NCBI GenBank assembly: GCA_016870115.1
Contig: VGCH01000002.1
Location: 1-64,000 of the forward strand
DNA: 64,000 nucleotides
Direction: 5' to 3'
DNA from: Alphaproteobacteria bacterium
GTDB lineage: Bacteria; Pseudomonadota; Alphaproteobacteria; Reyranellales; Reyranellaceae
Positions 1-64,000 of this stretch are shown here, one piece after another. The stretch's first letter is position 1. Each line of letters starts with the position of its first letter. The translations under genes were made by a program, and so were the position numbers. Under the pieces are notes generated by a model. That model was not told where the DNA came from, did not search any database, and worked only from the letters and a program-made list of their open reading frames with translations.

Positions 1-64
1 TCAAGACATCGGCTTATCGGAGTCTCGAAACGATCTCTTCAGGCTTGTGCCTCTTCTTCGGCAT
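1..64 (-). pseudogene. IS3-family transposase OrfA, N-terminal fragment with in-frame stop
   Basis: The minus strand from ATG at 64 reads MPKKRHKPEEIVSRLR, the conserved opening of IS3-family OrfA, which carries a helix-turn-helix that binds the element ends. Codon 17 (positions 14-16) is TAA. The next residues, ADVL, continue the expected family sequence in the same frame, so a glutamine codon appears to have mutated to a stop. The fragment is cut by the window edge. OrfA could not be made at full length here, so the element is probably inactive unless another copy acts in trans. Confidence 0.6.
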
Positions 65-115
65 TGCAGTCCTCCTTCTTGTCAAAAGACATAGTTCAGG
101 GCGGACCACTTTTCA
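1..115 (-). mobile_element. Edge of an IS3-family insertion sequence
   Basis: Read on the minus strand this stretch has the layout of the start of an IS3-family (IS407-like) element. A TGAAAAGTGG-type terminus begins near 115, a short leader follows with a good AAGGAGGA ribosome site near 72-79, and then comes the first part of orfA, starting at 64 and running off the left edge. The terminus position is inferred from the TG at 114-115 and from where the unrelated sequence begins. The other end lies outside the window, so target duplication and element length cannot be read. Confidence rests mainly on the orfA peptide. Confidence 0.6.
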
Positions 116-320
116 GGGGGAGGACCAGTTCGACGGTCTGGTGGCGGAGTGGCGTGGCGGGTTCGCCGACGATCCGGGTAGCGTACTTGTCTTGCGGCGC
201 GAGATCGCGCTCGCGCATTGGCCGGCAACGGCTGCGGGTCTTGCCGGGCGGCGCGTCGCGGGTCTGTTCCGGCCCTGGGATGGGGTGCCGCCCGAAGGTC
301 GGCGCTACGTTCAGACCTGA
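116..320 (+). other. Possible 3' remnant of a host gene next to the IS end
   Basis: The frame reading GEDQFDGLVAEWRGGFADDP and on to a stop at 318-320 is open from the inferred IS terminus and overlaps the end of the opposite gene by 10 bases. It could be the tail of a gene interrupted by the insertion. I recognise no family. Its composition is ordinary for this genome, so chance openness at high GC is also possible. Confidence 0.2.
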
Positions 321-835
321 GGGTCGAAGACCCAACCGCCGCGCGCGCTGTCCCAACTCCACGCTTCGTGCCAGTGGGCTAGCGAAGCGAGCTCTGCGTC
401 GAAGGCGAAGACCGGATCGATCGCCGAGGCGTGGATGGTCTCGGCGCGCAAGCCGGGCAGCATTCCCGCGTCGTCGCCGGCCAGCGGCGCGAGCGCATCG
501 AGCGCCAGCATGACGCCGCCCTCCGCGAGTCCCGCGATTGTCACCACCGGATCGACCTCGACCTGACCGGCGCCGGCAAGGTTCTGCGCCTCCTGCGGAT
601 CAAGCATGCCGGTGACGTAGACTTCGCCCGCCTCGCCGAAGACGCGATCGAGCGGCAGGCCGTAGGCTTGCTCGTCGTAGCCGGCGCCTCCCCAGCGCAG
701 TTCCGGCGGCAGATAGATCGGCCCATCGCCACGGGAGATCTCGACCAGCTCGCCGCCCAGCAACAGGGGCAGCTCGGCCGCAACCGGGTCCGGCGCGGGG
801 CTGGCGGCAGAGTCGGAAGGGGCCGGCTCGCTCAT
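311..835 (-). CDS. Hypothetical acidic protein, 174 aa
   Basis: I recognise no family. The product is soluble and acidic, with a proline/alanine/serine-rich N-terminus (about residues 1-25) followed by a compact region containing LLLGGELVEISRGDGPIYLPPELRW. It ends in an aromatic segment, HWHEAWSWDSARGGWVFDPQ. No signal peptide or membrane segment is visible. The start chosen is ATG at 835. A TTG four codons upstream (847) is in frame, but the GAAGAAAG tract suits the ATG. The gene lies downstream of, and convergent to, the IS-adjacent remnant. Confidence 0.6.
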   Translation of the reverse strand: MSEPAPSDSAASPAPDPVAAELPLLLGGELVEISRGDGPIYLPPELRWGGAGYDEQAYGLPLDRVFGEAGEVYVTGMLDPQEAQNLAGAGQVEVDPVVTIAGLAEGGVMLALDALAPLAGDDAGMLPGLRAETIHASAIDPVFAFDAELASLAHWHEAWSWDSARGGWVFDPQV

Positions 836-881
836 GTCTTTCTTCAATCGTTGGTTTGAATCTAGCGTCTAATTCTATGAA

Positions 882-934
882 AAAAAAAGAATAGACGCGA
901 GGAAGCCGGCGGGTGACGTGGGTCCCCCGCCGGC
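882..934 (-). terminator. Possible terminator on the minus strand
   Basis: Nine-base arms at 905-913 and 926-934 (GCCGGCGGG and CCCGCCGGC) can pair around a 12-base loop. On the minus strand a run of nine Ts (882-890) follows, but 14 bases intervene, which is a long offset for a classical intrinsic terminator. It would serve a transcript coming from the small reading frame at 1020-1136. Confidence 0.35.
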
Positions 935-1019
935 CCCCGCAGGACCGGCAAGCCTATCGGTCCCCGGGTAGACGACGCGGCTGTCCAAATCCGACGTCGT
1001 CGATGGCGGGCCGCCCGCT

Positions 1020-1136
1020 CTAGGCGGCGAACCAGCGATAACGCGGCGACAGAAGGCGGAAGGGCACGAGGACCTGACGCAGGCCGACAACGACCGACGT
1101 GGCGACAGTCCGGGAGGACCGGTGCGACTTAACCAT
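1020..1136 (-). CDS. Possible small basic protein, 38 aa
   Basis: ATG at 1136 follows a G-rich stretch with GGGGG five bases upstream. The 38-residue product has a basic N-terminus (MVKSHRSSR), a hydrophobic/amphipathic middle (TSVVVGLRQVLVPFRLL) and ends in SPRYRWFAA. I recognise no family. A terminator-like hairpin follows at 905-934. The rest of the stretch from 836 to 1335 holds no other gene I can support; 1137-1335 is relatively AT-rich and probably carries promoters for this frame and for the ThDP enzyme. Confidence 0.3.
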   Translation of the reverse strand: MVKSHRSSRTVATSVVVGLRQVLVPFRLLSPRYRWFAA

Positions 1137-1335
1137 GGAAACCCCCAAATTCCCGCTGACGCGGGCCCCACAACAAATTGCAGCCTGAGCTGAATAATCT
1201 TTTGATTACAACAACTTACCCCACGGCTGACTAAGCCATCGGGCGGTTCGCGGGTCAATCGGGCGATTGCAACAATCGCTTCTGGCCAGCGGCTGCCCGT
1301 CGTAGCTTCCCGCCCCTGTGGTGCGGGAGATGAGA

Positions 1336-2883
1336 ATGAACGGCGCGGAAAGTTTGGTGCGGACCCTGGTCGATGGCGGGGTCGAGGTGTGCTTCGCCAA
1401 TCCCGGAACCTCGGAGATGCACTTCGTCGGCGCGCTTGACCGGGTGCCGGGCATGCGCTGCGTGCTCGGGCTCTTTGAGGGCGTCTGCAGCGGCGCGGCC
1501 GACGGCTACTACCGCATGAAAGACAAGCCGGCCTCGACGCTGCTGCATCTCGGGCCGGGCCTCGCCAATGCCGCCGCCAACCTGCACAACGCCAAGAAGG
1601 CGGGTTCGGGTGTCGTCAACATCGTGGGCGAGCACGCGCTCTATCACATCAAGTACGACACACCGCTCACCGCCGATATTGAAGGCATCGCAAAGCCCTT
1701 TTCGCACTGGGTGAAGACCTCGCCGACATCCAAGACCGTGGCGCTGGATGGCGCGCGCGCGATTCAGGCCGCGCGCGTGGCGCCGGGCCAGATCGCCACC
1801 TTGATCCTGCCGGCCGACACCGCCTGGACCGAGGCCGATGGCCCTGCGGTCACACCAGCGACGCCGGCGCCGCCAGCGCCCGACAAGGACGCAGTCGTCG
1901 CCGCGGCCAAGGCGCTCTCGACCGGCAAGTCGGCCATGCTGTTCCTGGGCGGCCGCGCATTGCGCGCGCGCGGTCTTGAGCTGGCCGGCAAGATCGCGGC
2001 CCGCACCGGTTGTCGCGTGCAAGCCGCCGGTGGCACCGCCCGCATCGAGCGTGGCGCGGGTCGCGTGCAGGTGCTGCGGCTTCACTTTGTGGTCGAGACC
2101 GCGCTCGAGATGCTGAAGGGCACGCGTGACATGGTGCTGGTGGGCGCCAAGGCGCCAGCGGCGTTTTTCGCGTACCCGGGCAAGCCGAGTGTTCTCACGC
2201 CCAAGGATTGCGCCGTTCATGCGCTCTGCGGCGTCGACGGCGATCCGCTTGCCACTCTGGAGGCATTGGCCGCCGAACTAGGCGCACTGAACGAAGCGCC
2301 GACCGGCGTCGCGGCGCCCAAGCGGCCGGACAAGCCGACCGGCGCCTTCACGCTCGACGGACTCGGCGCGGCGCTGGGCGCGACGCTGCCCGAAGGTGCG
2401 ATCGTGATCGACGAGTCGGTGACGACCGGCCGCGGCTTCTTTCCGTTCAGCGCCGGCGCGCCGCCGCACGACTGGCTGAACAACATGGGCGGCTCGATCG
2501 GTTTCGGCGCGCCCGTGGCGGTGGGCACGGCGGTGGCCTGTCCGGATCGCAAGACCGTCGTGATGATCGGCGACGGCAGCGCGATGTACACAATCCAGGC
2601 GCTGTGGACGATGGCGCGCGAGTCGCTCGACGTTTGCGTCCTGATCTTCTCAAACCGCTCCTACAAGATTCTCTATAGCCAGCTGTCGGACGTTGGCGCC
2701 GCCAATCCCGGACCACGCGCCATCGACATGCTGACGCTCGATCGTCCCACGCTCGATTTCGTCGGCATGGCCAAGAGCATGGGTGTGCCCGGTGCACATG
2801 TTCACGATCTTGAGGAGCTGACGCGTCAGCTCACCTTCGCGATGGGCCAGAAGGGGCCCTATCTGATCGACGTCGTGATGTAG
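1336..2883 (+). CDS. ThDP-dependent acetolactate-synthase-like enzyme, large subunit
   Basis: The 515-residue cytoplasmic enzyme has the three-domain layout of the thiamine diphosphate family. The N-terminal Pyr domain holds FANPGTSEMH (20-29) and the catalytic glutamate of LFEG (Glu48). The middle is alanine- and proline-rich. The C-terminal PP domain has the cofactor/Mg motif GDGSAMYT (from about 411) ending in FSNRSY. It is shorter than true IlvB (about 560-590 residues) and no small subunit is nearby, so it is better seen as a benzoylformate decarboxylase or acetolactate synthase-like enzyme of unknown substrate. The ATG at 1336 is chosen because GGGAG (1325-1329) sits six bases upstream. 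In-frame starts at 1318 and 1330 are less well placed. Confidence 0.85.
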   Translation: MNGAESLVRTLVDGGVEVCFANPGTSEMHFVGALDRVPGMRCVLGLFEGVCSGAADGYYRMKDKPASTLLHLGPGLANAAANLHNAKKAGSGVVNIVGEHALYHIKYDTPLTADIEGIAKPFSHWVKTSPTSKTVALDGARAIQAARVAPGQIATLILPADTAWTEADGPAVTPATPAPPAPDKDAVVAAAKALSTGKSAMLFLGGRALRARGLELAGKIAARTGCRVQAAGGTARIERGAGRVQVLRLHFVVETALEMLKGTRDMVLVGAKAPAAFFAYPGKPSVLTPKDCAVHALCGVDGDPLATLEALAAELGALNEAPTGVAAPKRPDKPTGAFTLDGLGAALGATLPEGAIVIDESVTTGRGFFPFSAGAPPHDWLNNMGGSIGFGAPVAVGTAVACPDRKTVVMIGDGSAMYTIQALWTMARESLDVCVLIFSNRSYKILYSQLSDVGAANPGPRAIDMLTLDRPTLDFVGMAKSMGVPGAHVHDLEELTRQLTFAMGQKGPYLIDVVM

Positions 2884-2891
2884 GACGGCAC

Positions 2892-3608
2892 TTGCGCCGC
2901 ACCCTGCATGGCCGTCGCCGCGGCAAGGCGCTGCGCGCGGGCCAGCGCTCGCTGATGGAGACGCTGCTGCCCCGGCTCGCGGTGCAGCTGCCGGCCCCAC
3001 CTGCGGTTTCGGAGGTGGGCGAGGTCGGCGAGAGCGCCGCCAAGCTCGATCTCCCGGCGCTGTTCGGCGGCACGCCGCCGGCAGGCGGCGTCTGGCTGGA
3101 AGTGGGCTTCGGCGGCGGCGAACATCTGGTGTGGCAGGCCGAGCACCACCCCGAGGTCGGGCTGATCGGCTGCGAGCCCTACCTCAATGGCGTCGCCAAG
3201 TGCCTCGCGTCCATCGATCGCGCCGGCCTCGCCAATGTTCGCCTCTTCACCGACGATGCGCGCTTTGTGCTGGCGGCGCTCCCCGACAGCGCGCTCGGTC
3301 GCGCCTTCGTGCTCTTCCCCGATCCGTGGCCGAAGTCGCGCCACCACAAGCGCCGTTTCATCCAGCGCGCCACACTCGACACTCTGGCCCGCGTGCTCGC
3401 GCCGGGTGGAGAGCTGCGGCTTGCGACCGACGATCCCGGCTATTGCCGCTGGATGGCCGAACGCGCCTGCACCCATCCCGCGTTCGAGTGGCTGGCCGAG
3501 CGTCCCGCGGACTGGCGCCAGCGGCCCGACGATTGGCCGGCGACCCGCTATGAACGCAAACTGCTGGCCGGCCACCCCCCCACGTTCTTGCGGCTGCGCC
3601 GACGCTGA
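2892..3608 (+). CDS. trmB: tRNA (guanine-N7)-methyltransferase TrmB
   Basis: TrmB makes m7G46 in the variable loop of tRNAs with S-adenosylmethionine. The protein opens with the conserved LHGRRRGKALRAGQ segment and has the SAM motif WLEVGFGGGEHL. It also has the family signatures LFPDPWPKSRHHKRRF and, at the end, TRYERKLLAGHPP. At 238 residues it has the usual length. A TTG start at 2892 is used because the conserved N-terminus begins there; the next in-frame ATG (2955) would remove it. It starts eight bases after the ThDP enzyme stop, so the two are likely cotranscribed. Confidence 0.92.
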   Translation: MRRTLHGRRRGKALRAGQRSLMETLLPRLAVQLPAPPAVSEVGEVGESAAKLDLPALFGGTPPAGGVWLEVGFGGGEHLVWQAEHHPEVGLIGCEPYLNGVAKCLASIDRAGLANVRLFTDDARFVLAALPDSALGRAFVLFPDPWPKSRHHKRRFIQRATLDTLARVLAPGGELRLATDDPGYCRWMAERACTHPAFEWLAERPADWRQRPDDWPATRYERKLLAGHPPTFLRLRRR

Positions 3609-3717
3609 CGCGCCAGAGGTTGGGGTGGGCGCGGCTGGCGCCGGTTTTCCTTGCTCTGGCGCGCGCCGAGCCTTATAGGGGCGCATCCTCAATCGGGTTC
3701 GCAGGACGGACCGAACA

Positions 3718-3749
3718 AAAAAGAGTGGGCCGAACGGCCCGCTCTTTTT
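3718..3749 (+). terminator. Intrinsic terminator or attenuator in the rimP leader
   Basis: Arms at 3718-3731 and 3736-3749 form a 14-bp hairpin with one G-T wobble and a GAAC loop. The arms end in A5/T5, so the element can terminate in both directions. It lies 109 bases after trmB and 45 bases before the rimP start. A conserved rimP-leader terminator element has been described in alphaproteobacteria, and this position matches. Whether it is a plain trmB terminator or an attenuator for the rimP-nusA-infB operon cannot be told from the sequence. Confidence 0.8.
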
Positions 3750-3794
3750 GTTTGGACCGGCGGCGGGCCCGCCAACCCAGGCGAAAGCCCCCGC

Positions 3795-4301
3795 GTGACC
3801 GAGATCGAACGGCGCATCGAGAGCATCATCGACCCCACCGTGCAGGGCATGGGGTTCGAGTTGGTGCGCGTTGCCATGGGCGGCCGCGGCACGCTGCAGA
3901 TCATGGTCGAGCGCGCCGACGGCACGGCGATGGATGTCGAGGATTGCGCCACCCTATCGCGGGCGCTCTCGGCCGTCCTCGATGTCGAAGACCCGATCGC
4001 CACCGCCTATACGCTGGAAGTGAGCTCGCCTGGCATCGACCGGCCGCTCACCCGGCCCAAGGACTTCACCCGCTGGACCGGACATCTTGCCCGGCTCGAG
4101 ACGCGCGAGCCGGTGGATGGCCGCCGCCGCTTCAAGGGGACGCTGCTCGGTTTGGAGGGAGACGCGGTGCGTCTGCGCCTCGACGATGGCGCCGAAGCGC
4201 GGGTCCCGATGGCCGCCCTGTTGCGGGCCAAACTCGAACTTACCGACGCACTACTCGACGAACACCGCCGCAGCCTTGATGGCCGCGACGCGGTCCACTG
4301 A
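3795..4301 (+). CDS. rimP: Ribosome maturation factor RimP
   Basis: RimP assists late assembly of the 30S subunit. From the GTG at 3795 the protein has 168 residues. It starts TEIERRIESIIDPTVQGMGFELV, carries the family core DCATLSRALSAVLD and EVSSPGIDRPL, and ends with an SH3-like C-terminal domain (GTLLGLEGDAVRLRLDDG). An upstream extension to 3651 is open but runs through the terminator hairpin and is not conserved-looking, so the GTG preceded by AGGCGAAAG is preferred. It heads the rimP-nusA-ylxR-infB-rbfA operon. Confidence 0.9.
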   Translation: MTEIERRIESIIDPTVQGMGFELVRVAMGGRGTLQIMVERADGTAMDVEDCATLSRALSAVLDVEDPIATAYTLEVSSPGIDRPLTRPKDFTRWTGHLARLETREPVDGRRRFKGTLLGLEGDAVRLRLDDGAEARVPMAALLRAKLELTDALLDEHRRSLDGRDAVH

Positions 4302-4326
4302 CGAACCGGAAAAAGAGGAACGGATC

Positions 4327-5871
4327 ATGGCAACGACGGCGGACATCCCGCGGATGGAGATGCTTCAGGTGGCCGACATGGTCGCCCGCGAGAAGGGCAT
4401 CGAGCGCGAGGAAGTGCTTGAGGCGATGGAACAGGCGATCCAAAAGTCGGGTCGGGCCAAGTACGGGCTCGAGCATGACATCCGCGCCGAGATCGACCGA
4501 AAGACCGGCGAGATCAAGCTGCTGCGCTACATGCAGGTCGCCGATCCGGTCGAGAACGAAGCGACGCAGGTGATGCTGGCCGAGGCGCAGCGCCGCAATC
4601 CGGAAGCGCAGGTTGGCGACTTCCTCACCGACGAGCTGCCCCCGATCGATTTCGGCCGGGTCGCCGCCCAGACCGCCAAGCAGGTGATCACCCAGCGCAT
4701 GCGCGAGAGCGAGCGCAAGCGCCAGTACGAGGAGTTCAAGGATCGCGTCGGCGAGATCGTCTCGGGTATCGTGAAGCGCGTCGACTACGGCAACATCACC
4801 ATCGACCTGCAGCGCGCCGAGGGTGTGATCCGCCGCGACGAGACGATCCCGCGCGAGAGTCTGCGGGTGAACGACCGGGTTCGCGCCTACATCTTCGATG
4901 TTCGCGAGGAGCCGCGCGGCCCGCAGATCTTCCTGTCGCGCAGCCATCCCGAATTCATGGCCAAGCTGTTCACCCAGGAAGTGCCTGAGATCTACGACAA
5001 CATCATCGAGATCAAGGCGGTTGCGCGCGATCCCGGCAGCCGCGCCAAGATCGCCGTCATCAGCCACGACAGCGCGATCGACCCGATCGGTGCCTGCGTT
5101 GGCATGCGTGGCAGCCGTGTCCAGGCGGTCGTGCAGGAGCTGCAGGGCGAGAAGGTCGACATCATCCCGTGGTCGTCCGACACCGCCAACTTCATCGTGA
5201 ACGCTCTGGCGCCCGCCGAGGTCAGCAAGGTGCTGATGGACGACGACAAGGGCAAGGCCGAGGTCGTGGTGCCTGACGAGCAGTTGAGCCTCGCGATCGG
5301 CCGACGCGGCCAGAACGTCAAGCTCGCCTCGCAGCTCACCCGCTGGGAGATCGACATCATCACCGAGACCGAGGAGAGCGAGCGCCGCCAGAAAGAGACG
5401 CGCGAGCGCACCGAGATGTTCAAGCTCGCGCTCGACGTCGACGACGTGATCGCCCATCTGCTGGTCGCCGAGCGCTACGCCGCGGTCGAGGATGTCGCCG
5501 ACGCGCCGATCGAGGAGCTGACCGGCGTGGAGGGCTTCGACGAGGACATCGCCTCCGAGCTTCAGCGCCGCGCCCGCGAGTATATCGAGAAGCGCGACGC
5601 CGAATACGCCGCCCGCCTCGCCGAGCTTGGCGTCAGCGAAGAGGTGCGCGGTGCCGACGGCATCACGCTCGCCATGGCGGTGGCGCTGGGTGAACAGGGT
5701 GTGAAGTCGCTCGACGACCTCGCCGACCTCGCCTCCGACGAACTCCGCGAGATCGTGGGGGAGACCGCGCTCGACGCCGAGCAGGCCAACGCCATCATCA
5801 TGAAGGCTCGCGCCCACTGGTTTGGCGACGAGGGCGGCGCGGCGGCCGAAGCTGCCAAGCCGACGGCCTGA
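4327..5871 (+). CDS. nusA: Transcription termination/antitermination factor NusA
   Basis: NusA binds RNA polymerase and controls pausing, termination and antitermination. The 514-residue protein has the N-terminal RNAP-binding domain (REKGIEREEVLEAMEQAI), an S1 domain (GEIVSGIVKRVDYGNITIDL, about 135-200), two KH domains (IGACVGMRGSRVQAVVQEL and LAIGRRGQNVKLASQL) and two C-terminal acidic helical repeats typical of proteobacterial NusA. ATG 4327 has GAGGA seven bases upstream. It starts 25 bases after rimP. The frame is open much further 5' but that part overlaps rimP and is not NusA. Confidence 0.97.
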   Translation: MATTADIPRMEMLQVADMVAREKGIEREEVLEAMEQAIQKSGRAKYGLEHDIRAEIDRKTGEIKLLRYMQVADPVENEATQVMLAEAQRRNPEAQVGDFLTDELPPIDFGRVAAQTAKQVITQRMRESERKRQYEEFKDRVGEIVSGIVKRVDYGNITIDLQRAEGVIRRDETIPRESLRVNDRVRAYIFDVREEPRGPQIFLSRSHPEFMAKLFTQEVPEIYDNIIEIKAVARDPGSRAKIAVISHDSAIDPIGACVGMRGSRVQAVVQELQGEKVDIIPWSSDTANFIVNALAPAEVSKVLMDDDKGKAEVVVPDEQLSLAIGRRGQNVKLASQLTRWEIDIITETEESERRQKETRERTEMFKLALDVDDVIAHLLVAERYAAVEDVADAPIEELTGVEGFDEDIASELQRRAREYIEKRDAEYAARLAELGVSEEVRGADGITLAMAVALGEQGVKSLDDLADLASDELREIVGETALDAEQANAIIMKARAHWFGDEGGAAAEAAKPTA

Positions 5872-5884
5872 GGAGCCCGCGCAC

Positions 5885-6523
5885 TTGATCGTCGAGACCG
5901 CCCCGAGCGCAACCGCCGTGCCGCCGCCTCCCATGGCGCCGTCGGCCGGACCTGAGCGCACCTGCATCGTGGAGCGCACCGCGCGTCCCGCGGGTGAGCT
6001 GGTGCGTTTCGTGGTGTCGCCGGATGGCAATGTGGTGCCCGACCTCGCGCGTCGGCTGCCCGGCCGCGGCGTCTGGGTGACGGCGCGCCGGGCCGCGGTC
6101 GAGGAGGCGACACGCCGCGGAGCGTTCGCCCGGGCGTTCCGCGCCGCCGTGACCGCGTCGGACGATCTCGGCTCGCGTATCGAACGCCTGTTGCTGGAGG
6201 GCGCGCTCGCCGATCTCGGTCGCGCACGTCGCGCCGGTCGCGCGGTCGCGGGGTTCACCAAGGCGGGCGAGTGGGTCGAGCGCGGTCGCGCGGGCCTGCT
6301 CGTCGTGCCGCTGGCGGCGGCGGGTGACGGCCTGGACAAGCTCGCCGCTCGTGCCGTGCCGGTGGCACGGCTCGGCGACGAGGCCGCGCTGGGCGGCATC
6401 TTCGGCCGCGATGCCGCGGTCTATTGCGCGGTCGCGCGCGACGATGCGGGTGGCCGCTTCGTCGAGCGGATCGCCGGCGCCGCCGCACGGTGGCGCCGCT
6501 ATCGAGACGACGTGGCCGGTTGA
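5885..6523 (+). CDS. ylxR: YlxR-family (DUF448) RNA-binding protein with L7Ae-like C-terminus
   Basis: This 212-residue nucleic-acid-binding protein is found between nusA and infB in many bacteria. The N-terminal YlxR domain shows [25 protein letters not shown] and the conserved [18 protein letters not shown]. The C-terminal half ([35 protein letters not shown]) resembles the L7Ae/YlxQ fold, so this looks like the common alphaproteobacterial YlxR-YlxQ fusion. A TTG start at 5885 is chosen because GAGGAG (5871-5876) is eight bases upstream; ATG 5933 is the alternative. Its role in the operon is probably RNA- or ribosome-related, but it is poorly defined. Confidence 0.85.
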
Positions 6524-6555
6524 CGGGCCGGCACGGACCAAGGACAAGACCCCCC

Positions 6556-9240
6556 ATGACGGATCAGAAAGAACCGGCCAAGACCTCCAAGCCGCTGTCG
6601 CTCTCGACGGCGGCGCGTCCGGTCGCGCCCAAGGCGGATGCCAGCGTCCGCCAGAAATTCTCGCACGGGCGCTCGCGCGTGGTCGAAGTGGTCAAGACCG
6701 CGCCCAAGCGGACTGCGACGCCGGCGGCGGCACCCGCCCGCCCCGCGGCGCCGGCCGCTCCGGCCGCAGCCGCTGAAGGCGCGTCGGCGCGCAATACCCT
6801 GAAACTGGGTGCCACTCCGGCGGCCCCCGCCACACCGACGCCCGCCCGCGCAGCTGCGGCGCCCGCCTCGGGTGCGGCCGCGCCGGCAACGCGCGCCGCC
6901 CCGGCCGGTGGTGGCCGCGGGGGGATGGTGCTGAAGACGCTGACCGAGGCGGAGAAGACCTCGCGCGCCCGCGCGTTGGTCGATGCCCAGCGCGACGCCG
7001 AAGTCGCTCGCCAGCGTTTCGCCGAGGAGCAGGCCCGCCGCGCGGTCGAGGACGAGGCCAAGCGCAAGGCCGACGAGGAGCATCGTCGCCGCCTCGCCGA
7101 AGAGGACGCGCGCAAAAAGGCCGAGGACGAGGTCAAGCGAAAGGCCGATGTGCTGGTTCAGAAGCGGCTCGACCAGGCCGCGAGCGCCCCTCAGACTCCG
7201 ATGGCGCGTCAGGCCCAGGAAATCGTGCAGCCGGGCGCGGCGCGTCCCGTCGATCCGCTGCGCCGTCCGCCGCCGCGTCTGCCGCTGCCGAACAAGCGCC
7301 TGCCGCAGCCGCCGGGCGCGCGTCGCGAGGCGCCCAAGCGCCGCGACGGCAAGGTCGACGTGGTGCGCGCGATCAACGACGACAATGATGTGCGCGGTCG
7401 TTCAGTCGCGCAGATGCGCCGCCGGCTGGAGCGCGAGCGCCAGCGGGCATACGACGACGCCACACCGGCCCAGAAAGTCTATCGCGACGTCACTATTCCG
7501 GAGACCGTGACGGTCCAGGATCTGGCTGCGCGCATGTCCGAGCGCGGCGCCGACGTCATCAAGGCGATGATGCGCATGGGCGTGATGGCCACGATCAACC
7601 AGGTGATCGACGCCGACACTGCCGAGCTGATCGTCACCGAAATGGGCCATCGGCCGCGCCGCGTCGCCGAAGGCGACGTCGAGGTCGGGCTGAACGCCGC
7701 CGACGATGCGCCGGAGACGCTGGTGGGGCGGCCCCCGGTCGTGACGGTCATGGGCCATGTCGATCACGGCAAGACCTCGTTGCTGGACGCGTTGCGCGCG
7801 TCCGATGTCGCGGCCCATGAGGCCGGCGGCATCACCCAGCACATCGGCGCCTACCAGGTGACCCTGCCGTCGGGCCAGAAGATCTCCTTCATCGACACGC
7901 CGGGCCACGAAGCCTTCACCGCCATGCGCGCGCGCGGCGCCAAGGTCACCGACATCGTGATCCTGGTGGTCGCGGCCGATGACGGCGTCATGCCCCAGAC
8001 GAAGGAGGCGATCGCCCACGCCAAGGCGGCCGGCGTGCCGATCATCGTGGCGATCAACAAGATCGACAAGCCGGGCGTCGACCCCAACCGGGTGCGCACC
8101 GAGCTGCTGCAGCATGAGATCCAGGTCGAACAGTTCGGCGGTGAGGTCCAGTCGATCGAGGTATCGGCCACCCAACGCACCAACCTCGACAAGCTCGAGG
8201 AGGCGATCCTCCTGCAGGCCGAGGTGTTGGAACTGCGCGCCAATCCCGACCGCGCCGCCGACGGTGTGGTGATCGAATCCCAGCTCGATCCGGGCCGCGG
8301 TTCGGTCGCGACCGTGCTGGTGCAGCGCGGCACCCTCAAGGCCGGCGACGTGCTGGTCGCGGGCGCCGTGTGGGGCCGCGTGCGTCGTCTGGTCGATGAT
8401 CGTGGCCAAGCGATCGCTTCCGCCGGCCCCGCCATGCCGGTCGAGATCCTGGGCCTCGACGGCACGCCGCAGGCAGGCGACGAGTTCCATGTCGTCGAGA
8501 ACGAGGCGCGCGCGCGCGAGATCGCGTCGTTCCGCGAGCGCCGCGACCGCCAGGCCCAGCTGGCCAAGAGCGCCGGCAGCCGCGGCACGCTCGAGGACAT
8601 GCTGAAGGGCATCCGCGAGGGCAGCGCCAAGGAACTGCCGGTGGTCATCAAGGCCGACGTGCAGGGCTCGGCCGAGGCGCTGGCCGGCGCACTGGCCGCG
8701 CAATCGACCGACAAGGTCGCGACTCGCGTCGTCTACAGCGGCGTCGGCGCCATCAGCGAAGCCGACCTTACGCTCGCGCGCGCGTCGAAGGCGCTGATCA
8801 TCGGTTTCAACGTGCGCGCTAACCCGGTCGCGCGCGAGACCGCCAAGCGCGACAAGATCGACATCCGCTACTACAACATCATCTACAAGGTGACGGAGGA
8901 TGTCCGCGCCCTGATGACCGGCCTGCTGGAGCCGACCTACAAGGAAGCGTTCCTGGGCAACGCCCAGATCCGCGAGGTCTTCCGCATCACCAAGGCGGGC
9001 AACGTCGCGGGCTGCATGATCACCGAAGGCATGGTCAAGCGCGGCGCCAAGGTGCGCCTGCTGCGCGACAGCGTTGTGATCCACGAGGGCACGTTGAAGA
9101 CGCTGCGTCGCTTCAAGGACGAGGTGCGCGAGGTCAACAACGGCTTCGAGTGCGGCATGGCGTTCGAGAACTACGACGACATCAAGGTCGGCGATGTGAT
9201 CGAGTGCTACGAGATCGAGGAGGTCCGGCCGACCCTCTAG
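6556..9240 (+). CDS. infB: Translation initiation factor IF-2
   Basis: IF-2 is the GTPase that places fMet-tRNA on the 30S subunit and joins the subunits. The 894-residue protein has a long alanine/proline-rich and then charged coiled N-terminal region (about 1-230) and an IF2_N segment ([18 protein letters not shown]). The G domain starts near residue 396 with [15 protein letters not shown], followed by [16 protein letters not shown] and NKIDKP. Beta-barrel domains and the fMet-tRNA-binding C-terminus follow. ATG 6556 is preceded by AAGGA about 12 bases upstream and follows ylxR by 32 bases. Confidence 0.97.
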
Positions 9241-9259
9241 GGTCGGCCGCTCGACCCCG

Positions 9260-9670
9260 ATGTCGCGCCGCCGCTCGAGCGACTCCGGCCATCGCCCGCC
9301 GGGCCAGCGCCAGCTCAGGGTTGGCGAGGAACTGCGACACATCCTGGCCGACCTTCTCGAACGCGGCGAGATGCGCGATCCGGAGCTGCGCGAGGCCACG
9401 ATCACCGTCACCGCGGTCGATGTCAGCCCAGACCTGCGCAATGCCACGGTCTTTGTGATGCCGCTGGGCGGCGGCGACGCGCCCCGTCTGCTGTCGGCGC
9501 TGCGTCGCGCCGCGCCGTGGTTCCGGGCCCGGGTGGGCGAGAAGGCGGTGCTGCGTTACGCGCCAGACCTGCGCTTCGATCTCGACCGCTCGTTCGATGA
9601 GGCCGACCGGATCGGGCGGCTGCTGCGTCGCCCCGATGTCGCGCGCGACATTGACGGCTCGGACGGCTAG
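9260..9670 (+). CDS. rbfA: 30S ribosome-binding factor RbfA
   Basis: RbfA binds immature 30S subunits and helps mature the 16S rRNA 5' end. The 136-residue protein has the KH-like fold signatures RVGEELRHILADLLERGEMRDP, ITVTAVDVSPDLRNATVFVMPLGG and LRYAPDLRFDLDRSFDEADRI. It starts 19 bases after infB and closes the plus-strand run. In related genomes truB follows directly, whereas here an opposite-strand gene intervenes. Confidence 0.95.
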   Translation: MSRRRSSDSGHRPPGQRQLRVGEELRHILADLLERGEMRDPELREATITVTAVDVSPDLRNATVFVMPLGGGDAPRLLSALRRAAPWFRARVGEKAVLRYAPDLRFDLDRSFDEADRIGRLLRRPDVARDIDGSDG

Positions 9671-9685
9671 ACCAGCGTCGATCCC

Positions 9686-11881
9686 TCAACGATTGAGATA
9701 GAACTCGTCGCGCGGGAAGAAGTCGGTGTTGGGCGCGCGGGCCGGCCGGGTAGCACCGGTGTTCAGCACCTCGACATTCTTTTCGGTGATCCAGCGGCGC
9801 AGCTCGGCGCGGTCGATGCGTGCGGCGGCGAGATGGTCGTCGACCGGCGCGCGGGCCAGCATCTCGAACATCCGCTCACGGCTGTAGGGGATCGGCCGGT
9901 CGCTGCCGATCAGCGCCGGGTGGACGAGCGTCACGTAGGGAAAGACAGAGCGGAACGTCTCGACCGTGCGTTCGGTCGGCGCCCATTGCACGTAGAGGCC
10001 GCCCGGCGCCAGCCGGCCGCGCACCTGCTCGAAAAACTCGCGCGAGTTCAGCAGCCCCGAAAGCCCCGTCTTGGGCAGGATCGCGTCGGCCTCGATCACG
10101 TCGTAGCGACCGCGATCCAGCGCCAGCTGGTGCCGCCCGTCGGCGACACGGATCTCGAAGCGCGGATCGGCGAGCAACCGATCGATACCGGACGTACCAC
10201 CGCTCGCGGTGTAGGCGCGCAGCGTGTCGATCACCGGCGCCACGATCTCGATCACCCGAACCTTCTCGGTCGCGGGGTTGGCCGCCGCGGCATAGGGCGT
10301 GCCGCCCGTGCCGGCGCCGATCACCAGGACGCGCCGGGGATCGGGATGGGTGAGCGGCCCAACAGCACCCAGAAACGCATGAACCGTCGCGAACGGGAGC
10401 GAGCTCTGCGAGTGACCCTGGATATAGAGGCGGCCGGATTGTTCGCCGGTGAACTTGAGAAGCGACAGGCCGGTCTTGTCTTCGCGCACGATCGCGCGCT
10501 CGCGCTCCGCCAGCCCGTGAAGACGCCGCCAGAAAGTCTCGCCCGACGGAAACAGCACCAGCCCCGCGGCCAACAGGCTCGCCGGCGCCAGCAGCCAGCG
10601 CGCCGATCCGCCGCTCGCCAGCGGCAGGACAGCGAAGGCGAGTCCGATCGCGATCAGCAGCTTCAGCGTGCCCGAGGTGCCGAGCAGATCGAGCAGCAGC
10701 AGCCCCGCCACCAGACTGCCCGCGCTGTTGCCCACGATGTTGGACAGCTGCACGAGACCCACGCGCTGGCCCAGCCGGCCGATGTCGCGCTGTACCGCCT
10801 TCTGGACCACCGGAAACGACAGTCCCATCACGAACGAGGCCGGCAGGACGACGACCGCCAGCAAGAGTGCGATCAGCGCGGTGTCGCCGGCGCGGCCGCT
10901 CACGATGTCGTGGTCGACGAAGGTCGCGGGCAGCAGCCCCGCGCCGATCGCACCGTAGATCGCCCAGGCACCGCCCAGCGCCAACGCCGCGGCCGCCGCC
11001 TGCATGCCGAAGAAGAAGCGGCGCGGATCCGAAATGCGCGGAATCCAGCGGGCGCCGACCAGCAGGCCCGCCGCGTCACCCAGCAGGAACACAGCCAGCA
11101 CGAGCGAGAAGCTGTAGCCGTTCGACTGCAACAGGACGCCGGCCAGCCGGTACCAAACGATCTGCAGCGCCACGATCAGGAAACCGCTGATGAAGACCAG
11201 GGTCGACCACTCCAGGACCAGTCGCCGATCGGCGGCGTTGTCGACGCTGCGAGCGGGCGGCGCGGCCTCGTCGGCGAGATCGGTGCCGCGTGCGAGCCAT
11301 AGGCCGCCAGCGGCGACCGCCAGATTGAGCGTCGCGCCGATCCACACCGCGACGTCGAAGCCCACCGTGCCGATCAGGAACCAGCCGCCGACGAAGGCGC
11401 CGACACCGGCACCCAAGGTATTCATGCCGTAGAGCCAGCCGATCAGCTCGGCCGATCCCTCCAAGCGTTGCACCACCGCCTTGGAGAGGAACGGCAGCGA
11501 ACAGCCCATCAGGAAGGTGGGCCAGAGGAGGCCCGCGAACACCACCGCGAACACCGCGCCCCGCGACTCGGCGACGGGCAGCAGCGTGCGATAGACGCCA
11601 TCGTAGAAAATCCACGGGCTCGCGGCGGCGAAGACCGCGATGCCGACCTCGCAGATCGCGAAGGCCAGGAGCGCACGCCGCCGCGACAGCCGATCGGCAT
11701 AGAGGCCGGCCACCAGGCTGCCGATGCCGAGCCCCAGCAGGAACGCGCCGACGACCAGGGCGGCGGCGATGGTGTCGGCGCCGGCGAACAGGCCGAGCAA
11801 GCGGTGCCAGGCAGTCTGGTAGACAAGGGCGGCGAAGCCGGAGACGAAGAACAGCGCGAACAGCGCGGAGCGGAGTTTCAT
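9686..11881 (-). CDS. Polytopic membrane protein fused to a spermidine-synthase-like domain
   Basis: The 731-residue protein has about a dozen hydrophobic segments in its first 450 residues, beginning MKLRSALFALFFVSGFAALVYQ with an MFS-like LGIGSLVAGLYADRLSRR loop. A cytoplasmic C-terminal domain follows with the spermidine-synthase/SAM fold (VLVIGAGTGGTPYAAA, VRVIEIVAPVIDTLR, YDVIEADAILP, GGLYVQWAPT). Fused proteins of this type are widespread, but their substrate is not established and a true aminopropyltransferase role is doubtful. It is convergent with rbfA (15 bases) and divergent from truB (64 bases), splitting an otherwise conserved operon. ATG 11881 is the first start. Confidence 0.8.
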   Translation of the reverse strand: MKLRSALFALFFVSGFAALVYQTAWHRLLGLFAGADTIAAALVVGAFLLGLGIGSLVAGLYADRLSRRRALLAFAICEVGIAVFAAASPWIFYDGVYRTLLPVAESRGAVFAVVFAGLLWPTFLMGCSLPFLSKAVVQRLEGSAELIGWLYGMNTLGAGVGAFVGGWFLIGTVGFDVAVWIGATLNLAVAAGGLWLARGTDLADEAAPPARSVDNAADRRLVLEWSTLVFISGFLIVALQIVWYRLAGVLLQSNGYSFSLVLAVFLLGDAAGLLVGARWIPRISDPRRFFFGMQAAAAALALGGAWAIYGAIGAGLLPATFVDHDIVSGRAGDTALIALLLAVVVLPASFVMGLSFPVVQKAVQRDIGRLGQRVGLVQLSNIVGNSAGSLVAGLLLLDLLGTSGTLKLLIAIGLAFAVLPLASGGSARWLLAPASLLAAGLVLFPSGETFWRRLHGLAERERAIVREDKTGLSLLKFTGEQSGRLYIQGHSQSSLPFATVHAFLGAVGPLTHPDPRRVLVIGAGTGGTPYAAAANPATEKVRVIEIVAPVIDTLRAYTASGGTSGIDRLLADPRFEIRVADGRHQLALDRGRYDVIEADAILPKTGLSGLLNSREFFEQVRGRLAPGGLYVQWAPTERTVETFRSVFPYVTLVHPALIGSDRPIPYSRERMFEMLARAPVDDHLAAARIDRAELRRWITEKNVEVLNTGATRPARAPNTDFFPRDEFYLNR

Positions 11882-11945
11882 CTTGTTGGTTCTTCGAGCC
11901 GGCCGGTCGCTGGCGCCGCGTCGCGGCCCTCACTAGAAGCGAACG

Positions 11946-12851
11946 ATGGCGCGCAAACGCGGCGGAAACAAGGTCGATGGCTGGGTGGTGCTCGACAAGC
12001 CCGTGGGGCTGGGGTCGACGCCGGCGGTCGCGCGCGTGCGTCGCCTGTTCGGCGCGGCCAAGGCGGGTCATGGCGGCACCCTCGATCCGCTGGCCGACGG
12101 TGTGCTGCCGATCGCGCTTGGCGAGGCGACCAAGACGGTGCCGTTTGTGATGGACGGAGCCAAGACCTACCGTTTCACGCTGGCGTTCGGCGAGGCGCGC
12201 ACGACCGACGATCGTGAGGGCGAGGTGACCGAGCGGGCGGAGCATCGACCCGACACCGCCACGCTCGCGGCCGTCCTGCCGCGCTTCGTCGGGCACATCC
12301 AACAGGTGCCGCCGGCCTACTCGGCGCTCAAGATCGACGGCCAGCGCGCCTACGACCTGGCGCGTGCCGGAAAGGCGCCCGAGATGACGCCGCGGACGGT
12401 TGAGATCCACCGCCTGGAGCTGCTGGACCGGCCGGACCCCGACATCGCGCATCTGGTGGTGGATTGCGGCAAGGGCACCTATATCAGGTCGCTGGCGCGG
12501 GACATCGCCCTTGCCCTGGGCAGTGTCGGGCATGTCTCGGCTCTGCGCCGGACGGCCGCAGGCCGCTTCACGGAGGCTGCGGCCATTTCGCTTCCCAAAC
12601 TGGAGGCTCTCGGCCATATTCCCGCGCTCTTCGGGGCTTTGGCCCCCGTCGCGACCGCGCTGGACGACATCCCGGCGCTGGCCCTGACGGAAGCCGAGGA
12701 AGCCCGGTTGCGCCACGGCCAGCCGATCTTCCGACCCGGGGACGCACCGCCCGAACCGTCGCTTCTGCGCGCCGAGATCGGGGACCGGCTTGTGGCCCTT
12801 GTCCAGTCCGACGGGGTCTCGTTCCGGCCGGTGCGGGTGTTCAACCTGTAG
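11946..12851 (+). CDS. truB: tRNA pseudouridine(55) synthase TruB
   Basis: TruB isomerises U55 in the T loop of tRNAs. The 301-residue protein shows DGWVVLDKPVGLGST and the catalytic motif GHGGTLDPLADGVLP with Asp47, followed by KTYRFTLAFGEARTTDD, QVPPAYSALKIDGQRAYDLAR and CGKGTYIRSLARDI. The last is the RNA-binding end of the catalytic domain. A short PUA-like C-terminus follows. It precedes rpsO by 17 bases. The divergent membrane-fusion gene leaves 64 bases for two promoters. Confidence 0.95.
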   Translation: MARKRGGNKVDGWVVLDKPVGLGSTPAVARVRRLFGAAKAGHGGTLDPLADGVLPIALGEATKTVPFVMDGAKTYRFTLAFGEARTTDDREGEVTERAEHRPDTATLAAVLPRFVGHIQQVPPAYSALKIDGQRAYDLARAGKAPEMTPRTVEIHRLELLDRPDPDIAHLVVDCGKGTYIRSLARDIALALGSVGHVSALRRTAAGRFTEAAAISLPKLEALGHIPALFGALAPVATALDDIPALALTEAEEARLRHGQPIFRPGDAPPEPSLLRAEIGDRLVALVQSDGVSFRPVRVFNL

Positions 12852-12868
12852 TCAAACGGAGATGACCG

Positions 12869-13138
12869 ATGTCGATTACAGCCGACCGCAAGGCGGAGCT
12901 GATCAAGGCGTATGCGCAGGCCGAGGGTGACACCGGATCGCCTGAGGTTCAGGTGGCCATCCTGAGCGAGCGCATTTCCAACCTGACCGAGCACTTCAAG
13001 GGCCACGCCAAGGACCATCATTCACGTCGCGGGCTTCTCAAGCTCGTCGGCCAGCGTCGCCGCCTGCTCGACTATCTGAAGTCGAGGGACGGGTCGCGCT
13101 ATTCGAAGCTCATCGAGCGGCTGGGTCTGCGCCGCTAG
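12869..13138 (+). CDS. rpsO: 30S ribosomal protein S15
   Basis: S15 binds the 16S rRNA central domain early in assembly. At 89 residues it has the standard length, with the conserved [51 protein letters not shown] start with GGAGATG-type ribosome binding (12859-12865) lies between it and truB. A hairpin terminator follows seven bases after the stop, and pnp comes next, as in many proteobacteria. Confidence 0.97.
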
Positions 13139-13144
13139 TTCTAC

Positions 13145-13171
13145 CGGCCCCGCCCAATGGCGGGGCCGTTT
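13145..13171 (+). terminator. Terminator or processing hairpin between rpsO and pnp
   Basis: Ten-base perfect arms at 13145-13154 and 13159-13168 close on a CAAT loop and are followed by only three Ts. The short T run suggests partial termination, letting some transcription enter pnp. The rpsO-pnp spacer in E. coli also holds a terminator and an RNase III site for PNPase autocontrol. The remaining spacer to 13337 holds no gene and probably contains the pnp leader or promoter. Confidence 0.75.
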
Positions 13172-13337
13172 CGCGTCGCGTCGCCGGCTCCCGTACCGAC
13201 AGGTCGGCTGGCGCGGCATCGCAGCAACCGGACGGGCAGGGGCGAGAGCGAGCGCCCGATCCGGTCCTGCCGACGCAAGGGCGTCGGCGGGCGGTCGCGG
13301 CCTGCGGGGGCAGCACCGGTATGAAAGGAACGAACGA

Positions 13338-15473
13338 ATGTTCAATGTCTTCCGCAAGGAGATCGACTGGGCCGGGCGCAAGCTTGTGCTCGAGACTGGC
13401 AAGATCGCGCGCCAGGCCGATGGCGCGGTGATGGCGACGCTGGGCGGCACCACGGTGCTTGCCGCCGTCGTCTTCGAGAAGAAGCCCAAGCCGGGCCTCG
13501 ACTTCTTCCCGCTGACCGTCAACTACCAGGAGAAGGCTTTCGCCGCGGGCAAAATCCCGGGTGGCTTCTTCAAGCGCGAGGGTCGGCCGAGCGAGAAGGA
13601 GGTTCTCACCTCCCGCCTGATCGACCGTCCGATCCGGCCGCTGTTCCACGAGAATTTCCGCAACGAGACGCTGATCGTGGCGACCACGCTCGCCCACGAT
13701 CTCGAGAACGATCCCGACATCGTCGCGATGATCGCCACGTCGGCGGCGCTGACGCTGAGCGGCGCGCCCTTCATGGGCCCGGTCGGCGCGGCCCGCGTCG
13801 GCATGGTCGACGGCAAACTCGCCGTGAACCCGACGCTGAAGCAGCTCGAGACCAGCACGCTCGACCTCGTCGTCGCCGGCACCAAGGAAGGCGTGCTGAT
13901 GGTCGAGTCCGAGGCCAAGGAACTCGACGAGGCCACGATGCTCGCCGCCGTGATGGAGGGCTTCCGTTCCTTCCAGCCGGTGATCGACGCCATCATCCAG
14001 CTGGCCGAACACGCCGCCAAGGACCCCTTCACTCCGGCCGCGCCGTCGCCGGTCGCCGCCGCGGTGGCCGGGAAGCTCAAGGCCGAGGCGCGCGCCAAGC
14101 TCGCCGAGGCCTATGGCGAGACGCAGAAGCAGTCGCGTCAGGCCAAGGTCGGCGCCGTGAAGGACGCCGCCAAGAAACTGTTCGAGGGTGACGATGCCTC
14201 GCTCGCCGCCTTCGGCGAGCAGTTCGGCAACCTCGAGGCCGACGTCGTGCGTGGCGCCATCCTCGACACCGGCAAGCGCATCGACGGCCGCGACACCAAG
14301 ACCGTGCGGCCGATCGTGGCCGAGGTCGGCGTGCTGCCGCGCGCCCACGGCTCCTCGCTGTTCACCCGCGGTGAGACCCAGGCGCTCGTGGTGGCGACGC
14401 TCGGCACCGGCCAGGACGAGCAGATCATCGACGCGCTCGAGGGCGAGTACCGCGAGCACTTCATGCTGCACTACAACTTCCCGCCCTACTCGGTGGGCGA
14501 GGTGCGGCGCATGGGTTCGCCCGGCCGTCGCGAGATCGGCCACGGCAAGCTCGCCTGGCGCGCGATCCGTCCGATGCTGCCGTCGAAGGACAAGTTCCCC
14601 TACACGGTGCGCATCGTGTCGGAGATCACTGAGTCGAACGGCTCCTCGTCGATGGCCTCGGTCTGCGGCGGTTCGCTGTCGCTGATGGACGCCGGCGTGC
14701 CGATGGAGCGTCCGGTGGCGGGCATCGCCATGGGTCTGATCAAGGAAGGCGAGCGCTTCGCGGTGCTCTCCGACATCCTGGGCGACGAGGACCACCTCGG
14801 CGACATGGACTTCAAGGTGGCCGGCACCGATCGCGGTGTCACCTCGCTGCAGATGGACATCAAGATCACCTCGATCACCGAGGAGATCATGCGGGTCGCG
14901 CTCGCCCAGGCGAAGGACGGCCGCATCCACATCCTCGGCGAGATGGCGAAGGGGTTGGGCGGCGCCCGCGACAGCGTGAGCCAGAACGCGCCGCGCATCA
15001 CCCAGTTCTCGATCCCCAAGGACAAGATCCGCGAAGTGATCGGCACCGGCGGCAAGGTGATCCGCGAGATCACCGAGACCACTGGCACCAAGATCGACAT
15101 CGAGGACGACGGCACGATCAAGGTCGCCGCCGTCGACGCCAACGCCGGCCAGGCCGCGATCGACTGGATCAAGGGCATCGTGGCCGAGCCCGAGATGGGC
15201 GTCATCTACACCGGCAAGGTGGTGAAGATCCTGGAGTTCGGCTGCTTCGTGAACTTCCTCGGCTCGCGCGATGGCCTCGTGCACATCTCCGAGCTGGCGC
15301 CGCGTCGCGTCGCCAAGGTCGGCGACGTCGTCAAGGAAGGCGAACAGGTCAAGGTCAAGGTACTGGGCATCGATGACCGCGGCAAGGTCCGCCTGTCCAT
15401 GAAGGCGGTCGACCAGCAGACCGGCGAGGACATCTCCAACAAGCCGCGCGAGGATAGCCCGGCCGCCGACTGA
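13338..15473 (+). CDS. pnp: Polyribonucleotide nucleotidyltransferase (PNPase)
   Basis: PNPase is the phosphorolytic 3'-5' exoribonuclease of the degradosome. The 711-residue protein has both RNase PH-like domains: [27 protein letters not shown] at the start, and the active second copy with [29 protein letters not shown] and [16 protein letters not shown]. An all-alpha linker, a KH domain ([15 protein letters not shown]) and a C-terminal S1 domain ([20 protein letters not shown]) follow. AAAGGAACGAACG precedes the ATG. The gene is single and is followed by a terminator. Confidence 0.98.
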
Positions 15474-15495
15474 TAACGGCGCGCACGACCACACC

Positions 15496-15522
15496 AACGG
15501 CGGCCCTCGGGCCGCCGTTCTC
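15496..15522 (+). terminator. pnp terminator
   Basis: Arms at 15496-15505 and 15510-15519 form a 10-bp stem with a CTCG loop, followed by a modest T-rich stretch (TTCTCATTT). It lies 22 bases after the pnp stop and is the expected end of that transcript. From here to 15768 I see no gene, only a palindrome near 15710. Confidence 0.75.
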
Positions 15523-15701
15523 ATTTCGACGGAGCGGGACCGGACCGCGGCGCCTCCGCCTGCTGTGTTGCGCTGCCGACGACTGGCGCCCTTGCAACGG
15601 GGCTAGTGGACGACAACAAGAGTCACAGCGACGATGACGGCTTCATGCTCGCGGGGAAGTGGACTTTGCGACGGCAACGCGCCGCAGCTTTCTGAATCGC
15701 A

Positions 15702-15728
15702 GCGAGCGTCCAGACACGTCTGGTCGCT
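15702..15728. promoter_or_regulatory. Operator-like palindrome upstream of the dioxygenase
   Basis: The perfect arms CCAGAC (15710-15715) and GTCTGG (15718-15723) are separated by two bases. They are flanked by a second pair, AGCGA (about 15701-15705) and TCGCT (15724-15728). It is centred about 52 bases before the dioxygenase start. The symmetry suits a dimeric regulator site or a hairpin in the leader. No regulator gene is adjacent. Confidence 0.3.
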
Positions 15729-15768
15729 TTCCGGCCCGGCGCGCGGCGCAACAGGAGGAGCCTTGCCA

Positions 15769-16395
15769 ATGAGTCCGCTTTACCGCCGTGCGCTGTTGGC
15801 CGGCGCCCCGCTCCTGCTGCCCGCCGTCGCCCGCGGGCAGACCCTGCTGACCGCCACGCCGGCGCAGACCGAGGGGCCGTTCTATCCGGCGAGCCTGCCT
15901 GCGGATTTCGACAACGATCTGGTGCAGGTGCGCGGTCAGGCGGCGCGCGCGATGGGGACGGTGTTGCATCTGGAAGGCCGCGTGCTCGATCGCGCCGGCC
16001 GTCCCGTGCCCGGCGTCACGGTCGAAATCTGGCAGTGCGACGCCCAGGGCATCTACGACCATCCACGCGACAGCCGGCGTGAGCAGCGCGACGGCGCCTT
16101 CCAGGGTTTTGGTCGTGTGCAGGTTGAAGCCGATGCGCGCTACCGGTTTCGGACGCTGAGCCCCGTGGCCTATCCAGGCCGCGCGCCGCATATCCATGTC
16201 GCCGTGTTGTCGGGGTCGGCGAGACTCGTGTCGCAGTTCTATCTCGCGGGCCACCCCCGCAACGACCGCGATCGGATCTTCCGCGCTGCTACATCGGTGC
16301 CGGGTGGGCGTGAGCGCATCGAGATGCGCCCGCAGGACGCGCCGGGACTAGAGGCCGGCGCGCTTGCCGCGACGCTCCATATCGTCCTCGGGTAG
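15769..16395 (+). CDS. Exported intradiol ring-cleavage dioxygenase-like protein
   Basis: The 208-residue protein belongs to the non-haem Fe(III) intradiol dioxygenase family (protocatechuate 3,4-dioxygenase-like). The four expected iron ligands are visible as Tyr96 (GIYDHP), Tyr135 (AYPGRAP), His141 and His143 (PHIHVAV). The N-terminus MSPLYRRALLAGAPLLLPAVARG looks like a twin-arginine or Sec signal, so it probably acts in the periplasm, unlike classical aromatic-pathway enzymes. ATG 15769 has AGGAGGAG eight bases upstream. No beta-ketoadipate genes adjoin it, so the substrate is unknown. It is convergent with fabI. Confidence 0.8.
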   Translation: MSPLYRRALLAGAPLLLPAVARGQTLLTATPAQTEGPFYPASLPADFDNDLVQVRGQAARAMGTVLHLEGRVLDRAGRPVPGVTVEIWQCDAQGIYDHPRDSRREQRDGAFQGFGRVQVEADARYRFRTLSPVAYPGRAPHIHVAVLSGSARLVSQFYLAGHPRNDRDRIFRAATSVPGGRERIEMRPQDAPGLEAGALAATLHIVLG

Positions 16396-16407
16396 CGACC
16401 GCGTCGG

Positions 16408-17250
16408 CTATTCGCCGCCGGTGCTGTCCTTGTAGGCGTCCTGCCGTGGCATGCCGATGGCGTGGTAGCCCGAATCGACGAAATGGACCGTGCCGGTGAC
16501 TCCGGCACTGAGGTCGGACAGGAGATAGAGCGCCGCGCCGCCGACATCGACCAGCTCGACATTGCGTCGCAGCGGCGCGGCCTCGCGTGAGAGGCGATAG
16601 ACGTAGCGCGCGCCGCCGATGACCGAACCGGCCAGCGTGCGCATGGGGCCCGCCGACAGCGCGTTCACCCGGACACCCTGCGGCCCAAGATCGGCCGCGA
16701 GGTAGCGCACGCTCGCCTCCAGTGCGGCCTTGGCGATGCCCATGACGTTGTAGGACGGCATCACCCGCGTCGCACCCTCGTAGGTGAGCGTGATCAGGCT
16801 ACCGCCCGCGCTCATCAGCGGCAGCGAGCGCCGCGCGATGTCGGTGAAGGAGAAGCAGGAAATGTCGAGGCTGCGCTTGAAGTTCGCGCGCGTGGTGTCG
16901 ACGTAGCGGCCCTTCAGCTCCTCCTTGTCGGAGAAGGCGATGGCGTGGACGACGAAATCGAGCCGACCCCACTCGCGCTGGAGGCGCGCGAACAGTCGGT
17001 CGAGGCTCGCCTCGTCCTCGACGTCGGCCTCCTCGATCAGGCTCGAGCCCAGTTCCTGCACCATCGGCAGCACCCGCTTGCCGAAGGCGGCGCCCTGGTA
17101 GGTAAAGGCCAGCTCGGCGCCCGCGGCGTGCAGAGCCTGGGCGATACCCCAGGCGATCGAGCGATCGTTGGCGACGCCCATCACGAGCCCGCGTTTGCCC
17201 TTCATCAGGCCGCCAACAGCCGGCAGTGCGGCCGGGGTAGTCTCTGTCAT
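16408..17250 (-). CDS. fabI: Enoyl-[acyl-carrier-protein] reductase FabI
   Basis: FabI performs the last, NADH-dependent reduction of each fatty acid elongation round. The 280-residue protein has the divergent SDR start KGKRGLVMGVANDRSIAWGIA and the catalytic set Tyr157, Tyr167 and Lys174 (LTYEGATRVMPSYNVMGIAKAALE), exactly offset from E. coli FabI. It is the last gene of fabA-fabB-fabI and starts nine bases after fabB. FabI is the target of triclosan-type inhibitors in relatives. Confidence 0.95.
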   Translation of the reverse strand: MTETTPAALPAVGGLMKGKRGLVMGVANDRSIAWGIAQALHAAGAELAFTYQGAAFGKRVLPMVQELGSSLIEEADVEDEASLDRLFARLQREWGRLDFVVHAIAFSDKEELKGRYVDTTRANFKRSLDISCFSFTDIARRSLPLMSAGGSLITLTYEGATRVMPSYNVMGIAKAALEASVRYLAADLGPQGVRVNALSAGPMRTLAGSVIGGARYVYRLSREAAPLRRNVELVDVGGAALYLLSDLSAGVTGTVHFVDSGYHAIGMPRQDAYKDSTGGE

Positions 17251-17259
17251 GGCGCGCTC

Positions 17260-18495
17260 CTATTGATCGAAGCGCGAGAAGAGCAGGCTCGCATTGGTGC
17301 CGCCGAAGCCGAAACTGTTCGACATCACGACACCCAGCCCCGCCTTGTCGATGCGCTGGCGCGCGATCGGGAAATCGCCGGCGGCGGGGTCGAGATTCTC
17401 GACGTTGGCGGACGCCGCGATGAAATCGTCACGCAGCATCAGGAGCGTATAGACCGCCTCGTGCGCGCCGGTGGCGCCCTGGCTATGGCCAGTCAGGGAC
17501 TTGGTCGAGCTGACCATGGGCAGCCGGTCGCCGAAGGCCTTGCGGATGGCGTCGAGCTCGGTGATGTCGCCCACCGGCGTCGAGGTGCCGTGGGTGTTCA
17601 CATAGTCGACCGGCCGGTTGCGTCGCGGCGCCCCGGGGAAGCCGTCGAGCGCCAGCTTCATGCAACGCACCGCGCCTTCGCCGGAGGGCGCCACCATGTC
17701 GGCGCCGTCGGAGGTGGCGCCGTAGCCGATCACCTCGCCGTAGATCTTGGCGCCGCGCGCCTTGGCGGTGTCGAGATCTTCCAGCACCAGCATGCCGCCG
17801 CCGCCCGAGATGACGAACCCGTCGCGGTCGCGGTCATAGGCCCGGCTCGCGCGCTGCGGCGTGTCATTATATTTCGAAGACATGGCGCCCATGGCGTCGA
17901 ACAGCACCGACAATGTCCAGTCCAGCTCCTCGCCGCCGCCCGCGAACATGCGCTCGGCCTTGCCGAGCTGGATGGTCTCGACGGCGTTGCCGATGCAGTG
18001 CGCTGAGGTCGAGCAGGCCGAGCTGATCGAGTAGCTGGGGCCCTTGATGCGATAGGCGGTCGCGAGGTTGGCCGAGACGGTGCTCGACATGGCGCGCGGC
18101 ACTTGGAACGGACCCACGCGCTTGGGTCCCTTTTCCTTCGCCACCATGGCGGCCTGCACGATGGCGCCGGTCGTGGGCCCACCGGATCCCGCGATCACGC
18201 CGGTGCGCTCGTTCGACACTTCGGCCTCGGAGAGGCCGGCATCGGCGATGGCCTCCTTCATCGCGAGCCAGGCATAAGCCGCGCCGTGGCCCATGAAGCG
18301 CATCAGCCGGCGATCGACCAGCTCGTCGACGTTCATCTTCAGCGTGCCGGCGACCTGGCTGCGGAAGCCGAGCTCCTTGTACTGCGGCACGAACTCGATG
18401 CCCGACTTGCCGTCCTTCAGCGACTGCGCGACTTCGGCCGCGTTGTTGCCGATCGACGAGACAACGCCCAGTCCGGTAACGACGACGCGCCGCAT
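17260..18495 (-). CDS. fabB: Beta-ketoacyl-ACP synthase I FabB
   Basis: FabB condenses malonyl-ACP with acyl-ACP and is needed to elongate the cis-unsaturated intermediate made by FabA. The 411-residue protein has the thiolase-fold catalytic triad: Cys161 in [12 protein letters not shown], the His of [16 protein letters not shown] and the His of [14 protein letters not shown]. The [11 protein letters not shown] variant and the fabA neighbour point to KAS I rather than FabF. It begins one base after the fabA stop, so translation is probably coupled. Confidence 0.95.
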
Positions 18496-18496
18496 C

Positions 18497-19024
18497 TCAG
18501 GCCGCCGCCGCGGGCGCGGCGTCCTTGAACAGACCCACCTTCATGTCGACCACCTCGAAGGCCTGGGTGCCGTCGGCATGCACGAAGCCGTCGGCGATGC
18601 CCATCACGAGGCGGCGCAGGATCACCCGCTTCATGTGGACGTGATAGGTGAGCTTCTTCACCGTCGGCACGATCATGCTGGTGAGCTTGACCTCGCCGAC
18701 GCCCAGTGCCCGGCCGCGGCCCGGCGCCTTCATCCAGCCGAGGAAGAAGCCGCACATCTGCCACAGCGCGTCGAGGCCAAGACAGCCTGGCATCACCGGG
18801 TCGCCCTTGAAGTGGCAATCGAAGAACCACAGGTCGGGCCGCACATCCAGCTCGGCCACGATCTCGCCCTTGCCGTACTTGCCGCCGGTTTCGTTGATCG
18901 TGACGATCCGGTCGAACATTAGCATCGGCGGCAGCGGGAGCTGCGCATTGCCCGGCCCGAACAAGCGGCCCTTGGCGCACTCGATCAGGTCCTCGAAAGT
19001 GTAACTGTTCTTCTGGTCGGCCAC
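18497..19024 (-). CDS. fabA: 3-hydroxydecanoyl-ACP dehydratase/isomerase FabA
   Basis: FabA dehydrates 3-hydroxydecanoyl-ACP and isomerises the product to cis-3-decenoyl-ACP, starting anaerobic-type unsaturated fatty acid synthesis. The protein shows [20 protein letters not shown] and the catalytic His71 and Asp85 ([22 protein letters not shown]). The GTG at 19024 is preferred over the TTG at 19051. It gives 175 residues, aligns the catalytic His/Asp with E. coli His70/Asp84, and has GAGG upstream. A good promoter ends about 44 bases before it. Confidence 0.93.
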
Positions 19025-19067
19025 CGCCCGGTGCCTCGCGCTTTGTAACAATCGGTAATGAAACGGG

Positions 19068-19095
19068 AGAATAGGCGGGGAATCCAGGGCTGCAA
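19068..19095 (-). promoter_or_regulatory. Predicted sigma-70 promoter of fabA-fabB-fabI
   Basis: On the minus strand a -35 TTGCAG (19090-19095) and a -10 TATTCT (19068-19073) are separated by 16 bases. This places the transcription start near 19061 and gives a leader of roughly 37 bases to the GTG of fabA. No clear Irr box overlaps it. Confidence 0.5.
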
Positions 19096-19148
19096 AGCCT
19101 TGAATCCGTCGTGCCGGGCCTTTTCAGCCGCTGACCGGAAGCCTACAT

Positions 19149-19169
19149 AGCAGGCGTTTTATGCCTGCT
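19149..19169 (+). promoter_or_regulatory. Hairpin that can cover the irr ribosome site and start codon
   Basis: The perfect seven-base arms AGCAGGC (19149-19155) and GCCTGCT (19163-19169) flank a loop containing the AT of the irr ATG. The only ribosome-site candidate, GCAGG, lies in the 5' arm and pairs with codons 1-3. In RNA this would hide the start, suggesting translational damping. It could be chance, as the stem is short. Confidence 0.4.
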
Positions 19170-19568
19170 GCCGCTCCCGACTTCGCCGACCGCCTGCGCG
19201 GCGCCGGATTGCGTCCGACGCGCCAGCGCGTGGCGCTTGCACGGCTGCTTTTTGCGGGTGGCCCACGTCACGTTACCGCCGAGGGTCTGCACGCCGAGGC
19301 GCGCGCCGGCCGGGCTGCCGTGTCTCTGGCGACCGTCTACAACACCTTGAATCAGTTTCGCGACGCAGGCTTGCTGCGCGAGGTCGTCGTGTCGCCGGGC
19401 CGCTCCTATTTCGATACGAACACCCGCCACCACCATCATTTCTACGTCGAGCCGGACGGCGCTTTGCACGATTTTCCGGCCGACCGGGTGAGTGTCGCCG
19501 GCCTGCCGTCGGTGCCGCGGGGCACGCGGCTCGACCGCATCGACGTGATCGTCAGGGTGAGGCGCTGA
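19161..19568 (+). CDS. irr: Iron response regulator Irr (Fur family)
   Basis: Irr is the alphaproteobacterial Fur-family repressor/activator that in relatives responds to haem and iron status. The 135-residue protein has the winged-helix part RLRGAGLRPTRQRVALARLLF and SLATVYNTLNQFRDAGLL, and the diagnostic histidine run HHHHFYVE (His90-93) linked to haem-dependent degradation or inactivation. The N-terminal haem-regulatory Cys-Pro motif of Bradyrhizobium Irr is absent, as in many Irr proteins. It is divergent from fabA and followed at once by a likely Irr box and a rubrerythrin gene. Confidence 0.88.
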   Translation: MPAAAPDFADRLRGAGLRPTRQRVALARLLFAGGPRHVTAEGLHAEARAGRAAVSLATVYNTLNQFRDAGLLREVVVSPGRSYFDTNTRHHHHFYVEPDGALHDFPADRVSVAGLPSVPRGTRLDRIDVIVRVRR

Positions 19569-19575
19569 CCGTCAG

Positions 19576-19625
19576 TTTGGAATTGTTCTAAGGAGCTTGA
19601 CGCCTCCTGTCGCCCCCCCTATATC
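19576..19625 (+). promoter_or_regulatory. Irr box (iron control element) and promoter of the rubrerythrin unit
   Basis: TTTGGAA-TTG-TTCTAAG (19576-19592) fits the Irr consensus TTTAGAA-N3-TTCTAAA with mismatches at one position per arm. Five bases later comes -35 TTGACG (19597-19602), then 17 bases, then -10 TATATC (19620-19625). The start would be near 19632, 38 bases before the rubrerythrin ATG. A box just upstream of -35 suits either activation or occlusion of polymerase; the sequence does not decide which. Confidence 0.6.
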
Positions 19626-19669
19626 GACGGGCGAGGTTGGTGCAGGCGCCGACCGCAAAGGAGAGGACG

Positions 19670-20089
19670 ATGGCCAATCTCAAGAATTCCAAGACCGAGA
19701 AGAATCTGAAGGACGCGTTCGCCGGCGAGAGCCAGGCCAACCGCCGCTATCTCTATTTCGCCCAGAAGGCCGACGTTGAGGGATACAACGACGTTGCCGT
19801 CGTGTTCCGCTCGACCGCCGAAGGCGAGACCGGCCATGCCCACGGCCATCTCGAGTTCCTCGAAGTGACGGGCGACCCGGCCACCGGGCTGCCGATCGGC
19901 TCGACCTCGAACAACCTCAAGGCCGCGATCGCTGGCGAGACGCACGAGTACACCGACATGTACCCGGGCATGGCCCGCACGGCGCGCGAAGAGGGCTTCG
20001 GCGAGATCGCCGACTGGTTCGAGACGCTCGCCAAGGCCGAGAAGAGCCACGCCGGCCGCTTCCAGAAGGCGCTCGACACGATGGGCTGA
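19670..20089 (+). CDS. Rubrerythrin-family diiron protein
   Basis: The 139-residue protein is the ferritin-like four-helix diiron domain without a rubredoxin tail. Ligand candidates are Glu20 (AGESQANRR), Glu53 and His56 (GETGHAH), Glu90 (AGETHEY), and Glu124 and His127 (EKSHAGRF). Such proteins reduce peroxide in the cytoplasm and need an electron donor. The adjacent Fe-S protein could be that donor, which is an inference. ATG 19670 follows AAAGGAGAGG; an ATG/GTG 11 codons upstream has no better signal. Expression is probably under Irr control through the box at 19576. Confidence 0.9.
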
Positions 20090-20107
20090 GCCCGTCCCGA
20101 ACATCGG

Positions 20108-20134
20108 AAGGGGGACCGTTCGGTCCCCCTTTTT
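20108..20134 (+). terminator. Intrinsic terminator after rubrerythrin
   Basis: A 10-bp stem (20108-20117 with 20122-20131) with a GTTC loop is followed by a T run to 20134. It lies 18 bases after the stop and 33 bases before the next gene. Read-through would set a lower level of the Fe-S protein than of rubrerythrin. No separate promoter is obvious in the remaining spacer. Confidence 0.85.
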
Positions 20135-20166
20135 CTTGCCCCGGCAAACGCACGAACGGACATCCC

Positions 20167-21516
20167 ATGCGCGAAGGCAGTCTCGAAGCCCCAGTTCGCC
20201 ACCCGCTGGACTGGCATAGCCCCTGGTTTTGGGACGAGGCGGCGCTCAACAAGGAGATGGAGCGGGTCTTCGACATCTGTCACGGCTGCCGGCGCTGCTT
20301 CAATCTCTGCGACTCGTTCCCGACGCTGTTCGATCTGGTCGACAATAGCGCCACGGGCGAGCTCGATGGCGTCGACAAGGCCGACTACGCCAAGGTCGAA
20401 GCCGGCTGCACCCTCTGCGACATGTGCTTCATGACCAAGTGTCCCTACGTGCCACCGCACGAGTGGGCGCTGGACTTTCCGCACCTGATGCTGCGCTACC
20501 GCGCGGTCAAGGCGAAGAAGGACGGCATCGATCTGGTGACCCGCCAGCTCGCCGAGACCGACCGCAATGGCGCGCTCGCGACCATGACCTCGTCGGTCGC
20601 CAACTGGGCCACCGACACTGCCAACAGCTTCGCGCGCGGCATCCTGGAGCGTCGCGCCGGTATCCATCACGGCGCCCGTCTGCCCCGCTATGCCGACGAG
20701 ACGTTCCTCATCCGCAGTGCGCGCGAGGATGCGACGCCGGTCGAGACCGCACCCGCCTTCGGCAAGCGCAAGGCCGTGCTCTACGCCACCTGTTTCGTGA
20801 ACTTCAACAACACCGGCATCGGCTCAGCGGCGCGCAAGGTGCTGGCGCTGAACGGCGTCGAGACCGAGGTGATCCATCCCGCCTGCTGCGGCATGCCCAA
20901 GCTCGAGCTGGGCGACATCGCCGCGGTAGCTGAGTCGGCGCGCCAGGTGTCGACGGCGCTTCTGCCCTGGGTCGACAAGGGCTACGACGTGATCGCGCTG
21001 ACGCCGTCCTGTGCGCTGATGCTCAAGTTCGAGTGGCCGCTGATCGTGCCCGAGAGCCCCGACGTGAAGCGGCTCGCCCGCGCGACTTTCGATCTCTCCG
21101 AGTACGTCGTCGACATCGCCAAGAAGGAAGGTCTCGCACCCGTTCTGCAGCCGATCGATGGCGGCATCACCGTGCATCTCGCCTGCCATTCGCGGGCACA
21201 GAACATGGGCGCCAAGGCCGCCGAAATGCTTCGACTGGTGCCCGCCACCCGGGTCGCGGTGGTCGAGCGCTGCAGCGGCCATGGCGGCATCTGGGGCGCG
21301 CGCACGGAAAACTTCGAGACGGCAGTGAAGGTCGGGAAGCCCGCCGCGCAAGCGGCCCTGCGCAACGATACCGCCCATGTTGCCTCCGAATGCCCGCTCG
21401 CCGCGGATCATCTTTTGCAGGTGATGGAGATCGAGGCGGGCGAGGGCAAGCCGACGCCGCGTCGCGCGGACCACCCGATCGAACTCTTCGCCCGCGCCTA
21501 TGGCTGGGAAGGCTGA
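20167..21516 (+). CDS. GlpC/HdrD-like Fe-S oxidoreductase
   Basis: The 449-residue cytoplasmic protein has two ferredoxin-type clusters near the N-terminus: Cys38/41/44/48 ([11 protein letters not shown]) and Cys81/84/87/92 ([13 protein letters not shown]). Two cysteine-rich CCG-type domains follow ([12 protein letters not shown] with [11 protein letters not shown], and [11 protein letters not shown] with ERCSGHGG). This resembles GlpC and heterodisulfide reductase subunit D, which pass electrons between low-potential carriers and a partner. No flavoprotein partner such as GlpA is adjacent. The recurrent neighbourhood with rubrerythrin and DUF3501 suggests an electron-transfer role for the diiron protein. 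Confidence 0.85.
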
Positions 21517-21521
21517 TCGCC

Positions 21522-22109
21522 ATGCCCGCGATGCTCATCACCGAGGCCGACCTCCTGCCGATGGCCGACTATGCCAAGGTCCGGGTTGAGCGCCGTCGCG
21601 CCATGACCGAGCTGAAGAAGAATCGTCGGCTGGAGGTCGGACCCTTCGCCACCTTCTACTTCGAATGCCGCGAGACCATGCTGCATCAGGTCCACGAGAT
21701 GTTGCTGATCGAGAAGGGCGGCCCCGCGCAGATCGCCGATGAGCTGGCGGCCTACAATCCGCTGATCCCGCGCGGGCATGAACTTGTCGCCACCGTGATG
21801 TTCGAGATCGACGATCCGATGCGCCGTGCCCGCGTTCTCGCCACCCTGGGCGGTGTCGAACGCACGGCGTTCGTGCGCGTCGGGACGCATCGCGTGACCG
21901 GGATGCCCGAGGACGATCAGGAGCGGTCGCGCGATGACGGCAAGGCGTCGGCGGTGCAGTTCATCCGCTTCGCCTTCGACGAGACCGCGATCGCCGCCTT
22001 CCGCGCCGACGCAGGTGATGTGGTCGTAGGCTTCGGGCATGCCAACTATGGCCACATGGCGGTGATGTCCGAGGCCGTTCGCGAGGCGCTCTCGCGCGAC
22101 TTCGACTGA
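21522..22109 (+). CDS. DUF3501 family protein
   Basis: This 195-residue protein belongs to a family of unknown function, recognised by ADYAKVRVERRRAMTELKKNRRLEVGPFATFYFECRETMLHQVHEMLLIEKGG and by HELVATVMFEIDDPMRRARVLATLGG. No membrane segment or metal motif is obvious. It starts six bases after the Fe-S protein, with GGAAGG eight bases before ATG 21522, so the pair is cotranscribed. The family commonly travels with rubrerythrin and GlpC-like proteins. It is convergent with the TonB gene. Confidence 0.8.
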   Translation: MPAMLITEADLLPMADYAKVRVERRRAMTELKKNRRLEVGPFATFYFECRETMLHQVHEMLLIEKGGPAQIADELAAYNPLIPRGHELVATVMFEIDDPMRRARVLATLGGVERTAFVRVGTHRVTGMPEDDQERSRDDGKASAVQFIRFAFDETAIAAFRADAGDVVVGFGHANYGHMAVMSEAVREALSRDFD

Positions 22110-22134
22110 GTCGAGCCCGGCGCCTGCGACGCGC

Positions 22135-22977
22135 TCAGCGCGCGCGCGGATCCCGTAGCGTATAGGTCACCGGTACGCTGAACACCGCTTGCGGGCCCGG
22201 CACCGTGGGCGGCAGCGGTGGGAAGGGTGCGGCCTTGCGGGCCGTTTCAAGCTCGGCGGCATCGATCGCGGGAAAGCCGCTGCTCTGGGCGATCCGGGCG
22301 TCGATCAGGCTGCCGTCGCGCGCAATGGTCAGCGTGACCACCACGCGGCCCTGCTCGCCGCGCTCCATCGACGAGCGCGGATAGAATCGGAACTCCGCCA
22401 GCCGCCGATGCAGCATGGAGAGATAGCCGGTCTGGCCTGCGCCCGCCGGACCCTGGATGACGTTGCCCGGATTGCTGAGCGGCGAGGGCTGAGGTGGCGC
22501 CGCCTGGGTCTCGGGCGCGGGGCGCGGCGGTGCGGGGGCGGGCGGGCGTGGCTGCGCCTGCGGTGGTCGCGGCGGCGGCGGCGGGGGCTGCGGCACCGGG
22601 AAGGCGCGCGGATCGACCGGTGGCGGCGGTTCAGGCGGTGGCACCCGCTGCTCCGGGGGAGGTGGCTCCGGTGGCGGTGGGCGCGGCGGCTCGGCCAGCG
22701 CCGGTGGCGGGGTTGGCGGTGGCGGTGCGGGCTGAGGCACGGTCAACGCTTCCTGCTGCGGCGGCGCGGCGGGCGGAGTTGGGGCGCCCTGCGCGCCGGG
22801 GTCGGGACGGTCGAGCGTGACCTCGATCACCGGCTCTTGCGGCGGTGTGAAGGGCCGAAAGGGCGAGGTCCACCACAGCAGCGCTGCGAACGCCGCATGC
22901 AGGACGAGCGCGAACGCCAGCGCCGCCGGCGACATGCGGCCGGCCGGGGAGTCGGCGGAAAGTGCGAGCGCGGTCAC
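22135..22977 (-). CDS. TonB-family energy transducer
   Basis: TonB proteins couple inner-membrane proton motive force to outer-membrane receptors. The 280-residue protein has a short cytoplasmic head, one transmembrane anchor (ALAFALVLHAAFAALLWW, about 18-35) and a very proline-rich periplasmic spacer (about 45-180). The C-terminal TonB domain is GRVVVTLTIARDGSLIDARIAQSSGFPAIDAAELETARKA, then PFPPLPP, then SVPVTYTL. The start is a GTG at 22977 after AAGGGCG. No ExbB/ExbD or receptor is adjacent, so the cargo is unknown; iron-related neighbours make siderophore or haem uptake a guess only. Confidence 0.85.
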   Translation of the reverse strand: MTALALSADSPAGRMSPAALAFALVLHAAFAALLWWTSPFRPFTPPQEPVIEVTLDRPDPGAQGAPTPPAAPPQQEALTVPQPAPPPPTPPPALAEPPRPPPPEPPPPEQRVPPPEPPPPVDPRAFPVPQPPPPPPRPPQAQPRPPAPAPPRPAPETQAAPPQPSPLSNPGNVIQGPAGAGQTGYLSMLHRRLAEFRFYPRSSMERGEQGRVVVTLTIARDGSLIDARIAQSSGFPAIDAAELETARKAAPFPPLPPTVPGPQAVFSVPVTYTLRDPRAR

Positions 22978-23066
22978 GGCGACGCCCTTCTACGCGCCCG
23001 CTTCACCGGATGCCACCTGACCTGGGAGCCGCGCTGTCCTGCGACGCGGGCCCCGCGTCGCCGCTG

Positions 23067-23615
23067 TCAATTGATCGTCTCGCCCCTGTAGACGCCCCAT
23101 AGGTGGGCGCGCTCAACCCAGCCCGTGACACCGCTCGCGGCGATGCGTACGCGGCACCAGTCGCCGGCGCAGGCGCGGATCTCGCCCATCACCTCAGGCT
23201 CCAATCGTGCCACCAGCTCGGCCGACGCCGCCGGCGTCTTGAAGAGATCGGCACCCTTGCCCGTCACCACGAAGCCGCGTTTGCCCGTGAGCAGGCTCTG
23301 ATGGACCCAACCGCCGGCACCTTGCCAGTCCCGGATGCGCCGCCAATTGTCGAACTCGGCGACGATCTCGACCGGCATGCCCTTGCGCTTGAACACCCAG
23401 TCCACCGGATAGCGCGTGCCCGGACCGGTGCGCACATTGGCCTCGCCGGAGCGGACCGAGGCGAAGCGCGGCACCGGCAAACCCGAGCCGCGGCGCGGCC
23501 CGGCATTGGTCGGCTCGGCCGCCTGGACTCCCGCCGGAACGGGCCCGGTTTCGAGGCCGCCCATGCCGAGAGGCAGGGCAAGGGCCAGGATCACGAGAAA
23601 GCGGCGCAGACGCAT
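23067..23615 (-). CDS. Exported bacterial SH3-domain protein
   Basis: The 182-residue protein has an N-terminal signal peptide (MRLRRFLVILALALPLGMGGLETG...VQAAEP). Two SH3_3-type repeats follow: ASVRSGEANVRTGPGTRYPVDWVFKRKGMPVEIVAEFDNWRRIRDWQGAGGWVHQSLL and a second ending CRVRIAASGVTGWVERAHLWGVY. Such proteins are periplasmic, and the domain usually binds peptidoglycan or peptides. It is divergent from the 2-hydroxyacid dehydrogenase across 157 bases that contain promoters but no other gene. Confidence 0.85.
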   Translation of the reverse strand: MRLRRFLVILALALPLGMGGLETGPVPAGVQAAEPTNAGPRRGSGLPVPRFASVRSGEANVRTGPGTRYPVDWVFKRKGMPVEIVAEFDNWRRIRDWQGAGGWVHQSLLTGKRGFVVTGKGADLFKTPAASAELVARLEPEVMGEIRACAGDWCRVRIAASGVTGWVERAHLWGVYRGETIN

Positions 23616-23772
23616 CGACCTCCCTTATAGATCAAATCTGAGAAATGGGCGACAAGTCTTTGATATCAGATGTCTTTTGGCCGCAGACCCCTCTCGGGAG
23701 CCGCGCTGGACCCGGACGGCCCCGTTTGGTAATCGCTGGCATCGGCCCTCCCGCCAGACCGGTCCCCGCTCG

Positions 23773-24768
23773 ATGCCTGCAAGCCAGAAGAAGAAGCCGC
23801 TGGTGATCGTCACCCGCAAGCTTCCCGACGCGATCGAAACGCGGTTGATGGAGCTGTTCGAGACCCGACTGAACGAGGACGACAAGCCGATGAGCGCGGC
23901 CCAGCTCGTCGACGCGGCCAAACACGCCGACGTTCTGGTGCCGACCGTCACCGACCGGATCGACGCGCGCGTGCTCTCGCAGGCCGGTCCCAAACTCAAG
24001 CTTATCGCGTCCTTCGGCACCGGCGTGGATCACATCGATCTCGACACGGCCCGCCAGCGCGGCATCACCGTCACCAACACGCCGGGCGTTCTCACTGAAG
24101 ACACCGCCGACATGGCGATGGCACTCGTGCTCGCCACCGCCCGTCGGATGGGCGCCGGCGAGCGCCTTCTGCGCTCCGGCAAATGGACCGGCTGGAGCCC
24201 GACCTCGATGCTGGGCGCGCGCCTGCAGGGCAAGCGCCTGGGCATCATCGGTATGGGCCGGATCGGTCAGGCATTGGCGCGGCGCGCCCGCGGCTTCGGC
24301 CTCGCGATCCACTATCACAACCGTCGCCGTGTCCATGCCGACACCGAGCGCGAGCTGGAGGCGACCTACTGGGAGAGCCTCGACCAGATGCTCGCCCGGA
24401 TGGACGTGGTGTCCGTCAATTGCCCGCACACACCCGCGACCTTCCATCTCCTGTCGGCACGGCGGCTGAAGCTGATGAAGCCGGGCGCCATCGTGATCAA
24501 CGCCGCGCGCGGCGAGGTGATCGACGAGAACGCGATGGTGCGCATGCTGCGCGCGGGCGAACTCGCAGGCGCCGGCCTCGACGTCTACGAGCACGAACCG
24601 CAGGTGAACCCGAAGCTCCTCGAGCTCGAGAGCGTGGTGCTTCTGCCGCACATGGGTTCGGCCACTCTCGAGGGCCGCATCGAGATGGGCGAGAAGGTGC
24701 TGATCAACATCAAGACCTTCGCCGACGGCCACAAGCCGCCGGACCGCGTCCTGGCGACGATGATCTGA
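23773..24768 (+). CDS. D-2-hydroxyacid dehydrogenase (glyoxylate reductase-like)
   Basis: The 331-residue NAD(P)H enzyme has a substrate domain, then FGTGVDHIDLDTARQRGITVTNTPGVLTEDTADMAMAL. The nucleotide motif is GKRLGIIGMGRIGQALARRARGFG, and the catalytic Arg (INAARGEVIDE), Glu (DVYEHEP) and His (LLPHMGSAT) follow. This set fits GyaR/GhrB-type glyoxylate or hydroxypyruvate reductase. MPASQKKK at ATG 23773 gives the normal length. The frame is open further upstream but without conserved content. Confidence 0.88.
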   Translation: MPASQKKKPLVIVTRKLPDAIETRLMELFETRLNEDDKPMSAAQLVDAAKHADVLVPTVTDRIDARVLSQAGPKLKLIASFGTGVDHIDLDTARQRGITVTNTPGVLTEDTADMAMALVLATARRMGAGERLLRSGKWTGWSPTSMLGARLQGKRLGIIGMGRIGQALARRARGFGLAIHYHNRRRVHADTERELEATYWESLDQMLARMDVVSVNCPHTPATFHLLSARRLKLMKPGAIVINAARGEVIDENAMVRMLRAGELAGAGLDVYEHEPQVNPKLLELESVVLLPHMGSATLEGRIEMGEKVLINIKTFADGHKPPDRVLATMI

Positions 24769-25641
24769 TCAGCGATCGCCGGCCGCCGCGGTGCGCGGCA
24801 GGCCGCGGCCTTCCAGGGCGTCACGCAGGCTGCGGCCGATCTGGGCGCCGATCAGGATGGTAAGCGACGTCCAGTAGACCCAGACCATGACGGCCGCGAT
24901 TCCAGCTGCCGCGCCGAAGGCCGAGCCCATCTGGGTCACTTCGAAGTAGAGCACCAGCGCACGGTTGCCGGCGGCGAACAGCAGCGCGTTCACCGCGCCG
25001 CTCGCCAGCGCGAAGCGCCAGCGCACGCGGGCGTCAGGCAGCCACTTGTAGATCAGCGTGAAGAAGAAGATCAGCACGCCGTAGCGCACCACCCCCGAGA
25101 CCGCTGGCCCGATCCAGTCTCCCAGCAGGGGAAAGCTGCGCAGGGCGCCAGCATAGGCCGAAAGCGCGATACTGGTCAGGATCACTGTCAGAAACAGGAG
25201 GCCGAGCGCCAGCATCAGCAACACCGCGAGCAGCCGCGACCGGATGCCGGCCATCACCGGGTGATAGCTGCGTGCGTGATGGCCCTGCCAGATGCGGTCC
25301 ACGCCGGCGTCGAGCTCGACGAAGACTCGCGTGCCCGAATAGACCAGCACCGCAAAGCCCAGCAGCGCGGCGAGCCCGCCACCCCGGAACAGGCTTTCGG
25401 CCGCGAACTTGCGGACGACCTCCAGATGCTCCGGTGCCAGCACTTCGCTCGCCGCGTCGACGATCGCCTGCTCGGCGAGCAACCGTCCTACGATCGGCTC
25501 GGCGATCGCGATTGAGAAGATCAGGATCGGCCCCAGCGAAAACAGCATGTGAAACGCCATTGCCGCGGCGAACGTGGGCAGTCGGTTGTCGGTGAAGCCC
25601 TTGAGGGAAAGGACCGCCGTGCGGTGGACGATCGGCCACAT
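24769..25641 (-). CDS. YihY/BrkB-family membrane protein
   Basis: The 290-residue inner-membrane protein of the YihY/virulence factor BrkB family has about six hydrophobic segments. It shows the family marks LPTFAAAMAFHMLFSLGPILIFSIAIA, AVLVYSGTRVFVELDAGVDRIW, IYKWLPDARVRWRFALASGAVNALLF and AAAGIAAVMVWVYWTSLTILIGAQ. No transport substrate is established for the family. The ATG at 25641 is used; it starts one base after the stop of the acyltransferase reading frame, so the two were probably an operon. Confidence 0.88.
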   Translation of the reverse strand: MWPIVHRTAVLSLKGFTDNRLPTFAAAMAFHMLFSLGPILIFSIAIAEPIVGRLLAEQAIVDAASEVLAPEHLEVVRKFAAESLFRGGGLAALLGFAVLVYSGTRVFVELDAGVDRIWQGHHARSYHPVMAGIRSRLLAVLLMLALGLLFLTVILTSIALSAYAGALRSFPLLGDWIGPAVSGVVRYGVLIFFFTLIYKWLPDARVRWRFALASGAVNALLFAAGNRALVLYFEVTQMGSAFGAAAGIAAVMVWVYWTSLTILIGAQIGRSLRDALEGRGLPRTAAAGDR

Positions 25642-25642
25642 G

Positions 25643-27062
25643 TCAGCGCAGATGGGCGATGGCGTTGGCGTAGTAGGCCAGCACCGCACGGTCGGTTTCG
25701 CTCGGCCGGAACAGCCCATCCTCGCTCTCCAGCACGAGATGCCGGAGCGCCAGTTGTCGCAAGCCCACCGAGATCGAATAGTCGCGATCGCCGCGCGGCA
25801 CATAGACCTTGGCGCCGCGAGTCTCGAAACCCGCCATCATCGCCTGCGCCCGCGCCTTCAGCTCGAGCTCATCGAGCGGTTCTGCGGCGTCGAGCAGCAC
25901 CGTCGCCACCACCGACACCGGCAGCACTGGCACGAGTGCGGCGATCTCGCCCATCACCCGGTCGGCCAGTCGCTGGATGGCGGCGAAGCGCGCTTCCTTC
26001 TCGAGCGCCCGCACGCCCTGCGGCAGATTCTCGCCTTCGAGCCAGGCGCGGGCCGACACCGGCGCGCCGAAGTTCACGCAGGCGTAGCCGAAGCGATACC
26101 AGCGGCCGCGCAACATTAGTCCCAGCTGGTGGCCGATGAAGCCGAGCGCGGTGCGCGCGGCGTACACCGCGCCGCGTCGCGGCGCTTCGCTGTCGAGCGC
26201 GCGCAGCAAGGTGCGATCTTCCAGCACCCGGTCGTAGTTCAGCGCCACCGGCACAAAGACGATGTCGTGCGCGCCCGCCGGATCGAACGACTTCAGCATG
26301 TAGTCGAACAGCCCCAGCTTGGCGGGCCTGAGCTTGCCGTCGCGGCTGAGCCCGCCTTCGGGATACATCGCCTGCGCCACGCCCGCGTCGGTCGCCATGT
26401 GCACGTAGCGCTCCAGCACGCGGCGATAGACCGGGTTGTTGGAGTTGCGTCGCACGAAATAGGCGCCCATCGAGCGGATCAGCTGTTGCAGCGGCCAGAT
26501 GCGCGCCCATTCGCCGACCGCGTAGCTTAGCGTCGTGCGCTCGGCAGCGAGGAAGGCCACCAGCACGTAGTCCATGTTGCTGCGGTGGTTCATCACAAAC
26601 ACCACCGTGGCGTCGGGCGCGACGCCGGCCAGCGCCTGCTCATGCGCGAAGCCGAGCCGCACGCGATAGAGGAACCTCGCGATCGCGCGACGCGCGGGCG
26701 ATCGAGTAGCCGACGCGGAAATAGATGTAGGCGTTGAAGGCCGGCACAATCTCGCGGGCATAGCGCTGGACCTCGGCCATCGCCGCCTCGCGTGGAATGC
26801 CGGTGCTCTTGGCGTGTTCGGTGGCGGCCTGCACGACCTGCGCGTCGTAGACCAGCCGGTCGATCAGGACCTGCCGCTTGGTCAGCTGGAACGGCTTGAT
26901 CTCGACGCTGAGACGCCGGTTGACGCGGTCGATCAGCCGGTTGAGCCGCCGCCGCAGGAACCAGCGGCTGCCCGGGATCAGCAACCGGTCGAGCAGCGAC
27001 CACAGCGCGAACGCCGCGATGGGCAGGAACAGCCACAGTGGGACCGTGACCGGCGCTTCCAT
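25643..27062 (-). pseudogene. PlsB-like glycerol-phosphate acyltransferase, split by a frameshift
   Basis: Two frames together make one acyltransferase. The first (ATG 27062 to about 26690) gives a membrane anchor and the conserved PREAAMAEVQRYAREIVPAFNAYIYFRVGYSIAR. The second resumes with ARRAIARFLYRVRLGF and carries the acyl-transfer motif NHRSNMDYVLV (His-x4-Asp), YPEGGLSRDG and FVPVALNYDRVLE, ending at 25643. Removing one base within the GC-rich tract around 26690-26698 joins them. The intact product would be about 470 residues and would acylate glycerol-3-phosphate or lysophosphatidate. It is either a true pseudogene or a one-base sequencing error. Confidence 0.82.
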
Positions 27063-27094
27063 GTCTTCTCCCCCCGCCGCGCGCCTGGAGTCTT

Positions 27095-27124
27095 TCCGAT
27101 CCGGCTGGCCTCAGCTGGATCGGA
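27095..27124. repeat. Strong inverted repeat in the acyltransferase/terC spacer
   Basis: Thirteen-base arms at 27095-27107 and 27112-27124 pair with one G-T wobble around a GCCT loop. No T run follows on either strand, so it is not an ordinary terminator. It lies 33 bases upstream of the acyltransferase start, in its likely leader, and 290 bases before terC. The rest of the 27063-27414 spacer shows no gene and no recognisable manganese riboswitch. Confidence 0.5.
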
Positions 27125-27414
27125 CAGCTGACAAACGAGGCATCGCGACTGGCGTGTTTCCTTGCGGATGGAACCGCGGGAGCGATTTCACCCGAGCCGC
27201 AATCACTCTAGGACGCCCCACTTACGGTGTCATCTCGGTGCCGCGAGGGCCCTTTCCCCGTGCCGTCGCTGTGCATTGTCCGATTCTCTTCGCGTCGCCC
27301 CTTGAACCGCTCAGCGGCCGGGCCATCTGGGCTGGAACCGTCGGCACGGGCCCCTCTGGCGAGTCCCCTCGCGATGTCGGACCGACGGATCATCAGGGAC
27401 AAGAGGGGGCTCGC

Positions 27415-28416
27415 ATGTTCGAGACGATTCTGTTTGGCCAGCTTTGGGGAACGCCCGGCTGGATGTGGCTTGCCTTCATCGGCATCGTGATCACGATCCT
27501 GGCGCTCGATCTCGGCGTTCTGCACAAGGGCACGCGCGAGATTTCCATGAGCGAGAGCCTCTGGATGTGCGCCGGTTACGCCGCGCTCGCCGCGATCTTC
27601 GGCGCCTGGGTCTGGTGGGCGCACGGGGCGAAGGACGGTCTCGACTTCTTCACCGGCTATGTCGTCGAATACAGCCTCGCGATGGACAATGTCTTCGCCA
27701 TCGCCATGATCTTCACCTACTTCGCCGTGCCGCGCGAGTACCAGCACCGCGTGCTGTTCTGGGGCATCCTGGGTGTCATCGTCATGCGCGGCATCATGAT
27801 CGCGCTGGGCGCCGCACTGATCGTCGAGTTCAGCTGGATCCTCTATGTCTTCGGCGCCTTCCTGGTGCTGACCGGCATCAAGATGATGTTGGCTGGCGAC
27901 AAGCCGATGGATCTGTCGAAGAACCCGGTTCTGCTCTGGCTGCGTCGCCACATGCGCGTCACCGACAACTATCATGGCGAGCGCTTCTTCGTGAACCTGC
28001 CGGACAAGACCAGCGGGAAGATCGTGCGTCACGCCACGCCGCTCTTCCTGTGCCTGGTGCTGGTCGAGGCGATCGATCTCGTCTTCGCGGTCGACAGCGT
28101 GCCGGCGATCTTCGCCATCACCCAGGATCCGTTCATCGTCTATACCAGCAACATCTTCGCCATCATGGGCCTGCGCGCGCTCTATTTCGCGCTGGCCGCG
28201 CTCGTCCACCGGTTCCGCTATCTCAAGTACGCGCTCGCCATGATCCTGGTGGTCGTGGGCGCCAAGATCTTCGCGGTCAACATCGTGGGCCACGTCCCGG
28301 CCTGGCTGTCGCTCTCCGTCACGATCTCGCTGCTGGCAGGCGGCATCCTCCTCTCGCTGTGGAAGACCCGCGGCGAGAAGGCGGAGGCCGCCGCCACCGC
28401 CGTCAGTAAGGCTTGA
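27415..28416 (+). CDS. TerC/Alx-family membrane protein
   Basis: The 333-residue polytopic inner-membrane protein has about eight to nine hydrophobic segments. It shows the family motifs [52 protein letters not shown] and [43 protein letters not shown]. The paired acidic residues in the membrane motifs (SLAMDN, DSVPA) are the proposed metal site. Relatives export manganese or serve exported metalloenzymes. ATG 27415 follows an AGAGGGGG tract. The frame is open upstream but without conserved sequence. The 3' end overlaps the opposite MAPEG gene by 14 bases. Confidence 0.9.
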
Positions 28417-28789
28417 CGCCCAGTCCGGCCGCCGCGACCAGCAGCGAGGCGATCAGCACCGTCACCAGCCCGAGGATGGTGCCCATGCGGCGGCCCTGCG
28501 GCACGTAGCCCAGCATGCCGCCGGCATGGATGACGCGGGAGACGAGAAGCGCCACCGACAGGAACGCCACCGTGCGGAAGCCGTACATGAAGCTGGCGAC
28601 GAAGATCAGGATCAGGGTGATCGGCGCCGTCTCGATCAGGTTGGCGTGGGCGCGGATCGCCTTGGTGAGATCGGGATCGCCACCATCGCCCAGCGATACT
28701 TTCCGCGAGATTCGGTAGCGGCTGACATTCAGCACCAGCGCGATGTAGAGCAGGCCGAGCAGGCCGAGGCAGACGACGAAGACGCTCAT
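28403..28789 (-). CDS. MAPEG-family membrane protein
   Basis: The 128-residue protein has four hydrophobic segments ([80 protein letters not shown]) and the MAPEG mark [14 protein letters not shown]. Members use glutathione or related lipid substrates, but prokaryotic ones are mostly uncharacterised. ATG 28789 has a near-perfect GGAGGAA ribosome site. It is convergent with and slightly overlaps terC. Confidence 0.88.
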
Positions 28790-28894
28790 GGAGTTCCTCC
28801 GCAAGGGGCGCACAGCCTATCACGCTCCCGCGAGCCCGGCTTTGCGAACTGTCCGGCCGGGCCCATATTGGGACGACGCCGAGGGAGACACGCC

Positions 28895-29557
28895 ATGTGG
28901 CAGATGCTGCGCAAGAAGATCGAGATGCCGACGCCGGAGCGGGCACTGCCCGGCCGGTCCAGCCCCGCCTTCGCCGTGCCGATGCGCCATCATGTGAACG
29001 GCAACCCGATCCAGCCGCCCTTTCCCGCCGGCATCGAGCGGCTGGTGGTCGGCATGGGCTGCTTCTGGGGCGCCGAGCGGCTCTTCTGGCAGTTGCCGGG
29101 AGTCTTCTCGACCGCCGTCGGCTACACCGCCGGCCTGACGCCGCATCCGACCTACGAGGAGGTCTGTTCCGGCTTCACCGGTCACAACGAGGTCGTGGCG
29201 ATCTGGTTCGATCCCCGCGAGGTCCCGCTCGCCCGCGTCCTCAAGACCTTCTGGGAGGGACACGACCCGACCCAGGGCATGCGGCAGGGCAACGATGTCG
29301 GCACGCAGTATCGCTCCGGCATCTATGTGGCCGGCGAGGCGCAGCGCGCCGCCGCGACCGCCTCTAAGGACATGTATGGACGCGAACTCGCGCGCCGCGG
29401 GCTCGATCCGATCACGACGGAAATCCTCGACGCGCCGGAGTTCTTCTACGCCGAGGGCTACCACCAGCAGTATCTCGCCAAGAACCCCGGCGGCTATTGC
29501 GGCCTCGGCGGCACCGGCGTCGCCTGTCCGATCGGGCTCGGAGTAGCCGCGGAGTAG
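28895..29557 (+). CDS. msrA: Peptide methionine (S)-S-oxide reductase MsrA
   Basis: MsrA repairs oxidised methionine. The 220-residue protein has the catalytic [13 protein letters not shown] (Cys56) and the conserved [52 protein letters not shown] and [18 protein letters not shown]-terminal cysteines ([14 protein letters not shown]) serve as resolving residues. An N-terminal extension of about 45 residues precedes the domain, as in many proteobacterial MsrA. GAGGGAGA lies upstream of ATG 28895. Confidence 0.95.
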
Positions 29558-29599
29558 GGCGCGCGACGGTCCACGACGCCCACCCGCCGCCGCGTGGCG

Positions 29600-30784
29600 T
29601 CAGCCTCGGTGGATGGCCTCTCCCAACGCCGCAACAAATCGGTCGATCTCCGCCTCGTCGTTGTAGACATGCACTGAGGCGCGCATGACGGTGGGGAGCC
29701 CGCGCCCCTTGAGATCGAGCCTCGAGGAGAACTGCGTGGAGACCGTGACGTTGATCTTTCGCGCGCGCAGCCCGGCCTTCAGCGCGGCATGGTCCGCGCC
29801 CGGCACGGCGAAGGTGACGATCCCGCCCTTCAGCTGGCCGAGATCGGTCAGCACGACTCCCTTCATCTCGGCGAGCCGCGCGCGCAAGCCATCGGCCAGC
29901 GTGCGGATGCGCCCCCATATCGCGTCCATGCCGAGCTCGTTCGCCTGATCGACGGCCGCCTTGAGGCCGACAACGCCCGCGAAGTACCGCTCCCAGTTCT
30001 CGAAGCGCAGCGCGCCCGGCACCACGCTGTAGCCGCGATCCTCCGTCCAGCGCGCGGCGTGATTGTCGAGGAACACCGGTTCGATGTCGCCCGTCGTCTT
30101 CTCGCGCGCATAGAGAAAGCCCGTGCCGCGCGGGCCGCGCAGGTACTTGCGTCCCGTCACCGACAGGAAATCGCAGCCAACCGCGTCCACATCGACCGGC
30201 AACTGCCCCACCGACTGGCAGGCATCGAGCAGATAGAGCACGCCCGCCGCGTTGGCGATCTTGCCGACCGCCTCCGCCGGCTGAACAAGCCCGCCCTGGG
30301 TCGGCACATGGCTGATCGAGATCAGTCGGGTGCGCTTGTCAATCGCGCGCTCGAGCGCGGCGAGGTCGATCTGGCCCGAGGCATCGTCGGGCACCACCAC
30401 GATTTCCGCCCCGGTCTTCTTCGCCACCTGGAGGTAGGAGATGAAGTTCGACGAGTACTCGCTGACGCAGGTCAGGATGCGATCGCCCGGCCGGAAGTCG
30501 AGCGAATAGAACGCCATATCCCACGCCCGTGTCGCGTTCTCGATGAAGGCGATCTCGCCCGCTTGGGCGCCGATCAGGCGCGCGACCGCGGGATAGAAAC
30601 CGTCGAGCTCGGAGCGTTTCGCATCGGCCGCCTCATAGCCGCCGATCTCGCCCTCCAGCCGAAGATAGTCGAGCGTGGCATCGAGCGTGCGCCGACTCGG
30701 CAACGCCGATCCCGCGGCGTTGAGATGCAGAACGTGAGCGGTCCCCGGCGTTTCCGCCCGCAACCGGTTGATGTCGAGAGTCAT
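29600..30784 (-). CDS. Class V aminotransferase (cysteine desulfurase/epimerase-like)
   Basis: The 394-residue PLP enzyme of the class V fold shows HLNAAGSALPSRRTL, the cofactor-binding ENATRAWDMAFYSL, ISISHVPTQGGLVQPAE and YLLDACQSVGQLPVDVD. The Schiff-base lysine is in SVTGRKYLRGPRGTGFLY. The ASA-LPS start and lack of an active-site Cys loop resemble isopenicillin N epimerase-like and selenocysteine-lyase-like enzymes more than IscS/SufS. The substrate is unknown. ATG 30784 is chosen over a GTG ten codons upstream. Confidence 0.85.
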   Translation of the reverse strand: MTLDINRLRAETPGTAHVLHLNAAGSALPSRRTLDATLDYLRLEGEIGGYEAADAKRSELDGFYPAVARLIGAQAGEIAFIENATRAWDMAFYSLDFRPGDRILTCVSEYSSNFISYLQVAKKTGAEIVVVPDDASGQIDLAALERAIDKRTRLISISHVPTQGGLVQPAEAVGKIANAAGVLYLLDACQSVGQLPVDVDAVGCDFLSVTGRKYLRGPRGTGFLYAREKTTGDIEPVFLDNHAARWTEDRGYSVVPGALRFENWERYFAGVVGLKAAVDQANELGMDAIWGRIRTLADGLRARLAEMKGVVLTDLGQLKGGIVTFAVPGADHAALKAGLRARKINVTVSTQFSSRLDLKGRGLPTVMRASVHVYNDEAEIDRFVAALGEAIHRG

Positions 30785-30882
30785 GCCTGTCGCCTCGCTG
30801 TCCTCGGATTCCACGCCATCCCATCATCCCTGTTCCCGCCCCTGTCCCCGTCCTGCGGGGTGAGGGAGTGAGGGGTCGCGGG

Positions 30883-31278
30883 TCAGAACTTACCCTGCTC
30901 CTTCAGCACCTCTTCGGCCACCCGCAGCGCGTCGATAGCGGCGGGGAAGCCGCAATAGGCGATGGCATGGGTGAAAATCTCGCGCAGCTCCAGCTTGGTG
31001 CAGCCGTTGTTCAGCGCGCCCACCAGATGGAGCTTCAGCTCGTGCGGCCGGTTCAGCGCGCACAGCATCGCCACCGTGATCATGCTGCGCTGCTTGCGGT
31101 CGAGCCCGTCACGGGTCCACAGCGAGGCATAGGCGAACTCCTCACTGAAGGCGCGCACCGGCGCCCAGAAATCGTTGTTGGTCGCGTCGCGCCGCGCGAG
31201 ATAGTCTTTGCCCAGAACGTCGGCCAGAACCTTGCGGCCGGCGTCGCTCAGCGTCTTGTGGGCGTCGGTCTCGGTCAT
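30883..31278 (-). CDS. Carboxymuconolactone decarboxylase-family protein
   Basis: The 131-residue all-helical protein of the CMD/AhpD fold shows DGLDRKQRSMITVAMLCALNRPHELKLHLVGALNNGCTKLELREIFTHAIAYCGFPAAIDALRVAEEVL, which is close to 4-carboxymuconolactone decarboxylase. There is no CxxC pair, so it is not an AhpD peroxidase. Other beta-ketoadipate genes are absent nearby. Its ATG (31276-31278) touches the ATG of the divergent metallopeptidase. Confidence 0.88.
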   Translation of the reverse strand: MTETDAHKTLSDAGRKVLADVLGKDYLARRDATNNDFWAPVRAFSEEFAYASLWTRDGLDRKQRSMITVAMLCALNRPHELKLHLVGALNNGCTKLELREIFTHAIAYCGFPAAIDALRVAEEVLKEQGKF

Positions 31279-32058
31279 ATGTCGTCCTCCTTGTTCGATC
31301 GCTTACCAGAATGGCTGCGCCCCGTCGCGCGTCCCGCGTCGCCCGAACCCGACACTGTCGAGATCGAGCATGAGGGCCGTGTGATGCCGCTTCGCTTCCA
31401 GCGCAGCCCGCGCGCGCGGCGGGCGTCTTTGCGGGTCGATCCGGCAGGCCGGCGCATCGTGCTGGTGGTGCCCGAACGCATGTCTCGCGCCATCGCGCTC
31501 GCTTTCGCCGCCAGCCAGGCGCTGTGGATCGCGCGCCGGCTGGATCGCCTTCCCGAGCGGCGGCCCTTCGTCGATGGCGCGATCGTGCCCTATCGTGGCG
31601 AACCGCATCGCCTGCGCCACCGGCCCGAGGCGCGCGGCACGGTCTGGATCGAGACGGGCGAGTTGCATGTCGCGGGCGATGCCGCCCATCTCGACCGGCG
31701 ACTGCGCGACTGGCTCGCCGCGCGCGCCCGGGAGACCGCGGTTCCGCTGGTTCAGGCCAAAGCGGCGCGGGCCGGTCGCAAGGTCACGCGACTCACCATC
31801 CGCGACATGCGTTCGCGCTGGGGAAGCTGCGGGCGCAATGGCGCGATCGCGCTGTCGTGGCGGCTGATCCTGGCACCGCCGGAAGTGCTCGACTATCTGG
31901 TGGCGCACGAGGTTGCCCACCTCGTCCACCCCAACCATTCGCCGCGCTTCTGGGCCGAGGCCGCGCGGCTCTGCGACGGCTCGCTGGAAGCCGCCGAAAC
32001 CTGGCTCAAGAGAAACGGCGAGAGCCTGTTCCAGTACGGCGCGGGACCATCCCCGTGA
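31279..32058 (+). CDS. YgjP/DUF45-type M48-like metallopeptidase
   Basis: The 259-residue cytoplasmic protein has a basic beta-rich N-terminal part (RRASLRVDPAGRRIVLVVPERMSRA), IRDMRSRWGSCGRNGAIALSWRLILAP, and the zinc motif HEVAHLVHPNHSPRFW (HExxH plus a third His). It matches the YgjP-like metal-dependent hydrolase family linked in some bacteria to DNA repair or protein cleavage; the substrate is unknown. The start at ATG 31279 directly abuts the start of the opposite gene, so no upstream ribosome site of its own is visible. TTG 31291 or ATG 31384 are alternatives. Confidence 0.85.
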   Translation: MSSSLFDRLPEWLRPVARPASPEPDTVEIEHEGRVMPLRFQRSPRARRASLRVDPAGRRIVLVVPERMSRAIALAFAASQALWIARRLDRLPERRPFVDGAIVPYRGEPHRLRHRPEARGTVWIETGELHVAGDAAHLDRRLRDWLAARARETAVPLVQAKAARAGRKVTRLTIRDMRSRWGSCGRNGAIALSWRLILAPPEVLDYLVAHEVAHLVHPNHSPRFWAEAARLCDGSLEAAETWLKRNGESLFQYGAGPSP

Positions 32059-32115
32059 TGCGGTCGTAACGCCACCGCCGGTGCGGGCGGGAACCGCCGC
32101 ATTTCCAGGATCGAC

Positions 32116-33366
32116 TTACCCAAATCTGCCGGGATCGCAGGCCGCGAGCGCCGTCGGCATCGACTCCCCGGCCATGCCGCGCGCGATCAGCCGACCGGTG
32201 GCGGTGGCAAGAGTCAGGCCGACATGCTGATGGCCGTAGCCGCACCAGACATTCTCCAGTCGCGGCGCGCGACCGATGGCGGGGCGGAAATCCGGCAGGC
32301 TAGGGCGTTCGCCGATCCAGCGGCTACGCTCGCCGCCGCCGATGCCCGGGAACACCTGGCGGAAGCCGCGCACCAGCAGCTCGGCGCGCCGCCAGTCCGG
32401 CGCCTTGTGCGGCGCCGCAAGCTCGACGGTGCCGGCGAGGCGCAGGCCCTCTTCCATGGGCGTGATGAAGAAGCCGCGCTCCGACGGACAGACCGGCAGA
32501 TCGAAACGCACGCCATCGGGCTCCAGCATGACGTGATAGCCGCGTTCGGCGACCAGCGGCGCGTTGAAGCCGAGCTCGCGGGCGAGATCGCCTGAGGCGC
32601 GGCCGGCCGCCAGCACGACCGCGCTGGCCGCGATCTCGCCATCGCCGATACGCACCGTCGTCACGCGCCTTCCGTCGCGGGTGAAACCGCGCACCCGGCC
32701 GCGCCGGATCGTGCCGCCCTCGGCCGCGAAGCGCTCGGCCAGCAGCGCCACCACGCGATGCGGGTTCACCGTGTGCATGCCGCGCGGATAGTAGACACCA
32801 CGCACCACACGCTCGGTGAGGCCGGGCGCCAGGGCGCGGGCCCGCGCGCCATCGACGATCTCGAACTCCGTACCTTTGGCCGTCTGCAGGCGCCGCTCCG
32901 CAGCGCCGCCCTGGAACGCGCTTTCGCTTTCGTAGACGTAGAGCGCCCCCCGCGACCGGAACAGCTCGCCGAGCCCCGAGGCCTGGATCTCGGCCTGCCA
33001 GGCAATGTTGGCCTCCGCCATCAATGCGCCGAAGGCGTCGATGCCGGCCGTGACCTCGCGCGGGTTGATCGCGGCCAGAGCGAAACGCGCCATCCAGGGC
33101 AGAAGCCAGGGGATGCTGGGGGGATGCACGGTGAGCGGGCTTGCCCGGTCGAGCAGCATCGTCGGCACGCGCTTCAGCACGTCGGGCCGGGCCAGCGGCA
33201 GCACATGATCGATCGCGATGAAGCCCGCGTTTCCGAACGACGTCGCGCGGCCAGGCTCGTCGCTGTCGACCAGCACCACGGCGCGGCCTTCGCGCTGCAG
33301 CGCGCGGGCGGTGGCCGTGCCGACGATGCCGGCGCCGATCACGACCACAGGAAGCGTGTCTGTCAT
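32116..33366 (-). CDS. FAD-dependent D-amino acid dehydrogenase-like oxidoreductase
   Basis: The 416-residue DAO-family flavoprotein has the dinucleotide motif VVVIGAGIVGTATARALQREG, then GRATSFGNAGFIAIDHVLPLA, GMHTVNPHRVVALLAERF and, near the end, IGERPSLPDFRPAIGRAPRLENVWCGYGHQHVGLTLATATGRLIA. These marks match DadA-type dehydrogenases that oxidise D-amino acids and feed electrons to the respiratory chain. The damaged TetR gene lies nine bases upstream on the same strand, which suggests they share regulation. Confidence 0.88.
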   Translation of the reverse strand: MTDTLPVVVIGAGIVGTATARALQREGRAVVLVDSDEPGRATSFGNAGFIAIDHVLPLARPDVLKRVPTMLLDRASPLTVHPPSIPWLLPWMARFALAAINPREVTAGIDAFGALMAEANIAWQAEIQASGLGELFRSRGALYVYESESAFQGGAAERRLQTAKGTEFEIVDGARARALAPGLTERVVRGVYYPRGMHTVNPHRVVALLAERFAAEGGTIRRGRVRGFTRDGRRVTTVRIGDGEIAASAVVLAAGRASGDLARELGFNAPLVAERGYHVMLEPDGVRFDLPVCPSERGFFITPMEEGLRLAGTVELAAPHKAPDWRRAELLVRGFRQVFPGIGGGERSRWIGERPSLPDFRPAIGRAPRLENVWCGYGHQHVGLTLATATGRLIARGMAGESMPTALAACDPGRFG

Positions 33367-33375
33367 CGGCCCACT

Positions 33376-33999
33376 CTATCGAGGACCCGCGATGTAGCCC
33401 AGCACGGCACGGCAGACGCGGCGTTCCAGCGCGGCGGTGTCGCTCTCGCCCCGCCGCGCCGCCTCGTCGATCAGCGCGCGGGCGATCGCCACGATGTCGG
33501 CCACCGCCTCGTTGGCCGGCAGTCGGGCGAGCGCCAGCGCCGGCGCCAGAAGACCGCCAACGTCGACGCCGATGCGCGCCGTCGTGCGCCGATCGTCCTC
33601 GTCGAGGGCGAGCCGCGCCTCCTCGAAATCGAGCGCCCGCGCAAGCGCCGGCCGGGCGAACTGCCGCTCGATCGCCACCCGGGCGAGGGCGCGCACCGCC
33701 TACTCCGGTCGCTGGCCGCGGATCCGGGCAGCGGCGGCGGACAGTGCCTCGGCGAGCGCCGCCCGCTCGCGCCGGCTGAGCGCGGCCAGCAGCGAGTCCT
33801 TGTTGGGGAAGTACTGATACAGCGAGCCGATGCTCACGCCGGCCCGCTCGGCGACCGCGTTGGTGTTGAAGGACGAGAGCCCACCGCTTTCCAGAACGCA
33901 CGCCGCCGCCTCGACGATGGCCTCCACGGTGCGCGTCGCGCGCGCCTGCGCGGGCGCCTTGCGCGGCTGCAGCCGGGAACGGTTCTTTCGCGGGGCCAC
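33376..33999 (-). pseudogene. TetR-family regulator interrupted by an in-frame TAG
   Basis: From GTG 33999 the frame gives a typical TetR DNA-binding domain (TRTVEAIVEAAACVLESGGLSSFNTNAVAERAGVSIGSLYQYFPNKDSLLAALSRRERAALAEAL). It stops at TAG (33700-33702, codon 100). The same frame continues with a ligand-domain-like helix set (ALARVAIERQFARPALARALDFEEARLALDEDDRR...) to 33376. Without the stop, the 207-residue product would be a normal TetR. A GTG at 33696 could restart the second half. It is most likely a nonsense mutation or a base error. Confidence 0.82.
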
Positions 34000-34056
34000 G
34001 GGCTGCCTTTACGCGCATCGCCCGCTTCGGGTCAAAAGACCTGCCCTCCGGCCGCG

Positions 34057-34086
34057 ATTGATTTGGCCGCCCGAGCGCCTATCTAC
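34057..34086 (+). promoter_or_regulatory. Possible heat-shock (RpoH-type) promoter of hslVU
   Basis: ATTG (34057-34060) and CCTATCT (34078-34084) are 17 bases apart, which fits the alphaproteobacterial RpoH pattern CTTG-N17/18-CyTATnT with one mismatch in the first part. The start point would fall at about 34091, at or next to the hslV ATG (34092), and no ribosome site is visible in front. The match is short and needs testing. Confidence 0.4.
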
Positions 34087-34091
34087 ACACG

Positions 34092-34655
34092 ATGACAGCG
34101 CAATCCGAGAGTGGCCTGCCGGGCTGGCACGCCACCACTATTCTGTGCGTCCGCAAGGGCGCGACCGTCGTGATGGCGGGTGACGGCCAGGTCTCGATGG
34201 GCCAGACCGTGGTCAAGTCGAACGCCCGCAAGGTTCGTCGCCTCGGCAGTGGCGCGATTCTGGCCGGGTTTGCCGGCGCCACCGCCGATGCCTTCACCCT
34301 GTTCGAGCGGCTTGAGGCCAAGCTGGAGCGCCACCCCGGCCAGCTGATGCGCGCCTGCATCGAGCTCGCCAAGGATTGGCGTACCGACCGCTTCCTGCGC
34401 CGGCTGGAGGCGATGATGGCGGTGGCCGACAAGGACGTGTCGCTGCTGCTCTCGGGCTCAGGCGACGTTCTGGAGCCGGAGGGTGGACTGATCGGCATCG
34501 GCTCGGGCGGCAACTACGCGCTCGCCGCCGCGCGGGCGCTGATCGACGTCGAGGGGCTGGACGCGGAGGCCGTCGCGCGCAAGGCGATGGGAATCGCCGC
34601 CGACATCTGCGTCTACACCAACCGAAACCTCACGCTCGAGAAGCTGCCGTCATGA
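34092..34655 (+). CDS. hslV: ATP-dependent protease subunit HslV
   Basis: HslV is the proteasome-like peptidase of the HslUV complex. The 187-residue protein has the propeptide [14 protein letters not shown] cut before catalytic Thr15 ([11 protein letters not shown]), followed by [42 protein letters not shown] and [16 protein letters not shown]. The propeptide is longer than in enterics, as usual for alphaproteobacteria. Its stop overlaps the hslU ATG by four bases (ATGA). Heat-shock control is suggested by the upstream element. Confidence 0.96.
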
Positions 34656-35956
34656 CCAACTTCTCACCGCGCGAGATCGTCTCCGAACTCGACCGTCACA
34701 TCGTCGGCCAGCAGGACGCCAAGCGGGCGGTCGCGGTCGCGCTGCGCAATCGCTGGCGCCGCCTTCAGCTGCCCGAGGGTCTGCGCGAGGAAGTGCTGCC
34801 CAAGAACATCCTGATGATCGGCCCGACCGGCTGCGGCAAAACCGAGATCGCGCGCCGGCTGGCGAAGCTCGCCCAGGCGCCGTTCCTGAAGGTCGAGGCG
34901 ACCAAGTTCACCGAGGTCGGCTATGTCGGCCGCGACGTTGAGCAGATCGCGCGCGACCTGATGGAGGTGGCGATCGACCTGGTGCGCGATCGGCTGCGCC
35001 GCGAAGTCAAGCCGAAGGCCGAACTGGCCGCCGAAGATCGCGTGTTGGACGCGCTGTGCGGCCCCAGCGCCAGCGAGGAGACGCGGCTGCGCTTCCGCCA
35101 CAAGCTGCGCGAGGGCGAGCTCGACGCGCGCGAGATCGAGATCGAGCTGGCCGACACGGGCGGCCCGATGCAGTTCGAGATTCCTGGCCAGCCGGGCGCC
35201 CAGGGCGGCTTCATCAATATCGGCGATATGCTGGGCAAGGCGCTCGGCGGCCGCACTAAGAAGCGCAAACTGACGGTGCGCGAGAGCCACGAGTTCCTGA
35301 TGCGCGAGGAGAGCGACAAGCTGATCGACCAGGAACGGGTGGTCCGCGAGGCGCGCGCGTCGGCCGAGCAGAACGGCATCGTCTTCATCGACGAGATCGA
35401 CAAGATCACCGCCCGCAGCGAGTTCCGCGGCGGCGACGTGAGCCGCGAGGGCGTGCAGCGCGATCTGCTGCCGCTGATCGAGGGCACCACCGTCAACACC
35501 AAGCACGGGCCGTTGCGGACCGACCATGTGCTGTTCATCTGCTCCGGCGCCTTCCATCTCGCCAAGCCATCGGACCTCTTGCCCGAACTGCAGGGCCGGT
35601 TGCCGATCCGGGTCAGCCTGGCGCCGCTCGGCAAGGCCGATTTCCGCCGCATCCTGGTCGAGCCCGAGGCCAGCCTCTTGCGCCAGTACAAGGCGCTGAT
35701 GGAGACCGAGAAGGTCGAGCTCGCCTTTGCCGAGGAGGCGATCGACGAGCTCGCGCGCCTGTCGGCCGAGATCAACGAGACCGTCGAGAATATCGGCGCG
35801 CGCCGCCTGCACACCGTGCTGGAAAAGCTTCTGGAGGAAGTGAGTTTCTCCGCTTCGGATCGACCCGGCCAGACGATCTCGATCGACGCCGCCTATGTGC
35901 GCGAGCGCGTCGGTACGCTGGCGGCCAACGCGGATCTCTCCAAGTTCGTGCTGTGA
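34652..35956 (+). CDS. hslU: HslU ATPase subunit of the HslUV protease
   Basis: HslU is the AAA+ hexamer that unfolds substrates for HslV. The 434-residue protein starts [34 protein letters not shown]. It has Walker [10 protein letters not shown] (57-65), the pore-loop motif [14 protein letters not shown], Walker B IVFIDEID, the intermediate domain (about 110-235) and the C-terminal [23 protein letters not shown]. The tail ends LSKFVL, which inserts into HslV. It is translationally coupled to hslV by an ATGA overlap. Confidence 0.97.
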
Positions 35957-35963
35957 CGGCGGC

Positions 35964-36101
35964 TCAGAAACAGTAGGCCGCGACCATCTCGAGCAGCAGC
36001 GCGGGGCCGTGCGCGCCCCAGAGTACGAACGAGACCAGCGTCGCGGCCACCACGAGGGCGCCGGCCGCGATCAGTGCCGGGCGGGCCCAGCCGGCGGTCA
36101 T
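35964..36101 (-). CDS. Small single-span membrane protein, 45 aa
   Basis: ATG 36101 overlaps the stop of the MFS gene (ATGA), so translation is likely coupled. The product is basic at the start (MTAGWARP), has one or two hydrophobic segments (ALIAAGALVVAATLVSFVLW and ALLLEMVAAYCF) and no recognised family. It resembles small accessory membrane proteins that follow transporters. It is convergent with hslU, seven bases away. Confidence 0.55.
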   Translation of the reverse strand: MTAGWARPALIAAGALVVAATLVSFVLWGAHGPALLLEMVAAYCF

Positions 36102-37339
36102 GCCGGTTGGGCCACCGGCCGCGCGACCGGCTTCTCGACGATCGGCCAATGCATGGCCGCCGCGATCAGCCCGAGTGCGATCGAGATCCACCACATGGCG
36201 TCATAGTTGCCCTGCAGGTCGAACAGCCGCCCGCCGCCCCAGCTGCCGAAGAAGCTGCCGATCTGATGGCCGAAGAAGACGAGGCCGTTCAGCATCGCCA
36301 TGTGGACCGGCCCGAACAGGAAACCGACCAGCGCCGTTGTGAGGGGAACAGTGCCGAGCCACAGGAAGCCGAGCGCAGCGGAGAACGCCAGAATCGAGGC
36401 GGCCGAGACAGGCACCGCAAGGAAGGCCAGGAAGGCAAGGGAGCGAAGAAGGTACAGAAGCGTCAGCAGGTTCTTGCGCTGGTAGCGCCCGCCCGCCGAA
36501 CTCCACAGGATGGCGCCGGCGATATTGAACAGGCCCACGAGCCCGATCGCCCAGCCGCCCAGCTCCGCCGGCGACAGGGCGCGGCCAAACAGGCTCAGCC
36601 CCACGCCCTTGTCGGAGATGTAGGCCGGCAGGTGGGTGCCGATGAAGGCGACGTGGAAACCGCAGACGAAGTAGGCGATGACCAGCAGGACATAGCTGCG
36701 TTGGCCGAACGCTTCCGCCAGCGCCTCGCGCGCCGTCTGCGTGCCGCCGCCCGCCTTGCGGGCCTGCGCGTTCGCTTGCCGGTCGTTCAGACCCAGCGGC
36801 AGCACGACGAGGGCGATCGCCAGCACCGTCAGAACCACCATCGTGGTTCGCCAGTCGCCAAGCCACGCCTGCACGATCGAGGCCAGCGGGACGATGAAGA
36901 ACTGCCCGAAGGAGCCGCCGGCCGAGCAGATGCCCACCGCCAGCGCCTGCTTCTGAGGCGGAGCGAGCTTCAGCACCACGCCCAGGATCGGCCCGAAGGT
37001 AGCGGCGCTGAGGCCGATGCCCACCAGCACGTTGCCCAGCACCAGCGTGAAGCCGTCCTGCATGATCGCGGTCAGCACCATGCCCGCGACGTAGAGGACA
37101 CCACCTCCGGCGATGGTCGGCGCCGACCCGAAGCGGTCGGCGAGCTGGCCTGAGAAGGGCGCGAAGGCGCCCATCAGCAGCATCGAAAGGGCGGTGGCGA
37201 AGGAGAAAAGTTCGCGCCCCACCCCCAGCTCGGCCGAAACCGGCTTCAGGAACAGGCCGAAGCTCTGGCGGACGCCGAGGCCGATCGCGAGCACGAGGAA
37301 GCCGCACCAAACGGCGGTCCAGTAGGAGCGTTGGGTCAT
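36098..37339 (-). CDS. Major facilitator superfamily transporter
   Basis: The 413-residue protein has 12 predicted membrane segments, beginning YWTAVWCGFLVLAIGLGVRQSFGLFLKPV. The MFS loop motif appears as GQLADRFGSAPTIAGGG and the second half starts after the central loop near residue 200. The opening resembles oxalate/formate and monocarboxylate-type MFS proteins, but no substrate can be assigned. ATG 37339 is preferred; further upstream the open frame is proline- and charge-rich without conserved features. It is followed by the coupled 45-residue protein. Confidence 0.87.
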   Translation of the reverse strand: MTQRSYWTAVWCGFLVLAIGLGVRQSFGLFLKPVSAELGVGRELFSFATALSMLLMGAFAPFSGQLADRFGSAPTIAGGGVLYVAGMVLTAIMQDGFTLVLGNVLVGIGLSAATFGPILGVVLKLAPPQKQALAVGICSAGGSFGQFFIVPLASIVQAWLGDWRTTMVVLTVLAIALVVLPLGLNDRQANAQARKAGGGTQTAREALAEAFGQRSYVLLVIAYFVCGFHVAFIGTHLPAYISDKGVGLSLFGRALSPAELGGWAIGLVGLFNIAGAILWSSAGGRYQRKNLLTLLYLLRSLAFLAFLAVPVSAASILAFSAALGFLWLGTVPLTTALVGFLFGPVHMAMLNGLVFFGHQIGSFFGSWGGGRLFDLQGNYDAMWWISIALGLIAAAMHWPIVEKPVARPVAQPA

Positions 37340-37425
37340 GGCCGCACTATCCGTCCCCTGTTCCGGGCCGGCAAACGCTAATCGCTCATGCCGCGATAAG
37401 CCGGGATGTGGCAGGCTGGACCGCG

Positions 37426-38949
37426 ATGCTGCGTGCCCTGCTTCTTCCGCTGGCCGGCCTGGCGCTGGGGCTGGTCGCCTCGACGGCGCTTGCGGAGCCA
37501 CGGCTGGAGCGCGAGCGCTGCCCGTTCAAGCCGCCGCGTGGTGACCGGGTCGAGTGCTTCGCCCTGATCGTGCCCGAGAACCGTGCGCAGCCCGAGGGCC
37601 GCGAAGTCCGCCTGAAGGTGGCGGTGCTGAAGGCCAAGCGCGCGGCGGTCGCCGACCCCTTGGTCTATCTCGCAGGCGGACCGGGCGACGCGCCTCTGGT
37701 GCCCTCGGTGCAGGGCGCGGACGCGCTGGCCGAGGGCGACTGGTGGCACGACACGGCGACCATCCGCCGCCGCCGCGATGTAATCATCATCAGCCAGCGT
37801 GGCGGAGGCGGCAGCTCGCCCAATCTCGACTGCTTCGACCCGCGCGCCAGCGAAGCCACGCGCACCCGCAAGCGTGCCGTGGCCGAGCCGCAGGCCCGCG
37901 AGGTGCTGCAGCGCTGTCGGCTGGGTTTCGAGCGGCGACGCATCGATCTCTCGATGTACGCCACGCCGCACCTCGCCGACGACGTGGCCGATCTCGCGCA
38001 GGCGCTGTCTCTCTCGCGGATCAACCTCTATGGCGTGTCCTACGGCACGCGCTGGGGACTGGAGGTGATGCGCCGTCACCCCGAGCTGGTGCGGTCAGCG
38101 GTGTTCGACGGGCTCTATCCGCCCAACGTGAATGGCGAGCAGAACGAGCCCGAGATCGTCCGCCGCGCCTTCGAGCAGCTCTATTCCGACTGCGCCGCCG
38201 ACATCGCCTGTCGCGAGCGCCACGGCACACTGCGCACCAGCGTCGAGACCCTCGCGGAGCGCGCGGAGCAGCGTCCGGTCTCGCTTTCGCTGCAACTCGA
38301 CGATGGACCGGTGGCGGTGAAGCTCGATGGCGCGCGGGTGCTGCTGGTGCTTCTGCACATGATGCGCGACGGCGAGGTGGCGTTGGTGCCGGAGACCGTC
38401 GCGACCGCGCTCCAAAGCGACTATCGGCTGCTGAAGCTCTTTGCCGAGGATCTCGAGTCGGGCGAGGGCGGTCTGAGTGACAGCAACGCGCTGCATTTCG
38501 ACGGACTGTTCAACAGCATCGAGTGCCGCGAGACCTGGGCCGCCGTCGATCAGGGCGCACGGCGTCGCGCGATCGAGGCGTCAGGGATCTACGGGCTCAC
38601 CGCGCGGCTGAGTAAAGCTCCCGCGCTGTGTCCGGTATGGCGCATTCCGGCAGCACCCGCGGCGGAGCGACAACCGGTGAAGAGCACCGTGCCCGTGTTG
38701 CTGATGAGCGGCGTCTATGACTGGCTGACACCGCCCGCCTGGGGCCGCGAGGCGCTCCGGCACCTGCCCAACGCGCGCCACGCGGTGTTCCGTGCCCATG
38801 GGCACGGGGTGGTGGGGCAGGAGCCCTGCGCGGCCCGACAGCGCGACGAGTTCCTGGCCGATCCCGATCCGCGCAAGGTGCCCTCCTGCCGCGCCGATCA
38901 GCCGCCCAACTTCGCGGCGGCGCTGGAACGGGCGCGGGCCTTGCCGTAG
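37426..38949 (+). CDS. Exported alpha/beta hydrolase (proline-iminopeptidase or TAP-like)
   Basis: The 507-residue protein has a signal peptide (MLRALLLPLAGLALGLVASTALAEP) and the alpha/beta hydrolase features VYLAGGPGDAP (oxyanion region) and INLYGVSYGTRWGLEVMRRHPELV with nucleophile Ser205. A C-terminal TAP-like segment, VPVLLMSGVYDWLTPPAWGREALRHLPNARHAVFRAHGHGVVG, supplies Asp and His. This is the layout of tripeptidyl/prolyl aminopeptidase-like hydrolases in the periplasm. Several cysteines suggest disulfides. GTG 37408 is an alternative start that would lengthen the signal region. Confidence 0.85.
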   Translation: MLRALLLPLAGLALGLVASTALAEPRLERERCPFKPPRGDRVECFALIVPENRAQPEGREVRLKVAVLKAKRAAVADPLVYLAGGPGDAPLVPSVQGADALAEGDWWHDTATIRRRRDVIIISQRGGGGSSPNLDCFDPRASEATRTRKRAVAEPQAREVLQRCRLGFERRRIDLSMYATPHLADDVADLAQALSLSRINLYGVSYGTRWGLEVMRRHPELVRSAVFDGLYPPNVNGEQNEPEIVRRAFEQLYSDCAADIACRERHGTLRTSVETLAERAEQRPVSLSLQLDDGPVAVKLDGARVLLVLLHMMRDGEVALVPETVATALQSDYRLLKLFAEDLESGEGGLSDSNALHFDGLFNSIECRETWAAVDQGARRRAIEASGIYGLTARLSKAPALCPVWRIPAAPAAERQPVKSTVPVLLMSGVYDWLTPPAWGREALRHLPNARHAVFRAHGHGVVGQEPCAARQRDEFLADPDPRKVPSCRADQPPNFAAALERARALP

Positions 38950-38985
38950 AGCAGGGCGTTCGCCATTCCCGTCCAGGGTCCAACC

Positions 38986-39921
38986 ATGAATCGTGTCCTC
39001 GCCCATACCGGCGCGCGCTACCCCATCGTCCAGGCGCCGATGGGCTGGATCGCCCGCAGCAAGCTCGCCTCGGCGGTGTCCAACGCCGGCGGACTCGGCA
39101 TCATCGAGACGTCGTCCGGCGAGGTCGATGCCTGCATGGCCGAGATCGCGCGCATGCGCGAGCTGACCGACAGGCCTTTCGGCGTGAACCTGCCGCTGCT
39201 CTTCATCCGCGAGCCGCGCGTCGTCGATCTGGTGGCGGCAAGTGGCGTGAAGTTCGTCACCACTTCGGCTGGCTCGCCGGCCAAGCTGCTGCCGACGCTG
39301 AAGGCCGCCGGCCTGATCGTCTATCACGTCGTGCCCAACCTCACCTCGGCGCTGAAAGCGGTCGAGGCGGGCGTCGACGGGCTGGTGGTCGAGGGCGGTG
39401 AGGGCGGCGGCTTCAAGAACCCCGACGATGTCAGCACGCTCGTCCTGTTGCAGGCGGTGCGTGAGCGCTGCGACGTGCCCCTGATCGCCGCCGGCGGCAT
39501 TTGCGACGGACGCGGCATGGCGGCGGCTTTCGCGCTGGGCGCCGAGGCGATCCAGATGGGCACGCGGTTCGTGAGCAGCGCCGAGAGTCCGGTCCATGCC
39601 AACTACAAGCAGGCGATCATCGATGCGACCGACACCGGTACGGTGATGCTGAACCGCAAGGCGAGTCCCTGCGTGCGGGCGCTCAAGACCGGCCTCACCC
39701 AGGAGCTGGACCGCGCCGGCGGCTTCGATCGCTCCGTTCTGAACTCGGTGAAGGAGGTCTATTTCAACGGCGACATGGAGGTCTCGCTGGCGCTCGCCGG
39801 CCAGACCGTGGGCCTGATCCACGAGGTACTGCCTGTCGCCGAGATCGTCCGCCGCACCGTCGAGGGTTTCCACGAGATCCGCCGACGCCAGGGCGAGCGC
39901 TCGCTCGCCGGCGCGTTCTGA
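38986..39921 (+). CDS. Nitronate monooxygenase (2-nitropropane dioxygenase-like)
   Basis: The 311-residue FMN TIM-barrel enzyme shows YPIVQAPMGWIARSKLASAVSNAGGLGIIETSS, VEGGEGGGFKN, PLIAAGGICDGRGMAAAFALGAEAIQMGTRFVSSAES and HANYKQAI. This matches the NMO/2-NPD family, which oxidises alkyl nitronates, although FabK-like or other roles occur in the family. It starts 36 bases after the hydrolase and ends seven bases before rfbG. Confidence 0.9.
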   Translation: MNRVLAHTGARYPIVQAPMGWIARSKLASAVSNAGGLGIIETSSGEVDACMAEIARMRELTDRPFGVNLPLLFIREPRVVDLVAASGVKFVTTSAGSPAKLLPTLKAAGLIVYHVVPNLTSALKAVEAGVDGLVVEGGEGGGFKNPDDVSTLVLLQAVRERCDVPLIAAGGICDGRGMAAAFALGAEAIQMGTRFVSSAESPVHANYKQAIIDATDTGTVMLNRKASPCVRALKTGLTQELDRAGGFDRSVLNSVKEVYFNGDMEVSLALAGQTVGLIHEVLPVAEIVRRTVEGFHEIRRRQGERSLAGAF

Positions 39922-39928
39922 TCGCCCG

Positions 39929-41002
39929 ATGACGGTCGACCTTCCCTTCGAGCGTCGCCTTGCCGGTCGGCGGGTTCTGCTGACCGGTCACACGGGTTTC
40001 ACCGGCGGGTGGCTCGCGCGCTGGCTCACGACCATCGGCGCCGAAGTGCATGGCCTGGCACTTGCGCCCGAAGGCACGCCCAACCTCTGCGATGCCGCCG
40101 GCATCGCCGGTCTGGTGCGTCATCGGCTGGGCGACATTCGCGATGCCGCGACCGTGGATCGCGCGGTAGCGGAGGCGCGACCCGAGATCGTGTTCCACCT
40201 CGCAGCCCAGCCGTTGGTGCGGCGCTCGTACCGTCAACCGGTCGAGACGTTCGCAGTCAATGTGATGGGCACCGCCCATGTGCTCGACGCCGCGCGGCGG
40301 CATGGCGCGAAGGCCGCCGTCGTCGTCACCACCGACAAGGTCTATCGCAATCGCGAGCGACCGGAACCCTACGCCGAGGATGACGAACTGGGCGGCAAGG
40401 ATCCCTACAGCGCGTCGAAGGCCGCCGCCGAGTTGGTCGCCGCGTCGTGGCGGGCGAGTTTCGGAACGGAAGGGCTCGCCATCGCCACCGCCCGCGGCGG
40501 CAATATCGTGGGTGGCGGCGACTGGTCGGAGGACCGTCTGGTGCCCGATTTCGCCCGTGCCGTCCTGGGCCAGAGCGCCTTGGTCCTGCGCAATCCGCAG
40601 GCCACAAGGCCCTGGCAGCATGTGCTGGCGCTCTGCCACGGCTATCTGGTGCTGGGTGCTGCGTTGCTGGAGCGACCGGACGAAGTCGTCGGCGGCTGGA
40701 ACTTCGGGCCCGATGCGTCGGGCGTCGTGCCGGTGGGCGATGTAGTGCGGCGCCTCTCAGCCGCCTGGCGCGCGCCGCCGGTCTGCATTGAACCGTCGCC
40801 GCTCGCCGAGGCGCAGTTGCTTGCGCTGGACAGCGCCCGGGCGCGCGATCGTCTCGGCTGGCGCCCGCCATGGGACCTCGACCATGTGCTGCAACGCACG
40901 GCCGAATGGTACCGCGGCTTCCATGACGGCAACGAGCCCGCTGGCGGCCTGCTCCAGCGCCAGATCGACGCCTACCGCGCCGACCTCAGGGCCGCCGGCT
41001 GA
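39929..41002 (+). CDS. rfbG: CDP-glucose 4,6-dehydratase
   Basis: RfbG converts CDP-glucose to CDP-4-keto-6-deoxyglucose. The 357-residue extended SDR has GHTGFTGGWLARWL (20-33), FHLAAQPLVRRSYRQPVETFAVNVMGT, the catalytic TTDKVYRN...DPYSASKAAAEL (Tyr-x3-Lys) and RGGNIVGGGDWSEDRLVPD, all diagnostic of this enzyme. The partner RfbF lies 2.7 kb downstream. It overlaps the opposite-strand methyltransferase end by 17 bases. Confidence 0.92.
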   Translation: MTVDLPFERRLAGRRVLLTGHTGFTGGWLARWLTTIGAEVHGLALAPEGTPNLCDAAGIAGLVRHRLGDIRDAATVDRAVAEARPEIVFHLAAQPLVRRSYRQPVETFAVNVMGTAHVLDAARRHGAKAAVVVTTDKVYRNRERPEPYAEDDELGGKDPYSASKAAAELVAASWRASFGTEGLAIATARGGNIVGGGDWSEDRLVPDFARAVLGQSALVLRNPQATRPWQHVLALCHGYLVLGAALLERPDEVVGGWNFGPDASGVVPVGDVVRRLSAAWRAPPVCIEPSPLAEAQLLALDSARARDRLGWRPPWDLDHVLQRTAEWYRGFHDGNEPAGGLLQRQIDAYRADLRAAG

Positions 41003-41726
41003 GAACCAGCAGGATCGAACCGCCGAAGGGGAACGAAAGGCCGGCGCCGATGACGCCTCGCTCCAACGAGAGAGCCGCGGAGAACAGCGAGTCCAGCCAA
41101 CGCGGATACTCCCGCACATCGCTCGGCGCATCGTCGCGCTCCAGCAGGCGGTGTGCGGCCATCGCGGGAAACAGCAGCGAATTCCAATAGGTGGCGCGCA
41201 GCGGCTCGAAGCCCTGTGCGCGGGCCAGCGCCAGCGCCGACCCGCGTGTGAATCGGCGCGCGTTGTAGGTGCGCTTGTCGTGTGCCGACATCATCCACTG
41301 GTAGGCGGGCAGATTGAGAAGCGCCACGCCGCCCGGCACCAGGCACCGTCGCACCTCGCTGAGCGCGCGCGCGGGATCGACGCCGATCTGGGAATAGACA
41401 TCCAGTGAGTAGTAGGCGGCGAGCGATCCGTCGGGCAGCGGGAGATCGTTGATCGAGGCGCACATCACCGGTCGACCGGATTTGGTGCGCGCCATCTCGG
41501 CGGCGATGCTGTCGTACTCAAGCCCCATCGTCGGCCGGCCGTGGAAGCTCGGTCCCAGCAGCGTGAGGATGCCGCCGGTGCCGCAGCCGGCGTCCAGGAT
41601 CGAGCCTTGCGCTTGCGTGCGGTCGAGCGCGCGGCCGAGTTCGCCCGTCACCAGCGCGCGCAAGCCGCGGTACCACCACATGCGGTCTTCGACCGCGGCC
41701 ATGATCTCGTATTCGTGGCGTTCCAT
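40986..41726 (-). CDS. Class I SAM-dependent methyltransferase
   Basis: The 246-residue protein has a methyltransferase-11 core: MWWYRGLRALVTGEL, then ILDAGCGTGGILTLLG (motif I), MCASINDLPLPDGSLAAYYSLDVYSQIG and ALSEVRRCLVPGGVALLNLPAYQWMMSAHD. Its place within the rfb genes suggests it methylates a surface sugar or lipid-linked glycan, but the acceptor is unknown. It is the only minus-strand gene in the island and overlaps rfbG tail to tail. Confidence 0.85.
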   Translation of the reverse strand: MERHEYEIMAAVEDRMWWYRGLRALVTGELGRALDRTQAQGSILDAGCGTGGILTLLGPSFHGRPTMGLEYDSIAAEMARTKSGRPVMCASINDLPLPDGSLAAYYSLDVYSQIGVDPARALSEVRRCLVPGGVALLNLPAYQWMMSAHDKRTYNARRFTRGSALALARAQGFEPLRATYWNSLLFPAMAAHRLLERDDAPSDVREYPRWLDSLFSAALSLERGVIGAGLSFPFGGSILLVLSRRP

Positions 41727-41816
41727 GCGAGCTGTCGCTTACGCCATCCGGGCCCCTTGGTCCATTCGACGGCACCGCCGGGCTCCCGTATAGGATGCGG
41801 CCGGAAGGGGAGGCGG

Positions 41817-42746
41817 ATGGCGCGGATCCTGATCGCAGGCGCGGGCGGCTTGGTCGGTCGCAGCCTCGCGCGGCGGCTGGTGGAACGCGGGCACGCCGTC
41901 GCGGCATTGACCGTATCGGCGCGCGATCTGCCGGCCCCGATTGAGCCGATTCGGCTGTCCGCCTGGACGCCGGAAGCGGTGAGCGAGGCCGCCGGGCGCG
42001 CGGGTCGTTGCGACTGGGCGGTGAACCTCGCCGCCTATGGCGTCGATCCCCGGGAAACCGACCCCGCCCGCGCGCGACTGGGCAATGTCGAGCTGCCTGC
42101 CGCACTGGTGGTCCTGGCGGCGCGCGCCGGAGCGGAATTCTTCCTGCAGGTCGGCAGCTCGGCGGAGTATGCGGAGTTGACGGAAACCCGGCCGATGCGC
42201 GAGGACGATCCTGTGGAGACGCTCAAGACCTATGGCGCCAGCAAGGCCGCCGGCACGCACGCCGTTCTGGATGTGGCCGGGGCGACCGGAATTCCTGCGT
42301 TGGTTGCCCGGCTGTTTGGTGTCTACGGGCCGGACGAGGGGCCGTGGCGGCTGCTGCCCGCACTGCACAAGCGCCTCTCGACGGGCGAGCGGGTGCCGCT
42401 GTCACCGGGCGCCCAGGTCCGCGACTTTCTGCATGTCGAGGATGCGGCCGATGGCCTGATCGCGCTCGCCGAGGCGGGGAGAGGTCACCTCTCTGACCGC
42501 GTGGTCAATCTCTGCTCCGGTGTCGGCGCGAGCGTGCGCCACTTCGCCGAGCTGGTCGCCGACGCCATGGATCGCCCGCGCGCGTTGCTTGATTTCGGCG
42601 CGCATCCCATGCGCCCCGGCGAGTTGCCCTATCTGGTGGGCGACACGACGCGCCGCCGCCGCGCGATGAAATGGGAGCCGGCGCGCGACTTGCGCTCCGG
42701 CTTGGCCAGCGCCGTGGCGTCGCTTTCCGCGCGCGGTGCGACATGA
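41817..42746 (+). CDS. NAD-dependent epimerase/dehydratase-like sugar reductase
   Basis: The 309-residue extended SDR has ILIAGAGGLVGRSLARRLVERGH, QVGSSAEYAELTETRPMREDDP, the Tyr-x3-Lys site TYGASKAAGTHA and RLFGVYGPDEGPWRLLPALHKRL. In this context it could reduce or epimerise CDP-4-keto-6-deoxyglucose, the RfbG product, but the substrate is inferred from neighbours only. ATG 41817 follows GAAGGGGAGG. It overlaps the next gene by ATGA. Confidence 0.85.
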   Translation: MARILIAGAGGLVGRSLARRLVERGHAVAALTVSARDLPAPIEPIRLSAWTPEAVSEAAGRAGRCDWAVNLAAYGVDPRETDPARARLGNVELPAALVVLAARAGAEFFLQVGSSAEYAELTETRPMREDDPVETLKTYGASKAAGTHAVLDVAGATGIPALVARLFGVYGPDEGPWRLLPALHKRLSTGERVPLSPGAQVRDFLHVEDAADGLIALAEAGRGHLSDRVVNLCSGVGASVRHFAELVADAMDRPRALLDFGAHPMRPGELPYLVGDTTRRRRAMKWEPARDLRSGLASAVASLSARGAT

Positions 42747-43741
42747 GTGACGTCGCGCGCCGTCGCCTGATCACGATCTCGATCCCGGTCTATAACGAGG
42801 CCGGCAATATCGCCCGTCTTCTGGAGCGTCTGGACGCGGTGGCGGCGGCCGAGACCGCCTACGACTTCGAGTTCCTCTTCACCGACAATGCCAGCGAGGA
42901 CGAGACCTATCGCCTGCTGGCTGACGCCGCCCGGCGCGACCGCCGGGTGCGGGTGGTTCGCTTCTCGCGCAACTTCGGCTTCCAGCGCTCGATCCTGACC
43001 AACTTCCTGCTGGCGCGCGGTGACGCCGCCGTGCAGATCGACGCCGATCTGCAGGATCCGCCGGAGCTGATACGGCGCTTTCTCGAGCTCTGGGCCCAGG
43101 GCTATCGCGTGGTGTACGGCGTGCGGCGCGGTCGCGCCGAATCGGTCGTGCTGTCGGGACTGCGCAAGCTCTACTACCGCGTGGTCCGCAGTCTGAGCGA
43201 GGTTGAGCTGCCCAACGACGCCGGTGATTTCCGCCTGATCGATCGCAGCATCATCGAGCATCTGCGCACGGTCTCGGACAAGAACCCCTATCTGCGCGGC
43301 CTCATCGCGGCACTCGGCCACCGCCAGATCGGCGTCGAGTATGATCGCGACGAACGTCGCGCCGGCAAGTCGAAGTTCAACGCGGGCCGGCTGGTGCGCC
43401 TGGGCATCGACGGCATCGTGAGTCAGTCGACCGCGCCGCTCCGCTACATCACGATCTTCGGGTTCCTGCTGTCGGCGCTGACCGGTCTGGTGGCTGTGCT
43501 CTATCTCGCCTACTGGGCCTTCACCTGGCGCACCATTCCGCCCGGTTTCACGACATTGGTGCTGTTGCAGCTCGTCACCATCGGGCTCAACGCCGCGCTG
43601 ATGGGCGTACTTGGCGAGTATCTGGCGCGGGTGGCGGAGAATGTGCGCGGCCATCCCTTCGTGGTGATCGAAAGCACGATCGAGAGCGGCGAGGAACGGG
43701 TCGCCGAGCGGGTCTATGCCGGGACGAGGGAGAACTCATGA
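42743..43741 (+). CDS. Membrane glycosyltransferase family 2 (DPM1/GtrB-like)
   Basis: The 332-residue protein has the GT-A core ITISIPVYNEAGNIARLLERL, FTDNASEDET, the DxD-type QIDADLQDPPELI and AGKSKFNAGRLVRLGIDGI. Two C-terminal transmembrane helices follow (YITIFGFLLSALTGLVAVLYLAYW and TLVLLQLVTIGLNAALMGVLGEYL). This matches transferases that load a sugar on polyprenyl phosphate for modification of O-antigen or lipid A. It is coupled to both neighbours by ATGA overlaps. Confidence 0.92.
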   Translation: MSDVARRRLITISIPVYNEAGNIARLLERLDAVAAAETAYDFEFLFTDNASEDETYRLLADAARRDRRVRVVRFSRNFGFQRSILTNFLLARGDAAVQIDADLQDPPELIRRFLELWAQGYRVVYGVRRGRAESVVLSGLRKLYYRVVRSLSEVELPNDAGDFRLIDRSIIEHLRTVSDKNPYLRGLIAALGHRQIGVEYDRDERRAGKSKFNAGRLVRLGIDGIVSQSTAPLRYITIFGFLLSALTGLVAVLYLAYWAFTWRTIPPGFTTLVLLQLVTIGLNAALMGVLGEYLARVAENVRGHPFVVIESTIESGEERVAERVYAGTRENS

Positions 43742-44511
43742 AGACGGTGATCCTGGCCGGCGGCTTCGGCACACGCCTCTCGGAGGAGACGGATCTCCGA
43801 CCCAAGCCGCTGGTCGAGATCGGCGGTCGGCCGATTCTCTGGCACATCATGAAGCTCTATGCGCGCCACGGGCTGAAGGATTTCGTGGTTTGCTGCGGCT
43901 ACAAGGGCGCCGACATCAAGCGCTACTTCGCGAACTATCTGATGGAGACGTCCGACGTCACCTTCGACTTCGCGACCAATGCCGTCTCGCATCTGTCGAA
44001 GAACGACATCGACTGGAAAGTCACGCTCGTCGATACGGGCCTCGATAGCATGACCGGTGGACGGCTGAAGCGCGTCGCTCATCTGGTCCAGGGCGGTACC
44101 TTCTGTCTCACCTACGGCGACGGTGTTTCTGATATCGATATCGGCCAGCTGATCGCCTTCCATCGTGCCCACGGCAAGGCGGCGACTGTGACGGCCGTCC
44201 CGTCGCCGGGCCGTTTCGGCATCCTGGATCTCGACAAGGCGAACCGGGTGACGCGCTTCCACGAGAAGCCGGACAACGAGATGGGCTGGATCAATGGCGG
44301 CTTCTTCGTGCTTGAGCCGCGGGCGCTCGCCCACATAGACGACGACCGCACAATCTGGGAGCGCGAGCCGTTGGAGCGGCTGGCCGCCGCCGGCGAGCTT
44401 TCGGCGTTCCGCCACACCGGCTTCTGGCAGCCGATGGACACGTTGCGCGACAAGCGCGCGCTGGAGGCTCTGTGGGCGTCCGGCAAGGCGCCGTGGAAGA
44501 GCTGGGACTGA
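43738..44511 (+). CDS. rfbF: Glucose-1-phosphate cytidylyltransferase
   Basis: RfbF makes CDP-glucose from CTP and glucose-1-phosphate, the substrate of RfbG. The 257-residue protein has VILAGGFGTRLSEETDLRPKPLVEIGGRPILWHIMKLYARHG, CCGYKGADIKRYF, CLTYGDGVSDIDIGQLIAFH and the FHEKPDNEMGWINGGFFVLEP signature. It is coupled to the glycosyltransferase by an ATGA overlap and ends the island. Confidence 0.95.
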   Translation: MKTVILAGGFGTRLSEETDLRPKPLVEIGGRPILWHIMKLYARHGLKDFVVCCGYKGADIKRYFANYLMETSDVTFDFATNAVSHLSKNDIDWKVTLVDTGLDSMTGGRLKRVAHLVQGGTFCLTYGDGVSDIDIGQLIAFHRAHGKAATVTAVPSPGRFGILDLDKANRVTRFHEKPDNEMGWINGGFFVLEPRALAHIDDDRTIWEREPLERLAAAGELSAFRHTGFWQPMDTLRDKRALEALWASGKAPWKSWD

Positions 44512-44586
44512 CGTCCCGGGCCTGCGACGCAACGGCGCCGGCTCGTGGCCGGACGCGGGGGCTCTGCCCGATATAGGCTGGCGCCG

Positions 44587-46145
44587 ATGTCCAGCACCCG
44601 GCCACTCGCTGAGGAATCGGGGTTTCGCGACGCTTTCACGCCCAAGCTCGTGACGGTGCTTCGCGACGGCTACGACGTGGCCGGCCTGCGGGCCGACGCG
44701 ATCGCGGGCCTCACCGTGGCGGTCGTCGCGCTGCCGCTGTCGATGGCGATCGCCATCGCCTCCGGCGTTGCGCCGGATCGCGGACTCTATGCGGCGATCT
44801 TCGGGGGGTCCTGGTGTCGATGCTGGGGGGCAGCCGCTTCCAGATAGGCGGACCCGCCGGCGCCTTCATCGTGCTGGTCGCCGCCACCGTCGAGCGGCAT
44901 GGTGTCGACGGGCTCCTGCTCGCCACGGCGATCTCCGGGCTGACCCTGGCCGGGCGCGAACCGACCGAACTTCTGCCGAAGCTTCAGGCGCTGCTCCAGG
45001 GCCTGCCGACCTTCAATCCTTCGGCGTTGGCGGTCGCCGGCGGCACGGTCGCGATCATCGTCGCGCAGCGGCGCTGGGCGCCCCGCGTGCCGGGTCTGCT
45101 GATCGCCGTGGCGCTAGCCGCGGTCGCCACCTCGGCGTTCGGATTGCCGGTCGAGACCGTCGGTTCGCGCTTCGGCGGCATTCCCGGCGGGCTGCCCGTG
45201 CCGGCAGTACCGACGGTGTCATGGGCCAAACTGCAGGCGGTGCTGCCCGACGCGGCGGCGTTCGCGCTGCTGGGTGCGATCGAGTCGCTGCTGTCCGCCA
45301 CCGTGGCTGACGGCATGACCGGCCGGCGCCATCGCCTCAACGGCGAGTTGCTGGCGCAGGGCGTTGCCAATATCGGCTCGGCACTGGTCGGCGGCATCTG
45401 CGTCACCGGCACGGTCGCGCGCACGGCGACCAACGTGCGCGCCGGCGCTCGCGGGCCGGTCGCGGGCATGCTGCATTCGGTCTTCCTGCTCGGCTTCATG
45501 CTGCTCGCGGCGCCGCTTGCGGCTCACATCCCGATGGCCGCGCTGGCCGGCGTGCTGGTCGTCGTCGCCTGGGGCATGGCCGAGAAGTATGCGTTCGCAT
45601 CGTTGCTGCGCGGCCCGCGCGGCGACGGGGCGGTTCTGCTGTCCACGTTCCTGTTGACCGTGTTCGTCGATCTGATGCAGGGCATCGTCGTCGGCTTTGC
45701 GTTGGGGGCGTTGCTGTTCATTCACCGCATGTCGTTGGCAGCCGGCATCGAGGCGGCGCCGCTCCCCGAGCGCGACGAGCCACCCGAACGGCGGACTGTT
45801 TACGATCCGGAGCTGGCGGCGCGGTCCGACGTCGTGGTCTATCGGGTCACGGGCGCGTTCTTCTTCGGCACCGCCTCGACCCTGGGCGCGGTTCTCGACC
45901 GAATCGCCGACCAGCGGCGCACCTTCGTCCTCGATCTGGCGCAGGCGCCCTATCTCGATTCGACCGGCGCGCACACTGTGGAGAGTGTCGGTCGGCGCGC
46001 CGGCCGCAATGGCGTCCGCCTGATCGTCGCCGGCGCGAACCCCACGGTGCGTGGGGCCCTCGAGGCGCATGGCGTCGGGCCACCGCTGGTCGAGTTCCGC
46101 GACGATCTCGCGGCGGCCCTCGCCGATCTCGACGCGCGAGGGTGA
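44587..46145 (+). pseudogene. SulP-family anion transporter with frameshift and internal deletion
   Basis: The first frame (ATG 44587) gives YDVAGLRADAIAGLTVAVVALPLSMAIAIASGVAPDRGLYAAIFGG. The next frame continues as LVSMLGGSRFQIGGPAGAFIVLVAATVERHGVDGLLLATAISG. Adding one G to the six-G run at 44803-44808 joins them as IFGGVLVSMLGG. After ISGLTL (about 44940) the protein jumps to AGREPTELLPKL, lacking the roughly 45 residues with membrane helices that relatives have there. The rest includes the STAS domain (VVYRVTGAFFFGTASTLG, DLAQAPYLDSTGAHTVE). An intact relative would take up sulfate, bicarbonate or carboxylates. Confidence 0.8.
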
Positions 46146-46152
46146 GGCCGCG

Positions 46153-47124
46153 TCAGGCGATGCCGCGACCCTGTTGGCTCGCGCGATACGCCACCTTGCG
46201 GGCGCGCATCACCTCGCCGAGCGGCCGATGGGCGGCGAGCCCGGCCCAGGGATCGAAAGCGTGCGCCTCGGTGGCGTCCGCCGAAGAGGCGACGTCCTGC
46301 GGCGGCAGGACGAGGCGCCCCACCGGCACGACGGGCGTCTCGGCTTCCGGCCAATCCCGGCTCGCGTCCTCAATCGGCGTCGTCGCCTCGTCGACGAAGA
46401 ATCGCAGCTCCATCGTCCAGGCAAGCGGTCCGCGCGCCAGCCGATCGCGCACGTCATCCGTGAACGACATGCCTTTGGGCCGCGCCGCCTGCGCGCCCTC
46501 GGGCGTGAGCCGCACCCGCATCGCCCAGGCCCCGCAGGCATGCGGCAGGACGGTGTCGAAACGCTCGGTGGCATAGCCGTCGAATGGCTTGCCCAGCCCC
46601 CGGAACGCCTCGCGCAGCCGACGGAAGCCGCCGAGGGGGCCGTAGGTTCCAAACAGATGTCCCACCAGAGCCAGCGGACTGCGCGCTGCCGCGGGCACGA
46701 GCGCCATGAACTCGCGGCTGTCGGCCGACAGAAAATAGGTCTGGTTGATCAGCAGGAAGTCCTGGCGCTCTGTGGTCCCGCCCAGCGCCGAAGGACCCGA
46801 GACGCCACCTACGGATACTGCGAAGCCGCGAATGTCAGGTACCTTGTCGGATTGTCGGTCCGGCGCGCCATTGGACATGCGGACGGTTGCCGGGTGCACG
46901 CCGGGCCGCGCGAAGAGCCCCTGACGTGCGTGCTCGGGCAGACCGTCGAGTATCTCGAGCGTGCCGCGCGCACCGGCCAGTTGCTTGCGGTGAAGCGTCC
47001 GGCCCGGTCCGTACTTCGACGACTTGGCGCGCTGGATCTCGACCAGCGTACGGGCATAGGCGGCGTGACGATCGGCCTCGTCGGCGGCGATGCGCTCGGT
47101 CCAGGCGGTACTCGGTGCTTTCAT
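46153..47124 (-). CDS. Small catalase-family protein
   Basis: The 323-residue protein resembles compact catalase-like haem proteins. LHRKQLAGARGTLEILDGLPEHARQGLFARPGVHPATVRMSNGAPDRQSDKVPDIRGFAVSVGG corresponds to the catalase active-site entry (His and the RFSN region, with PDxRG). TERQDFLLINQTYFLSADSREFMAL matches the family middle. It is much shorter than typical catalases (about 480 residues). Whether it dismutates peroxide or is a peroxygenase-like relative cannot be told. It is convergent with the SulP gene. Confidence 0.6.
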   Translation of the reverse strand: MKAPSTAWTERIAADEADRHAAYARTLVEIQRAKSSKYGPGRTLHRKQLAGARGTLEILDGLPEHARQGLFARPGVHPATVRMSNGAPDRQSDKVPDIRGFAVSVGGVSGPSALGGTTERQDFLLINQTYFLSADSREFMALVPAAARSPLALVGHLFGTYGPLGGFRRLREAFRGLGKPFDGYATERFDTVLPHACGAWAMRVRLTPEGAQAARPKGMSFTDDVRDRLARGPLAWTMELRFFVDEATTPIEDASRDWPEAETPVVPVGRLVLPPQDVASSADATEAHAFDPWAGLAAHRPLGEVMRARKVAYRASQQGRGIA

Positions 47125-47171
47125 GGCAGCCTCCGGTTCCCCGCGAGCTTACGCCGCCGGTCCAAGCCCGT

Positions 47172-48006
47172 CTAACCCACCCGGCAGAGCTCGGTCAGGA
47201 GGGCCTCGCTCGAACCGTCGGCAGGGAAGAAGCTCTCGATGCGGATGTCCTGCAGGGTCACGTCCTGAGGCGTGCCGAGCGTGGCGATGACGGTGAAGAG
47301 CTTCAGCGTCCGCCCGCCCAGCCGGAAGTCGACGGTCAGCACCGGCTGCGGTCGATCCTCGAACCGCATCTTGCGGAACGACGCCGGCACGTCGGGGTAC
47401 GCCATCACTTCGTCGATGAAGGCGAGCGCGCCGGCCTCGCCGCCGCCCGCCATGATCTCCGCATAGGCCGCCGCCACGAGGTTGCGGGCCACCTCTTCCC
47501 AGTTGGCGATCTTGGGTCGCAGGGCCCCGGGGGTGGAGGAGCGCGCGCAAGAGGTTGGGCCGCTGGCCCGGCGCGGCTGGCGGGGGCGCACCGTCGAACA
47601 GCCGCATCAGGAAAGCGCCTGCGGCCTTGTTGGTGTCGATCAGGTTCCACATCCGATCGATCACGAGCGCGGGCCACGGCTCCTGCTGGGCGAGCAGCCG
47701 GTCGATCGCCTGACGCACCGGTGCGAGCTCGGGCGCGGCCAGCCCGCTCTCGCGATAGGCCGGTGCGAAGCCCGCCGCCAGAAGCAACGTGTTGCGTTGG
47801 CGCAGCGGCACATCGAGCGCGCCGGAGAGCTGCACCACCATCTCGCGACTGGGCCGTGCGCGGCCGGACTCCAGGAAACTGAGATGGCGCTGCGAGACGC
47901 CGGCCTGCAGGGCGAGATCGAGCTGGCTGGCGCCCCGGCGGCGGCGCCAGGTGCGCAGCAGGCCGCCGAAACCGGGTTCGGCGCGCGGGGTCTGGAGGTC
48001 GGTCAT
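47172..48006 (-). pseudogene. XRE/MmyB-type regulator split by a frameshift
   Basis: The first frame (ATG 48006) carries an XRE helix-turn-helix (LRTWRRRRGASQLDLALQAGVSQRHLSFLESGRARPSREMVVQLS) and the MmyB ligand domain start (APVRQAIDRLLAQQEPWPALVIDRMWNLIDTNKAAGAF). The correct continuation, LRPKIANWEEVARNLVAAAYAEIMAGG ... LCRVG, lies in another frame ending at 47172. One extra base in the C5/G4 run at about 47525-47533 explains this. The intact product would be about 277 residues. The longer out-of-frame tail to 47149 is arginine-rich shadow sequence. Confidence 0.82.
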
Positions 48007-48109
48007 GCCGGCACCCTAGCACCGCCTGCGGCCCTGGCGATTACCTCGCCCGTAATTGCGGTGCCGGCAGCGACCCCGATATCGTGCAGGCCGGAAGGGG
48101 AGACAATTG

Positions 48110-48505
48110 ATGGAACTGCTGGACAAGCTGAACAGCTACAAGCTGCCGTTCGCGGAATTGCTGGGGCTGAAATTCACCGCCGCGGCGCCGGAGCGGCTGG
48201 TCGCCGAGATGACCGTTCGGCCTGAGCTCTGCACCCGCCCCGACATACTGCATGGCGGCGCCATCATGGCCTTCGCCGATACGCTCGGCGCGGCCGCGAC
48301 CGTCGTGAACCTGGAGCCGGGCAAAGGCACCACCACGATCGAGAGCAAGACCAACTTCGTCGGGCCGGCGCCAGTTGGCAGCACGGTCGTGGGCGAAACC
48401 ACGCCCGTCCATCGTGGTCGGCGCACCATGGTCTGGCAGACGCGCATCACCACCCGCGAGGGCAAGTTGGTGGCGGTCGTGACTCAGACCCAGATGGTGC
48501 TCTAG
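48110..48505 (+). CDS. PaaI-type hotdog-fold thioesterase
   Basis: The 131-residue protein has the PaaI/YdiI features PFAELLGLKFTAAAPERLVAEMTV, HGGAIMAFADTLGAAATV and TTTIESKTNFVGPAPVGSTVVGETTPVHRGRRTMVWQTRI. Such enzymes hydrolyse aromatic or acyl-CoA thioesters; the substrate is unknown. ATG 48110 has GGAAGGGGAG nine bases upstream. It is convergent with gyrB (12 bases). Confidence 0.9.
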   Translation: MELLDKLNSYKLPFAELLGLKFTAAAPERLVAEMTVRPELCTRPDILHGGAIMAFADTLGAAATVVNLEPGKGTTTIESKTNFVGPAPVGSTVVGETTPVHRGRRTMVWQTRITTREGKLVAVVTQTQMVL

Positions 48506-48517
48506 GACTTTCTCGAC

Positions 48518-52201
<3,684 letters not shown>

Positions 52202-52205
<4 letters not shown>

Positions 52206-53320
52206 ACCCGCATCGGCATCAGCACGTAGAGCGCGCTTTCGTCGGCCCCGTCACGCACCAGGGTGGGGGAGCCCGCGTCGGCCATCAGGAAACGCGCCTC
52301 GGCGCCGGCGATCTGCTCGGTGATGTCGAGCAGGTAGCGCGAGTTGAAGCCGATCTCGATCGCGGCGGCCTTGTAGTCGCCCTCGATCTCCTCGGTGGCG
52401 CTGCCGGCGTCGGGGCTGGTGGCCGAGAGCGTGACGACGCCCTTGGCGACCGCGAGCTTGATGGCCCGCGACTTCTCCGTGGAAATGGTCGAGACCCGGT
52501 CCACGGCGTGAGCGAATTCCTTGCACGGCACCGTCAGTACCTTGTCGTTGCCGGTCGGGATCACGCGCTCGTAGTCGGGGAAGGTGCCGTCGATCAGCTT
52601 GGACACCAGCGTCACATGGCCTGAGGCGAAGCGGATGCGGGTGTCGCTGAGCTCGATATCGACCGAGCCGTCGCTTTCCTCCACGAGCTTGCGCAGTTCG
52701 TTCACGGTCTTGCGCGGCACGATCACGCCCGGAATCTCACCCGCCCCCTTGGGCAGCGGCACCTCGACCCGGGCCAGGCGATGGCCGTCGGTCGCGACGC
52801 CGCGCAGCACCGGCGTGCCGCCGGCCTGGGCCGCGTGCAGGTAGATGCCGTTCAGGTAGTAGCGGGTCTCTTCGTTGGAGATCGCAAAGCGCGTGCGGTC
52901 GATGATCCCCTTCAGGTCCGATGCCGCGATCTGGAACCGATGGGGCAGATCGCCCTCGGTCATCGCCGGGAAATCGGCGGGCGGCAGGCATTGCAGGCTG
53001 AAGCGCGAGCGACCGGCGCGAATGGTGAGCGTGTTGCCATCGGTCGAGGTTTCGAGCTCGACCTGCGCGCCATCGGGCAGCTTGCGCACGATCTCGTAGA
53101 GTGTGTGGGCCGCCGCCGTGGTCGCGCCGGTCTTGGAGGCGCTGGCGTCGACCGTCTCGGAAATCGCGAGGTCCATGTCGGTGGCAGCGAGGGTCAGCCG
53201 GCCCTTCTGGGCGGTCACCAGCACGTTGGACAGGATGGGGATGGTGTTGCGCCGCTCCACGACGCTCTGCACGTGCTGCAGGGCCTTCAACAGGGCCGCC
53301 CGTTCGATCGTCAATTTCAT
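52202..53320 (-). CDS. dnaN: DNA polymerase III beta subunit (sliding clamp)
   Basis: DnaN forms the ring clamp for Pol III. The 372-residue protein shows MKLTIERAALLKALQHVQSVVERRNTIPILSNVLVTA, FSLQCLPPADFPAM, the RTRFAISNEETRYYLNGIYLH loop and the C-terminal ALYVLMPMRV. ATG 53320 gives the usual length; an open extension upstream has no clamp sequence. It lies 223 bases after dnaA, whose terminator stands in between, so dnaN probably has its own promoter there. Confidence 0.98.
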
Positions 53321-53493
53321 GGTGGGGACTGCCGAAATCCGTTGGAAAACCGGGCCGGGAAGCGCGTCCCGACGCACCCCGTTTCGCCGCCGGCCGACGG
53401 CCGGGCGGAACGGTTTGAAACTATAGCACGGGCAGCCAGAGCGGAAAGCCGTTTCGCCATTATTCTGAGGCGCTTAGGGCCTGTTCCAGGACG

Positions 53494-53521
53494 AAAAACG
53501 GGGCCCTGTTGGGCCCCGTTT
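53494..53521 (-). terminator. dnaA terminator
   Basis: Arms 53496-53506 and 53511-53521 form an 11-bp perfect stem with a four-base loop. On the minus strand it ends in a run of five Ts (53494-53498). It lies 23 bases after the dnaA stop and separates dnaA from dnaN. Confidence 0.85.
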
Positions 53522-53543
53522 CACATAGTCTGACTGTGGAGTG

Positions 53544-54947
53544 TCAGCCCTGCAACTGACGCTTGAGCAACTCGACATCCTCGGCAATCGAGTTGTCGGA
53601 AACCTTCAGCTCCTCGATCTTGCGGACCGCGTGCATGACGGTGGTGTGGTCGCGATTGCCGAAGCGCTTGCCGATTTGCGGCAGGCTGAGCGTCGTCAGC
53701 TGCTTGGCGAGGTACATGGCCACCTGGCGCGGTCGGGCGACAGCGCGGGCGCGACGGGGCGAGCTCATCTCGGCCAGCTTGATGTTGTAGTAGCTGGACA
53801 CGCGCTGCTGGATCTCGTCGACCGTCACCTTGCGGTCGGCCTGGCGCAGCAGGTCGTGCAGCACGTCCTGCGCCATTTCCACGGTGATCTCGCGGCCGAT
53901 CAGCTGGCCGTGCGCCACGACACGGTTCAGCGCGCCTTCGAGCTCGCGGATGTTGGTGTTGATCTTGTGGGCGAGAAACTCAAGGACCGCGGCCGGCACC
54001 GGCACGCGGGCGGCCTCGGCCCGGCTCTGCAGGATCGACAGGCGCAGCTCGTAGGTCGAGGCGTGGATGTCGGCGACGAGTCCGCTGCCCAGCCGGGAGC
54101 GCATGCGCTCCTCGAGATCGTGCAGCTCCGACGGCGGCTTCTCGGACGACAGCACGATCTGCTTGTTCTGCTCGACCAGCGAATTGAAGGTGAAGAAGAA
54201 CTCGTCCTGGCTGGTCTCCTTGCCGCAGATGAACTGCACGTCGTCGACCATCAGCACGTCGACGTTGCGGAACATCTCCTTGAAGGCGCCGGTGTTCTTG
54301 GTGCGGAGAGCGTGAATGAACTTGTTCACGAAGCTCTCGGCAGTGAGATACAGCACGCGCGTCCGCGGGTCGCGCTCGCGCAGCGCGTGCCAGATCGCGT
54401 GCATCAGATGCGTCTTGCCGAGTCCGACGCCGCCGAAGATGTAGAGCGGGTTGCGCTCGGGCAGCGGCCGATCCTGCTCGGCGATATTGCGGGCGGCGGC
54501 GTAGGCGAACTCGTTCGGCTTGCCGACCACGAAATTGGCGAAGGTGTAGCGACCCTCCGGCGCCTGGACGACCTCGTCGCCGCGGCCGATCGCCGGCCCC
54601 AGTCGCGGCATCGGCTGGGCGTAGCCGGGTGAACTCGGCACCGGCGGCACGGCGATGATCTCGTTGGGCCGACGCGGGGTCGGCGGCGGCACGAGGTTCA
54701 CCTCGACGTTCTTCACCTCGACATTCACCGACTGCCAGTAGGCGAGCACGCGATCGCCATAGTGGCGGCCGACCCAGTCGCGCACGAAGCGGGTAGGAGC
54801 ATAGAGACGAATCTTGCCGAGCTTCAGTTCGCCCAACTCGACCTCGCCGAACCACGTCTTGAACGCCTTATCGCCGATCTCCTTGCGCAGCCGGTCGCAG
54901 ACGCGGCCCCATTGGCCTTCAAGCTCCCTGCGGCCTTGCTCTTCCAT
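53544..54947 (-). CDS. dnaA: Chromosomal replication initiator DnaA
   Basis: DnaA opens the origin and recruits the helicase. The 467-residue protein has domain I ([26 protein letters not shown]), a proline-rich linker, and the AAA+ domain ([24 protein letters not shown], Walker [11 protein letters not shown] at 171-180, Walker [15 protein letters not shown]). Domain IV ends in the DNA-binding signature [22 protein letters not shown] 54947 follows GGGGCGGGAC. The same frame is open far upstream, over the rhodanese gene, but that part is not DnaA. Confidence 0.98.
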
Positions 54948-55015
54948 GTCCCGCCCCGCAAAAACTACGATTTCCGACTGCCGATCCTGCGTTCCGCCGC
55001 CCCTTGGCGCGCGGC

Positions 55016-55480
55016 TCACGTCTGCCTCCAGGGAAGGCCCGAGGCCTTCCACCCGACGGTACTCCCCCGCCGGGCCTTCCCGTCGGGCGGGCCCTCGAAC
55101 CCGTCGGAAACATTGAAACAGTTGCTGTATCCGGCCTCGGTCATGGCCCGCGCCGCTGCTGCCGAACGCACACCGGAGCGGCAGAGAAAGAGGAGCGGTG
55201 CGCCCCGGTCCGCGACGCCGCCCGACAACTGGGCGACGAACTCCGGGTTCACCTGCATCGACGGGAAGACCTGCCACTCGAGCAGCGCCGGCTTGCGGCC
55301 GACGCTTTCGAGATCGGGCAGGCCGACATAGGACCACTCGGCGCGGGTGCGCACATCGATCAGGATCGCATCCTTGCGGGACTCGAGAATTTTCCAGGCT
55401 GTCGCGGGCGTCACGTTTCCGGCGTAGCCGGGCGCGGGGGCGATTTCGAATGTGCCGGAAATGGAATCGCCCGCCGCCAT
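55016..55480 (-). CDS. Rhodanese-like sulfurtransferase domain protein
   Basis: The 154-residue single-domain rhodanese has VTPATAWKILESRKDAILIDVRTRAEWSYVGLPD and the active-site loop FLCRSGVRSAAAARAM with a catalytic Cys, ending RGSTVGWKASGLPWRQ. It probably handles persulfide or thiosulfate sulfur, or acts as a sulfur carrier. It lies directly upstream of dnaA on the same strand (68 bases). GGGGGGG before the ATG serves as ribosome site. Confidence 0.9.
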   Translation of the reverse strand: MAAGDSISGTFEIAPAPGYAGNVTPATAWKILESRKDAILIDVRTRAEWSYVGLPDLESVGRKPALLEWQVFPSMQVNPEFVAQLSGGVADRGAPLLFLCRSGVRSAAAARAMTEAGYSNCFNVSDGFEGPPDGKARRGSTVGWKASGLPWRQT

Positions 55481-56021
55481 AGCCCCCCCGCATCTTCATT
55501 GTGGGCGCGGTGGCAACGAGCGGACCTCCGACGTCGGGAGAAACGCGGCCAGGGGAACTCAAGCGTCGGTTGGCGGGAACGTGCGCGCCTCGAAGCGAGC
55601 GCGGCGGTTCCGGATGAATTGCCTCGACGTCGTCCGCCTGTCGCTCTCTCGTCTCCCTGTCGTTGCGGCGAAGCGGTATGGACCCCCCTGCTTCGCCGCG
55701 GCCCGCGATCGTTGCCCCACGCCCCGTCGCGATGCGCATCTCTTAGCCACGCGCGTGGCGACTCGCAAACGATTCACATGCCGCTCCGCGCACACAATCC
55801 CTGATGTTCACCGCGTGACTTCGTTGACAACAAATCCGAACTGATCCTTCAGGCACGCTTCGTCCCGACTCGACGACAAGATTTTGGGGCTGACGCATCT
55901 CGCGCGACGATAGAGGCGAATTGCATGATGTTTGCCGAATTCGCCGCCAAGGATTCTTTGACCGAGGCGATGGAAAAAAGTTTTCGTCGCGTCGCGCGAT
56001 CTTTCCGGTGCAGCGCGGGCA
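55481..56021. other. Non-coding gap between rpsT and the rhodanese-dnaA unit
   Basis: I can support no gene in these 540 bases, although several frames are open by chance. It is less GC-rich than its surroundings, especially 55780-56000. A weak DnaA-box-like CGATTCACA (about 55769-55777) and scattered GATTC/GACTC methylation-type sites are seen, but no consensus TTATCCACA. Being next to dnaA it is a candidate replication-origin or dnaA-promoter region, with weak evidence. Confidence 0.35.
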
Positions 56022-56052
56022 CAAAAAGAAACGCCGCTCTTTCGAGCGGCGT
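56022..56052 (-). terminator. rpsT terminator
   Basis: Nine-base arms at 56031-56039 and 56044-56052 with a four-base loop are followed on the minus strand by TTTCTTTTT. It is 32 bases after the rpsT stop and closes that transcript. Confidence 0.85.
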
Positions 56053-56084
56053 CGGTATCGGTCGAGGATCGCGTGAAGCGTCGT

Positions 56085-56348
56085 TCAGGCCATCGCCTTG
56101 ATGCGCTTGGCGAGGCGTGAGACGCGGCGCGCAGCGGTGTTGTCCGCGAGCACGCCCTTGTCGGCGCCGCGCTGGATCTCGGGCTGCGCCGCCTTCAGCG
56201 CGGCCTGCGCGGCCTTCTTGTCGCCGGCGGCGATCGCCTCCATGACGTTCTTGATGCCGGCACGGACGCGGCCGCGACGGGCCGAGTTCACGGCGGTGCG
56301 ACGCTTGGTTTGGCGCGCGCGCTTTTCTGCCGACTTGTGGTTCGCCAT
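56085..56348 (-). CDS. rpsT: 30S ribosomal protein S20
   Basis: S20 is a primary 16S rRNA binder. The 87-residue helical basic protein starts [44 protein letters not shown] and ends [18 protein letters not shown], as expected. AGAGGAAGAA precedes the ATG. It sits upstream of dnaA, the usual alphaproteobacterial order, and has its own terminator. Confidence 0.97.
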
Positions 56349-56423
56349 TTCTTCCTCTGGTCTGCGAAGCGCGCGCTTGTACAGGCGGTGCGGGGGCGGG
56401 TCAAGCCGGCCCCGGACCCCGCC

Positions 56424-57203
56424 TCAGCGGTGCTTCCAGACCGCGGCGCGCTTGTCGGCGAAAGCCGCCATGCCCTCGCGCCGATCCTCGAAGGCGAAGG
56501 TTGCATGGAAGGTGCGGCGCTCGAATTTCACGCCCTCCGCGAGCCCGGTTTCGAAGGCCATATTGACCGCTTCCTTGGCGACCATGGTCGCGGGCAATGA
56601 CAGCGAGGCGATCTTCTCGGCTGCTGCCACCGCCTCGTCCATCAGCTTGTCCAGCGGAACCACCCGGCTCACCAGACCGCAGCGCTCGGCCTCGGCGGCG
56701 TCCATCATGCGGCCGGTCAGCACCATATCCATCGCTTTGGACTTGCCGACGAAGCGCGGCAGGCGCTGGGTGCCGCCAGAACCCGGGATGGTGCCGAGCA
56801 GAATCTCCGGTTGGCCGAACTTGGCGTTCTCGGCCGCGATGATGAAGTCGCACATCATGGCCACCTCGCAGCCGCCACCGAGCGCGAAGCCGGCCACCGC
56901 CGCCACGACCGGCTTGCGGATCTGGCTTACCTTTTCCCAGCCCACCGTAATGAAGTCGGCGAGAAAGACGTCCTGGTAGTCGCGGTCCTTCATCTCCTTG
57001 ATGTCGGCGCCGGCGGCGAAGGCCTTGTCGCTGCCGGTCAGCACGACGCAGCCGATGCCGGCGTCGGCCTCGAAGGCGTCCAGGGCCTGACCCAGTTCGC
57101 GGATCAGGTCGGCACAGAGCGCGTTCAGCGCCTTGGGCCGGTTCAGCCGCACGATGCCGACGCGGCCCCTCCGTTCCACCAGAATGTTTTCGTAGCTCGC
57201 CAT
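56424..57203 (-). CDS. Enoyl-CoA hydratase
   Basis: The 259-residue crotonase-fold enzyme hydrates trans-2-enoyl-CoA in beta-oxidation. It shows [14 protein letters not shown], the oxyanion-hole segments [10 protein letters not shown] and [21 protein letters not shown], and the catalytic glutamates in [25 protein letters not shown], which match FadB-like and PaaF-like short hydratases. ATG 57203 gives the normal length. It is between mutM and rpsT, as in other alphaproteobacteria. Confidence 0.93.
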
Positions 57204-57232
57204 GTGCGCCTCCGGTCCGGCGCGCTCCTTAA

Positions 57233-58069
57233 CTAGCGCTGGCGGGCGGCGCAATAGAAGGTCGAGCGGCCGGCCTGGACCACGCGGCGGATCGCCTTGC
57301 CGCAGTCGCAGCCCGGGCAGGGCAGACCGGCCCGGTCGTACACTTTGAAGCGCGTCTGGAAATAGCCGAGCTCGCCGTCCGGCTGGACGTGGTCGCGCAC
57401 CGTCGAACCGCCGTCGGCAATCGACCGGCGCAGCACGTCGCGAATCGCCCGCGCCAACCGGTCCGCCCGGTCCCCCTGGACGGTGTGGGCGGAGCGCTTG
57501 GGCGAGATGCCGGCGTCGAACAGCGCCTCGCAGGCATAGATGTTGCCCACCCCGACCAGCGTCTTCTGGTCAAGTAGCGCCGCCTTGATCGGGGTCTTGC
57601 GGCCGGCCAGTCGCGCCGCCAAGGCCGCGCCGTCGAAACTTTCGTCCAGCGGCTCGGGCCCGAGATGACGGAAGAGCTTGTGCTTTGCCAAGGCGTCCGT
57701 GCCGATCAGCAGCATCACTCCGAAGCGGCGGGCGTCGTTGAAGCGCACCTGGGTTCCGCGGTCGGTCTCGAAGACGACGTGGTCATGCCGGTCGAACGGC
57801 GCCTCGGCATCGCGGCCCGACAATAGAGTCATGCGGCCGGACATCCCGAGATGGATCACCCAGCTCGTGCCGTCATCCAATCGCAGGAGCAGGTACTTCG
57901 CGCGCCGGTCGATGGCCTCGACGGTGCGGCCCTCGACCCGGGCCGCGAAGCGCGTCGGCAGGGGCGAGCGCAGATCGCGCCGGCGCTGGAGCAGCCGCAC
58001 GAGCTTGCGTCCCACCAAGTGCGGGATCAGGCCGCATCGGACCGTCTCGACTTCGGGCAGTTCCGGCAT
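57233..58069 (-). CDS. mutM: Formamidopyrimidine-DNA glycosylase MutM (Fpg)
   Basis: MutM removes 8-oxoguanine and formamidopyrimidines and nicks the site. The 278-residue protein has the catalytic N-terminus [11 protein letters not shown] (Pro2, Glu3), [23 protein letters not shown] and the helix-two-turn-helix [23 protein letters not shown]. The C-terminal zinc finger is unusual: [28 protein letters not shown] has Cys251, 254, 256 and 273, but the usual fourth ligand is Arg276 (CGC in place of TGC). Cys256 might stand in. It is divergent from the EEP gene with 24 bases between. Confidence 0.93.
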
Positions 58070-58093
58070 GTCGCGGCGTGTACAGTGCCCGGC

Positions 58094-59077
58094 ATGAACG
58101 GGCAACGTCCCTCGTCGAGCGCGTGGCACCGCGCGATCCCGCTGGCGGCCCGGCTGTGGCTGGCGCTGGTCGCGTTGTCGTTCCTCGGTGCCTGGCACCC
58201 GTGGCTGGAGCTGCCCAGTCATCTCAGGCTGCATTTGACCGGTGCAGGGGTCGCGCTGGCGATCGCCACGGCGATGCTGCGCACCCGCGCCATGACCCTA
58301 ATTCTGGTCGCGGCCGCCGGGATCAACCTGGCCGACGGCTGGTCAAGCGCCGCGCGGCCACCGGCGGTGCCGGTCGGGCCGGGTCCGGCCTTCCGCGTCG
58401 TGTGGGCCAATCTCCAGAACTGGAACACCGACCTCGCGGCGCTGCGGCATCTCGTCGAATTCGAGCGGCCGGATCTTCTCTTGCTGACCGAACTTGCGGC
58501 AACCCATCGCGAGGTCCTGCAGGGCGTGCGGCCCTTGTTGCCGTTCCAGTCGGCCGACGCGATGACCGACCCGCTCGCCGTCCTGGCCGCCACGCGGGTT
58601 GCGCCGGAGGCGATGCAGTTCGACTACGGCGTCGGTCCCGAGGGTCCGCTTGCGATCGTGCGCTTCTGTCCGATCGCCGACGCCGCCTGCGTCACCGTCC
58701 TCGCGCTGCATGGCGCCCGCCCGTGGCGCGGACCGGATGGCCTGCGCGATCGCCAGCTTGCGCACGCCGCCGCGGTCGCGCGCCGGCGCCAGGCGGCGGG
58801 TGAGATCGTGGCGTTGGTCGGCGATCTCAACACCACGCCTCACGCCGTCTCGTTCAAGCGCCTGTTGGCGCAATCGGGATTGCGCGACGCCATACGCGGT
58901 CCGCAGGAGCGACCGCATCCGCCCTTCGCCACCTGGCCCACTCGGGCTGGTGCCTGGGGCATTGCCATCGACCATGTGCTGGTCGGACCGGGCCTCGCCA
59001 CGTCCGAAGTGCGTCGCGGACCCGACATCGGCAGCGACCATTTTCCGGTGATCGTTGATTTGCGCTTGCCGCGCTGA
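58094..59077 (+). CDS. Membrane-anchored endonuclease/exonuclease/phosphatase-family protein
   Basis: The 327-residue protein has two or three N-terminal hydrophobic segments (LWLALVALSFLGAWHPWL, LTGAGVALAIATAML, ALILVAAAGINLA-like). An EEP fold follows: FRVVWANLQNWNTDLAALRHLVEFERPDLLLLTEL, then VALVGDLNTTPHAVSFKRLL, IDHVLVGPGLATSE and GSDHFPVIVDL, which carry the metal and catalytic Asn, Asp and His residues. It is probably a periplasmic phosphodiesterase with unknown substrate. The 24-base gap to mutM leaves little room for two promoters. Confidence 0.87.
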   Translation: MNGQRPSSSAWHRAIPLAARLWLALVALSFLGAWHPWLELPSHLRLHLTGAGVALAIATAMLRTRAMTLILVAAAGINLADGWSSAARPPAVPVGPGPAFRVVWANLQNWNTDLAALRHLVEFERPDLLLLTELAATHREVLQGVRPLLPFQSADAMTDPLAVLAATRVAPEAMQFDYGVGPEGPLAIVRFCPIADAACVTVLALHGARPWRGPDGLRDRQLAHAAAVARRRQAAGEIVALVGDLNTTPHAVSFKRLLAQSGLRDAIRGPQERPHPPFATWPTRAGAWGIAIDHVLVGPGLATSEVRRGPDIGSDHFPVIVDLRLPR

Positions 59078-59137
59078 GACCCGGAGTCCTTGTCGGTTCA
59101 GGCGAAACCGCGCGAGTCTGTCTGAACCGGCGGCGCT

Positions 59138-59800
59138 CTATCCCCGGGCGCCGAACAGGGCGGTACCGACCCGCACCTCGGTGGCGCCGCACCGGATCGC
59201 GATGTCAAAGTCGGCGCTCATACCCATGCTGAGGCGGGCGAGGCCGCTACGCGCAGCGAACTTCGCCAGCAGCGCGAAATGCAGCGCCGGATCGTCCTCG
59301 ACCGGCGGGATGCACATCAGGCCCACCACCGGCAGCCGCCATACGTCACGGCACTCGGCAACGAACCGATCGATGTCGGCCGGCAGAACGCCGGCCTTCT
59401 GCGGCTCCTCGCCGGTGTTCACCTGCACGAAGCAGGCCGGACGCCGGCCGGCGCGGTCCATCTCCTTGGCCAACGTCTCGGCAAGCTTGGGCCGGTCGAC
59501 CGACTGAAGCACATCGAACAGCGCCACCGCCTCGCGGGCCTTGTTGGTCTGCAAAGGCCCGATCAGATGCAGCTCCAGATCGGCGTGGCGCTCGCGCAAG
59601 GCGGGGAATTTCCCCTCGGCTTCCTGAACGCGGTTCTCGCCGAACACGCGCTGACCGGCCTCGATCAGCTTGGCGATCGCCTCGGCCGGGTGGGTCTTGG
59701 ACACCGCGACCAAGCGACAGGCAGCCGCATCCCGACCCGCTTCCGCGGCGGCCGCTTCCATGCGGCCGCGGATGTCCGCGAGACGCGCGGCGGCGCTCAT
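59138..59800 (-). CDS. YggS-family PLP homeostasis protein
   Basis: YggS/PLPBP proteins bind pyridoxal phosphate and keep B6 and amino-acid balance without known catalysis. The 220-residue TIM-barrel protein has the PLP lysine in CRLVAVSKTHPAEAI (Lys35), FGENRVQEAEGKF, LHLIGPLQTNKAREAV, CFVQVNTGEEPQKAG and RLSMGMSADFDIAIRCGATEVRVGTALFG. Its ATG overlaps the stop of the TPR gene by four bases. Confidence 0.93.
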   Translation of the reverse strand: MSAAARLADIRGRMEAAAAEAGRDAAACRLVAVSKTHPAEAIAKLIEAGQRVFGENRVQEAEGKFPALRERHADLELHLIGPLQTNKAREAVALFDVLQSVDRPKLAETLAKEMDRAGRRPACFVQVNTGEEPQKAGVLPADIDRFVAECRDVWRLPVVGLMCIPPVEDDPALHFALLAKFAARSGLARLSMGMSADFDIAIRCGATEVRVGTALFGARG

Positions 59801-61134
59801 AGCCCCAGAGCCGCCCGCACCGCCAGCACGTCGGTGTTCGTCGGCGCGGCCGCGAGCGCCTCATCCAGCAGCGCCTGTCCCGACACGCGCTCATCGAGCG
59901 CGAAGAGGCAGGCGCCGAGATGGGCCAGAAAGCGCGGGTCACCCGGCAACGCCGCCAGCGCACGCTCGTGAAGCGGGCGCGCCTCCGCGGCGCGGCCGAG
60001 CCTGACCAGGGCGCGGCCGAGATTGACCATCACCAGAGGGTCGTTGTCGTCGATCTTCTGGGCGCGGCGCAGCAGGCGGTGGGCGTCGTCGAAGCGCTTC
60101 AGCGCCAGCAGCGCAAGCGCGGCGTTGTTGAGCGCGGCGGTGTCATCCGGTGCGCGCTTGAGGTGGGACTCCAGCAGGTCCAGCGCCGCCTGCGGCTGGC
60201 CGCGCTCGATTTGCACCAGGCTCAGCTGGACCACAGCCTCGCCGTCGCCAGGCGCGATCTCGAGCGCGCGGCGCAAGGCGGCGGCCGCATCATCGGCCGC
60301 GCCGGTCTCGGCCTGCGCCAGGGCGAGTGTCTTCAGCGCCGGTTGGAAACCCGGATCCAGCTTGAGCGCTTGCTGCAGCGGCGGGATGGCGGCGGCTGCC
60401 TGGCCGCTGTGGAACAGCACGAAACCCTTGATGTGATGCAGATTGGCGTTCTCGGGCTGCAGGCGCAGCGCCTCCTCGATGTCGAGCTGCGCCTCCTCGC
60501 GACGCGCCGCCAGAATCAGGGCCAGGGCGCGGTCGCCCTTGATCTGCGCCCGACGCGGATCGTCGTCGGCCAGCGTCCAGGCGGCGTCGAGCTCCTCCAG
60601 CGCCTCGAGCGACTTTTGCATGCGATAGAGAGCGTAGCCGCGCATGTTGCGCGTGCGGGCCTGCAGCGGCCGCAGTTGCGCGCCCTCGGCCGACGCCGTC
60701 ATCGCCTGATCCAGATTGCCAGCGATCTCGGCCAGTTCGCGTTCGGCGGCCGCGAAGCGGCCAAGCTCGAGCAGCGAGGCGGAGAGCGCCAGCCGCGCCT
60801 CGATGTGCCCCGGTGCGCGACGGATCGTGTCGCGGAAGCGGCGTGTCGCCTCGTCGTGGCGGCCGAGCTTCTGCGCCGCCATGCCGAGATTGTAGTGCAG
60901 CATCGGCTCGTTGGGGTCGCGCGCGAGGGCCCGACGCCACAGTCCTTCAGCTTCGGCGATCGCACCACGCTGGAAGTGGCAGGCCGCGAGAAAATGCAGG
61001 ATGTCGGGCCGGTCGCCGTGGCGGGCGAGCGCGGACCGGAACAGCGGTTCGGCACGATCGAACCAGCCGGCGCGCAGGAACTGCAGGCCGGTCTGCAAGT
61101 CGGGATCGGGTGCCGGCAGGGGCGATTGAGCCAT
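59797..61134 (-). CDS. Tetratricopeptide-repeat protein
   Basis: The 445-residue soluble protein is built of about ten TPR-type helical hairpins, for example HFLAACHFQRGAIAEAEGLWRRALARDPNEP, HYNLGMAAQKLGRHDEATRRFRDTIRRAPGH, HHIKGFVLFHSGQAAAAIPPLQQALKLDPGF and VNLGRALVRLGRAAEARPLHERALAALPGD. No enzymatic domain or signal peptide is visible, so it is probably a scaffold. It is translationally coupled to yggS, but no functional link is known. Confidence 0.88.
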   Translation of the reverse strand: MAQSPLPAPDPDLQTGLQFLRAGWFDRAEPLFRSALARHGDRPDILHFLAACHFQRGAIAEAEGLWRRALARDPNEPMLHYNLGMAAQKLGRHDEATRRFRDTIRRAPGHIEARLALSASLLELGRFAAAERELAEIAGNLDQAMTASAEGAQLRPLQARTRNMRGYALYRMQKSLEALEELDAAWTLADDDPRRAQIKGDRALALILAARREEAQLDIEEALRLQPENANLHHIKGFVLFHSGQAAAAIPPLQQALKLDPGFQPALKTLALAQAETGAADDAAAALRRALEIAPGDGEAVVQLSLVQIERGQPQAALDLLESHLKRAPDDTAALNNAALALLALKRFDDAHRLLRRAQKIDDNDPLVMVNLGRALVRLGRAAEARPLHERALAALPGDPRFLAHLGACLFALDERVSGQALLDEALAAAPTNTDVLAVRAALGL

Positions 61135-61180
61135 GGCGCGCTGTGTAGACCCGGTGTCGATCCGACGCTAGAGCGGTGTG

Positions 61181-61732
61181 ATGGCAGGGGATCGCGATCT
61201 CTTCCTGAAGGCGATGGCCGACGCGCGCCCTCTGAAAGGTGTGTCGCGCCGCGCGCCGGTGGCGGCCAAGCCAGCACCCGCTGCCCCGATGGCCGTGGCG
61301 CCGCGGCCGCCCGTGCCGAGACCGACGGTCGAGCCCGATCTGGACGCCGGGGGCTCAGGGTTCGATCGCGACCTCTCGCGTGCCCTGTCGCGTCGCCGCC
61401 TGGAGCCCGACCTCAAGCTCGATCTGCACGGCCTCACGCTGGCAGCCGCTGAGCGCGCGGTGCGGCGGTTCCTTGCCGAGGCGCAGGGTGCCGATGCGCG
61501 GGTCGCGCTGGTCGTGACCGGCAAGGGTTTGCGGGAGGAGGGCGGCCGCGTGCTGGGCGGGCGCATCCGCGGCGAGCTGATGGGCTGGCTCAATCGCGCC
61601 GACAACCGCGCCTATGTGCGGGCGGTGCGGGCCGCCCACCCGCACCACGGTGGCGGTGGCGCCTTCTATTTGCTGCTGCGCCGCCGCTCGTCAGCCAGCA
61701 GTCGCTCCTTGCGCGCCACGCCCCAGCGATAG
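61181..61732 (+). CDS. Smr-domain protein
   Basis: The 183-residue protein has a low-complexity Ala/Pro-rich N-terminal half and a C-terminal Smr domain: LKLDLHGLTLAAAERAVRRFLAEAQ, the ALVVTGKGLREEGGRVLGGRIRGELMGWL segment and a final AFYLLLRR. Small Smr proteins are RNA/DNA nucleases or ribosome-collision factors in some bacteria. The start is ATG 61181; GTG 61178 is also possible. Its end overlaps the opposite ada gene by 67 bases, with the last 15 residues (SSASSRSLRATPQR) looking unconserved. Confidence 0.87.
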   Translation: MAGDRDLFLKAMADARPLKGVSRRAPVAAKPAPAAPMAVAPRPPVPRPTVEPDLDAGGSGFDRDLSRALSRRRLEPDLKLDLHGLTLAAAERAVRRFLAEAQGADARVALVVTGKGLREEGGRVLGGRIRGELMGWLNRADNRAYVRAVRAAHPHHGGGGAFYLLLRRRSSASSRSLRATPQR

Positions 61733-62787
61733 CCCGTGAGGCTGCCACTTGAGCCGATCGCTCGGTGGCAGGGCACCACGATCGACACCGGATTGGTGGC
61801 GCAGGCGCGGCCGACGGCGCGGGCGGCGTTGGGCTTGCCGAGCGCTTGCGCGATCTCACCATAGGTGCGGGTCGTGCCGGCGGGGATTTCGGTAAGCGCC
61901 TTCCAGACCTTCCATTGGAAGGCCGTGCCCAGGATATCGAGCGGCACGTCGGTGGCATCGAGCGCCGTGGGCTTTCGTCCGTAGAGCCGGGCCAAAACGC
62001 CCTGCACGCGGTCCTTCAGGCCGCGATCGTCACGCGCCAGCTCGGCGGCAGGGAAGTCGCGCTTGAGCTCGCGTTCGAGTCGCGCGTCGTCTTCGCCCAG
62101 GAATACCGCGGCCACCCCGCGTTCGGTCGCCGCCACCAGCACGCGGCCATAGTCGCTGTCGGCAAGCGTCCAGGCGATGCGAGCGCCAGCGCCGCCGCGC
62201 CGATAGGTGGCGGGCGTCATGCCGAGCGCGCGGTCGCTGCTTTCATAGACGCGGCTGGAGGAGCCATAGCCCGCGCCATAGATCGCGTCCGACACCGAGG
62301 TGCCCTCGCGCAGCGCGCGGCGCAGGCGATCGCGCTTGCGGGCGGCAAGCCAATCGCGCGGTCCGACCCCCAGCTCGTTTGCAAAGCGTTTGCCCAGCGC
62401 GCCGGCCGAGAGACCGACGCTGCGTGCCACGGCCGCGAGCGAGGGTGGATCTTGCGGATCGGCGGCGTCGAACAGGCGGCAAGCGTCCGCGACTGGACGG
62501 CTGAGTCCGGAGGCGGTTTCCCACTCCAGCGGCCTGCAGCGCTTGCAGGCGCGGAAACCCGCGGCTTCGGCAGCGGCGGGCGAGGCATGGAACGCCACGT
62601 TGCACCTGAGCGGCGGTCGCGCGGCGCAGGACGGCAGGCAGTAAACGCCCGTGGTGCGTACCGAGAACCAGAACCGGCCGTTGTAGGTGCGGTCGCGGGT
62701 CAGGACGGCGCGCCAGCACGTCTCGAAATCGGGAAGCGTCGCGGGCGGGGCGATAGTCGGGGAGATCGGAGTGGCGGTCGGGATCAT
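61666..62787 (-). CDS. ada: Bifunctional Ada: DNA methyl-phosphotriester/O6-alkylguanine repair and regulator
   Basis: Ada transfers methyl groups from DNA to its own cysteines and then activates repair genes. The 373-residue protein has the N-terminal zinc and methyl-acceptor domain with Cys50, Cys54, Cys81 and Cys84 (GVYCLPSC, CKRC). An AraC-type HTH follows (SLAAVARSVGLSAGALGKRFANELGVGPRDWLAARK), then the O6-alkyl transferase domain ending FQWKVWKALTEIPAGTTRTYGEIAQALG and the acceptor motif VVPCHRAIGSSG. ATG 62787 is the natural start. Confidence 0.93.
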   Translation of the reverse strand: MIPTATPISPTIAPPATLPDFETCWRAVLTRDRTYNGRFWFSVRTTGVYCLPSCAARPPLRCNVAFHASPAAAEAAGFRACKRCRPLEWETASGLSRPVADACRLFDAADPQDPPSLAAVARSVGLSAGALGKRFANELGVGPRDWLAARKRDRLRRALREGTSVSDAIYGAGYGSSSRVYESSDRALGMTPATYRRGGAGARIAWTLADSDYGRVLVAATERGVAAVFLGEDDARLERELKRDFPAAELARDDRGLKDRVQGVLARLYGRKPTALDATDVPLDILGTAFQWKVWKALTEIPAGTTRTYGEIAQALGKPNAARAVGRACATNPVSIVVPCHRAIGSSGSLTGYRWGVARKERLLADERRRSSK

Positions 62788-62857
62788 GCGCCGATCAAAG
62801 CACACGGAACCCGGCCGCTCTATCCGGCATCGGCGGGCAATTCACCCGCCGGGCTGC

Positions 62858-63082
62858 TCAGCCGAAGAAGCCCTTCTCGGCCTCGTGGCGCGCGGTCGCG
62901 CGGTCGATGCCGATGTCGCGCAGCAGCCGCTCGTCGAGCGTGCCCAGCTGCTGGCGGGAACGCGCAAGATCGGCCCGCAGGCAGAGCGTCTCGTAGCCTT
63001 CGATCAACAGACCGGCCACGAACGCGACCAGCCGCAGCGGCTGCCGCAGGGTGAGGGTCGGGGTGTGGGCGAGGCTCGACAT
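62858..63082 (-). CDS. DUF1127 small protein
   Basis: The 74-residue protein ends in the DUF1127 (YjiS-like) motif LGTLDERLLRDIGIDRATARHEAEKGFFG, preceded by a hydrophobic-amphipathic stretch (LRLVAFVAGLLIEGYETLCLRADLARS). Short arginine-rich DUF1127 proteins in alphaproteobacteria influence RNA turnover and phosphate/carbon metabolism. The ATG has GGAG seven bases upstream. It is divergent from the LysR gene across 142 bases. Confidence 0.88.
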   Translation of the reverse strand: MSSLAHTPTLTLRQPLRLVAFVAGLLIEGYETLCLRADLARSRQQLGTLDERLLRDIGIDRATARHEAEKGFFG

Positions 63083-63155
63083 GACTTAGCTCCATTGGGG
63101 CAGCTGCCTAGGCGGGATACGGCCACCGGTGTGTGTTGAAGGCCAAAATGAGCTA

Positions 63156-63223
63156 TAGTCTCTCCGCCTGCAAAGGATGAATCCTCGGGTTGTGACCCAG
63201 AAAAAATATGAGCGGAGAGTCTA
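63156..63223 (+). promoter_or_regulatory. Structured leader that can hide the LysR ribosome site
   Basis: A long-range stem pairs 63156-63167 with 63212-63223 (11 of 12 positions), burying GGAG (63214-63217), the ribosome site of the next gene. Inside are two small hairpins, AGGA-TGAA-TCCT (63174-63185) and GGGT-TGTG-ACCC (63187-63198), giving a possible three-way junction. A run of six As (63201-63206) is single-stranded. This may be a regulatory RNA leader, or a DNA palindrome bound by the regulator. Confidence 0.4.
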
Positions 63224-63224
63224 G

Positions 63225-64000
63225 ATGAGCCGCGCCCAGCTGCCCCTGAATGCCCTACGCGCCTTCGAGGCGGCCGCTCGCCACTCGAGCTTCACCCAGG
63301 CCGCCGATGAACTGCACGTGACGCAGGCCGCCGTCAGCCATCAGGTGAAGGGACTCGAGGAGCGGCTGGGCGTGCCGCTCTTCATCCGCCGGCCGCGCGG
63401 ACTCGAGATCACCGCTGAAGGTCAGGGACTGTTGCCCGACTTGCGCGACGCGTTCGATCGCATGACGCAGGCGCTGGACCGGGTCGGCCGCAAGAGCAGC
63501 GCGGGCACGTTGAACGTCAGTCTCATCACGACCTTCGCGCTCGCTTGGTTGGTGCCGCGACTGCACCGTTTCCAGACCAAGCACCCCGACATCGAAGTGC
63601 GCATGACCACGACCCAGCGTGTGGTCGACTTCGCCCGCGAGGATTTCGACTGCGCCATTCGCTTCACCGTGCAGCCCGAGGCCGACCTGCACGCGGTGCG
63701 GCTGTTCAACGACGTGCTGACGCCGCTCTGCGGCAAGCGCTACGCCGACCGGCTGAAGTCGCTGGACGATCTCAAGAAGGCGCCGCTCATCGACATGACA
63801 AACGAGGTCGAGTGGCCGATCTGGCTGCGCGCCGTCGGTCTCGGCGACTACAAGCCCAAGCGCTTGCTCACGTTCGACTCGACGATGATCGCCGTCGAGG
63901 CCGCGATGGAGGGGGCGGGCGTCGCGGTCGGCCCGCCGCAGCTCTTCCGCGAGGAACTGGCGCAAGGCCGTCTCTTCCAGCCCTTCCCGCAGATCGTCGA
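63225..64000 (+). CDS. LysR-type transcriptional regulator, GcvA-like (partial)
   Basis: The gene runs off the window end. The 258 visible residues start MSRAQLPLNALRAFEAAARHSSFTQAADELHVTQAAVSHQVKGLEERLGVPLFIRR, a LysR helix-turn-helix close to GcvA. The effector domain follows with GTLNVSLITTFALAWLVPRLHRFQTKHPDIEVRMTTTQRVVDFAREDFDCAIRF and FDSTMIAVEAAMEGAGVAVGPPQLF. It is divergent from DUF1127, so it might regulate that gene or itself. Only about 40 residues are expected to be missing. Confidence 0.93.
   Translation, partial: MSRAQLPLNALRAFEAAARHSSFTQAADELHVTQAAVSHQVKGLEERLGVPLFIRRPRGLEITAEGQGLLPDLRDAFDRMTQALDRVGRKSSAGTLNVSLITTFALAWLVPRLHRFQTKHPDIEVRMTTTQRVVDFAREDFDCAIRFTVQPEADLHAVRLFNDVLTPLCGKRYADRLKSLDDLKKAPLIDMTNEVEWPIWLRAVGLGDYKPKRLLTFDSTMIAVEAAMEGAGVAVGPPQLFREELAQGRLFQPFPQIV

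Follow-up and report, generated by a model that had tools for sequence, protein, structure and literature searches.

Bacterial Fpg (MutM) enzymes of the Cys4 beta-ribbon type, as described for E. coli (1K82), L. lactis (1PM5) and B. stearothermophilus (1R2Y), share a common fold, a catalytic N-terminus, an H2TH domain and a hairpin that carries an arginine. One finger arginine pinches the phosphates beside the lesion (PMC9266487), and the four finger cysteines are described as "perfectly conserved" in BaFpg1, BaFpg2 and some other groups in a family analysis (PMC3188539); statements from these two articles and from PMC4176347 refer throughout to excerpts of their text. Changes to the finger cysteines of E. 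coli Fpg abolish binding, 2-thioxanthine attacks Cys268 of Lactococcus Fpg, and the zinc loss it causes abolishes Fpg DNA binding (PMC4176347). In the same excerpts, complementation of an E. coli fpg mutY strain succeeds with Lactococcus Fpg C268H (fourth cysteine to histidine), a variant that resisted purification, and the finger structure persists in C248GH (second ligand; 4pd2), so changed ligands are tolerated in at least one Fpg. Zinc ligands are usually regarded as fixed, and among titles and abstract openings in the open-licence literature none described an Fpg with a relocated cysteine.

Here, we describe a mutM gene within a 64,000-nucleotide stretch of alphaproteobacterial DNA (the window), whose product matches the bacterial Cys4 enzymes in fold, catalytic N-terminus, H2TH domain, hairpin and arginine, and differs from them in lacking the fourth cysteine and in carrying a third knuckle cysteine. 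NEIL2 (one His ligand) and the Lactococcus variants C248GH and C268H likewise have one ligand changed with finger or function kept (PMC3188539, PMC9266487, PMC4176347); there the ligand type is changed in place, whereas in window MutM a cysteine elsewhere is proposed to take over. The zincless fingers of NEIL1, plant Fpg and mimivirus Nei1 are alike in their arginine-bearing hairpin and missing canonical cysteine, but they hold no zinc (PMC9266487, PMC3188539) and window MutM retains four candidate cysteine ligands. The gene and its finger residues are as follows.

57233..58069 (-): mutM/fpg, DNA-formamidopyrimidine glycosylase, 278 aa (translation and profile matches)
57233..57319 (-): C-terminal finger, Cys251 to Arg278, with the stop codon (translation)
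57317..57319 (-): Cys251, predicted first zinc ligand (invariant in 45 aligned Fpgs)
57308..57310 (-): Cys254, added knuckle cysteine and candidate replacement ligand (three-cysteine knuckles in 95 of 290 Fpgs, 93 of them without the last cysteine)
57302..57304 (-): Cys256, at the site that the second ligand usually takes in C-x4-C-x16-C relatives (spacing counts)
57266..57268 (-): Arg268, finger-loop arginine, phosphate-gripping (invariant in 45 Fpgs and aligned with E. coli 1K82; role from excerpts of PMC9266487)
57251..57253 (-): Cys273, third canonical ligand, retained (invariant in 45 aligned Fpgs)
57242..57244 (-): Arg276 (CGC), at the canonical fourth-cysteine place (translation)

Translation of 57233-58069 on the minus strand gives an N-terminus of MPELPEVE, with the catalytic Pro and Glu, and a C-terminus of CPGCDC…YCAARQR; Pro2, Glu3, Lys58 and Arg268 are invariant in an alignment of 45 sequences. 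The canonical fourth cysteine, three residues after the third, is absent and Arg276 stands there, as the initial annotation had read it, and all the residues it described are present. The finger therefore still holds four cysteines (251, 254, 256 and 273) in an arrangement that differs from the canonical one. Cys256, which had been named as the extra cysteine, is indeed present. The finger of the nearest relatives is mostly C-x4-C-x16-C-x2-C, and by comparison with it Cys254 is better taken as the added cysteine, because Cys256 lies 16 residues before Cys273, as the usual second ligand does in those relatives. Against an E. coli-type finger (C-x2-C), the roles of Cys254 and Cys256 can be read the other way.

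Pfam profiles place both Fapy_DNA_glyco (PF01149, 127.3 bits) and H2TH (PF06831, 94.9 bits) in window MutM above their cut-offs, and the NCBIfam equivalogs NF002211 (342.3 against a cut-off of 212) and TIGR00577 (275.6 against 203.3) agree. By the features tested the protein is an Fpg, and its finger, as read from the sequence, departs from the canonical form in the place of one ligand. The AlphaFold model (mean pLDDT 92.5) has the finger hairpin as strands 261-265 and 268-272, and E. coli Fpg 1k82 heads its structural matches (Z 31.7, rmsd 1.7 over 255 residues). For residues 251-260 the mean pLDDT is 85; the canonical relative L032, predicted from an identical set of input sequences, reaches 97 over the same residue numbers. 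The predicted fold is thus kept, and the knuckle is less certain.

Fpg relatives were collected from a relatives search, a species-genome scan, a class-wide search, 137 fetched regions and a phylum-wide finger search. The named relatives from the species-genome scan point to Alphaproteobacteria as the class searched. The 302 loci gave 292 distinct proteins after removal of 10 duplicate loci, and 290 of these had a parsed finger. Two proteins, L140 and L272, were unparsed and left out of the counts: L140, which may be truly defective or wrongly assembled, has Arg for the third finger cysteine and keeps the other three, the last included; the finger of L272, a distant paralogue, is plain. Sampling was uneven, with loci ranked by similarity to the window protein, and the variant finger supplied the patterns or the query for the species-genome scan and the phylum finger search.

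Two knuckle cysteines with the last cysteine are found in 177 of the 290 parsed Fpgs; 93, window MutM included, have three knuckle cysteines and no last cysteine (hereafter moved fingers), a proportion that is no natural frequency because of the ranked loci and the variant-finger patterns and query. The remainder have three knuckle cysteines with the last (2), two without it (13) or one with it (5). At the fourth place the moved fingers carry Arg (67), Lys (11), Leu (4), Thr (3), Gln (3), Trp (2), His (2) or Tyr (1), so that Arg or Lys accounts for 78 of 93; the comparison with orthologues proposed in the initial annotation thus finds Arg conserved at that place in most proteins of the same type, and its refuting case of Arg conserved with normal activity in relatives holds as far as conservation goes. 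Cys to Arg is a single transition (TGC to CGC), which may account for the lead of Arg. Among the 190 two-cysteine knuckles the last residue is Cys in 177, His in 9 and Asp in 4, and Arg in none, and only 2 of the 95 three-cysteine knuckles have Cys there. His and Asp are both able to bind zinc. Within the parsed set, a metal-incapable last residue is limited, by these residue counts, to three-cysteine knuckles, because the last residue is His or Asp in all 13 two-cysteine exceptions.

The canonical fingers read C-x4-C-x16-C in 130 and C-x2-C-x16-C in 28 of 177, and the moved fingers read C-x2-C-x1-C in 78 of 93, with C-x2-C and then 4 to 14 residues to the third cysteine in the other 15. The distance from the third knuckle cysteine to the Cys273 equivalent is 16 in 46 of the 93 and 20 in 32. 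At the fourth ligand place, four proteins of one genus (L145, L154, L169 and L174; genus g40) carry Asp, which gives the unusual set C-x2-C-x16-C-x2-D. In L107, L151, L222, L244 and L249 one first-knuckle cysteine is present and the terminal C-x2-C is retained, and in four of these five a nearby His or Asp may serve as a ligand. Five cysteines are found in L080, L301 and L224, the last of which has an additional cysteine near its end ('CSCW'). The five one-cysteine proteins and L140 have only three cysteines and no His or Asp at the last place; four ligands are therefore not an absolute rule, given these six proteins and the three with five cysteines.

Trees were built from the protein without its finger. 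In a 42-row IQ-TREE (35 rows of the window's bacterial family and 7 outgroup rows), the starred branches require no fewer than 4 changes of state. L028 groups with the moved L017 and L018 at 100/98 and has L018 as its nearest neighbour at 82/37; its finger (CTRCNN…CPTC) has no third knuckle cysteine and has the last one, which we infer to be, most simply, a switch back to the canonical type. A 290-row FastTree, run with warnings on long branches and odd letter make-up, needs 34 changes of the moved state; starred branches, which in FastTree are less safe than bootstraps, force 12 or more of these. An independent-pair test on this tree yields 14 supported pairs with a difference at the third cysteine; across them the last cysteine is opposite in about 9.5, changes in the other direction in 0 and stays the same in about 4.5 (median p 0.004). 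A 90-row IQ-TREE needs 17 changes of the moved state, of which starred branches force only 2, and 2 supported independent pairs remain, too few for the test. A pair test confined to moved and canonical fingers (10/10) was set aside as no evidence, that result being obtained by construction.

A check on close relatives that uses no tree agrees. Disjoint pairs of at least 60% identity that differ in the third cysteine number 65, of which 54 are coupled, 9 have a partner with His or Asp and 2 involve five-cysteine rows; at 65% identity the figures are 29, 3 and 2 of 34, and at 70% identity 6, 3 and 1 of 10, these pairs being not strictly independent. Judged from these comparisons, the third knuckle cysteine is gained and the last cysteine lost in a coupled manner, across the family tree and in close pairs. 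The coupling supports the suggestion, made from the window alone, that the finger residues may have moved.

Because the same swap recurs in many related bacteria, the finger has most likely been rebuilt rather than broken. We put a probability of about 85% on a relocated zinc ligand, in which C-x2-C-x1-C-x16-C replaces C-x2/4-C-x16-C-x2-C, the fold and Arg268 are kept, and zinc binding is predicted. The fourth ligand would have left its place after Cys273 in the second knuckle for the first knuckle (C251-x2-C254-x1-C256); zinc would then be bound by Cys251, Cys254, Cys256 and Cys273 and would hold the hairpin carrying Arg268. The beta-hairpin and Arg268, which would grip the phosphates beside the damaged base, are predicted to stay unmoved, and since they stay, DNA binding and excision of 8-oxoG and Fapy are predicted to be near normal. 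We would expect repair in the host strain to be unaffected.

The best-surviving alternative, which we consider improbable, is that Arg276 cost the protein a ligand and left a weakened finger, and so a poor enzyme, or a zincless one like those of NEIL1 and plant Fpg. Zincless fingers are known in the family (excerpts of PMC9266487), the lower model confidence in the knuckle than in L032 would fit, and the Pfam finger profile zf-FPG_IleRS (PF06827) scores 19.6 bits on window MutM by protein, just below its cut-off of 21.3, and 21.4 in the genome scan. Plain decay, however, would neither retain a compensating cysteine nor shun Arg in 190 two-cysteine knuckles, and three knuckle cysteines with Cys273 are retained in 93 proteins. 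The initial annotation had raised a weakened finger as well; it finds little support, given that a metal-incapable last residue is seen only with the extra knuckle cysteine. A second Fpg/Nei gene that would free mutM to decay was also considered and rejected: a profile search finds window mutM to be the sole PF01149 match in the 3.56-Mb genome, with no second gene as cover. A MutY-type gene scores above its cut-off elsewhere in the same genome. A finger change common to the genome's other Fpg/IleRS-type finger was likewise rejected; that match, on contig C13, has a plain C-x2-C…C-x2-C. By its family name it would be IleRS.

It is more doubtful still that the CxxCxC...C set serves another metal, an iron-sulphur site or a redox switch instead of structural zinc: three close cysteines and one distant one could in principle suit such a site, but the hairpin fold and Arg268 are retained, and His or Asp at the last place in the 13 two-cysteine relatives fits zinc. 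A sequencing or assembly error or a private strain mutation, with TGC read as CGC, would take a single transition but is barely credible, as the same combination is present in 93 distinct proteins, which include L017, L018 and L030 of the same family and those of the cultured Roseospira navarrensis (L039) and Caldovatus aquaticus (L066), and 67 of the 93 have Arg, so Arg276 is not a chance change or a sequencing slip.

On this explanation the site behaves as though it had five slots, four of them occupied, with lineages changing from one occupancy to another. A switch would probably pass through short-lived five-cysteine or His/Asp states; L301 (CRTIGCGGC…CATC) is a living five-cysteine example, and two His-type proteins lie close to moved ones (L227/L228, 79%; L240/L248, 73%). 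A bolder reading, which we offer only tentatively, is that the fourth ligand hops between the knuckles repeatedly and reversibly in Alphaproteobacteria. The exposed fourth position, once freed and mostly Arg or Lys, would perhaps add a DNA contact, and the thiol that 2-thioxanthine targets in Lactococcus Fpg would be gone. If this bolder reading is true, the enzymes would differ in resistance to oxidation or to inhibitors like 2-thioxanthine. Moved-finger Fpgs may in any case respond differently to thiol-reactive inhibitors. The interest of the system lies in a clean and repeated natural case of apparent zinc-ligand relocation: nature offers many close pairs that seem to differ by the move of one ligand while sharing the fold, and ligand relocation thereby becomes directly testable.

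Among the coded rows, 40 of 77 families and 61 of 122 genera include a moved finger, and in five families moved and canonical types coexist; with loci ranked by likeness, these figures too are no natural frequencies. Roseospira navarrensis, Caldovatus aquaticus, an Acidisphaera sp. and a Magnetospirillum MAG are among the named holders. Of the 35 rows from the window's bacterial family, 31 are canonical; the four moved ones are the window protein, L030, L017 and L018. The class-wide set (L112-L255), ranked by whole protein and taken from the best-scoring of 329 matching genomes among 387, counts 141 of 144 loci, with L140 and two duplicates out; it has 70 moved, 56 canonical, 11 His/Asp and 4 one-cysteine fingers, which in a likeness-ranked set is no natural frequency. 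A motif check on the last cysteine would therefore miscall many alphaproteobacterial Fpgs as defective (the 70 of 141 in this likeness-ranked set).

Outside the window's class, 61 loci were covered: 30 from a class of 30 genomes, the best 30 from another class (163 of 370 genomes matching) and L279. An Fpg above the cut-off is present in 49 of these and absent from 12. The script sorted 45 of the 49, four of them mis-anchored (CFCPxC with a normal last cysteine), and the 4 it left unsorted are canonical by eye, L348 on re-inspection. The moved type is found in 0 of these 49 Fpgs from other classes of the phylum, which are best matches only. One of the 49, L342, has five cysteines.

By Pfam matches, mutM lies in a minus-strand gene run (53544-58069) with dnaA domains, ribosomal protein S20 and enoyl-CoA hydratase. 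The DnaA ORF (53547-55739, minus strand) is 731 aa as listed, with DnaA_N starting only at residue 276, and a rhodanese-like ORF (55016-55480) occupies the stretch preceding the DnaA domains in a different frame; since that ORF lies wholly before DnaA_N, DnaA probably begins downstream of its listed start. Divergent from mutM, at 58094-59077 on the plus strand, is the neighbouring gene for an endonuclease/exonuclease/phosphatase-family protein (Pfam). A second DNA-repair gene close to mutM (61666-62805, minus strand) encodes an Ada-type protein with metal-binding, AraC-like helix-turn-helix and O6-methylguanine methyltransferase domains (Pfam).
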